Source of the DNA: Curvibacter sp.
GTDB taxonomy: Bacteria; Pseudomonadota; Gammaproteobacteria; Burkholderiales; Burkholderiaceae_C
Assembly (NCBI GenBank): GCA_020248905.1
Contig: JADCGR010000035.1
Span: 1 to 36,402 of the forward strand
Direction of reading: 5' to 3'
DNA length: 36,402 bases
In this document: piece by piece, positions 1-36,402 of the stretch
Numbering within the stretch: the first letter of the stretch is position 1
How the letters are laid out: every line of letters starts with the position of its first letter
Notes under the pieces: model-generated
Told to the model about the DNA's origin: nothing
Database searches by the model: none
Seen by the model: the letters and a program-made list of their open reading frames with translations, nothing else
Translations under genes and position numbers: made by a program

Positions 1-155
1 ACATCCGGCCGGATGCGCCGACGGGCCCTTTGCCCACCCAATCGCTTGCGTGTGCCTACGGGCACACGACGCGCGATGCGGGCGGTCAAATCATCCCTTT
101 TTTGACTCGAACGCGCATGGCGGGACTTGTTCAGACCTTCCTTAGAAATCCAGCG
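1..155. other. Left edge, no gene seen
   Basis: No coding region is supported here. At 49-68 there is a perfect 8-bp stem with a 4-base loop (CGTGTGCC, TACG, GGCACACG). It lies about 90 bases beyond the stop of the leftward ligase/hydratase gene but has no T-tract on either side, so I do not call it a terminator. Confidence 0.5.
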
Positions 156-2534
156 CTACCGATCGACAAAGAAGGGTTGCCTGCGCTCCAAGAAGGCACG
201 GGTGCCCTCCAGCTTGTCTTCGGTCGCGAGCGAGGAGTAAAACAAGCGCCGCTCGAACACAAGCCCCTCCGCCAGAGAGGTTTCGTACGCCCTGTTGATC
301 GCTTCCTTGGCCATGCGCACCGTCATCGTGGAGTTCGCTGCGATCCTCTTGGCTAGCGCTAAGGCGGTAGGCATGATCTCGCCCTCAGGAACCACCCGGG
401 AGACCAAACCCAGCGCCAGAGCATCGTTGGCATTCAACTGAACATCACCAGTGAGGATGATCTCCATGGCCCTTGACTTTCCGATCTGCCGCACAAGACG
501 TTGAGTGCCGCCGGCACCCGGAAAGATCCCGAGCCGGACTTCAGGAAGCCCAAATTCAGCAGTGTCGCTCGCCACGATGATGTCGCACATCAAGGCGAGC
601 TCACATCCACCACCCAACGCCAAGCCACTGACCGCCGCAATCAACGGTTTCCTGCACTGGGCGATGCGGGACCATCCAATGGTGAAGAAGTCGTCGTCCA
701 GCGCCTTGACAAACGTCCGCGCGGCCATTTCGTTGATGTCTGCCCCAACCGAGAAGTACTTTGGGGTTCCGGCCCGCAGGATCATGCAGCGAACGCCTCT
801 GTCCTGGTCCATTCGGTGCAGCGCATCGGCGATCTCCGAGATGAAGGCTTCATTGAGCGCATTGATCCCCTTGGGGCCGTGCATGGTCACCACCCCGATC
901 CCGTCCTTGACCTCAGCTCGGACGAACTGATAGTTCGGCGGTGGCGGCGCAACAGGTGCCGGCAGCTCGACCGGTTTGGCTTCACTGAGACGGTGCCGCA
1001 TCACTTTGCCTGAACCTGTTTTCGGCAGATCTTCAACGAAAACGACGCGCCTGGGCGCCTTGTATGGCGCGAGCCTGTCGCGCGCCGCCTGCTCGACCTC
1101 ACCCGCCAAGGCAGTGCAATCAGGCTTGAGCACAACGTAGGCCACGGCGATCTCGCCTTTGTCCACATCGTCAACCTTACCCACCGCCACCATCGCGACG
1201 GCCGGGTGCTGGGAAATCGCACGCTCCACTTCAGCCGGGTAGATGTTGTAGCCAGCACTGATGATGATGTCCTTGGTGCGGCCGACGATGTACAGATTGC
1301 CTTCCTGGTCTTGGGATGCAAGGTCCCCGGTGTGCAGCCATCCATCGGCATCGATCGTCTCTTGGGTGGCTTCGGGACGATTGAGATAGCCCTGCATCAC
1401 GAGGGGACCTCGGATTAGTAGTTCACCGAGCCGGACGGATTCGTCGTCGCCACTCTCCTGAGCGGGCATGACGCGCGCCTCCACGCCCGGCAGCGGTCTG
1501 CCGATGGAGCCCACTGGGCCTCTGCGATGTCGGTCATGAGTCACGGCCGGGCCGGCGAGTTCGGTCATCCCCCACAACTCGAGCAGCGGACATCCAAAGA
1601 CGCGCTCCACCTCCGTGATCGTCTCTTCAGGGATCGACTGCCCCCCGACGGTGCACAGCGTCAGCGAACGGACGTCATGAACTGACAAACGCGAGTGCGA
1701 CAGCAGGCGAAAGTACATGGTCGGCACGCCCTCGAACATCGTGACCTTGTGGGTTGCGATGGCTTCCAAGGTGGTTTCGGCATCGAAGCGGCGCAGCAAC
1801 ACAAAGCGTCCCCCAACGAGCATGCTTGCGTGAATGATGGCGTTGCCATAGACGTGGGTACAGGGCAGGGCCGATAGAAATACATCGTGGCGGGTACGAC
1901 CGTGGGTCTTTGCCGTCAGCGATGCACTCAACAGGATGTTTCGGTGCGACAGCATGGCACCCTTGGGCTTTCCCGTACTGCCCGAGGTATAGCTGATGCT
2001 CGATAGATGATCGGGCGGGATGTCAACGAAATGAAAGTCCTCGCAGCCGCTTGCAATCAAATCCGACTGGCGTAACCCGCCCGTGACGGTCACAGCCTCA
2101 AAGGACAACACGACGATGGACAGGGATGTGTCAATCTGAATCTGTCCAATGGCAGCAGGATCGGCCAATCCGGTGATCAGAGCCGTCGCGCCGCAATCCT
2201 TGATGATGTAGGTAACCTCATCGGGCGTCAGCATGGCGTCCACTGGAACGATGACGGCGCCGGTCTTGGCCACCCCATAGTAAGCAACGAGCCAGTCTCG
2301 TGAATTGGGCACATGCAAAACAACCCGGGTGGCGGGGCATACGCCCTCGGACACAAGGGCGGCTGCAAATCGATTGCTGTCTCGGTCCAGCTCCCGAAAA
2401 CTGGACCACGCTCCCTCAAAAAACAGCGCAGGTGCATCCCCAAAACGCTGCGCTGCTTCAGGCAAAACCGCACCGAGGCAAGTTGGTTCTAGGACCACAT
2501 GATCCTTCGTGGACGTGTCAGAAACTTCAATCAT
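156..2534 (-). CDS. Fused acyl-CoA synthetase / enoyl-CoA hydratase
   Basis: A two-domain protein of about 792 residues. The N-terminal ~520 residues are an ANL-family AMP-forming acyl-CoA ligase that activates a carboxylic acid with ATP and CoA. Visible motifs (numbered from an upstream in-frame TTG at 2585) are the P-loop YTSGSTGKPKG near 199-209, LWGMTE near 337, GWLHTGD near 415 and the C-terminal KTGSGK lysine near 527. A proline-rich linker (about 536-551) leads into a complete crotonase domain with the oxyanion-hole segment GGGCELA (658-664) and both typical catalytic glutamates (E662 and E682, the latter in FGLPEVRLG). I chose the ATG at 2534 because GAGGTG lies 6 bases upstream; the TTG at 2585 lacks a ribosome site. 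The gene follows the TetR gene by about 50 bases and is probably co-transcribed with it. The substrate is unknown. Ligation followed by hydration of an unsaturated acyl-CoA would be consistent with the two domains, but that is inference. Confidence 0.9.
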   Translation of the reverse strand: MIEVSDTSTKDHVVLEPTCLGAVLPEAAQRFGDAPALFFEGAWSSFRELDRDSNRFAAALVSEGVCPATRVVLHVPNSRDWLVAYYGVAKTGAVIVPVDAMLTPDEVTYIIKDCGATALITGLADPAAIGQIQIDTSLSIVVLSFEAVTVTGGLRQSDLIASGCEDFHFVDIPPDHLSSISYTSGSTGKPKGAMLSHRNILLSASLTAKTHGRTRHDVFLSALPCTHVYGNAIIHASMLVGGRFVLLRRFDAETTLEAIATHKVTMFEGVPTMYFRLLSHSRLSVHDVRSLTLCTVGGQSIPEETITEVERVFGCPLLELWGMTELAGPAVTHDRHRRGPVGSIGRPLPGVEARVMPAQESGDDESVRLGELLIRGPLVMQGYLNRPEATQETIDADGWLHTGDLASQDQEGNLYIVGRTKDIIISAGYNIYPAEVERAISQHPAVAMVAVGKVDDVDKGEIAVAYVVLKPDCTALAGEVEQAARDRLAPYKAPRRVVFVEDLPKTGSGKVMRHRLSEAKPVELPAPVAPPPPNYQFVRAEVKDGIGVVTMHGPKGINALNEAFISEIADALHRMDQDRGVRCMILRAGTPKYFSVGADINEMAARTFVKALDDDFFTIGWSRIAQCRKPLIAAVSGLALGGGCELALMCDIIVASDTAEFGLPEVRLGIFPGAGGTQRLVRQIGKSRAMEIILTGDVQLNANDALALGLVSRVVPEGEIMPTALALAKRIAANSTMTVRMAKEAINRAYETSLAEGLVFERRLFYSSLATEDKLEGTRAFLERRQPFFVDR

Positions 2535-2586
2535 CATCTTCACCTCAATCATCCAGATGTCGTCGCCCCAATCCCTGCCCGACAAC

Positions 2587-3318
2587 TTATCGGCCCCTAG
2601 CCATAGGGTGCATCAGGGCCCGAAGGCAGTCTTCGCCGATACGATTGACCATCATCTCGACTGAGGTCGCACTCGACTTAAGCGCACCGCTGACAAGCAA
2701 GGTCGACAGCCCATGGATCGCTGACCAGACCAGCAACTCGGCGCCTTCGCGCCGAGCCGGATCGATGAGCCCTGCCTTCATCAACTCATCCAGAGTGCGG
2801 CTCAGGGCGGCGTAGGGGCTCACTGCGCCAGGCTGGTTGTCACAGAGGTCAACAGTTGCCGCCTCACTTGGGTCACCTGGCTGAGTCCCGAGAGATCTCC
2901 CGGCCCCATAGGGTCCGAACATCACGGCAAACCGCTCCGGCTGCTCGAGGGCAAAGCCCACGTAGGCGTGCCCTTGCGCGATGAAACGAGCCCTCGCCGC
3001 GCGGGCGCCCTTGCCGCGCACGCTGTCCTTAGCCGCCTGAAAACGCTGCCCCATTTCGGCATATGCATCTTGGGCGATGACTCTGAGGAGCGCTGACTTG
3101 TCCTCGAAATGACGATAGGCTGCGCTCGGTGAAACGCCCACGGCCAGAGCGGCCTCACGCAGTGAAAACTCCTCCAGGCCATTCCTGGCGATCAAGCTTA
3201 CCGCCGCACGCTTGAGCGCGGCGGGCAGGTCGCCGTGGTGATAGCTCTCACGAACGGGAGCTCGTGAAGCAGAGCCAACTCTGGATTGCCGATGAGTTTT
3301 CTGTGCGGTGGTGTTCAT
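2587..3318 (-). CDS. TetR/AcrR family transcriptional regulator
   Basis: A 243-residue repressor-type protein. After a basic 25-residue leader comes YHHGDLPAAL and a TetR helix-turn-helix with FSLREAALAVGVS and AAYRHFEDKSALL (about residues 50-82). The YHHGDL opening and the long C-terminal half resemble TetR proteins with the WHG-type ligand domain. The ATG at 3318 faces the rightward hydrolase gene at 3383 across 64 bases, the usual layout for a TetR protein that controls its divergent neighbour and itself. The ligase/hydratase gene lies downstream in the same direction. The ligand may be an acyl-CoA or the catabolic substrate of the flanking genes; this is inferred only from context. Confidence 0.92.
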   Translation of the reverse strand: MNTTAQKTHRQSRVGSASRAPVRESYHHGDLPAALKRAAVSLIARNGLEEFSLREAALAVGVSPSAAYRHFEDKSALLRVIAQDAYAEMGQRFQAAKDSVRGKGARAARARFIAQGHAYVGFALEQPERFAVMFGPYGAGRSLGTQPGDPSEAATVDLCDNQPGAVSPYAALSRTLDELMKAGLIDPARREGAELLVWSAIHGLSTLLVSGALKSSATSVEMMVNRIGEDCLRALMHPMARGR

Positions 3319-3327
3319 GCCTGTATG

Positions 3328-3356
3328 TTGACATCATTCACATCAGTCTGTAAAGT
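3328..3356 (+). promoter_or_regulatory. Sigma70 promoter for the rightward operon
   Basis: TTGACA at 3328-3333, a 17-base spacer, then TAAAGT at 3351-3356 (4 of 6 matches to TATAAT). A ribosome site TTGGAG sits at 3372-3377, 5 bases before the ATG at 3383. The promoter lies in the 64-base gap between the divergent TetR and hydrolase genes. Confidence 0.65.
3331..3345. promoter_or_regulatory. Candidate TetR operator (direct repeat)
   Basis: ACATCA occurs twice, at 3331-3336 and 3340-3345, inside the spacer of the rightward promoter. Protein bound here would block that promoter. TetR sites are more often palindromic, and the dyad symmetry here is weak, so this is only a candidate. Confidence 0.3.
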
Positions 3357-3382
3357 AAAGCTGCATATATCTTGGAGTCTGC

Positions 3383-4150
3383 ATGCGCAATGTACTTCGA
3401 TCACTCCTCGCCATGCTGGCTGCGGCTTTGCTTGTGGGCGCAGAGGCACAGCCCACGACGCCCGAGGTTCTGACATTCAAGTTGTCCATGTCGAATATCC
3501 ATGCCATCAGGGGCGCACGCATCGTTCTAGTGGATGCCGGCAGCAAGGGAGATTTGCCCAAGCTCGAGGCAGAGATGGGGCGTGCGGGTATTGGCTGGAG
3601 AGACATCGCGGCGGTGATCGTCACCCACGGCCACTCCGATCACGCGGCCCTTGCCGCTGAGATTCGCAGGCGCAGCGGTGCCGCCCTTATTCTGGGTAGC
3701 GGCGATGTGGAGATGGCTGGCACCGGCCATAACGATGAGCTCAAGCCCACCAACTTCATGGCCACGCTCCTCAAGAAGTTCGCCATCGACCCCACCTACG
3801 AGGCCTTCAAGCCCGACCGAGTGGTTGAGCGCGAGCTGAGGCTCGGTGAGTGGGGCATCGCCGGCCGGGTGTACCAGCTGCCAGGCCACACCCCGGGCTC
3901 GCTGGTGGTCGAGCTCGACGACGGCCGCAGCTTCGTTGGCGACATGATGCTGGGCGGCTATCTGGGCGGGGCCTTGATGCCGCAGCGCGCAGGCGAGCAC
4001 TACTTTCATGCCGATCGACACCGCAACTTCGAGAACATCCACACCCTGCTGAAGGGCCCCGGCAAGCTGTTCTTCCTGGGGCATGGCGGACCGGTTACCC
4101 GGGAATCAGTCGTTGCCGCGTTTGGCAGCGGGGAACCTGGGGCTCACTGA
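3383..4150 (+). CDS. Secreted metallo-beta-lactamase-fold hydrolase
   Basis: 255 residues with a signal peptide (about 1-22, ending VGAEA). The metal motif THGHSDH (H82, H84, D86, H87) is complete, followed by H169 in LPGHTPGS, D187 in FVGDMM and H234 in FLGHGG, which is what a two-zinc MBL hydrolase needs. Export to the periplasm is predicted. The family covers lactamases, lactonases and thioesterase-like hydrolases, so the substrate cannot be read from sequence. It is the first gene of the rightward set that continues into the dehalogenase, GST and SDR genes, with a clear promoter and ribosome site. Confidence 0.88.
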   Translation: MRNVLRSLLAMLAAALLVGAEAQPTTPEVLTFKLSMSNIHAIRGARIVLVDAGSKGDLPKLEAEMGRAGIGWRDIAAVIVTHGHSDHAALAAEIRRRSGAALILGSGDVEMAGTGHNDELKPTNFMATLLKKFAIDPTYEAFKPDRVVERELRLGEWGIAGRVYQLPGHTPGSLVVELDDGRSFVGDMMLGGYLGGALMPQRAGEHYFHADRHRNFENIHTLLKGPGKLFFLGHGGPVTRESVVAAFGSGEPGAH

Positions 4151-4202
4151 CTGGGACGGTAGATAAGCCACGCCAGAACCTTATGATTCATCCGACGATC
4201 GC

Positions 4203-5094
4203 ATGACGCTGCTTCGCACGCCTGACGAACGATTCCAGGATCTGCCCCAATGGCCCTGGGCTCCTCGCTATCTGGACGATCTGCCGGGGTTCGAGGGAAT
4301 CCGTGTCCATCGGGTCGATGAGCCAGGCCGCCCGGGGGCGCCAACCGCCCTGCTGCTGCACGGCAACCCAACCTGGAGCTACCTTTACCGCACGATGATC
4401 CCGGTGTTTCTGGACGCCGGCCTGCGCGTTGTGGCGCCCGACCTGATCGGCTTCGGCCGATCCGACAAGCCCGCCGACGCATCGTTTCATCGCTTCGCGA
4501 CACACCGGCACTTCCTGATGAGCCTGATCGAGCGCCTCGACCTGAGCAACGTGATGCTGGTCGTGCAGGACTGGGGCGGCATCCTGGGGCTCACGCTGCC
4601 CATGGCGATGTCCCAGCGCGTCACGCGCATCCTGGCGATGAACACGATGCTGCCTCTGGGTGAGGTGTCCGAAGGCTTCCTGCAGTGGCGCAACTACTGC
4701 AACAGCACGCCGGACATGGCCGTCGGGCGGCTGCTGGCGCGGGGTCGCCCGGAGTTGACTGCGGCTGAACAGGCGGCCTATGACGCACCTTTCCCCGATG
4801 CACGCCATAAGGCGGCCCTGGCCGCCTTCGCCAACATGGTGCCCGACTCGCCCGAGGCCGACGGCGCCGACATCGGTCGGCGAGCTGCAAGACCTGAAGG
4901 AAGAGTGGTCGGGCCAGAGCCTGCTGGCCATCGGCCAACGCGACCCGGTGCTGGGCGAGCCGGTGATGCGGCGCCTGGCTGCGACCATCCAGGGCTGCCC
5001 CGAGCCCCTGCTGATCCCCGAGGCCGGGCACTTCGTGCAGGAGTGGGGTGAGCCTATTGCGCGCCGTGCACTCCGGCACTTTGGGTGGACCTGA
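4203..5094 (+). pseudogene. Haloalkane dehalogenase, frameshifted
   Basis: An alpha/beta-hydrolase closest in pattern to the HLD-I (DhlA-type) haloalkane dehalogenases, which hydrolyse carbon-halogen bonds to an alcohol and halide. The first frame has HGNP (53-56, oxyanion/halide Asn), VAPDLIGFGRSDKP and the nucleophile elbow VVQDWGG (D123, with the halide-binding W124). The second frame, ending at 5094, has IGQRDPVLG (catalytic acid), the strongly conserved GCPEPLLIPEAGHFVQEWGE (catalytic His) and the C-terminal helix. The frames join if one G of the GG at 4879-4880 is removed, giving IGRELQDLKEEW and a total of about 296 residues, normal for the family. As written, the product would read out of frame and lack the catalytic acid and histidine. 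It is either a true inactivating insertion or a sequencing error. Confidence 0.85.
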
Positions 5095-5129
5095 TGTCAG
5101 GCTCACAATATTGATCACGAGGTAACACC

Positions 5130-5738
5130 ATGATCCTGTATGACCTGCCTTCGGGCATGCACCCGCGCCGCGTACGCATCTTCCTGGCCGAGAAGGGCGT
5201 GACGATCCCCACGAAGGTGGTGGACTCGTCCAAGGGCGAGAACCAGCTCCCCGAATTCCTGCAGCTCAATCCGATGGGCCGGCTACCGGTGCTGCAACTC
5301 GATGACGGCACGGCCCTGGCCGAGTCACTGGCCATCTGTCGCTACCTCGAGGCCCTTTATCCGCAGCCGGCCCTGTTCGGCGAGGGCGCCCAGCAGGCCG
5401 CGATGGTGGACATGTGGACGCGGCGCATGGAGCAGCAGGTCTCCAACACCATCGCCGACATCTTCGTGCACGCCAGCGAGTACTACCGCACCCGCCTGAC
5501 CCAGGTGCCGGCCTATGCGGAGTGGTCGCGGGTGAAGATCATGTCCACGCTGGCCTGGCTCGATGGCGAACTGGCCTCACGGCCCTTCATCGCCGGTCAG
5601 GCCTACACCATGGCCGACATCGTAGCCCAGTGTGCCTTCGTGCTGGGCAAGGCGGAGGGGATACGTATCCCCTCCGAGCAGACAAACCTCACGCGCTGGT
5701 TCGCTGAGGTCACCGCCCGCCCCACGGCCCGCGCCTGA
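5130..5738 (+). CDS. Glutathione S-transferase family protein
   Basis: 202 residues: an N-terminal thioredoxin-like domain (about 1-80) starting MILYDLPSGMHPRRVRI, with the glutathione-contact motif ESLAICRYLE near 65, and an all-helical C-terminal domain including the ITD-like element YTMADI. A GAGG ribosome site precedes the ATG. The gene follows the dehalogenase by 35 bases and precedes the SDR by 12. In this setting a role in glutathione-dependent handling of a halogenated or electrophilic intermediate is possible, but the sequence alone does not show it. Confidence 0.9.
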   Translation: MILYDLPSGMHPRRVRIFLAEKGVTIPTKVVDSSKGENQLPEFLQLNPMGRLPVLQLDDGTALAESLAICRYLEALYPQPALFGEGAQQAAMVDMWTRRMEQQVSNTIADIFVHASEYYRTRLTQVPAYAEWSRVKIMSTLAWLDGELASRPFIAGQAYTMADIVAQCAFVLGKAEGIRIPSEQTNLTRWFAEVTARPTARA

Positions 5739-5750
5739 ACAGGTTAGCGC

Positions 5751-6479
5751 ATGAACACCACCAAGGTCTGCTGCGTCATCGGCGCGGGTGACGCCACCGG
5801 CGGGGCCATTGCCCGGCGCTTTGCGCGCGAGGGCTATGAAGTCTGCGTGGCCCGGCGCACCGAATCGGCCTTGGCGCCGCTCGTCGAATCCATCCAGGCC
5901 GCCGGCGGCCGCGCACATGCCTTCGGACTCGACGCCCGACGCGAGGACGCGGTCACCACCTTCGTTGATCGCGTGGAGTCCACCATTGGCCCGATCGAGG
6001 TGATGGTGTTCAACGTAGGCGGCAACGTGCGGTTTCCAATCCTGGAGACCACCTCCAAGAAATATTTCAAGGTCTGGGAAATGTGTGCCATGGCCGGGTT
6101 CCTGGCCGGGCGCGAAGCCGCGCGCGTCATGCTGCCCCGCAGGCGGGGCAGCATCCTGTTCACCGGCGCCACCGCCAGCACGCGGGGCGCTGCAGGCTTT
6201 GCCGCCTTTGCCGGCGGCAAGGCCGCTTTGCGAGCACTGGCGCAGTCCATGGCGCGTGAACTGGGGCCCAAGGGTCTGCATGTGGCCCATGTCATCGTTG
6301 ATGGAATGATCGACACCACATTCACCCGCACACAGTTCGCCGAGCATGTCGCCTCCGTTGGGCCACAGGGCATCCTCGACCCTGAACACATCGCCGAGTC
6401 GTACTGGTGGCTGCATCAGCAACCGCGGGATGCGTGGAGTTTCGAACTTGATCTGAGACCGTGGGTCGAAAAGTGGTGA
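5751..6479 (+). CDS. SDR-fold protein lacking the catalytic tyrosine
   Basis: 242 residues with the short-chain dehydrogenase Rossmann fold: a variant cofactor motif GAGDATGGAIA (11-21), FNVGGNV in place of NNAG, and ARELGPKGLHVAHV after the active site. At the usual YxxxK position the sequence is F153-x3-K157 (FAGGK), so the catalytic Tyr is replaced by Phe, and the position 13 residues earlier, normally Ser, is A140. A nucleotide-binding fold with an altered or absent dehydrogenase chemistry is suggested. Some SDR subfamilies do share this FAAFA-type segment. It is the last gene of the rightward block. Confidence 0.85.
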   Translation: MNTTKVCCVIGAGDATGGAIARRFAREGYEVCVARRTESALAPLVESIQAAGGRAHAFGLDARREDAVTTFVDRVESTIGPIEVMVFNVGGNVRFPILETTSKKYFKVWEMCAMAGFLAGREAARVMLPRRRGSILFTGATASTRGAAGFAAFAGGKAALRALAQSMARELGPKGLHVAHVIVDGMIDTTFTRTQFAEHVASVGPQGILDPEHIAESYWWLHQQPRDAWSFELDLRPWVEKW

Positions 6480-6619
6480 TCTTCGCAATGGACCCATCCG
6501 AATAGCACATTAGCGAGCAGCAGTAGACAAGTGCTTACCTGAAAGCTTCATCCACTGAAGCTCTTTGTTGTTGGAGCGACCGGCTCGCCAATCACGTCGC
6601 AGGATTTCATGCCGCTCAC

Positions 6620-6853
6620 TCAATCTGGCCGGGCAAAGATCACTGGCGGTACGCCAAAGTCCATACCCGCAACCTTGAACGCAGACTCAAGCGTATCGTC
6701 CGCAGCCATCTTCAGTTGATCCGCAGACACCACCGCGCCAGTCTGGGCTGTGTGGCTCCAAGCAATGTCCCTCAATCGCCGCACGTCTGCTGCATGGGAC
6801 GAAACTACCCCGCTGGGCTTGAAGGATACGAACCCAGAAACTTCAAATTTCAG
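6620..6853 (-). other. Open frame of 77 codons without an ATG
   Basis: Reading leftward from CTG at 6853 to TGA at 6622-6620 gives an open frame with plausible protein composition: it begins LKFEVSGFVSFKPSG, contains QLKMAADDTLESAFKVAG and ends VPPVIFARPD. The in-frame stop just upstream is at 6865-6863, and no ATG or GTG lies between. It follows the membrane-protein gene by 23 bases in the same direction. It may be a gene whose start was lost, a CTG-started gene or a remnant. I do not recognise the family. Confidence 0.35.
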
Positions 6854-6876
6854 CTCACCGGATCACTGCCCAGAGA

Positions 6877-7269
6877 TCACGAGTGGTGCAGGATCATCAC
6901 CAGAGACAGTATCAGTAAGCCGCCGACCAAAAGGGCGTTTCCAACGCCTCCGCGCTCACGCGAGAACATGCCCTGCTGGACGAAGTAGGTCGCATCAATG
7001 ATCGCGAGGAAGAGCATCATGCCCGCCGCAACCAGTGCAAGTTTTGAGCCCTGAACAATGCCGCCCATACTCATTAAAGAAGAAACGACAAGCAGAAGCG
7101 CCAGCACAAGATCTGGAACAACGAAAGCTTGTTCATGCTGCCGGTATCCTTGGGGCCAGAAAGACTCGTCGTGCTTGGCCCGAAACCACCAGCTCCAAAA
7201 GACAACAATTCCAAGCGCCGTCGCCAGCTGAAGCCCAATGAGCAAAAGGTCAATTAGCTGGAGGTTCAT
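6877..7269 (-). CDS. Small four-helix membrane protein
   Basis: 130 residues with four predicted membrane helices at about 5-29, 50-68, 75-93 and 109-127, and a conserved-looking charged loop AKHDESFWPQGYRQHEQ (31-47). I do not recognise a family. The ATG lies 8 bases downstream of the decarboxylase stop codon, so the two are very likely one transcript. A transport or membrane-anchoring role for the product of the neighbouring enzymes is possible but unproven. Confidence 0.75.
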   Translation of the reverse strand: MNLQLIDLLLIGLQLATALGIVVFWSWWFRAKHDESFWPQGYRQHEQAFVVPDLVLALLLVVSSLMSMGGIVQGSKLALVAAGMMLFLAIIDATYFVQQGMFSRERGGVGNALLVGGLLILSLVMILHHS

Positions 7270-7277
7270 GGGTCACT

Positions 7278-8831
7278 CTAGGCGCCGCCCACATCGCGTC
7301 GAGGATGCGGAGACTCGATTAGTCGCGAGGGCACAGTATCGCGCCTGTAGACATCCTCCACAGTCTCGGCCCGCCGCACCACATCGGCCTGATCGCCGCA
7401 GATCAAAACCGTCGCCGGCCGGGCTAGCGCATTGAAATTCGATGCACTCGATTCCTGATAAGCGCCCGTGTCTAGGAGGGCGATCAGATCGCCCTGCGCA
7501 ACTTCTGGGAGTCTGGCGCCGATTGCGATTTGGTCCGCAAAGCAAGAATGACCGACAAGATCGGCGGTCATTGAGTTCGGCCAATCCGCCTTGTTCGCGA
7601 CAACATGGCGGAAGCGGCTGCGTTCGAAATGCCCACCTGCAAGAAAGAATGTCGTGGTGTCTGTCAGAACCCAGGAATAAGGAAATGGACGGGTCTGCCT
7701 TTTGATGGCCTTTACGCGGGCAAGATGGATGCCCGCATCGCCATACATTGACCTTCCGGGTTCGATCTGTAGCCGCACTCCCTCCGTCGAGACGCGCGCC
7801 GCCTGAAGTTCCCGGCGAAGAGTCCGCACTGCGACGGCCGCATATTGCTCAATTGTTGGGGGAGGCGCACGGAACCGATGCGACGAGAGCACGGGCACCA
7901 AACGGCTTAATGCCTGGTGGTAAACGCTGGCTCCCAGCCCACGCAGGGCCGCCAGAAAGGGGAAGCCCAGGGCGGTCAAGGTGAATTCAGATCGCGGCGT
8001 CTCTTCATTCAGCGGATCGCGTGGACTTGGCCAGCCGCCACCAATATCTATCTCCTGGGGTTGCCAACCATCCCAGGCGGCGATCAATTCCCCCGCGAGC
8101 TTGCCGAAACGAGACATCAAACCTTCCCAGAACCAAAGGCTGGCGTGATGGCGACCTTGATGAACGTGTAGTCCGACCAAATCGATGTTGGGGGAAGCAA
8201 TCGCACGGCGACCCATGGCGACCAGGAACTCTGGAGGGATGCCGGATTTATAGACCTGGATCGCAAGATCGATTGGGACGGTCAACTGAGAGAAGTCAGT
8301 CGGTCGCCATAGATTGGGGACGGTCGGTTTTACGCGGAGGCGGATCTTCGCCGTCCGTCCCTGCTCGGCCGCCACCGCCTGAATGAGATCAATCTCATCG
8401 ACGTCTTCGACAGTAATCCTCACCCCTGCATGCACGCAGCGCGCCAGATAGTCCCGGCTTTTGCCCCCGCCATTAACTGACACGAGCGCCCGGTCTACCG
8501 GCGTGCTGAGGACACCCTCCAACTCGTTCGGTGAATATACGTCGGCTCCGGCGCCTTCGTCTGTGAGGATTCGCCGGCTGGCCAGGGTGGTGTTGGCCTT
8601 GAACGCCGGCATCACGTCCACCGGACCTTCCCACTCGGCGGCGAATGCGGCGCGGAATCGGCGCACGTTGCCCCGCAGCTGACTCTCAGACAGCACGAAC
8701 AAGGGCGTTCCAAACCGCGCTGCCAGATCAACCGTATCGAGTTCCTCAACGTACAGGTGACCCCCGCGCGTGGAGATGCAGTCCGCTGAACCCACTGCGT
8801 CCTTCCCCTCGCCAACTATTCTTCGTACCAT
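7278..8831 (-). CDS. Fold-III PLP decarboxylase (LysA-like, atypical)
   Basis: 517 residues of the fold-type III PLP family (diaminopimelate/ornithine decarboxylase). Seen: PLP lysine K78 in MPAFKANTT, barrel motif GLHVHQGRH (H222, H224) in place of the usual GxHxHIGS, glycine loop DIGGGW (262-267), phosphate-binding EPGR (357-360), the cross-subunit Cys C430 in GHSCFADQ, and GAYQESSASNFN near 456-467. True diaminopimelate decarboxylases have Glu right after this Cys; here it is Phe431, which argues for a substrate other than diaminopimelate. At over 500 residues it is longer than the usual 400-450. GGAG precedes the ATG, and the gene overlaps the end of the reductase gene by 16 bases. Related enzymes act in polyamine, siderophore and antibiotic pathways; the substrate here is unknown. 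Confidence 0.85.
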   Translation of the reverse strand: MVRRIVGEGKDAVGSADCISTRGGHLYVEELDTVDLAARFGTPLFVLSESQLRGNVRRFRAAFAAEWEGPVDVMPAFKANTTLASRRILTDEGAGADVYSPNELEGVLSTPVDRALVSVNGGGKSRDYLARCVHAGVRITVEDVDEIDLIQAVAAEQGRTAKIRLRVKPTVPNLWRPTDFSQLTVPIDLAIQVYKSGIPPEFLVAMGRRAIASPNIDLVGLHVHQGRHHASLWFWEGLMSRFGKLAGELIAAWDGWQPQEIDIGGGWPSPRDPLNEETPRSEFTLTALGFPFLAALRGLGASVYHQALSRLVPVLSSHRFRAPPPTIEQYAAVAVRTLRRELQAARVSTEGVRLQIEPGRSMYGDAGIHLARVKAIKRQTRPFPYSWVLTDTTTFFLAGGHFERSRFRHVVANKADWPNSMTADLVGHSCFADQIAIGARLPEVAQGDLIALLDTGAYQESSASNFNALARPATVLICGDQADVVRRAETVEDVYRRDTVPSRLIESPHPRRDVGGA

Positions 8832-9838
8832 TTCACTCCCTCAATTCCATCGAGAAGCGCCCGCCCGTACAACGCGGGCGTTTGGAAGCCGGGGGACCAC
8901 CTACCCGCCAGAACCGCACGGGTGATCTCCCGGAGACAGAGCGCAGTGAACCGGTAAGCTTCGGGGCCCGTCAGGGCGACGCGAGCCTGCGCCTTTGCAT
9001 TCGACGCGATTGCGAGCACATAGATTCTGCCGTCGCGTAACTGCCGCGCAGACGATCCCTCCGGCAGAAGCGGCATCAAATAATTCTGTATCAGATCCCG
9101 TAGCCAAAGCAGGCGCCCCCGCATCATCGCGACGGCAAGCCACGGAAGGACGGAGTAAGTCGAGATGTTGGGGATGCCGGTTGAGATCCCCGCAGTAAAA
9201 AGGTCTCCGACCCAAGGGTCGTAGACCGCACGGAACTTCTTTCCCGCGACCTGAAACTTCAGTTCCGATTCCGCCGGCCTGGCGGGGACCAGGGCACCGC
9301 CGACTCGACGATACCCAGTCTTTTCAATGTGTGCCAGCATTCCCTTGAGGGTGCCGCGCGACACCCCGCCCTCGGTAGCCAAGGCGATCACCAGTTCGGT
9401 GGCGTGCGGCAATCTTGCCTTTGCGATTCCTGCAGCGATGTCTGAGGGCGCGACGTTGAAGCCGGCGCCGGGCATGATCATGATGTTCGCGCGGCGCGCC
9501 CTTTCGTCAAAGGTAAACGCATGGGAAGTGTCAGCCACCTCGCCGGCGAGATCGACATAGTGGACACCTGAAGCCAGGCAGGCCTCAATGAGAAGCTTTT
9601 GGGTGATTAGAAACTGGCCAGAAAGGTTCAGTAGAAGCCGCACCCCCTCAAGGCGTCGCTCGATCTCGCGTGGGTCGCTCAAATCGAAAACCGACGCCTT
9701 GAGGTCCAGCCGGTCCGCTAAGCCGCGCACAGCCTCCTCACGCCCGCCGAGGACGGGCCGCATCCCGGCCTCAACAAACCCCTCGGCGCAAATCCGGCCC
9801 GTATAGCCCGCTGCACCATAAATCAAAACTTCCGACAC
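8816..9838 (-). CDS. Saccharopine-dehydrogenase-like NAD(P) reductase
   Basis: 340 residues from a GTG at 9838, preceded by GAGGAGG. The Rossmann motif IYGAAGYTGR (6-15) is followed by GMRPVLGGR, LLLNLSGQF, GVHYVDLAGE and MPGAGFNVAPSD, the pattern of the saccharopine dehydrogenase / trans-acting enoyl reductase superfamily. The frame runs upstream to 10033, but that extension lacks a ribosome site and does not look conserved. The family reduces imines or enoyl groups with NAD(P)H. Its 16-base overlap with the decarboxylase gene argues for translational coupling, so the two enzymes probably act in one pathway. Confidence 0.83.
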   Translation of the reverse strand: MSEVLIYGAAGYTGRICAEGFVEAGMRPVLGGREEAVRGLADRLDLKASVFDLSDPREIERRLEGVRLLLNLSGQFLITQKLLIEACLASGVHYVDLAGEVADTSHAFTFDERARRANIMIMPGAGFNVAPSDIAAGIAKARLPHATELVIALATEGGVSRGTLKGMLAHIEKTGYRRVGGALVPARPAESELKFQVAGKKFRAVYDPWVGDLFTAGISTGIPNISTYSVLPWLAVAMMRGRLLWLRDLIQNYLMPLLPEGSSARQLRDGRIYVLAIASNAKAQARVALTGPEAYRFTALCLREITRAVLAGRWSPGFQTPALYGRALLDGIEGVKWYEE

Positions 9839-10072
9839 GGCTCCTCCTCGTCTCCAAGATGGAACATCGGTAGGGTAGAGAGAACGAAATGAGGTTACTC
9901 CACACCCCCAAATTTGTCCAGGTTGGTTGTCCTCGCCCCTCTCGGCCACGGCAACTCGATCCGCTGACGAATAAAAATCCACGTCACGGGCAAACCGGGA
10001 ACGCTGGCGACTAAACGACGACAAGCCCAGCATCCAGCGTCTTCGGCATGTTAACCCTCTAGGACTGGCTGA
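9839..10072. other. Intergenic, nothing recognised
   Basis: Upstream region of the reductase operon. Only its ribosome site is clear. No convincing promoter boxes, RNA gene or repeat were found. Confidence 0.4.
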
Positions 10073-10324
10073 GAGCCCAATTGCTCAAACCCCAGGACTC
10101 TAACGATCGACGTCACTAGCCATGACATTGGAATCGACTGGACAGGGAACCTAGAGCCGGGCGATCCCTACCTACAGACTATCGTGAACAGGGGTAAGAC
10201 TTACGAGCCACCCGGGCTGCACTTGGGAAACCGCTTGGTCTACAGGCATCCTGTAGCGGTGGCTACGCGCGGGTTGAACTTCTACAAAGGCGCCTATGCG
10301 GCATTACCCTCTGGGTTGGGCTGA
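10073..10324 (+). pseudogene. Possible decayed gene fragment
   Basis: An 83-codon open frame between an in-frame TGA (10070-10072) and TGA at 10322-10324, with no ATG near its beginning. The translation is protein-like (DIGIDWTGNLEPGDPY in the middle, LNFYKGAYAALPSGLG at the end), with a normal mix of aromatic and charged residues. I do not recognise the family. It may be the C-terminal end of a gene lost when this region was rearranged, or chance. Confidence 0.3.
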
Positions 10325-10542
10325 AATTCTTTGAGTCTGCTCGAGAGAGTTGGCATCGCAGGAGAATCGTCTTTCCACCCTGTTTCCGCCACTCTGGAGA
10401 GAGCGTTCGGTTGACCGCTGTGCAGCGTCAACGGTCCTTGGGCGCGCGAGCGCGACTGCCTGCTTAACCTCGTATACCCGACGGTCAGCCTCAAAGGAAG
10501 ATGCTAGCGGTGCTTCATCCTAAACCTTGAAGTTGCTGGCGG

Positions 10543-10710
10543 CTAACTTGGTTCCGCGGTTTGCTTTGCGCCCAACAGCGCAACTCGAGGGATTGCTTCA
10601 GCTGCCGGGTACAGCTTCTCTAGCACGCCGATCAACCCATTGACGAGCTCGGCGCAGTCGGGCTCAACGGACGGTAGAGACCGATGCGCCATCCCATCGC
10701 TTACTCGCAT
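10543..10710 (-). CDS. Small hypothetical ORF, 55 residues
   Basis: ATG at 10710 to TAG at 10545-10543. The product begins MRVSDGMAHRSLPSVEPD and has an amphipathic helical stretch (CAELVNGLIGVLEKLYP). There is no clear ribosome site. Two copies of a 10-base repeat lie just upstream at 10731-10760. No family recognised; it could be a short regulator, a remnant or a chance frame. Confidence 0.3.
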   Translation of the reverse strand: MRVSDGMAHRSLPSVEPDCAELVNGLIGVLEKLYPAAEAIPRVALLGAKQTAEPS

Positions 10711-10730
10711 GGAATCTATCTACGCGTTTA

Positions 10731-10760
10731 CGACTTTAATGACCTGTTTTCGACTTTAAT
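10731..10760. repeat. Two 10-bp direct repeats, 20-bp period
   Basis: CGACTTTAAT at 10731-10740 and again at 10751-10760. The spacing is about two helical turns, so both copies face the same side of the DNA. They lie between the end of glmS and the start of the 55-residue ORF, in an unusually AT-rich patch. A protein-binding site is possible. Confidence 0.5.
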
Positions 10761-10794
10761 TGCACGGAATAAACACGTGCCAAGATTGTCACGG

Positions 10795-12645
10795 TCACTC
10801 GACTGTGACACTCTTGGCCAGATTGCGCGGCTTGTCCACATCCGTGCCTCGGGCGCAGGCCGTGTGATACGCCAGCAGCTGCAGGGGTACCACGTGCAGC
10901 AGGGGCGACAAGGCGCCGTAGTGCTCGGGCATGCGGATGACATGCAGGCCTTCGCCGCTTTCGATTCTTGTGTCCGCATCCGCCAGCACGTAAAGCACGC
11001 CACCGCGCGCGCGCACCTCGTGCAGATTGCTCTTGAGCTTCTCCAGCAGGGCGTCGTTGGGGGCCACGGTCACCACGGGCATGGCGCTGGTCACCAGGGC
11101 CAGCGGGCCATGCTTGAGTTCGCCCGCCGGGTAGGCCTCGGCGTGGATATAGCTGATTTCCTTGAGCTTGAGCGCGCCTTCCAGAGCAATGGGGTAATGC
11201 AGGCCGCGGCCGAGGAAGAGCGCGTTTTCCATGCGGGCGAAGTCCTCGGCCCAGCTCATAACTTGCGGCTCCAGGGCCAGCACGGCCTGCAGGGCCACGG
11301 GTAGATGGCGCATGGCCTTGAGGTGCTGCGCCTCGTCGGCGTCGCTCAGGTGGCCGCGCACCTGGGCCAGGGCCAGGGTGAGCAGGAACAGCCCGGCGAG
11401 CTGGGTGGTGAAGGCCTTGGTGGAGGCGACGCCGATTTCCACACCCGCGCGCGTGATGTAAGCCAGCTTGCACTCGCGCACCATGGCAGAGGTCGCCACA
11501 TTGCAGATGGTCAGGGTGTGCGGCATGCCCAGGCTTTGCGCGTGGCGCAGCGCAGCCAGGGTGTCGGCCGTTTCACCGGACTGGCTGATGGTGACCACCA
11601 GCGTCTTCGGGTTGGGCACCGTGTCGCGGTAGCGGTACTCACTGGCCACTTCCACCTGGGTGGGGATCTTCGCGATGCTCTCCAGCCAGTACTTGGTGGC
11701 ACAGCCGCTGTAGTAACTGGTGCCGCAGGCGAGGATGAGCACGCTGTCGATATCCCTGAAGACTCTGTAAGCCCCATCGCCAAAGAGCTCGGGGACGATG
11801 CCTTCCACGCCCTCTAGCGTGTCGGCGATGGCGCGCGGCTGCTCGAAGATTTCCTTCTGCATGTAATGCCGATACGGGCCGAGCTCGGCGGCTCCGCTGT
11901 GCGCGAGCACCGTCTTGACGGCGCGCTGCACGGGCTTGTGGTCACGACCGATCACCCAGAACCGGCCGAGCTGCAGGTCCACCACATCGCCTTCTTCCAG
12001 GTAGACGATCTGGTCGGTCACGCCGGCCAGGGCCATGGCGTCGCTGGCGAGGTAGTGCGCGCCGTCGGCCCCCACGCCCAGGATCAGCGGCGAGCCCGCG
12101 CGCGCGCCGATCACGCGGTGCGGCTCGTCCTTGTGAAAAACCGCGATGGCGTAAGCGCCATGCAACTGCAGCGTTGCGGCCTTGACTGCCTCGAACAGGT
12201 CTCCCTCGTACAAGGAGTCGACCAGATGGGCGATGACCTCGGTGTCCGTCTGGCTGGCGAAGACATAGCCCTTCTTCTGCAGAGCGGCGCGCAGCTCCTC
12301 GTGGTTTTCGATGATGCCGTTGTGCACCAGGGCCACGCGGGCAGCGCGTTGTGTGCTGTCGGGCCCTGCGCCGTGGCTGAAGTGGGGATGGGCGTTGTGT
12401 ACCGCGGGCGCGCCGTGCGTGGCCCAGCGGGTGTGGGCGATGCCGGTGTAGCCGGTGACCCCATCACGCACCACCTGCTCGGCGAGTTCGGCCACGCGCG
12501 AGGTGCTGCGCGCACGCTGGGGCCCTGCTGTTGTGTGCACGGCAACGCCGCAGGAGTCATAGCCCCGGTACTCCAGGCGCTGCAGGCCCTGAACCAGAAC
12601 GGGAACGATGTTTTGCCGCGAAACGGCGCCGACGATGCCACACAT
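10795..12645 (-). CDS. glmS: Glutamine--fructose-6-phosphate aminotransferase
   Basis: GlmS makes glucosamine-6-phosphate from fructose-6-phosphate and glutamine, the entry step to UDP-GlcNAc for peptidoglycan and lipopolysaccharide. The 616-residue product starts MCGIVGA, with the nucleophilic Cys2 exposed after Met removal. The N-terminal class II glutaminase domain (about 1-240) contains HTRWATHG. Two SIS sugar-isomerase domains follow ([17 protein letters not shown]), and the protein ends KSVTVE as expected. An in-frame ATG lies 23 codons upstream (12714), but the family starts at MCGIV and AAGGAG precedes this ATG. No glmS ribozyme-like leader was recognised. glmU, for the next steps, lies about 1.4 kb away. 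Confidence 0.97.
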
Positions 12646-12737
12646 GAAACTGCACTCCTTTGCGAGTGCAGCGATCGTAGAGAACTTGGTGAAAAATATC
12701 TGATCGATATTCAATATGTTTTGAAGTTAAATTTCAC

Positions 12738-12755
12738 TTACTATTGGTATAGTAA
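12738..12755. promoter_or_regulatory. Palindromic operator between glmS and lrp-like gene
   Basis: TTACTA-N6-TAGTAA, a perfect 6-bp dyad, overlaps TATAGT (12748-12753), a likely -10 box for the rightward AsnC-type gene at 12779. A second dyad, TTCAA-N6-TTGAA, lies at 12710-12725. The region is strongly AT-rich compared with its surroundings. It fits autoregulation by the Lrp/AsnC protein, possibly also acting on glmS. Confidence 0.45.
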
Positions 12756-12778
12756 AAATATTTCAAAAAACGCAATTT

Positions 12779-13270
12779 ATGGAATATAAATCTCTGGATG
12801 CAACAGACCTGCTTCTGCTCGACGCCCTGCAAAAGGACGCGAGCCTGAGCAATCAGGCACTGGCGGCGCTGGCCCATATCTCGCCGCCCACCTGCCTGCG
12901 GCGCGTCAAGCGACTGACAGACAGCGGGCTGGTGGAACGCCAGGTCGCCCTGCTGAGCCCGGACCGTCTCGCGCCGCTGGTGGGGCACGGGCTCACGGCC
13001 ATTGTGGAGATCACCCTGGAGCGCCAGAGCGAAGAAGCACAAGCAGCTTTTGAGCAGCGCGTCAGCCGGGACGAGGCCGTGCAGCAGTGCTACCGCGTAT
13101 CGCCGGGGCCAGACTTTGTGCTGGTGGTGCATGCGCGCGACATGCCGGACTACCTGGCTCTCGCACAGCGCCTGTTCACCGCAGACGCCAATGTGCGCAA
13201 CGTGAAGAGTTTCTTCAGCGTCAAGCGCAGCAAGTTCGGTACGCGGGTGCCGCTGCCGGCACGGGGCTAG
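12779..13270 (+). CDS. Lrp/AsnC family transcriptional regulator
   Basis: 163 residues. An N-terminal winged helix-turn-helix (about 6-60) includes LDATDLLLLDALQKDASLS and HISPPTCLRRVKRL, followed by a RAM/AsnC ligand domain (about 68-150). These proteins are octameric feast/famine regulators that sense amino acids. The gene is divergent from glmS with a palindrome in between. Its stop codon overlaps that of the convergent histidine kinase gene: both lie in the sequence CTAG at 13267-13270. The target amino acid is unknown. Confidence 0.93.
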   Translation: MEYKSLDATDLLLLDALQKDASLSNQALAALAHISPPTCLRRVKRLTDSGLVERQVALLSPDRLAPLVGHGLTAIVEITLERQSEEAQAAFEQRVSRDEAVQQCYRVSPGPDFVLVVHARDMPDYLALAQRLFTADANVRNVKSFFSVKRSKFGTRVPLPARG

Positions 13271-14007
13271 GCCGCCAGCGGCAGCGTCACACGCACACAG
13301 CAGCCGGCATCTGGCGCGCCCTCGATGCGAAGCGTGCCACCATGGCGCTGTGCGATCTTGTGCGCCAGCGCCAGACCCAGCCCCAGGCCTTCAAACTGGC
13401 TCGCGGGGTGCAGGCGCTGAAACACGCGCAGGAGCTGGTCCTGCTGCGCGGGGTTGTAGCCCACACCGTTGTCACGCACAGAGATCTCGACCTGCCCGGG
13501 CGCCGCCGCTGCCCAGGCCACCTCAATGACTGCAGTGGCGCGCGGCCGCGTGAACTTGAGCGCATTGGACAGCAGCTGCGAGAAAAGCTGGCGCAGCAGC
13601 GCGGAGTCGCCATCCAGCGCGGGCAGGGCCTCATGAAAGCGCCAGTCGATCTGGCGCGACCCGGGCTCTGCCGCCAAGCACAGGCGCAGCTCCGCCAACA
13701 GGGCCGCGCTGTCCACCGTGGTGCGCTGCAGGTCCACGCGGTCCAGCTGAGACCATTCCTTGAGCCCGTCGATCTGGCGGCCCATGAGCTGCGCCGCCTG
13801 GGTGAGGGTGTCAAGAAACTGCGCGGGCTCGGCTGCCAGCCGGTCGCCCAGTTCCTCGCGCAGCAGCTGGCTGTAGGCCAGGATGTGGCGCAAGGGCGCG
13901 CGCAGGTCGTGCGAGACCACGTAGGCAAACTCACCCAGTGCCGCGCGCGCGGCTTGCAGCTCGGCCCGCAGCTGCTCGATCTCCGTTTCGCGCAGGCGTT
14001 CACTCAT
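13267..14007 (-). CDS. Orphan soluble histidine kinase
   Basis: 246 residues with only the catalytic core. A short coiled coil (about 1-25) leads to the DHp motif VVSHDLRAPLRH (phospho-acceptor H33), then the ATPase domain with the N box SNALKF, G1 DNGVGY and G2 GLGLGLA. There is no membrane segment and no recognisable sensor domain, and no response regulator gene lies nearby. The SHDLRAPLRHI pattern resembles kinases attached to phytochrome or PAS modules. The ATG lies 7 bases after glmU, so the two genes probably share a transcript. A partner sensor may act in trans. Confidence 0.9.
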   Translation of the reverse strand: MSERLRETEIEQLRAELQAARAALGEFAYVVSHDLRAPLRHILAYSQLLREELGDRLAAEPAQFLDTLTQAAQLMGRQIDGLKEWSQLDRVDLQRTTVDSAALLAELRLCLAAEPGSRQIDWRFHEALPALDGDSALLRQLFSQLLSNALKFTRPRATAVIEVAWAAAAPGQVEISVRDNGVGYNPAQQDQLLRVFQRLHPASQFEGLGLGLALAHKIAQRHGGTLRIEGAPDAGCCVRVTLPLAA

Positions 14008-14014
14008 GGCGGAT

Positions 14015-15421
14015 TCACTTCTTCTTTTCCGGCCGCTTCCAGTTGCTCAGGCTTACCTGCGTGGCCCGCGCCACCGTGAGCACGCCGGGCGCCGTGTCCT
14101 TGGTGATGGTGGAGCCACCGCCCACCGTGCCGCCAGCGCCAATGGTCACAGGCGCGATGAGCACGCAATTGCTGCCGATGTGTACATCGGCCTCGATCAC
14201 AGTGGTGTGCTTGTTGGCTCCGTCGTAATTGGCCGTGATGCTGCCCGCGCCATAGTTCACGCGCTCGCCCACCTTCGAGTCGCCGATGTAGGCGAGGTGA
14301 TTGGCCTTGGCGCCCCTGGCCAGCGTGGAGGCCTTGATCTCGACGAAGTTGCCGATGTGCACCTCATCGCCCAGCCGGGCGCCGGGGCGCAGTCGAGCGT
14401 ACGGACCAATCAGCGCGCCGGCGCCGACCTCAATCCGGTCTTTGGCGCTAATGCCGCCCTCGATATGCGTGTAGGCATGGATGACCGCACCGGCCGCAAT
14501 ACGGGCGTTGCTGATGAAGCAGTGCGCGCCGATGCGCACACCCTCGCCCAGCTCGACCTCGCCAGCGAAGATGCAGTTGACGTCGATCTCCACGTCCTGG
14601 CCGCAGCGCAGCTCGCCGCGCAAATCGAAGCGCGCCGGATCGGCCAGCCGCACGCCCTGCTCCATGAGGCCTCGCGCCACGCGCTGCTGGTACGCGCGCT
14701 CCAGCTCGGCGAGCTGCACGGGGCTGTTGACCCCGGCCACCTGCAGCGCATCGCTGATACGGTGGCCCACCACGGGCACGCCCTGCGCCACTGCAAGCTT
14801 CACTACATCGGTCAGGTAGTACTCGCCCTGGGCATTGCGGTTGTTGAGCTGGCCCAGCCAGGGCTTGAGCAGGCGTGCGGGCGCGGCCATGATGCCGCTG
14901 TACACCTCGCGGATCTGGCGCTGTGCCTCGCAAGCGTCCTTGTGCTCAACGATGGCCTGCACCGCGCCCGCGCCGTCGCGCACGATGCGGCCGTAACCCG
15001 TGGGATCGTCAAAGGCAATGGTGAGCAAGGCGAGCTTGTCGCCGCCGCAGGCCTCGATCAGGACACGCAGCGTGTCGGTGTGCGTGAGCGGCACGTCACC
15101 CGAGAGCACAACCACCATGCCGTCATCCGGCAGGGCGGGCACCGCCTGCTGCACGGCGTGCCCCGTGCCCAGCTGTGGCTCCTGCCGCACGAACTGCAGC
15201 AAGCCGCCGCCGGGATGCACCACGCCCGCCTCGACCTCGGCCGCGCCATGGCCGGTGATGACGACCACGCGCCGCGCGTTCAACCCTGCGGCCGTATCAA
15301 CCACATGCTGCAGCAGCGCGCGCCCGGCCAGACGGTGCAATACTTTGGGCAAACGGCTCTTCATGCGCGTGCCCTTGCCCGCCGCCATCACCACCACATC
15401 CACTGCCTGTACTTGATTCAT
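14015..15421 (-). CDS. glmU: Bifunctional UDP-GlcNAc synthesis enzyme GlmU
   Basis: GlmU acetylates glucosamine-1-phosphate and then transfers UMP to give UDP-N-acetylglucosamine. The 468-residue product has the N-terminal nucleotidyltransferase signature MAAGKGTRMKSRLPKVLH and LSGDVPL, and a C-terminal left-handed beta-helix of hexapeptide repeats (IGAHCFISNARIAAG, IGPYARLRPGA, NYGAGSITANYDG). I place the start at 15421 (MNQVQAVDVVVMAAG); an ATG 33 bases upstream is in frame but would lengthen the product beyond the conserved start. The start codon shares bases with that of the divergent lipoprotein gene. Confidence 0.96.
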   Translation of the reverse strand: MNQVQAVDVVVMAAGKGTRMKSRLPKVLHRLAGRALLQHVVDTAAGLNARRVVVITGHGAAEVEAGVVHPGGGLLQFVRQEPQLGTGHAVQQAVPALPDDGMVVVLSGDVPLTHTDTLRVLIEACGGDKLALLTIAFDDPTGYGRIVRDGAGAVQAIVEHKDACEAQRQIREVYSGIMAAPARLLKPWLGQLNNRNAQGEYYLTDVVKLAVAQGVPVVGHRISDALQVAGVNSPVQLAELERAYQQRVARGLMEQGVRLADPARFDLRGELRCGQDVEIDVNCIFAGEVELGEGVRIGAHCFISNARIAAGAVIHAYTHIEGGISAKDRIEVGAGALIGPYARLRPGARLGDEVHIGNFVEIKASTLARGAKANHLAYIGDSKVGERVNYGAGSITANYDGANKHTTVIEADVHIGSNCVLIAPVTIGAGGTVGGGSTITKDTAPGVLTVARATQVSLSNWKRPEKKK

Positions 15422-16292
15422 GCGTCTGCCCGAGAAAAACACCTTGGCCCGCATTATCGGCGCGCTGCTGCTGGCATTGCTGGCGGGCTGCAGCGCGGTG
15501 AAGACGGGCTACAACAACGCGCCCAGCCTGCTGTACTGGTGGCTCGACGGCTACGTCGACTTCAATGACGCGCAGACGGGCCTCTTGCGGCAGAGCCTTG
15601 AAGAACTGCAGGCCTGGCATCGCCGCGAGGAGCTGCCGGTCTATGCCAGCCAGCTGCGCGAGGTCCAGCTGCTCGCGGCCGGGCCGGTCACGCCCGCGCA
15701 GGTCTGCCCGCAGTTCGAGCGCGCGCGCGGCCACCTCACGCGGGCCAGTCTGCAAGCCGCCGAAGGCTTGGCACGCCTGGCGCCGACGCTCCAGCCCGAG
15801 CAGCTGCGCCACCTGGCTCGCCAGTTCGAGAAGCACAACAAGACCTGGCGCGAGGATTGGCTGGTCGGCTCCCCCGACGAGTTGCTGGAGCGCCGGCTCA
15901 ACCGCACGGCCGATCGCTACAGCGATTTCTACGGCCGGCTCAGTGACGCACAGCTGGGCCTGTTGCGCCAGCGGCTGTCGGAATCGGGCTTTGACGCGCG
16001 GCTCGCCTGGCGCGAGCGACTGCGACGCCAGCAGGACCTGCTGGCTGCGCTGCAGCAGCACCGCGGCGCCGATCGCCCCGCCCACGTCAAGGCGGAGATG
16101 CTCGCCCTGGTGCAGCGCAGCCTCGAACCCCCGGATCTCGCGGCTCGCCAGCAGCTTGAGCAGGTGTTGCAACACGGCTGCCAGACGCTGGTGCTGCTGC
16201 ACAACAGCGCCAGCGCCGAGCAACGCCGCCGCCTGGCCGGCAGGCTGCGCGGCTACGAGGCGGACGTGCAGGCCCTGATGGCCCCGAGGTGA
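15420..16292 (+). CDS. DUF6279 family lipoprotein
   Basis: 290 residues with a type II signal peptide whose lipobox LLAGC puts the lipid on C24. The segment after it, KTGYNNAPSLLYWWLDGYVDF, matches the conserved opening of DUF6279 proteins; the rest is helical, rich in Leu, Arg and Gln. Function unknown; an outer-membrane lipoprotein anchored on the periplasmic side is likely. The ATG at 15420 overlaps the glmU start (CATG at 15419-15422), so promoters for each gene must lie within the other. No good ribosome site is visible. Confidence 0.88.
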   Translation: MRLPEKNTLARIIGALLLALLAGCSAVKTGYNNAPSLLYWWLDGYVDFNDAQTGLLRQSLEELQAWHRREELPVYASQLREVQLLAAGPVTPAQVCPQFERARGHLTRASLQAAEGLARLAPTLQPEQLRHLARQFEKHNKTWREDWLVGSPDELLERRLNRTADRYSDFYGRLSDAQLGLLRQRLSESGFDARLAWRERLRRQQDLLAALQQHRGADRPAHVKAEMLALVQRSLEPPDLAARQQLEQVLQHGCQTLVLLHNSASAEQRRRLAGRLRGYEADVQALMAPR

Positions 16293-16329
16293 GGGCCAAA
16301 CACCCTCTTGCCTCTCGGAATCTGCTGTG

Positions 16330-16364
16330 CAAAATAGAAAGCCCGGTGGGTTTCCCCACCGGGC
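16330..16364 (-). terminator. Rho-independent terminator of the tracrRNA
   Basis: A perfect 10-bp GC-rich stem (16341-16350 with 16355-16364, GCCCGGTGGG on the plus strand) and a 4-base loop, followed on the minus strand by TTTCTATTTT. It is oriented to end leftward transcription, the direction of the tracrRNA-like gene. On the plus strand there is no T-tract. Confidence 0.85.
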
Positions 16365-16427
16365 GGGTACGAATCTTTCGATTCTTATTGCAGCAACGGC
16401 TCTCACCCCAGAAAACAGCCGACAAGG
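16330..16427 (-). ncRNA. tracrRNA-like gene of type II-C CRISPR
   Basis: Read leftward, the sequence has the order expected of a type II-C tracrRNA. The anti-repeat includes GGGGTGAGAG (complement of 16400-16409), an internal bulge CCGTT, then GCTGCAATAAG ending near 16384, very like the Neisseria-type GCTACAATAAG as I remember it. A nexus-like hairpin GAATC-GAAA-GATTC lies at 16371-16384, and the final GC-rich hairpin and T-rich tail follow at 16364-16330. The anti-repeat pairs with the lone repeat at 19212-19246: 8 pairs including 2 wobbles, a bulge, then 9 uninterrupted Watson-Crick pairs. The 5' end is uncertain; the upstream sequence is now Cas9-like, so the native promoter may be lost. 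Confidence 0.8.
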
Positions 16428-16702
16428 GCGAATCCCTGAATCTGCAGCGGCGCAACGCCAGACTTTTGCGACGACGGCTGTACCGCCGCGCGTGGCGGCT
16501 GACCAAGCTCGCGCGCCTGCTACGCCGAGAGGGCCTGATCCAGGATACGATTTTTTTCAGATCGCAACCTTCTATCACCGACACAAGCTGGGCGCTCCGA
16601 AGAGCGGGGCTGGACCGCCTGCTAACACGGACCGAATGGGCGCGAGTGCTTTATCACCTTTGTAAGCATCGGGGTTTCCACTGGTCCAGAAAGGCCGAGT
16701 AG
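16418..16702 (+). pseudogene. cas9: Truncated cas9 fragment (type II-C)
   Basis: The in-frame translation from 16418 begins ADKGESLNL, continues with the arginine-rich bridge helix (RRNARLLRRRLYRRAWRLTK) and LLRREGL, then SWALRRAGLDRLLTRTEW and VLYHLCKHRGFHWSRKAE. This order matches residues about 45-150 of type II-C Cas9, including the diagnostic KHRGF. The RuvC-I start (LGLDIG-type) is absent upstream, where the tracrRNA-like sequence lies antisense. A TAG at 16700-16702 stops the frame; a few more codons (PKAEGDEKK) still look Cas9-like, and then similarity is lost at an A7 run. The open frame nominally starts with GTG at 16289, but its first 43 codons are antisense tracrRNA. No nuclease domain remains, so it cannot be an active Cas9. 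Confidence 0.83.
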
Positions 16703-17051
16703 CCCAAAGCCGAAGGCGACGAAAAAAAGCGTAGGTCACCAGGCAGCGCAGGACGATCATCGCAGCCAACGTCGCTTCGTTGCGACGTACCGCAGCCGCC
16801 AACCTGCGCTTCGGCGGCACGCCGGTGTTGTCGGACACCGCCTGCAGTGACACCAGCGGACGATCACGTTCGGCTGCGTTGGACCTCCGTGCCGTGGCCA
16901 TGATGTTCTGGTGACTGCGATCCGCTGCGGTGCGGGTGTTGTCGCACCGCGCCGCGCTGCCGCCGGCGTACTTCCCGACCGCTCGACATCCGGTAGTAAG
17001 ATCGCGCCGCTGCATACCTCATCCTTTTACGCCGCAGAAACCTAGCCGAAA
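16703..17051. other. Non-coding stretch after the cas9 fragment
   Basis: No convincing gene. The first 35 bases may still be cas9 remnant. Two hairpins occur, at 16823-16840 (6-bp stem) and 16927-16950 (8-bp stem). Both contain GGTGTTGTCG, 111 bases apart. Frames on both strands are arginine-rich and look like chance. Confidence 0.45.
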
Positions 17052-18137
17052 GTGACAAGCACCGATGTCAATCTGCGTCCGCCTCGCACGCCACAGGCGC
17101 GCGGCGCGAATGCGGGCGGGATCGTTCGCTATCTGGCTGTCGTCGGCGTGGCGTTTCTGGCGCTCTTGATGATGCTGGAAACCGATGTGGGCTTCGCCGC
17201 CCCGCCGGCCGCCCGTCTGTTGTTCTGGGTACTCCAGATTGCCTCAGGCTTGATCACTCTGCAGGCGGCGCTGTATCTGCTGACTCGGCGCCTGGGCGCA
17301 AGCCGGCTGCCCAGCTGGTTTCTTGTGCTGTTTTCGGGAGTGCTAGGGGCCGTCGTGCTCGCGCCGATTTACTGGTTGATCGGTGAAGGGCTGATGCAGG
17401 GCTGGTTTGGCTACCCGGCCCGTCCCGACGAGAGTGGCGATGATCCGCTGGGCTTCTTGTCGGACATCCCGATCCTCAAGGAATACCTAGAGATCGTCGG
17501 CCCAGTAACGGCATCGTGGGCGCTGATCTGTTTGTCGCGTCTGCACTGGCTGGTGCCTCCGCTGTTGCGCGCGCCAGTCGACTCCCAAGTGCAGGAGCCG
17601 CGTCGCGCGCCTGCGACATCGCAGGAAGGGGTGCGCTCGGCGGAGTCGACCTCCCAGCCTGCGCCGCCAGTTCCCGGCCAGCCTCCCGACGCCAGTGACG
17701 CGGACGACGCTTTACCTGTCGCATCCGACAATCTCGGACCGCCCGGTGCTGCGGCGAGTATTTTCCCGCCGCGTGGATCGTGGCGCGATCGCCTCCCGTT
17801 GGAACTCGGCTCGGACGTCATCGCGGTCGCCTCGGAACTTCAGTACCTGCGGGTCTGGACGCCGCGCGGCTGCGCGCTGATTCTCGGCGCCCTCGCGGAT
17901 GTCGAGTCCGAGGGCGCTGACAGCGGTCTGCGGGTTCACCGGTCATGGTGGGTTTGCCGCGAACATGTCGTCAGCGTACGGCGCACTGCGGCAGGGACAG
18001 TGTGCGTGATGAGCGACGGTCGCAAGGTGCCCGTCAGCCGCCGCCGAAGCGCCGAGGTACTTGCGCGCTTCGGCGACGGTGCCCAGTTTCGCGTCGAAAG
18101 GCGGTCAGAAACTGTAGCGCACACCAACCTGAACTGA
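17052..18137 (+). CDS. Membrane-anchored LytTR DNA-binding regulator
   Basis: 361 residues from a GTG start. Four predicted membrane helices (about 26-44, 55-77, 88-113 and 151-170) are followed by a Pro/Ala-rich linker (180-250) and a C-terminal LytTR domain (about 258-350: PLELGSDVIAVASELQYLRV, RVHRSWWV, VSDGRKVPVSRR-type core). LytTR domains bind direct-repeat promoter sites. A membrane-bound version without a receiver domain suggests direct sensing at the membrane. No ribosome site is obvious, and the next in-frame ATG lies inside the first helix. Its last 33 bases overlap the convergent barrel-protein gene. Its position inside the CRISPR relic suggests insertion or a deletion junction. 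Confidence 0.85.
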   Translation: MTSTDVNLRPPRTPQARGANAGGIVRYLAVVGVAFLALLMMLETDVGFAAPPAARLLFWVLQIASGLITLQAALYLLTRRLGASRLPSWFLVLFSGVLGAVVLAPIYWLIGEGLMQGWFGYPARPDESGDDPLGFLSDIPILKEYLEIVGPVTASWALICLSRLHWLVPPLLRAPVDSQVQEPRRAPATSQEGVRSAESTSQPAPPVPGQPPDASDADDALPVASDNLGPPGAAASIFPPRGSWRDRLPLELGSDVIAVASELQYLRVWTPRGCALILGALADVESEGADSGLRVHRSWWVCREHVVSVRRTAAGTVCVMSDGRKVPVSRRRSAEVLARFGDGAQFRVERRSETVAHTNLN

Positions 18138-18782
18138 GACCGGGTTGTACTTCAGCGGACCGATGGTGCCGCCGGAGTTGCCGGCCTCGTTGTCCAGGTT
18201 AACCGAGCCCACATGCAGCCAGCGCGCATCGGCGGTCAGTCGCCACTGGGGCGTGATCGCGTATTCCGTGCCGGCAATCAGCTGGTAGGCGAACTTGTTG
18301 GTGGAATAGCTGCGCTCGCCCCCCCCTGCGCTGGGCTTCAGATCGATATCGATCTCCTGCACCCAGCCGATGCCGGCACCCAGATACGGTGTCCACGCGC
18401 CGCCGGAGGGGAAACGTCGCAAACCGTTTATCAGAAGGGTGTTGGATGCATAGTCGCCATCGCTGGCGATGGTGGCGCCGCCGCTTTTCAGGCTTTTGAG
18501 AGAGTGGCGGCGGTAATTCCACTCGACTTCTGCGGCCCAGCCGTTGCCGTAACGGTAGCCGAAGTCGCCACCAAAGCCCCAGCCATTGCCAAACTCGGCT
18601 CGAAGGCCGGTGCCAGCGCCGCTTGCGCCTGACTCGGTCAGGTCCGAGGACGAGATCCGGCTGGACTGCCCGTAAATCGTTGCGTAAAAACCTTTGGGCT
18701 CAGCCTGTGCAAGCGCCGAAGCGGGCACGAGGCCGACGCACAGCAGGGGGCCAAGCAGTCGAGAAAGGGCACGCTTTAACAT
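18105..18782 (-). CDS. Outer-membrane beta-barrel protein
   Basis: 225 residues. The signal peptide (about 1-25, ending ASALA) is followed by alternating strands with Gly and aromatic residues (GNGWGFGGDFGYRYGNGWAA, YLGAGIGWV, LIAGTEYAITPQWRL) and the C-terminal Phe of VGVRYSF, the outer-membrane insertion signal. It fits the small 8-stranded OmpW/OmpA-like barrel families. GGAG stands 10 bases before the ATG. Function is not visible; it may be a target of the convergent LytTR regulator. Confidence 0.88.
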   Translation of the reverse strand: MLKRALSRLLGPLLCVGLVPASALAQAEPKGFYATIYGQSSRISSSDLTESGASGAGTGLRAEFGNGWGFGGDFGYRYGNGWAAEVEWNYRRHSLKSLKSGGATIASDGDYASNTLLINGLRRFPSGGAWTPYLGAGIGWVQEIDIDLKPSAGGGERSYSTNKFAYQLIAGTEYAITPQWRLTADARWLHVGSVNLDNEAGNSGGTIGPLKYNPVSVQVGVRYSF

Positions 18783-19211
18783 AAGTGAGATTCTCCAAAA
18801 AACATGTCAATAAAACAGGACGAATGCCAGTCGGAAGTACGACGGCGCATGAATCTTATGGGGCATGGGAAGGCTCATCAATCTTCGGTGAATCAGCGGT
18901 AGCCGCCTTGAACGAGCGGTTGCCCAGCCCGGTACACGCAAGCCCGTTGTCGCACCAGCGGTCTTCCGGCTACATGGGCGGCCGGGGTACAGCCAGCAGA
19001 AGCCGTGCGCAAGCGGGCGGGGTTTTCCCCAGTCTTGGCATGGGCCGGTGCCATCGGCTGACGCAGGCCCAACGTCTCACGCGAGCGCAACATCGGCAGG
19101 CGGTGGATCGTTCGAGGGTGCGCGCAAGCCAGTGCGCAATCGTCGGGAAAACGCGCGGATGGCCGCCGGGCATGCGTCCGATTCGACGCACACTCTTGCA
19201 ATGCGTGACTG
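18783..19211. other. Long intergenic region, no gene supported
   Basis: Upstream of the barrel gene. Open frames on both strands exist but have random-looking composition and no ribosome sites. No further copies of the CRISPR repeat were found here, so if an array existed only one repeat remains, next to this region. Confidence 0.45.
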
Positions 19212-19246
19212 GTTGTAGCGATACGGGTGAGAGAGGGAGCTACAAC
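19212..19246 (-). CRISPR. Solitary type II-C CRISPR repeat
   Basis: A 35-base unit (36 with 19211) whose ends are perfect inverted repeats: GTTGTAGC at 19212-19219 and GCTACAAC at 19239-19246. Read on the minus strand it opens GTTGTAGCTCCCT and continues CTCTCACCC, closely resembling the 36-base Neisseria-type II-C repeat, which opens GTTGTAGCTCCCTTTCTCA. Bases 1-8 and 14-22 pair with the anti-repeat of the tracrRNA-like gene at 16384-16427. No second repeat is seen one spacer away on either side, so this is a terminal or leftover repeat, not an array. Confidence 0.75.
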
Positions 19247-19273
19247 GCGGAAAAGCGCTAGCTTTGCAAAAGA

Positions 19274-20293
19274 TCAGCCCTGCAGCGCAGCCCACATCTC
19301 CTTGTCACGCTCGGCTGTCCAGATGCGGGGGTGCTTGATGCCGCTGGCCTCGTCGTAGGCCCGGCTCACATCAAAGGGCAGGCAGTGCTCGTAGATGAAA
19401 ACGTGGCCGAAAATGGGGTCCATGGCTTTGCGGGTGTGCGCCATGGCGGCCTTGAGGTCCATGCCCTGGGCCACCGCCTCCTGCCCGGCCTTGTAGAGGG
19501 TCTGAACCCAGCGCTGGGTGTAGTCCAGCGCCTTGTTGACATTGACGCTGCCCTTCATGGCCTCGCCGCGGCCGGGCACCAGAGCCTCGGCCCGCAGCGC
19601 GCGCAGGGCCTCCAGTGTGGCCGGCCATTCGGCCAGCTGGGCGTCACCCGTGTAGACGCCAGCCTCGTACTCGACCAGATCCCCCGAGTACAGCACCTTT
19701 TCCTCCTCGACCCAGGCGATGGTGTCGCCACGGGTATGCCCGGGCCCCGGGCTCCAGATCTGCACGACCACGCCACCAAGGTTGATGCTGAGCTTGCCCG
19801 GCACCTCGCCCTGGGTTTGCCCGTTGGCGCCAGTGACCTGGCGCGTGGGGTCGCCCCCGCCGATGACCAGGGTGGGCCAGGTCAGGCCGGGTACGGTCTC
19901 GGCGTTGCGGAACAGACGCGGGAACCGCTCCATCTCGCTTTTCATGTCCTGCGCGCCGCGCTCCCTGATGAGTTCCAGCGTGCCCTGGCTGGCGATGATC
20001 TCGGTGGCGCCTTGCGCAGCGTAGGCATAGGCCCCCAGCACGCGTACCGCGTGGTAGTGCGTGAGCAGCACGTACTTGATGGGCAGGTCGCTGACGGTGC
20101 GGATCTTGCGGATCAGATCCTGCGCCATGGCGGGTGTGGCCGTGGCGTCGCTGACCATGATGAAGCGATCGCCGATGATGACGCCCGAGTTCGGATCGCC
20201 CTCGGTGGTGTAAGCCCAGCAATGCGGGCTGAGTTGCTCGAAGGTGGTTTTCTTGTCGGCCAGATCGGCTTGCGAGGCAAAGGCTTTGCTCAT
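19274..20293 (-). CDS. MBL-fold hydrolase with altered metal motif
   Basis: 339 residues with the metallo-beta-lactamase fold. The first metal motif reads THYHAVRVLG (78-87): the HxH pair (H79, H81) is kept, but the following Asp-His of HxHxDH is replaced by V83-R84. Later ligands look intact: GPGHTRGD (H186) and YSGDLVEYE (D205). A C-terminal helical part with YEHCLPFDV follows. AAGGAG precedes the ATG at 20293. A subfamily with the THYHAVR sequence does exist among proteobacterial MBL proteins, as I recall, so the change is probably a family trait and not damage. Substrate unknown; one metal site may be lost or rebuilt. Confidence 0.85.
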   Translation of the reverse strand: MSKAFASQADLADKKTTFEQLSPHCWAYTTEGDPNSGVIIGDRFIMVSDATATPAMAQDLIRKIRTVSDLPIKYVLLTHYHAVRVLGAYAYAAQGATEIIASQGTLELIRERGAQDMKSEMERFPRLFRNAETVPGLTWPTLVIGGGDPTRQVTGANGQTQGEVPGKLSINLGGVVVQIWSPGPGHTRGDTIAWVEEEKVLYSGDLVEYEAGVYTGDAQLAEWPATLEALRALRAEALVPGRGEAMKGSVNVNKALDYTQRWVQTLYKAGQEAVAQGMDLKAAMAHTRKAMDPIFGHVFIYEHCLPFDVSRAYDEASGIKHPRIWTAERDKEMWAALQG

Positions 20294-20362
20294 TGGGTCT
20301 CCTTGAAAATGCCGGGTCGGCAGGCAGGGCGGGCAGACACCGCAGCAGGTACGGCCGCCCGA

Positions 20363-20962
20363 TCACACCGGCCAGACCACGCCGTTGTCGTTGAGGATAG
20401 CCTCCAGCGGCACATCGTGCGGCTCGGGCTCGAAATCGTCGAGATAGCCCTGGGTATAGCCCAGGCCCACTGTGAAAGGTTTGGGCTGCAGGGTAGCGAG
20501 GGTACGGTCGTAGAAGCCGCCGCCATAGCCCAGGCGGTAGCCACCGGGGCCATAGCCCACGCAGGGCACAAAGAGCAGCGTGGGAACGATGACCTCGGTG
20601 TCCTTGGGCTTGGGGATGCCATAGGCATCTTCCTCCATGGGGCAGCCAGGATACCAGGCATGAAAGGTGAGGGTCTTGTGTACCTTGTCGATCACAGGCA
20701 GGCCGATGCGGCGCGGCTGCGGGTTGTCCAGCAATTCGCCATCTTCCTTCCAGCGGTGCAGCGCCGGCAGGGGATCGAATTCGCCCTTGATGGGCCAGTA
20801 GGCACCGATCACCAGGTCCGAACGCCCCACGAGCCAGATGCGCATGACCTGTTGCAAAAGCGCCGCACGCTGTAGGCGGTCGGGCAGGTTCAGGCGTTCA
20901 GAAATCAGCCGCTGGCGCAGGTTTTTCTTCTCTTGCGCCCTTTTTGCCTCTGGAGTGTCCAT
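20363..20962 (-). CDS. ygfA: 5-formyltetrahydrofolate cyclo-ligase
   Basis: 199 residues, normal length for the family. It converts 5-formyl-THF to 5,10-methenyl-THF with ATP. Visible are the N-terminal KKNLRQRLISER, the substrate loop GEFDPLPAL, and the signature segment VPCVGYGPGGYRLGYGGGFYDR with its phosphate-binding glycines. I start it at the ATG at 20962; the open frame continues upstream but antisense to the Slt gene. Only 9 bases separate this start codon from the divergent Slt start at 20972. Confidence 0.94.
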   Translation of the reverse strand: MDTPEAKRAQEKKNLRQRLISERLNLPDRLQRAALLQQVMRIWLVGRSDLVIGAYWPIKGEFDPLPALHRWKEDGELLDNPQPRRIGLPVIDKVHKTLTFHAWYPGCPMEEDAYGIPKPKDTEVIVPTLLFVPCVGYGPGGYRLGYGGGFYDRTLATLQPKPFTVGLGYTQGYLDDFEPEPHDVPLEAILNDNGVVWPV

Positions 20963-20971
20963 AATTTCGCC

Positions 20972-22966
20972 ATGCGTTTTCAAGCCATTCTGACATCGTT
21001 CTGTCTGGGCCTGTGTCTCGCCCTCCCCGTTGCGGCCGGGCCGCCCAAGGCGAAGACCAAACCCGATCAGGATGCCTTGATCGTCGACATGGCAGAAGCC
21101 TACAAGAAGACGGACAGCCGCCGGCTGTCCGCGATGCTGCCGCAGGCGCAGGGACACCGGCTCGAACCGTGGGCCGCCTACTGGGAACTCAGCGCCCGGC
21201 TCGATGATGCCAAGCCTGCCGAGATTGAGGCCTTCCTCGCGCGCTACGCGGGCACCTACCAGGAAGACCGACTGCGCAACGACTGGCTGCTGCTGCTGGG
21301 CAAGCGCAAGGACTGGGGCCGTTTCATGGCCGAGCACGCGCGCTTTCGCATGAACGACGACCCCGAAGTGCGCTGCCATGCCCTGCACGCCGCCTACGCC
21401 ACGCAGGGCGAGGACGTGGCCGCGCAGGTGCAGGAACTCTGGCTGGCGCAGCGTGAGGCCGATGAGGGTTGTTCCGCCGCAGCCGAGCGCCTGATCCGAG
21501 ACGACAAGCTCGACGCCATGGTGGCCTGGCGGCGCGCGCGCCTCGGTTTCGAGTTCGACAAGCCTCGCATCGCCCAGCAGGCGGTCGGCCTGCTGAGCGC
21601 CGATTGGGCCACCGGGCTTAGCAGCCTCTACGCCAACCCTAAGCGTTACCTCGACGAAAAGCTCACGGCGTTTCGGCCCAAGACGCGCGAATGGGTGACC
21701 CTGGCCATCATCCGCCTGGCGTCCGGCGACCCTGAAGCCGCCGCCGAGGAGCTCAACAAGCTGCGCTGGCGCGCCCAGCTCACGCAGGAGGAACGCGCCT
21801 GGGTGTGGGGCGTGATCGGCAAGCGCGCCGCACGCACCCTGTCAGACAAGGCCCTGGGTTATTACGCGCAGGGCGAAGACCGCCACATGCACAGCGACCA
21901 TCTGACCTGGAGGGTGCGCGCTGCGTTGCGCGCCGGGGACTGGCAGCAGGTCTACGACGGCATTGCTGCGCTGGGTGAATCGCAGCTGCGCGACCCAACC
22001 TGGATCTACTGGCGCGCCCGTGCCCTGATGGCGCTGCAGGCTCCGAATGCGGAACCGCGCGTGCGCACCCTGCTGCAGTCCATCGCCTCGCCGCGCGGCT
22101 TCTATGAGCAGCTGGCGCTGGAAGAACTGGGCCAGCGCATCAGCGTGCCAGCAGCGCCAGCAGCGCTGAACGATGAAGAACTGCAGGCCGCGCGCGACAA
22201 CGCCGGGCTGCAGCGCGCGCTGCACGCCATCCGCCTGGGCCTGCGGACCGAGGGGGTGCGCGAGTGGAACTACAGCACCAACCTGCACCAGCGCGGTGGC
22301 ATGTCCGACCGCGAGTTGCTGGCCGCTGCGGCCATCGCCTGCGAACAGCAGATCTGGGATCGCTGCATCAATGCCAGCGAGCGCACGCGCTCGGTCATGG
22401 ACTACGCCCAGCGCTTCCCCTTGCCCTTCCGCCGGGAAGTTCAGCAGCGTGCGGAGCTCACCGGCCTGGAGACCGCCTTTGTGTATGGCCTGATCCGGCA
22501 GGAAAGCCGCTTCATCCTGGAGGCCAGATCCGGTGTGGGCGCGGCCGGCCTCATGCAGGTCATGCCCGCCACCGCGCGCTGGACCGCGCGCAAGATCGGG
22601 ATGAAGGACTTCAAGCCCCGCCAGATCACCGAGCGCGACACCAACATCGCCATCGGTACCGGCTACCTCAAGGTGGTGATGGATGCCTTTGATGGCTCCA
22701 TGCCCCTGGCTGCGGCCGCCTACAACGCAGGCCCGAGCCGATCCAGGCTCTGGCGCGGCCAGGCCGGCGCACCGGTGCTGGAGGCCGCGATCTGGGCCGA
22801 GAACATCCCCTTCGGGGAGACACGCGACTACGTGAAAAAGGTACTGGCCAACACCGTTAACTACGCGGCGGTGATCACGGGCGAACCACAGTCGCTCAAG
22901 GCGCGGCTCGGCTTTGTGGGCCCGCCGGGCGCGGATAAGCCCGAGCCGACCGAAGAAATTCCGTAA
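20972..22966 (+). CDS. slt: Soluble lytic murein transglycosylase
   Basis: 664 residues. A signal peptide (about 1-22) is followed by a long alpha-superhelical region of TPR-like repeats (about 30-470) and a C-terminal goose-lysozyme-like SLT domain. Catalytic Glu is E511 in GLIRQESRF, followed by GVGAAGLMQVMPATAR and AAAAYNAGPSR. It cleaves peptidoglycan in the periplasm, leaving 1,6-anhydromuropeptides. The ATG at 20972 begins the signal peptide; an in-frame start at 20933 would put 13 non-signal residues in front. The NDUFA9-like gene follows by 20 bases. Confidence 0.95.
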   Translation: MRFQAILTSFCLGLCLALPVAAGPPKAKTKPDQDALIVDMAEAYKKTDSRRLSAMLPQAQGHRLEPWAAYWELSARLDDAKPAEIEAFLARYAGTYQEDRLRNDWLLLLGKRKDWGRFMAEHARFRMNDDPEVRCHALHAAYATQGEDVAAQVQELWLAQREADEGCSAAAERLIRDDKLDAMVAWRRARLGFEFDKPRIAQQAVGLLSADWATGLSSLYANPKRYLDEKLTAFRPKTREWVTLAIIRLASGDPEAAAEELNKLRWRAQLTQEERAWVWGVIGKRAARTLSDKALGYYAQGEDRHMHSDHLTWRVRAALRAGDWQQVYDGIAALGESQLRDPTWIYWRARALMALQAPNAEPRVRTLLQSIASPRGFYEQLALEELGQRISVPAAPAALNDEELQAARDNAGLQRALHAIRLGLRTEGVREWNYSTNLHQRGGMSDRELLAAAAIACEQQIWDRCINASERTRSVMDYAQRFPLPFRREVQQRAELTGLETAFVYGLIRQESRFILEARSGVGAAGLMQVMPATARWTARKIGMKDFKPRQITERDTNIAIGTGYLKVVMDAFDGSMPLAAAAYNAGPSRSRLWRGQAGAPVLEAAIWAENIPFGETRDYVKKVLANTVNYAAVITGEPQSLKARLGFVGPPGADKPEPTEEIP

Positions 22967-22986
22967 ATCCATAGGGGAGTTCCTGC

Positions 22987-23955
22987 ATGAAGCGTGTCCT
23001 GCTGCTCGGCGGCACCGGTTTTGTCGGCCGCCACATCTGTGAACACCTGATCCGCCAGGGCTGGGCCCTGACCGTGGCCACGCGCCGCGCCAGCAACGCC
23101 CGTCACGTGCAACACCTGCCGGGACTGACGGTGCTTGAGGCGGATATCCACGACGAAGGCGCTCTGCGCCGGTTGCTGCCCGGGCACGACGCGGTCGTGA
23201 ATCTGGTGGCCATCCTGCACGGCAGCGAGGCCGCTTTTGCGCGCATACATGTCGAGTTGCCCGAGAAGCTCGCGCGTACCGCTCTGGCCGCTGGCGTGCG
23301 GCGGTTGGTACACATCAGCGCCATGGGCGCAGACCCGGCCACAGCCGACACCGCCCCGTCGGCGTACCTGCGCAGCAAGAGCCGTGGCGAGGCCGTGCTG
23401 CAGCGCGCCGCGAGCGAGGGCCTGCAACTCACGGTGCTGCGCCCGAGCGTGATCTTCGGCGCTGACGACCGCTTCCTCAACCTCTTCGCGCGGCTGCAAA
23501 GGGTCGTCCCCTTCATGCCGCTGGCGGGGGCCTCGGCCCGCTTTCAACCCGTCTGGGTGGAAGATGTGGCGCGCGCAGTTCAGCGCTGCCTGCAGGACGA
23601 TGCCACCATCGGACAGACCTACGAGCTTTGCGGGCCACAAGTGCTGACGCTGTGCGAACTCGTGCAGCTGGCCGGCCGCGCTGCTGGTATCAACCACGGG
23701 CGCGGGCGCCCTGTGCTTTCGCTGCCGATGATCGTGGGCAAGCTGCAGGCGCTGCTGATGGAGTTCGCCCCCGGCGAGCCGCTCATGAGTCGAGACAACC
23801 TCGACTCGATGAAGATCGACAACGTGGCCACGGGTCGTCTGCCCGGTCTGTCGGCCCTGGGTATCACGCCCGCAGGGCCGGGCAGCATTGCACCGACCTA
23901 CCTGTCGGGCCGCGATGCCCTGCTCGGACTGCGCAGCCGCTACCGGCGGCGCTGA
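22987..23955 (+). CDS. Complex I NDUFA9-like NAD(P)-binding protein
   Basis: 322 residues with an atypical SDR fold. The NAD(P) motif GGTGFVGRH (8-16) is followed by AVVNLVAILHG and VHISAMGAD; the usual YxxxK is weak (YLRSKSRGE). This pattern is typical of the bacterial proteins related to the NDUFA9 subunit of respiratory complex I and to NmrA-like epimerases. The GGGGAG ribosome site is good. Its enzymatic role is unknown; homologues may act in quinone or lipid metabolism. Confidence 0.85.
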   Translation: MKRVLLLGGTGFVGRHICEHLIRQGWALTVATRRASNARHVQHLPGLTVLEADIHDEGALRRLLPGHDAVVNLVAILHGSEAAFARIHVELPEKLARTALAAGVRRLVHISAMGADPATADTAPSAYLRSKSRGEAVLQRAASEGLQLTVLRPSVIFGADDRFLNLFARLQRVVPFMPLAGASARFQPVWVEDVARAVQRCLQDDATIGQTYELCGPQVLTLCELVQLAGRAAGINHGRGRPVLSLPMIVGKLQALLMEFAPGEPLMSRDNLDSMKIDNVATGRLPGLSALGITPAGPGSIAPTYLSGRDALLGLRSRYRRR

Positions 23956-23983
23956 AACCACTGTGATCGCAACAACGCCAACC

Positions 23984-24667
23984 ATGCTCAAGCTCTACAT
24001 CGGCAACAAGAACTATTCATCGTGGTCCATGCGGCCCTGGGTGATGCTGCGTCAAGCGGGGATTGCATTTGAGGAAGTGCTGGTGCGCTTCGACAGCTTT
24101 GAAGCGGATTCGCAGTTCAAACGCAAGCTTGCCGGCCTCAACCCCGCCGGCAAGGTGCCGGTGTTGCAAGCCGGTGATCTGGTCATCTGGGACACACTGG
24201 CCATTGCCGAGTACGTGGCCGAGCAGCACGCCGACAAAGCGCTCTGGCCAGCGGAGCGCACCGCCCGTGCACGCGCCCGCAGCATCTGTGCGGAGATGCA
24301 CGCGGGCTTCTCGGCGCTGCGCAGCCACTGCCCGCAGAACATCGAGGCCTCGCTGCCCGAGATCGGCGCGCTCATCTGGCGCGACCAGCCGGCCGTACGC
24401 GCCGATGTGCAACGCGTGATCGGCATGTGGAGCGAGCTGCTGGCGCAGTATGGCGGGCCCATGCTCTTTGGCAACTTCAGCATTGCCGACGCCTACTACG
24501 CACCGGTCTGCATGCGCCTTAAGACCTACGGGCTGCCGGTCCCCGCGCCCATCGCGGCCTATGTGGAGCGTGTGGCTGCGCTGCCGGGCGTGGCCGCATG
24601 GCTTGCCGGGGCGCGAGCCGAGCAGGACTTCCTCGCCTTTGAGGAGCCCTACCGGCTGCGGCGCTAG
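23984..24667 (+). CDS. Glutathione S-transferase family protein
   Basis: 227 residues starting MLKLYIGNKNYSSWSMRPW, in which the Ser residues near 12-13 are in the catalytic position. The cis-Pro region GKVPVLQAGD and WDTLAIAEYVAEQH follow, then a helical C-terminal domain with NFSIADAYYAPV. The pattern is close to the YfcF-like group of GSTs. The in-frame stretch before 23984 overlaps the previous gene in another frame and is not protein-like. Ends 10 bases before cca. Confidence 0.9.
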   Translation: MLKLYIGNKNYSSWSMRPWVMLRQAGIAFEEVLVRFDSFEADSQFKRKLAGLNPAGKVPVLQAGDLVIWDTLAIAEYVAEQHADKALWPAERTARARARSICAEMHAGFSALRSHCPQNIEASLPEIGALIWRDQPAVRADVQRVIGMWSELLAQYGGPMLFGNFSIADAYYAPVCMRLKTYGLPVPAPIAAYVERVAALPGVAAWLAGARAEQDFLAFEEPYRLRR

Positions 24668-24677
24668 ACTGCAGCCC

Positions 24678-25943
24678 ATGCAGATCTACATGGTGGGCGG
24701 CGCGGTGCGCGACGCCCTGCTTGGCTTGCCGGTGAGCGACCACGACTGGGTGGTCGTGGGTGCGACACCGGAAGAAATGGCCGCACAGGGCTATGTGCCC
24801 GTGGGCACGGACTTCCCGGTCTTCCTGCACCCGAAGAGCAAGGAAGAGTACGCGCTGGCGCGTACCGAGCGCAAGACGGCCCGTGGCTACAAGGGCTTCG
24901 CCATCCACACCTCGCCCGACGTTACGCTGGAAGAAGACCTGGCCCGGCGCGACCTGACGCTCAACGCCATCGCCGTGCCGGCGGCGCACTGCCACCCCAA
25001 CGGCAGCTTTGATGCCGCACACCTGGTCGACCCCTTCCACGGCCGGCGCGACATCGCGCAGCGGGTCTTTCGTCATGTCACCCCCGCCTTTCGCGAAGAC
25101 CCGGTGCGTATCCTGCGCGTGGCCCGGCTCTCGGCGCGCTTCACCGCTTTCACCGTAGCGCCTGAGACGATGGAACTGATGCGCCACATGGTCGACGACG
25201 GCGAGGTGGACCACCTCGTGGCCGAGCGCGTCTGGCAGGAAATCAGCCGCGGCCTGATGGAGGCCCGTCCTTCGCGCATGTTCGAGTTGCTGCGCGAATG
25301 CGGCGCCCTGCGGCGCCTGCTGCCCGAGGTAGATCGCCTCTGGGGCGTGCCCCAGCGCCCCGAGCATCACCCCGAAGTGGACACCGGCGTGCACCTGATG
25401 ATGGTGCTGGACATGGCCGCGCGGCTGCAGGCGCCACTGACCGTGCGTTACGCCTGCCTGGGCCACGACCTGGGCAAGGGCACGACGGCGCCGGACGTGC
25501 TGCCGCGTCACATCGGGCACGAGGAGCGCAGCGCGCGCCTGCTCAAGGGCCTGGGCGAGCGCTTGCGCGCGCCGCTGGACTGCCGCGAGCTGGCCGACGT
25601 GGTGGCACGCGAGCACGGCAACATCCACCGCAGCGCGACGCTGGGTCCGGCCGCGCTGCTGCGCCTGCTGGAGCGCTGCGACGCGATCCGCAGGCCCAAA
25701 CGCTTTGCCGATATCCTTATCGCCTGCGAATGTGATGCGCGCGGCCGCCTGGGCAAGGAAGAGGAGCCCTACCCGCAGGCGGCGCGCCTGCAGGGCGTGC
25801 TGGACGCCGTGCTGGCCGAGCCCACGCAAGCGATTGCCGAGCACGCGCTGGCGCAGGGTCACCGAGGCGGCAAGGTAGGCGAGCTCATCCATGCCGCCCG
25901 TGTGCAGGCGGCGGCCCGACACCTGGGCCTGGCAGCCGAATAA
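24678..25943 (+). CDS. cca: Multifunctional CCA-adding tRNA nucleotidyltransferase
   Basis: 421 residues. Adds or repairs the 3' CCA of tRNAs. The N-terminal class II nucleotidyltransferase has YMVGGAVRDALLGLPVSD, DHDWVVVG, and ALARTERKTARGYKGF with LARRDLTLNAIAV (about 1-130). The C-terminal HD domain contains CLGHDLGKG (H263, D264), the phosphodiesterase/phosphatase module of the gammaproteobacterial-type enzyme. Overall length and motif order match the E. coli-type multifunctional protein. The ATG at 24678 begins right at the conserved MQIYMVGG. Confidence 0.96.
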   Translation: MQIYMVGGAVRDALLGLPVSDHDWVVVGATPEEMAAQGYVPVGTDFPVFLHPKSKEEYALARTERKTARGYKGFAIHTSPDVTLEEDLARRDLTLNAIAVPAAHCHPNGSFDAAHLVDPFHGRRDIAQRVFRHVTPAFREDPVRILRVARLSARFTAFTVAPETMELMRHMVDDGEVDHLVAERVWQEISRGLMEARPSRMFELLRECGALRRLLPEVDRLWGVPQRPEHHPEVDTGVHLMMVLDMAARLQAPLTVRYACLGHDLGKGTTAPDVLPRHIGHEERSARLLKGLGERLRAPLDCRELADVVAREHGNIHRSATLGPAALLRLLERCDAIRRPKRFADILIACECDARGRLGKEEEPYPQAARLQGVLDAVLAEPTQAIAEHALAQGHRGGKVGELIHAARVQAAARHLGLAAE

Positions 25944-26009
25944 CCCGGCGCGCTAGTAGACTTAGCCATGTGGCTTGGCGACACCGCCGCAGCGGCGCAT
26001 CATGTGCCC

Positions 26010-26417
26010 ATGGACTCCTCTCCCCACAATTTCTTCAATCCTCCGCTGGCCGAGGGCGTGCGGCGCTTCGGCTTTCGCAAGTGGTACGAGCGCGAGCTGC
26101 TGTCGAGCCACGCACACCTGCTGCTCACCATCCTATGCGCGGTCGCATTGGTTGGTACGCTGGAGGTGTTCCGTGGGGGCAGCCTGAGCGAAAGGCTGCT
26201 CGATGTGGTCATGTTCCTTGCCGTCGGCGCCATCGGGCTTTGGTCACTGCGCCGCTACCTCTACCTGCTCATGCACGCCGAGGAGGTAGCCAACCAGGCC
26301 AATTGCCCGGACTGCGGCACCTACGGCCGCTTCACCGTCCTGGCCGAAGACCCCAAGGGCGGGCGCACCGGCGTCTGCTGCCGCAGCTGTCAGAGCCAGT
26401 GGCATATTGAAGGCTGA
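26010..26417 (+). CDS. Membrane protein with C-terminal zinc ribbon
   Basis: About 135 residues: a soluble N-terminus (PPLAEGVRRFGFRKWYERELL), two membrane helices (about 34-53 and 64-86), then a cytoplasmic zinc ribbon with CPDC (C99, C102) and CCRSC (C124, C127). An in-frame ATG at 25968 would add 14 residues; neither start has a strong ribosome site, and MDSSPHNFFNPPLAEG looks like the conserved opening. Function unknown. Confidence 0.75.
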   Translation: MDSSPHNFFNPPLAEGVRRFGFRKWYERELLSSHAHLLLTILCAVALVGTLEVFRGGSLSERLLDVVMFLAVGAIGLWSLRRYLYLLMHAEEVANQANCPDCGTYGRFTVLAEDPKGGRTGVCCRSCQSQWHIEG

Positions 26418-26489
26418 TCAGCTCAGCCGGGCCCTGACCCAGACCGCGATCGAGGCAAATGCGGTCAGCACGCCCAGACCAGGACGCGC

Positions 26490-26684
26490 CTAGAGTAAGC
26501 GCGCGATCCCCGCAGCCACCAGGCTCAGGATGATGGTGGTCGTGAATGGCAGGTTGAACTGGCGCCCGAAGAGCGTGAAGTTCAGGTCACCCGGGAGCCG
26601 CCCGAAGCCGATGCGCTTGAACCACGAAGTAAAAGCATTGACCAGCATCAGCACGAAGAAGATGACGAGCAGCCAGCGGAACAT
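26490..26684 (-). CDS. DUF2905 family small membrane protein
   Basis: 64 residues: an N-terminal membrane helix (MFRWLLVIFFVLMLVNAF), the conserved loop GFGRLPGDLNF, then a second helix (TTIILSLVAAGIARLL). This is the whole DUF2905 pattern. The frame extends upstream into the methyltransferase end, but the conserved protein starts at 26684. It follows the methyltransferase gene by 11 bases. Function unknown. Confidence 0.88.
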   Translation of the reverse strand: MFRWLLVIFFVLMLVNAFTSWFKRIGFGRLPGDLNFTLFGRQFNLPFTTTIILSLVAAGIARLL

Positions 26685-26695
26685 GGTGGTGGCTT

Positions 26696-27799
26696 TCAGA
26701 GCGTGTGGATGCGGTTGCCCGCCGCAAAGCCTCGCGCGGGCCAGGGATCGCCCGCACAAAGGCCGATGACCTTGAAGATCTCGCCCATCTCGTGCTCCAT
26801 GATGAGCTTGTGCGCCTGCGCGCGCGCGGGCAGCTCAGCGCTCTCCATCAAGCCGGCCAGTCCGCAGTTGAGCAGGAAGCGCCCCTGCGAGGTGTAACCC
26901 AGCACCTCCAGCCCGGCCTCCTGCGCAGCCATCGCAATGCCCGTGAAGTTGACGTGCGCCGTGATGTCCTTGAGGCCCACTTCGGACAGCGGATCGGTGT
27001 CGGACTGGTGGGCACGGTGGCACATGACCGTACCCATATGGCGCTGGGGGTGGTAGTACTCGGCCTCGGGAAAGCCGTAATCGATGAAAAATGCCGCGCC
27101 ATGCGTGAGCCGCTCGCCGAGCGTGCGCACGAAGGCCTCAGGCTGGACATGGATTTCGGTGAGGTAGTCGTGCATGCCTTCCACGTCCAGCGGCGGACGC
27201 AGGTGCGTGGGCCGGTCGGACCAGACGAGGCGCTCGCTACCATCGGATGCGAGCGCCACGCCACGCTCGTGCCACCGGCCCGCGCCGCGCGTCAGCAGCT
27301 GCACGGGCATGGCGTCCAGAACCTCGTTGCCCACCACCACGCCACGCAGGATGTCGGGCAGCTTGCTGGCCCAGCGCACACGGTCGCCAAAACGCTGCAG
27401 GATCTGCTGCTGGCGTGCGCGCAGGGCGCCCGACACGTCGACAATCGTGTAATGGCGCACGCGCGTGCCCAGCGCCTCCAGCAACTGTTGCGCGAGCGCG
27501 CCCGAGCCGGCGCCGAACTCCCAGATCTCGTCCGTCTGCGTATGGTCCAGCGCTTCGCCTACCTGAGCCGCCAGGGCGCGGCCGAACAGGGGGGACAGCT
27601 CGGGCGCGGTCACGAAGTCACTGCCCGAGCCGGGCATGAGCCCAAGTTTGCGCAAGTCGTTGGCGTAATAGCCCAGGCCCGGTGTGTACAGGGCTTGCGA
27701 CATGAAGTCGTCAAAACCCATCCAGCCACCGGCAGCCGCGATGGCCTGCGCGATGCGGGTGCAAAGGGGGGTCGTTAAACTCTGTGCTGCACGGCTCAC
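26696..27799 (-). CDS. MidA/NDUFAF7-like SAM-dependent methyltransferase
   Basis: About 367 residues. Seen: GLGYYANDLRKLG, DFVTAPELSPLFGRALA, the SAM loop EFGAGSGALAQQLL, VVVGNEVLDAMPVQLL, and a C-terminal DYGFPEAEYYHP. This order matches the COG1565 family, whose eukaryotic member NDUFAF7 methylates an arginine of complex I. The start is uncertain: GTG at 27799 leaves 9 bases before the divergent folM start, while ATG at 27823 would overlap it. The frame continues far upstream only as a shadow of folM and folB. Confidence 0.9.
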   Translation of the reverse strand: MSRAAQSLTTPLCTRIAQAIAAAGGWMGFDDFMSQALYTPGLGYYANDLRKLGLMPGSGSDFVTAPELSPLFGRALAAQVGEALDHTQTDEIWEFGAGSGALAQQLLEALGTRVRHYTIVDVSGALRARQQQILQRFGDRVRWASKLPDILRGVVVGNEVLDAMPVQLLTRGAGRWHERGVALASDGSERLVWSDRPTHLRPPLDVEGMHDYLTEIHVQPEAFVRTLGERLTHGAAFFIDYGFPEAEYYHPQRHMGTVMCHRAHQSDTDPLSEVGLKDITAHVNFTGIAMAAQEAGLEVLGYTSQGRFLLNCGLAGLMESAELPARAQAHKLIMEHEMGEIFKVIGLCAGDPWPARGFAAGNRIHTL

Positions 27800-27808
27800 C
27801 CCTGAATT

Positions 27809-28573
27809 ATGTCCCTCCCCCATCGCACGGTACTGGTCACCGGCTCGGCCAAGCGCCTGGGTCGCGAGATTGCGCTGGCGCTCGCCCAGGCCCGCTGGCG
27901 GGTGGCCGTGCATTACGGCGGCTCGCGCAACGAGGCCCTGCGCACCGTGGCCGACTGCGAGCAGCACGGCGTGCAAGCCGCCGCCTTCGAGGCCGACCTG
28001 GCCGACGAGGCCGCCACGCACGCCCTGCTTGCGCGCGTGGTCGCGCACTTCGGCGAGCTCGATGCCGTGGTCAACAGCGCCGCCATCTTCGAACACGACC
28101 AGGCGGCCAGCTTTGGCTACGCCGCCATGGAAAGGCACCTGCGTATCAACACGGGGGCGCCCATCGTGCTGGCGCAGGCCCTGTGTGCGCATCTGCAGTC
28201 GCGCGCCGCGAGCACGGGCGCCGTAGTCAACCTGCTGGACCAGAAGCTCTGGAACCAGAACCCGGACTTCCTGAGCTATACGCTGTCCAAGGCCGCGCTG
28301 GAAGCCGCCAACACCATGCTCGCGCTGGCGCTGGCCCCCACGGTGCGCGTGGTGGGCGTGGCGCCAGGTCTCACGCTCACGAGCGACTACCTCACCCCCG
28401 AGAAGTTCGAGGCCCTTCATCGGCTGTCGCCCCTGGGCCGCTCGTCCACACCGCAGGACATCTGCGCGGCCGTGGCCTTCGCTCTGGAGAACCGCTCCAT
28501 CACCGGCACCACGCTGCTGGTTGATGGCGGCCAGCATCTGCAGCGCTTCACGCGCGATTTCTCGATGATGTGA
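27809..28573 (+). CDS. folM: PTR1/FolM-type pteridine reductase
   Basis: 254-residue SDR. The cofactor motif TGSAKRLGRE (11-20) carries the KRLG typical of pteridine reductases. The active site is D144 (NLLDQK), Y157 and K161 (FLSYTLSK): Asp 13 residues before Tyr, in place of the usual Ser, is the PTR1/FolM arrangement. It reduces dihydropterins such as dihydromonapterin to the tetrahydro form. folB lies directly downstream, which supports a pterin role. The ATG at 27809 is nearly head-to-head with the methyltransferase gene. Confidence 0.87.
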   Translation: MSLPHRTVLVTGSAKRLGREIALALAQARWRVAVHYGGSRNEALRTVADCEQHGVQAAAFEADLADEAATHALLARVVAHFGELDAVVNSAAIFEHDQAASFGYAAMERHLRINTGAPIVLAQALCAHLQSRAASTGAVVNLLDQKLWNQNPDFLSYTLSKAALEAANTMLALALAPTVRVVGVAPGLTLTSDYLTPEKFEALHRLSPLGRSSTPQDICAAVAFALENRSITGTTLLVDGGQHLQRFTRDFSMM

Positions 28574-28587
28574 GGCAGGCGCCTGCC
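28574..28587. repeat. Perfect 14-bp palindrome between folM and folB
   Basis: GGCAGGCGCCTGCC is fully self-complementary and lies between the folM stop and folB start. It could form a cruciform or small hairpin affecting folB translation, or be a protein site. No T-tract follows. Confidence 0.5.
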
Positions 28588-28597
28588 CCGGACCCGC

Positions 28598-28969
28598 ATG
28601 ACCAAATCCATCGGCACCCAGATCCTCACGCTCACCGGCCTGCGCTTTGACGCCAGCCTGGGCATACTGGACCACGAGCGAAGCGCGCCCCAGCCCATAC
28701 AGGTCGACGCCGAGCTCAATCTCGGCCCGCAGCCCCTGCAGCCACACGACGACGACATCAACCACGTGCTGGACTACCGTAAGGTGCGCCAGATCATCAT
28801 CGACGAATGCCGCTCCGAGCACCTGAACCTGCTGGAGAGCATGATCGGCAAGCTGGCCAACCGCCTTTTGCAGCTGCCCGGCGTGATCGGCGTGCGCGTG
28901 ACGATCGTCAAGCTGGAAATCTTCGACGACTGCGAAGTCGCCATCAGGGCCGAGACCGGCCAGTGGTAG
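28598..28969 (+). CDS. folB: Dihydroneopterin aldolase
   Basis: 123 residues of the tunnelling fold. It cleaves 7,8-dihydroneopterin to 6-hydroxymethyl-dihydropterin in folate synthesis. Visible: LTGLRFDASLGILDHERS near 13-30 with the conserved Glu, LDYRKVRQII, the E-containing LLESMIGKLANRLLQLPGV and the conserved Lys of VTIVKLE near the end. It follows folM by 24 bases in the same direction. Confidence 0.92.
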   Translation: MTKSIGTQILTLTGLRFDASLGILDHERSAPQPIQVDAELNLGPQPLQPHDDDINHVLDYRKVRQIIIDECRSEHLNLLESMIGKLANRLLQLPGVIGVRVTIVKLEIFDDCEVAIRAETGQW

Positions 28970-28988
28970 AGCGCGGACCGGAGGCGCG

Positions 28989-29885
28989 ATGCAGACCAAG
29001 TGGCTCGAAGATCTGATCGCCCTGTCGCACACCCAGAGCCTGAGTCGGGCTGCGGAGCAACGCCACGTCACGCACCCCGCGTTCGGCCGGCGCATCCGCG
29101 CGCTGGAGGTCTGGGCCGGCGCGCCGCTCATCGAGCGGCGCGGCGCCTCCGTGAAGCTTACCCCCCAGGGTGAAAAGCTACTGGGCCTGGCCTTGCAGAT
29201 CGTGCCAGCGATGGCGCAGGCCCGCGGCGAGATCGGCGGCAAAGGCGCGCCAGGGCTGGCCACCAAGGTGACGCTGGCGACGGGGCGCACGCTGGCGCGC
29301 ACCGTGGCTGCCGACTGGCTGGCGCGGGTTCAGCGGCAGCGCAAGGGCGTGTGCGTGGTGGTGCGCACCGGCTCCATGGCCGAAACGCTGCAGCGTTTCG
29401 AGCGCGGCGAGGCCGACTTCATGCTCACCTACCACCACCCGCAAATCGCGGTGCGGCTCAGCTCACATCAGTATCTGCAGCGCAAGGTGGCCACCGACCG
29501 CCTGGTGCCGGTGGGCAAGGTCAACGCGCAGGGCCAGGCGAGCTTCAGCTTTGATACGGCCGAGGGCACGCCGTATCTGGCCTATGCCGAGACGCTAGCC
29601 CTGGGTCGGCTCGTGCGCGACCACCTGAGCAACCATGCCAAGGCACCGCGCATGCGCGAGACCATGGACTGCGACTCGGCAGACGCCTTGCTCGAGTACG
29701 CGCTCAAGGGCCTGGGTGTGGCGTGGCTGCCGTGGTCGTTGGCCGCCGGGGCCTGCAAGGCGCGGCAACTGGCCCCGGTTGGCAGCAAAGCGCTGGAAAT
29801 CGGCTTTGAAGTCCGCATGGTGCGCGCCAAGCGCCGCCTCTCGGCCGCAGCAGAGTCGTTTTGGCAGACCGTGGACCCGGGTTAA
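28989..29885 (+). CDS. LysR-type transcriptional regulator
   Basis: 298 residues. The N-terminal winged helix-turn-helix (about 4-62) reads WLEDLIALSHTQSLSRAAEQ then HVTHPAFGRRIRALE, and a periplasmic-binding-protein-like effector domain follows (about 88-298). The gene is co-directional with and 139 bases upstream of the Bug receptor gene. The gap holds a perfect hairpin that could be its operator. The effector is unknown; it could be the ligand of the receptor. Confidence 0.92.
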   Translation: MQTKWLEDLIALSHTQSLSRAAEQRHVTHPAFGRRIRALEVWAGAPLIERRGASVKLTPQGEKLLGLALQIVPAMAQARGEIGGKGAPGLATKVTLATGRTLARTVAADWLARVQRQRKGVCVVVRTGSMAETLQRFERGEADFMLTYHHPQIAVRLSSHQYLQRKVATDRLVPVGKVNAQGQASFSFDTAEGTPYLAYAETLALGRLVRDHLSNHAKAPRMRETMDCDSADALLEYALKGLGVAWLPWSLAAGACKARQLAPVGSKALEIGFEVRMVRAKRRLSAAAESFWQTVDPG

Positions 29886-29933
29886 GGCCTGTCCACACGA
29901 TTGTCATGCGTTCGAACGGCTTGGTGACAGGCC
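29886..29933. repeat. Long-loop inverted repeat after the LysR gene
   Basis: GGCCTGTC (29886-29893) and GACAGGCC (29926-29933) form a perfect 8-bp stem around 32 bases, starting right after the stop codon. No T-tract follows, so it is not a standard terminator. Confidence 0.45.
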
Positions 29934-29958
29934 CCAGCCGAGCTGTTCTGGCAATGAA

Positions 29959-29977
29959 TTGTGCTGAAAAAGCACAA
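29959..29977. promoter_or_regulatory. Candidate LysR operator hairpin
   Basis: TTGTGCT-GAAAA-AGCACAA, a perfect 7-bp dyad around 5 bases, 47 bases before the receptor start codon. Its symmetry and T-N11-A spacing fit a LysR-type binding site, and the regulator gene is adjacent. Confidence 0.45.
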
Positions 29978-30024
29978 CGGCCGGCTCACCGAAACCCAGA
30001 ATGCGGGGAACGAACGGAGTCCTT

Positions 30025-31002
30025 ATGACCAAGTCTCTTTCCCGAAGCACCGCCGCCCTTCTGATACTGTCCACGCTCACCGGCCCGGCGCTCGCCCAGG
30101 ACGCCGCCTATCCGAACAAACCGATCACTGTGGTGGTGGGCTATCCGCCAGGCGGCAGCACCGACCTGACCGGCCGCGCCGTGGCCGACCAGCTGGCCAA
30201 GAGGCTGGGCGTGGCCGTGGTGGTGGAGAACGTGGGCGGCGCTGGCGGTGCCATTGGTGCGGCCCGGGTATCCAAGGCGGCGCCCGATGGCTACACGCTT
30301 CTGCTCGGCGCCAACAACGAGATCGCCATCAACCGGCTGATCACGCCCGGTACCGTCAAGTACAGCTACAAGGATTTCACGCCGGTCGGCCTGGTTGCCT
30401 CCCAGCCCATGGTGCTCGTGGCCGCAGCCAGCACCGGCGTGAAAGATGCACAGCAATTCCTGAGCACGGTGAAGTCCAAGCCCGGGCGCTTCAGCTACGG
30501 CAGCAGCGGCATTGGCACCGCCTTGCACCTTGCCGGCGAGATGGTCAAGGAGCAGGGCGGGCTGTTCATGACGCACATCCCCTACCGCGGCGTGGCGCCG
30601 CTTACCATCGACCTCGTCGGCGGCACCATCGAGTACGGCGTGTTCGTACTGTCCAGCGGACTGCCCCATATTCGCAGCGGCAAGGTGGTGGCGCTCGGCG
30701 TGACCGAGAAGACCCGCTCGGCTGCGGCGCCGGACATCCCCGCGCTCGCGGAACTTCCACAGATGAAGAACATGGACATCGGCGTCTGGTTCGCGCTGAT
30801 GGCACCGCCCAGGCTGCCCGCGCCCGTGCTCGCCAAGCTGCGCACGGCCTTGCACGACATCCTGCAAATGCCCGAGTTCCGCAAGAAACTTGAGGACGCC
30901 GGCTCGACCACTGCCCAGCCCAACATCGACATGCACCGCTTTCTAGCTGCGGAGACCGCCAAGTACCAGAAGATCGTAGAGTTCGCGAACATCAAAGAAT
31001 GA
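30025..31002 (+). CDS. Bug-family solute-binding receptor
   Basis: 325 residues with a signal peptide (1-24, ending ALA). The mature part has YPNKPITVVVGYPPGGSTD, VVVENVGGAGGAIGA, PDGYTLLLG and YGSSGIGTALHLAGEM, the usual pattern of the TctC/Bug periplasmic receptors found in large numbers in Burkholderiales. They bind carboxylates or amino acids, often without a linked transporter. GGAG precedes the ATG at 30025; a start at 30001 would add 8 residues before the signal peptide. The stop codon overlaps the next start (ATGA), so the two are translationally coupled. Confidence 0.93.
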   Translation: MTKSLSRSTAALLILSTLTGPALAQDAAYPNKPITVVVGYPPGGSTDLTGRAVADQLAKRLGVAVVVENVGGAGGAIGAARVSKAAPDGYTLLLGANNEIAINRLITPGTVKYSYKDFTPVGLVASQPMVLVAAASTGVKDAQQFLSTVKSKPGRFSYGSSGIGTALHLAGEMVKEQGGLFMTHIPYRGVAPLTIDLVGGTIEYGVFVLSSGLPHIRSGKVVALGVTEKTRSAAAPDIPALAELPQMKNMDIGVWFALMAPPRLPAPVLAKLRTALHDILQMPEFRKKLEDAGSTTAQPNIDMHRFLAAETAKYQKIVEFANIKE

Positions 31003-31973
31003 GTAAGCTGCGTTTTGAACTCGCGGTGCCTGAACTCGGCGCCTGGCGCGCGGGCAATACCGGCACGGAGGGTGTGTGGCATTTCGACGCAGAGACGCCT
31101 GGCCGCCATGTGCTGGTGACCGCCCTGGTTCACGGCAACGAGTTATGCGGCGCCTGGGCGTTGCGGGGCCTGTTGGAGACGGGCGTGCGGCCGCGACAAG
31201 GCAGCCTCACGCTGGCGTTCTGCAACCTGGTCGCGTTTGACCGTTTCGATGCAGCCGCGTTCGACACCTCCCGCTTCGTCGATGAAGACCTGAACCGGCA
31301 GTGGGCTCCCGGGCGTATCGCCAACCCATCCACGCAGGAGCGCCGCCGCGCCGCAGAACTGCTGCCCTTCGTGCAGCGGGCGGACTGGATGCTCGATCTC
31401 CACTCGATGCACGAGCAGGGCGCAGCCCTGCTGCTCACCGGGCCGCATGACCGCAACCTCGATCTCGCCCGGCGCCTGCGCGCGCCCGAGCACGTGGTCG
31501 TCGACGCCGGCCATCGTGACGGCACACGGATGCGCGATTTCGGGCACTTTGGCCAGCCTGACGCGCAAGCTGGCGACAAGCGATCCGTGCTGGTGGAATG
31601 CGGGTTTCACGGCGATGCCGCCAGCCGCGTCGTCGCGCAGGATCTCTGCGCCCGCTTCTTGGTGGAATCCGGAGCGCTGGATGCAGCCACGGCGGCCACG
31701 GTGCTGCCCGGCTGGCGGCAGCGAGACGCACCCCGCCAATGGGTGCTGCGTGTCACGGGTGGCGTGGTGGCACGCAGCCAGGGGTTCCGCTTTCTGGACA
31801 CCTATCGCGGGCTGGAGCTGATAGCGAAAGCCGGCACGCCGATCGGCGACAACGACGGCGAGACAGTCTCGACGCCCTACGATGATTGCGTGCTGGTCAT
31901 GCCGTCGGTGCGGCAGGCCCGTGCCGGGGTCACGGTGGTGCGCTTTGCGCGACGGGAGCCGATGCGACAATAG
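30999..31973 (+). CDS. Aspartoacylase/succinylglutamate desuccinylase-like
   Basis: 324-residue zinc hydrolase of the M14-like AstE/ASPA family. Zinc ligands H45 and E48 (VHGNE) and H135 (DLHS), substrate-binding D97-x-N99-R100 (EDLNR) and catalytic E200 (VLVECGFH) are present. These enzymes release an acyl group from N-acyl amino acids. The start overlaps the receptor stop, so the receptor probably captures the compound or a product the enzyme handles. The exact substrate is not visible. Confidence 0.88.
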
Positions 31974-31978
31974 CGGCG

Positions 31979-32902
31979 ATGAATGCCGTGTGGATAGACA
32001 ACGAAGCTGCCGTCAGCAATGACAAGGCCCTGAAGATCGAGCGCGAAACGCACAAGCTCGAGAAACGCCTGTGCCGTAACGTGGGGCAGGCCATCATCGA
32101 CTACAACATGATCGAGGAGGGTGACCGCGTGATGGTCTGCATGTCCGGCGGCAAGGACAGCTACGGCATGCTCGATATCCTCATGAAGCTCAGGGCCCGC
32201 GCGCCCATCGACTTCACGCTCGTTGCCGTCAACCTCGACCAGAAGCAGCCGGGTTTCCCCGAGCACATCCTGCCCGAGTACCTGGGCAAGCTTGGCATCG
32301 AGTTCCACATCGAGACGCAGGACACCTACTCCATCGTCAAGAAGAACATCCCCGAAGGCAAGACCATGTGCAGCCTGTGCAGCCGGCTGCGCCGCGGCAT
32401 CCTCTACCGCGTGGCACGGGAGCTCAAGTGCAACAAGCTCGCGCTGGGCCATCACCGCGACGACATGCTGCAGACCTTCTTCCTCAACATGTTCTTCGGC
32501 GGCAAGCTCAAGGGCATGCCGCCCAAGCTCACCAGCGACAACGGCGAGTTCATCGTGATCCGCCCGATGGCCTATGTGGTCGAGAAGGACCTGATCCGCT
32601 GGGCCGAGCACCGGCAGTTCCCCATCATCCCCTGCACCCTCTGCGGCAGCCAGGAAAACCTGCAACGCAAGCAGATCGGCAACATGCTGCGCGACTGGGA
32701 CAAGAAGTTTCCAGGCCGGCTGGAGACGCTGTTCACCTCGCTGCAGAACGTGGTGCCCTCGCATCTGATGGACGCGAGCCTGCACGACTTCAAGCACCTC
32801 CGGGCCACAGGCCAGCCGGACGCGAACGGCGACCTGGCCTTTGACGGGGAAGAACTGCCCGCCACCCCGGCCCTGCCCGGCGTGCAGGTGGTGCAACTCT
32901 GA
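31979..32902 (+). CDS. ttcA: tRNA 2-thiocytidine synthetase TtcA
   Basis: 307 residues. TtcA thiolates cytidine 32 of some tRNAs using ATP and a 4Fe-4S cluster. Seen: the PP-loop MSGGKDS (55-61), CSLC (C131, C134), GHHRDD (158-162) and CTLC (C219, C222), which supply the cluster ligands. The ATG at 31979 gives the conserved length; the frame upstream belongs to the preceding gene in another register. Confidence 0.96.
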
Positions 32903-32913
32903 AAGGCATAGCC

Positions 32914-33522
32914 ATGATGCGCCTGGCCACCCTGCTCACCGCAGCCCTGCTGCTGGCCGGCTGCTCCGGCATGCGCCTGGTCGAATCGAACGTTCGCTCC
33001 ACGGCCGCCATCCCCACTGGCGGCAGCGGCATCGAGGCCGGCGCGCGCTACCGCTTCGAGCGGCTCCCCTCGCAGCTGGACCAGGCCGAGACCGACAGCA
33101 TTGAGGCCATTGCCGAGGCCGAGCTCACCGAAGTGGGCCTGGTGCGCGACGAGACAGGCGCGCAATACAGCGTGCAGGTCACGGCCCGGATGGAGTCCTA
33201 TCTCGTCGACGATCTGGGGCGTCCCTACAGCGGCCGTATGGGCAGCTCGATATTCATCGGGACCGGCAATATCGGCTTCGGTACGGGCGGCATGATCGGC
33301 ATGGGCACGCGCTTTCCGCCCTCCACCCAGTTCCGGCACGAGGCCACGCTGCTGATCCGTGACCTCGCCCGCAACCAGGTGGTCTACGAGACCCGCGCCA
33401 TACACGAGGGGCCCTGGAACGATCGGTACAACATCCTGCGTGCCGTGCTGGCCGCTGCCCTCAAGGACTTTCCCACGCCACCGGCCGGGCCGCGCCGTGT
33501 GAAGGTCGAGATCCCGCGCTGA
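32914..33522 (+). CDS. DUF4136 family lipoprotein
   Basis: 202 residues with a lipoprotein signal: LLLAGC places the lipid on C17. The mature part is beta-rich (YRFERLPSQLDQAE, GAQYSVQVTARMESYL) with a Gly-rich loop (FIGTGNIGFGTGGMIGMGT), consistent with DUF4136. Function unknown; probably an envelope lipoprotein. Confidence 0.82.
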   Translation: MMRLATLLTAALLLAGCSGMRLVESNVRSTAAIPTGGSGIEAGARYRFERLPSQLDQAETDSIEAIAEAELTEVGLVRDETGAQYSVQVTARMESYLVDDLGRPYSGRMGSSIFIGTGNIGFGTGGMIGMGTRFPPSTQFRHEATLLIRDLARNQVVYETRAIHEGPWNDRYNILRAVLAAALKDFPTPPAGPRRVKVEIPR

Positions 33523-33532
33523 GGGCCTGGCC

Positions 33533-34183
33533 ATGCCCATGAACCAGGCCACCCGCATCCTCGCCATCCGCCACGGCGAGACGGCCTGGAACGTGGATAC
33601 CCGCATCCAGGGCCATCTGGACATCCCGCTCAACGACACTGGCCGCTGGCAGGCCAAGCGGCTGGCGCGCGCGCTTGCAGCGCGTGACCCGATTGACGCC
33701 GTTTACAGCAGCGACCTGCAGCGCGCCCGCGACACCGCACGGGCCATCGCCCAGGCTGCGGGGGCGCCTATGGCCTTACACACCGGCCTGCGCGAACGCG
33801 GTTTCGGCATGTTCGAGGGCAAGACCTACAGCGAGATCGAACAAACCTGGCCTGAAGAGTCCGCGCAATGGCGCCGTCGCACCCCGGACTGGGCACCCGC
33901 CGGAGGTGAGTCGCTGCTGCAGGTGCGCGAACGCATCCTGCACACCCTGCGCGAGCTGACAGCGCCGCATGCGGGGCAGCAGATCGTGCTGGTGGCGCAT
34001 GGCGGCGTCATGGACCAGCTCTACCGCCTGGCCAGCGGCCAGGACCTGCAGGCCCCGCGTACCTGGCAGCTGGGCAATACTGCAGTCAATCGCCTGCTCT
34101 GGACGGCGGAGGGCCTGTCTCTTGTGGGCTGGTCCGACACCTCGCACCTGGAAGACGACACGCTCGATGAAACCAGCACCTGA
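33533..34183 (+). CDS. Histidine phosphatase family protein
   Basis: 216 residues. The catalytic RHGE (13-16, H14) is followed by YSSDLQRARDTA, RERGFGMFEGKTYSEIE and VLVAHGGVMDQL, the second catalytic His. This is the phosphoglycerate mutase-like superfamily, with the E-G-x-x-Y pattern of the cofactor-dependent phosphatases (GpmB/CobC type). The substrate is not readable. It overlaps the next gene by 17 bases, so both are probably made together. Confidence 0.9.
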   Translation: MPMNQATRILAIRHGETAWNVDTRIQGHLDIPLNDTGRWQAKRLARALAARDPIDAVYSSDLQRARDTARAIAQAAGAPMALHTGLRERGFGMFEGKTYSEIEQTWPEESAQWRRRTPDWAPAGGESLLQVRERILHTLRELTAPHAGQQIVLVAHGGVMDQLYRLASGQDLQAPRTWQLGNTAVNRLLWTAEGLSLVGWSDTSHLEDDTLDETST

Positions 34184-35354
34184 ATCCGCGCCGTACCGGC
34201 TGCAACAGCTCGTCGGCTACGGCGTGGCCGCCATCGATACACCCGCGCTGGTGGTGGACCTCGACGCCATGGAGCGCAACCTGCAGCGCATGGCCGATTA
34301 CGCCAAGGCGCACGGCATGAAGCTGCGTCCCCACGCCAAGATGCACAAGAGCGCCGTGCTGGGCCTGCGCCAGATGCAGGCCGGGGCCGTAGGCCTGTGC
34401 GTGCAGAAGACATCTGAGGCGGAGGCCCTGGCTGCGGCCGGTGTGCACAACCTATACATCAGCAATGAAGTTATCGCGCCGGGCAAGCTGCAACGCGTGG
34501 CCACGCTGGCACGCATCCTGAAAGCGCGTGGCGGTCGCCTGGCCATCGCGGTGGATCACCTGCAGGGCATCGAGGCCCTGGCACGTGCCCTGCAGTCCGC
34601 CGCTCGAGCTGAGCCTGTCGAAGCTACGCCTGATCTGATCGACGTGTTCATCGAGCTGGATGTGGGACAGAAACGCTGCGGCGTGGCCGAGCCCGCGGAC
34701 GTACTGCCCTTGGCGCAGGCGGTCGCGCGCCACCCCGCCCTGCGCCTTGCGGGCCTGCAGGCCTACAACGGCCGTGCCCAGCACCTGCGCACCCTCGCCG
34801 AGCGCCGCGCCGCGCTGGACGCCGTGGTGGCCCGCGTGCGCGAAGCGCGCCGCCTTGTCGAGGCCGCCGGTCTGTCCTTGCCACTGGTCACTGGTGCGGG
34901 CAGTGGCACCTTCGGACTGGAAGCAAGGAGCGGCGTGTTCGGCGAACTGCAGGTGGGCTCTTACCTGTTCATGGACGCCGACTATGCGCGCAACGAAGCC
35001 GATCCGGCCCAGCCCGCCTTCGAGCACGCGCTCTTCGTCAAGACCCAGGTCATGAGCGTGAGTACCGGCCACGTGGTGGTCGACGCCGGCCACAAGAGCC
35101 ACGCCATCGAATCCGGCCTGCCGCGCGTGCACGGCGAGCCCCTGGAAGCCACGGGCTGCAACGACGAACACACCACGCTGCGCGCCACGGGCGGTGCGCC
35201 GCTCCCCGCCCTTGGCAGCACGCTGTGGCTCATCCCTGGCCACTGCGACCCCACGGTCAATCTGCACGACTGGATGATCGGCGTTCGCGGCGGGCTACAG
35301 GCGGGTGTGGTGGAGGAATTGATACGCGTGGACGCGCGCAACTGTCTGGAATAG
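34167..35354 (+). CDS. DSD1/D-threonine aldolase family PLP enzyme
   Basis: 395 residues of the alanine-racemase-like fold III. The PLP lysine is K58 in LRPHAKMHKS, with DTPALVVDLDAMERN before it, and the metal-binding His-Cys pair is in IPGHCDPTVNLHD near the C-terminus, as in D-serine dehydratase and D-threonine aldolase. It should act on a D-3-hydroxyamino acid; which one is open. A short dispersed repeat at 34602-34624 is inserted in frame and adds about 8-11 residues (ARAEPVEATP) at residue 147. The ATG at 34167 overlaps the previous gene. Confidence 0.9.
   Translation: MKPAPESAPYRLQQLVGYGVAAIDTPALVVDLDAMERNLQRMADYAKAHGMKLRPHAKMHKSAVLGLRQMQAGAVGLCVQKTSEAEALAAAGVHNLYISNEVIAPGKLQRVATLARILKARGGRLAIAVDHLQGIEALARALQSAARAEPVEATPDLIDVFIELDVGQKRCGVAEPADVLPLAQAVARHPALRLAGLQAYNGRAQHLRTLAERRAALDAVVARVREARRLVEAAGLSLPLVTGAGSGTFGLEARSGVFGELQVGSYLFMDADYARNEADPAQPAFEHALFVKTQVMSVSTGHVVVDAGHKSHAIESGLPRVHGEPLEATGCNDEHTTLRATGGAPLPALGSTLWLIPGHCDPTVNLHDWMIGVRGGLQAGVVEELIRVDARNCLE
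34602..34624. repeat. REP-like dispersed repeat inside coding sequence
   Basis: The core GAGCCTGTCGAAGC (34611-34624) with CGAGCT before it matches a short repeat that I recall as abundant in Comamonadaceae genomes (the TTCGACAGGCTC element). Here it lies within the DSD1-type gene in frame and is translated as AEPVEA. Confidence 0.6.
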
Positions 35355-35389
35355 ACCCAGCCGCATGGCCTCGCGCATAGAATCGTCGC

Positions 35390-35689
35390 ATGCGCCTTAG
35401 CCCCCAGCAGATCGCCGACATACGCCTCAGCGCCGCGCAATGCGCCGGGGCTTCTGCGCGTGTCTGGCTGTTCGGTTCACGCGTGCATGACGAGCGCCGG
35501 GGTGGCGACGTGGATCTGTTGCTGGAGCTGGACGAACCCGTACCGCAGCCCGCCCGGCTGGCGGCGCGCCTGGCCAACCGTGTGTCGCGCCTGATGAACG
35601 GGCGCAAGGTGGACGTGCTGATCAAGGCGCCGAATCTGGCCTCGCTGCCGATCCATCACATCGCACAAACCGAGGGAGTCCGTCTGTGA
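35390..35689 (+). CDS. mntA: MntA-type minimal nucleotidyltransferase antitoxin
   Basis: 99 residues. The nucleotidyltransferase motif GSR (29-31) is followed by DVD (D40, D42) and the third carboxylate D75 in KVDVLI. Proteins of this size next to a HEPN gene are MntA antitoxins, which inactivate the toxin HepT by adding AMP to a Tyr. The stop codon overlaps the HepT start (GTGA), the expected coupling. Confidence 0.88.
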   Translation: MRLSPQQIADIRLSAAQCAGASARVWLFGSRVHDERRGGDVDLLLELDEPVPQPARLAARLANRVSRLMNGRKVDVLIKAPNLASLPIHHIAQTEGVRL

Positions 35690-36165
35690 AGCTGTCGGCC
35701 ACGCTCGTGGCGCGGCTGGTCTTCCTGGCCCGCGTGACCGGCAGAGAATCGCGTCATCTGCAGGACACCGATGCCCGGCTGTTCGTTGCGCCGTTCACCC
35801 CTGAAAGTGCTCGCCAGATTGCCAAAGATGCGATGCTGGCCGAGCGCCTGGATGCCTTCGTCGCCCGCTTCAGCCGGCTTCAGGACACCCTGGGCGACAA
35901 GCTGCTGCCCGCCTTGCTGGATGCCGTGGGCGAGGCGCCAGGCACAGCCATGGACAATCTCGATCGAGCGGAGCGATTTGGCTGGATCGCATCCGCAGAC
36001 CACTGGATGGAAATGCGACGCCTGCGCAACCAGATGGTGCACGAATACATCGAAGACCCCGTCGTACTGGCTGACGCCCTGAACACCGGTCACCTCTTCG
36101 TCGCGGCGCTGGCTCAGGCGACCGAGCACTGCGGGCGCGAGATTGCGCGTCTGACCACGAAATAG
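35686..36165 (+). CDS. hepT: HepT-type HEPN toxin
   Basis: 159 residues from a GTG start. The helical HEPN domain carries R114-x4-H119-x-Y121 (RNQMVHEY), the RNase active site plus the tyrosine that the MntA partner modifies. HepT cleaves RNA, reported for tRNA or mRNA depending on the system. The somewhat long N-terminus is also seen in other HepT proteins of this type. The pair sits next to an IS5-family element, common for mobile toxin-antitoxin modules. Confidence 0.85.
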   Translation: MKLSATLVARLVFLARVTGRESRHLQDTDARLFVAPFTPESARQIAKDAMLAERLDAFVARFSRLQDTLGDKLLPALLDAVGEAPGTAMDNLDRAERFGWIASADHWMEMRRLRNQMVHEYIEDPVVLADALNTGHLFVAALAQATEHCGREIARLTTK

Positions 36166-36263
36166 GCGCTTGCGCGCATGAGAGTCGCCGCTATTGGCTC
36201 AGAGCAGAGCCGACGCCAAGCCGCAAGGGACCCGTGCAGGCCCCGGCTCACCAACCCAAGAAA

Positions 36264-36402
36264 CTAAGAACTTATCCGTAAATAAGGTTCACTGAGAGCG
36301 GAACTTTGCGGAAGGCGATGATGGCGGCGGCAAGATGGTTCAGAGCGGTAAAGCTTCGATCTAGCTTCTCGTAGCGAACCAGCAGTTTACGGAAGCGGTT
36401 GA
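36264..36402. mobile_element. IS5-family insertion sequence, left end
   Basis: The transposase stop is embedded in AACTTATCCGTAAATAAGG (36269-36287), which looks like the terminal inverted repeat of such elements, so the IS edge is probably within about 36264-36270. The other end is outside the window, so the inverted repeat and target duplication cannot be confirmed. Confidence 0.55.
36272..36402 (-). CDS. IS5-family transposase, C-terminal end (partial)
   Basis: The leftward frame from the window edge to TAA at 36274-36272 reads NRFRKLLVRYEKLDRSF then ALNHLAAAIIAFRKVPL, the C-terminal pattern of IS5-family (IS427-like) DDE transposases. The rest of the gene lies beyond the window. Confidence 0.85.
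   Translation of the reverse strand, partial: NRFRKLLVRYEKLDRSFTALNHLAAAIIAFRKVPLSVNLIYG

Follow-up and report, generated by a model that had tools for sequence, protein, structure and literature searches.

The window, a 36,402-nt stretch of Curvibacter sp. DNA, very probably contains, as judged from its sequence, the leftovers of a single type II-C CRISPR-Cas9 locus, preserved as a fossil between a DUF6279 gene and a metallo-beta-lactamase (MBL) gene. Three parts of such a locus are kept, namely a tracrRNA (minus strand), a cas9 fragment (plus strand) and one repeat (minus strand), and their order and orientation are those of intact loci. An earlier note had regarded a lone repeat and an anti-repeat as the leftover RNA parts of one II-C CRISPR-Cas9 locus. 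This is borne out: both match the intact family and are ordered and oriented as there, and the tracrRNA is joined to a piece of cas9 of that type. The features are as follows.

15420..16292, plus strand: DUF6279 gene, left flank (PF19795, E 5.2e-14)
16329..16409, minus strand: tracrRNA remnant (covariance model R1, 95% identity to locus L066, co-fold hairpins, terminator scan)
16341-16364, minus strand: rho-independent terminator (found by scan; hairpin in co-fold)
16371-16384, minus strand: nexus-like hairpin (seen in co-fold)
16387-16409, minus strand: truncated anti-repeat, part of the tracrRNA remnant
16409..16416, no strand: deletion junction joining the anti-repeat to cas9 codon 42
16412..16699, plus strand: cas9 fragment of 96 codons (Cas9 residues 42-137, L066 numbering)
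17052..18137, plus strand: LytTR-domain protein gene (PF04397, E 7.8e-12), in the span of the lost cas9, cas1, cas2 and array
18105..18782, minus strand: outer-membrane beta-barrel (OMP) gene (PF13505, E 3.3e-21), convergent with the LytTR gene
19211..19246, minus strand: lone CRISPR repeat GTTGTAGCTCCCTCTCTCACCCGTATCGCTACAACC (identity to G134 repeats; 36 nt is the best reading)
19274..20293, minus strand: MBL fold gene, right flank (PF00753, E 2.4e-14)

The tracrRNA remnant scored 92.7 bits (E 1.5e-18) over 16329-16412 (minus strand) with R1, of which the window RNA itself is one of the 32 seeds. At gathering thresholds, Rfam gave 0 matches in the window, so that the RNA assignment depends on this covariance model, which was built in the present analysis. 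The nearest relative is the tracrRNA of L066, which is identical at 95% over 88 nt. The remnant has the structure of a type II-C tracrRNA, i.e., an anti-repeat complementary to the repeat (cut at its 5' side), a nexus hairpin and a terminator, and no promoter of its own was found for it by consensus scan; the nexus pairs are absent from the RNAalifold consensus of A2, which is gappy in that region. A tracrRNA-like stretch lies upstream of the cas9 region in 79 of 80 named loci that were located via this region (about 1 kb away in L129). The idea that the tracrRNA terminator also serves the DUF6279 gene was rejected, because the scan detects a terminator on the minus strand only.

Alignment with L066 places the deletion junction: L066 9313-9400 corresponds to 16329-16416, and L066 9556-9842 to 16413-16699, with a net 159 bp missing across the anti-repeat and the start of cas9 (codons numbered from the ATG at L066 9432). 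The deletion removed FGLDIGIASVGW, which we take to be the RuvC-I motif, along with the predicted promoter of the tracrRNA and the 5' portion of the anti-repeat; the only promoter-like site in L066 9250-9650, TTGCCA-17-CATAAT, lies inside the segment that is deleted in the window. A consensus scan, which leaves room for promoters of other kinds, returned 0 sites in 16250-16700 and 19000-19400. The earlier note had drawn the anti-repeat at 16384-16427. Its pairing part stands, and its end has to be moved, since the anti-repeat stops at about 16409 and the sequence beyond about 16410 is cas9 coding sequence juxtaposed by the deletion. Neither the cas9 fragment nor this deletion had been mentioned there.

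The cas9 fragment, which presumably covers the bridge helix and the start of REC, ends at an in-frame TAG (16700-16702), and DNA similarity reaches about 16720. It is matched by the PADLOC Cas9 profile (E 3.6e-16) and by TIGR01865 (E 5.3e-19; 68 bits, under that model's cut-off of 100), and Pfam gave no family for it. Its amino acid identity is 85% to L066 over fragment residues 1-91 and 69-75% to L020-L023. Compared with L066, the changes are mostly silent (dN 0.118, dS 1.44), and the substitutions are divided into 15 nonsynonymous and 23 synonymous on the window branch, 3 and 9 on the L066 branch, and 18 unassigned. Because the fragment is still open over its 96 codons and its changes are mostly silent, the decay is either recent or unfinished, and some role may have been kept.

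Of what makes up a type II-C locus, i.e., a Cas9 with RuvC and HNH, cas1 and cas2 beside cas9, and an array with two or more repeats and their spacers, the window has Cas9 residues 42-137 only, no recognisable cas1 or cas2 in 15400-20300, and a single repeat. When 15400-20300 was searched by tblastn, three Cas9 and three Cas1 queries revealed nothing above chance of the rest of cas9 or of cas1, and three Cas2-like ORFs of intact relatives gave no match at E <= 1. No Pfam family below E 0.1 was found for the ORFs at 16578-17015 (minus), 18785-19258 (plus), 18896-19201 (minus) and 16327-16662 (plus). The LytTR/OMP gene pair in the gap is unrelated to the CRISPR locus. In a search of 298 other genomes of the family at E <= 1e-20, the LytTR protein had a relative in G224 only (61% identity), where the gene adjoins a relative of the OMP gene (72% amino acid identity over 204 residues). 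The DUF6279 and MBL genes are adjacent in 12 relatives of the genus; none of the 12 genus relatives examined that have both flanks has a tracrRNA match above shuffles, and one other species of the genus carries a degenerate lone repeat at this site.

Most likely, the remnant is now dead and without function. The RNA pair is likely functionless because the predicted promoter, RuvC-I, HNH, cas1, cas2 and the array are gone and no Cas9 of this type was found elsewhere in the genome (a draft of 65 contigs; one genome was sampled per species). The genome also contains a separate type II locus, on contig C19, with unrelated repeats, its own anti-repeat and a full-length Cas9. A rival reading is that the tracrRNA and the lone repeat still form a working guide pair, which the C19 Cas9 would use in trans or which would act in regulation, as tracr-L or scaRNA does. 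The paired segments still form a duplex in the co-fold and the two hairpins past it are intact, which, together with the full-length Cas9 in the same genome, speaks for such a pair. However, the C19 Cas9 is 28% identical to the G134 Cas9, which is of this type, and is served by its own repeat family and anti-repeat. A tracr-L- or scaRNA-like regulator would need a cognate Cas9 and a promoter target; of Cas9 sequences, the genome yielded only the window fragment and the divergent C19 Cas9. Moreover, the predicted promoter is deleted and none was found by the consensus scan, R1 detects no tracrRNA in any of 25 further genomes of the genus, and the 37 nt beside the repeat gave no match in a phage search. 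A working pair is very improbable. We consider it just as improbable that a minimal guide pair, consisting of the 22-nt paired part of the repeat, the truncated anti-repeat, the nexus and the terminator, has been kept since the deletion, is read from a neighbouring promoter and either guides a different Cas9 or acts as an RNA regulator. If this were true, a tracrRNA with a single repeat, found also in G478, would represent a unit that has been kept more than once, and not merely a stage of decay.

The lone repeat, 27 bp from the end of the MBL gene, has the 36 nt and the conserved 5' part of the GTTGTAGCTCCC repeat family. The earlier note had the site right at 19212-19246, and its extent is better read as the 36 nt at 19211-19246 (minus strand). 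The repeat is 87-92% identical to full G134 repeats over 34-40 nt, and its bases 1-22 are identical to those of the L020 and L021 repeats and to those of the commonest repeats among the intact arrays compared, that of L023 differing at one. Relative to the family, one C is missing and there are two or three substitutions, all past position 19; over the 22 bases facing the truncated anti-repeat, the only departure from the family is the missing C of a CCCC run, which costs one pair. The substitutions sit where the anti-repeat partner was deleted, which is weak evidence for a retained role, since intact repeats also vary at their 3' end. At up to 3 mismatches over the first 23 nt this is the only copy in the genome, and even when 14 mismatches over the 36 nt were allowed, the window gave no second one. 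That it was the cas-distal, degenerate end copy of the array is only plausible: a comparison of 37 intact arrays, read with a rough script, gave 10 with a more degenerate distal copy, 2 with a more degenerate proximal copy and 25 without a difference, but in those 10 arrays the differences fall in the first 14 bases, unlike in the lone repeat. The missing base and the substitutions, as well as the 2.8 kb and two unrelated genes that separate the tracrRNA from the repeat, would also fit an origin of the tracrRNA/cas9 fragment and the repeat from two CRISPR loci joined by rearrangement; this is highly unlikely, as both are of the same II-C type, are mutually complementary and are ordered and oriented as in an intact locus.

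The pairing pattern described previously, with 8 pairs, 5-base bulges and 9 pairs, was confirmed by the sequence and by co-folding. Bases 1-8 of the repeat (GUUGUAGC) pair with the complement of 16387-16394 through six Watson-Crick and two G-U pairs, a 5x5 internal loop follows, and bases 14-22 (CUCUCACCC) pair perfectly with the complement of 16400-16408. When the repeat was shuffled 2000 times with its dinucleotides preserved, 2 of the shuffles reached the duplex energy of -29.3 kcal/mol, and in this GC-rich window, 25 of 24172 36-nt tiles (the repeat's surroundings excluded) form a more stable duplex with the repeat than does the best tile of the tracrRNA. Duplex stability by itself is thus only moderately unusual, and the earlier argument that the pairing is too close for chance was overweighted. 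As to the outcome that would have counted against that note's reading, no II-C matches and shuffles giving equally stable duplexes, matches do exist and 2 of 2000 shuffles are as stable. The pairing is far above chance by virtue of homology, i.e., the intact-array repeats, the R1 match and the identity to the L066 tracrRNA, and it is likewise the homology of the parts, not the duplex energy, that proves a single locus. A chance pairing of two GC-rich non-coding stretches, to which these tile and shuffle counts lend some weight, has practically no probability left, because the repeat, tracrRNA and cas9 fragment are each homologous to intact loci.

In an intact type II system, the crRNA repeat pairs with the tracrRNA, RNase III trims, and Cas9 binds and cuts, and the intact locus would have worked here in this usual way. 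Its interior was probably lost through at least two deletions that left both outer ends behind, and one of these may have been coupled with the arrival of the LytTR/OMP pair. The decay is of an ordinary kind, resolved unusually clearly, and it shows one path by which a CRISPR-Cas9 locus breaks down, with the interior lost and the outer ends, tracrRNA and repeat, outlasting it. To array finders that depend on repeated units, a single repeat is invisible; a tracrRNA covariance model detects the other end of the locus, and its wide use would tally past CRISPR losses. It is also a warning that a tracrRNA match by itself does not equal a working Cas9 system.

Decayed type II loci are known from the Mollicutes, in which at least 8 of 21 CRISPR-Cas9 loci are inactivated or degraded by the authors' count, and one array has a putative tracrRNA with no cas genes identified (PMC6882279). 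These are different bacteria, and a tracrRNA with a single repeat is not among the passages of that paper that we consulted. Nor did the titles and abstract openings of the papers listed by our literature searches, or passages of PMC6882279 and PMC5294841, describe an orphan tracrRNA accompanied by one repeat only, which does not in itself make the combination unpublished. A second such remnant is present in G478 (L195 14539-15776): like the window, it combines a single repeat with a tracrRNA, which scores 91.5 bits with R1 without being one of its seeds, and no cas9 or cas1 match was found within the 16 kb examined, the contig stopping 258 bp beyond the repeat. Unlike in the window, its anti-repeat is untruncated, and it alone has a 150-bp inverted repeat (84%) running from the anti-repeat and the repeat into the intervening DNA. 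Intact type II-C loci, such as L020 (G134), L021 (G221) and L023 (G176), have the order tracrRNA, cas9, cas1, Cas2-like ORF and array. Compared with type II-C loci of Betaproteobacteria, no RuvC-I, HNH, cas1, cas2 or array was found in the window, which also lacks the predicted promoter and a portion of the anti-repeat. Among the best matches of profile A1, built from the window cas9 fragment and four relatives, are the Cas9 chains of PDB 6JE3 and 6JDV (E 9.4e-22 and 9.9e-22, positions 4-94 of 96), which we take to be Neisseria meningitidis Cas9; these are complete solved enzymes, and the window keeps Cas9 residues 42-137 only. Betaproteobacterial type II-C loci, e.g., L066 (MAG WY5.bin97; its contig stops inside cas9, so that its repeat is not visible), L076 (Comamonas granuli) and L083 (Nitrosomonas nitrosa), have a tracrRNA and a cas9 N-terminal region like those of the window, and the repeats of the latter two belong to the same family as the window's.

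At the site between the DUF6279 gene and the metallo-beta-lactamase (MBL) gene, the following features were identified:

16289-16702, plus strand: ORF made by a deletion, encoding Cas9 residues 42-137 (numbering of the nearest relative, L066) from 16412 on (PADLOC, TIGR01865)
16329-16412, minus strand: RNA-like stretch (tracrRNA) with the anti-repeat (sequence, co-fold)
16341-16364, minus strand: rho-independent terminator of the tracrRNA (terminator scan)
16371-16384, minus strand: small hairpin of the tracrRNA (co-fold)
19211-19246, minus strand: lone CRISPR repeat of 36 nt, starting GTTGTAGCTCCCTCTCTCACCC

The earlier note had claimed that the lone repeat pairs with the anti-repeat, and had read both as the leftover RNA parts of one CRISPR-Cas9 locus. 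Co-folding placed the pairing where it had been claimed. The energy of the duplex was matched by 2 of 2000 shuffled repeats, and 25 of the 24,172 window tiles paired more strongly with the repeat than the tracrRNA did. This energy is moderately special at most, and the claim could not rest on pairing by itself. The reading as such is supported and extended by our analysis, and it is homology, not pairing, that carries it.

Using window positions 16320-16720 as the query, we obtained matches in 10 of 299 family genomes, including the window's own, and fetched the matching stretches from all nine others. Three of them (L020, L021 and L023, from G134, G221 and G176) contain a tracrRNA, cas9 with an open frame of 1131-1160 codons, cas1, a Cas2-like ORF and an array; the first 22 bases of the repeats in L020 and L021 are identical to those of the lone repeat, and the L023 repeats show one difference. 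L150 and L151 (G193 and G095) encode a Cas9 that is 62-64% identical to that of G134, plus cas1, and L149 (G064) has cas1 at 89% identity and Cas9 at 32-36%, in pieces. L022 (G065) is a 3.7-kb contig carrying the start of the locus, and the L152 contig (G089) breaks off 10 bases beyond a 25-residue cas9 match. The stretch from the ninth genome (L153, G150) has a 27-nt match to the query and, at 7465-7534, a truncated tracrRNA-like stretch with a weak score of 27.5 bits with R1, the tracrRNA covariance model; cas9 and cas1 were not found in 16 kb.

Named genomes were then scanned with a profile of the window cas9 fragment and four relatives (A1), and 80 loci were kept out of 134 confirmed, mostly from Betaproteobacteria by record title. 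A tracrRNA-like stretch is present at the anchor match in 79 of these 80 loci. Thirty-one such stretches were aligned with that of the window, and for 8 of the 13 predicted pairs at least one sequence has changes on both sides. R1, which was built from this alignment and has the window as one of its seeds, scores the window tracrRNA at 92.7 bits. The nearest relative is L066 (MAG WY5.bin97), whose tracrRNA is 95% identical to that of the window over 88 nt and whose Cas9 is 85% identical to the fragment over 91 residues; its contig stops within cas9, and the comparison covers only the tracrRNA and the start of cas9.

The cas9 fragment matches the PADLOC Cas9 with an E-value of 3.6e-16 and TIGR01865 with an E-value of 5.3e-19, but the latter score of 68 bits is below the model cut-off of 100, and no Pfam family was matched. 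Relative to L066, the window has a net loss of 159 bp. As read in L066, the lost segment holds the RuvC-I motif, the 5' part of the anti-repeat and a promoter-like site. By consensus scans, which do not prove promoter loss, this site is the only one in L066 9250-9650, and none is present in window 16250-16700 or 19000-19400.

Comparison of the fragment with L066 gave a dN of 0.118 and a dS of 1.44, which is near saturation; the window branch was assigned 15 non-synonymous and 23 silent changes and the L066 branch 3 and 9, with 18 left unassigned. From these values it follows that selection was still acting while most of the divergence built up, and that decay came later. The window departs from the other 80 loci at two positions with a conservation of 95% or more; among those 80 loci, 55 have no such alteration, 22 have one, two have two and one has three. 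Such sequence data fit, but do not prove, a recent loss of the locus.

Searches from about 16720 to 19210 did not reveal further cas9, cas1 or cas2. This gap contains a LytTR-domain gene and a convergent outer-membrane gene (17052-18782), and ORFs in the stretches 16721-17051 and 18783-19210 were assigned no identity. The LytTR gene is found at E <= 1e-20 in 2 of 299 family genomes, the window's own and G224, where it adjoins a relative of the outer-membrane gene; the two genes probably moved as a pair. In the 14 kb fetched from G224, there is no repeat or tracrRNA above shuffles, nor an R1 match at E <= 0.1.

Some part of window 15400-20300 was matched in 22 of 26 genus genomes, the window's own counted, and we fetched the site from the twelve others in which both flanking genes are close together. 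None of the twelve has a tracrRNA above shuffles at the site, and eleven have no repeat match there. The twelfth, G318, a different species of the genus, contains a single degenerate repeat belonging to this family (L055 2796-2827, minus strand); about 23 bp separate it from the end of the MBL gene that also flanks the lone repeat of the window. When the G134 repeat is the query, the G318 repeat reaches a local score of 40 against at most 26 in 20 shuffles; the scores are 33 with the window repeat (shuffle maximum 27) and 36 with a family consensus (maximum of 30 in 200 shuffles). No R1 match was found in L055 or in 6-8 kb fetched on each side. Contamination of this assembly is listed as 8%; however, the repeat sits between the two genus genes. 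We infer that an array of this type was present at the site twice, or once in an ancestor. L055 also contains a duplication of about 93 bp of the MBL gene 3' end (1857-1949 and 2848 on), the copies being about 1 kb apart with other DNA between them. R1 detects a tracrRNA in 1 of the 26 genus genomes, the window's own, and A1 gives Cas9-like matches in three others (G301, G317 and, at E 6.6e-4, G229).

The genome of the window has a separate type II locus on another contig:

Contig C19, L002 5113-10361: cas9, cas1, cas2 and array

This locus encodes a Cas9 of 1018 codons (TIGR01865, 580.7 bits), a type II Cas1 (TIGR03639, 243.4 bits) and Cas2 (TIGR01573, 61.8 bits), has its own anti-repeat upstream of cas9, and its array consists of 13 repeats of 36 nt whose sequence is unrelated to the lone repeat. 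The C19 Cas9 shares 28% identity with the one from G134. It would be unlikely to use the remnant RNAs.

At E <= 0.001, R1 matched 11 of 299 family and 22 of 399 order genomes (32 distinct genomes), which were drawn by the tool as a sample, not a census. A Cas9 match adjoins the tracrRNA in 27 of the 32, with just 25 residues before the contig end in G089. The remaining five are the window with its fragment and four in which no Cas9 was found. In one of these, G488, the contig stops 34 bases past the tracrRNA. Two others, G237 and G287, keep just the 3' part of the tracrRNA, with modest scores:

L172 3522-3623: partial tracrRNA-like stretch (G237; R1, 39.3 bits)
L173 7559-7647: partial tracrRNA-like stretch (G287; R1, 32.8 bits)

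In 14-15 kb around these, no cas9 or cas1 was found and no repeat exceeds shuffles. The fourth, G478 (L195), contains a complete tracrRNA (91.5 bits) and a single repeat 1.1 kb away; the 16 kb examined there gave no match to cas9 or cas1, but the contig stops 258 bp past the repeat. In G478, a 150-bp inverted repeat (84%; L195 14603-15776) has the anti-repeat and the lone repeat at its ends and extends inward for about 115 bp into the intervening DNA. When 141 bases of it were used as a query, only these two places in the G478 genome matched; one possibility is an element whose insertion target is the end of the repeat sequence.

The window thus holds a known kind of locus in a decayed state. 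Degraded type II loci (PMC6882279) and isolated cas loci (PMC5294841) are already in print. Mildly new are the clean pattern in which the two ends of a locus outlive its interior, with G478 as a second example, and the finding that G318 has a lone repeat at this site as well.
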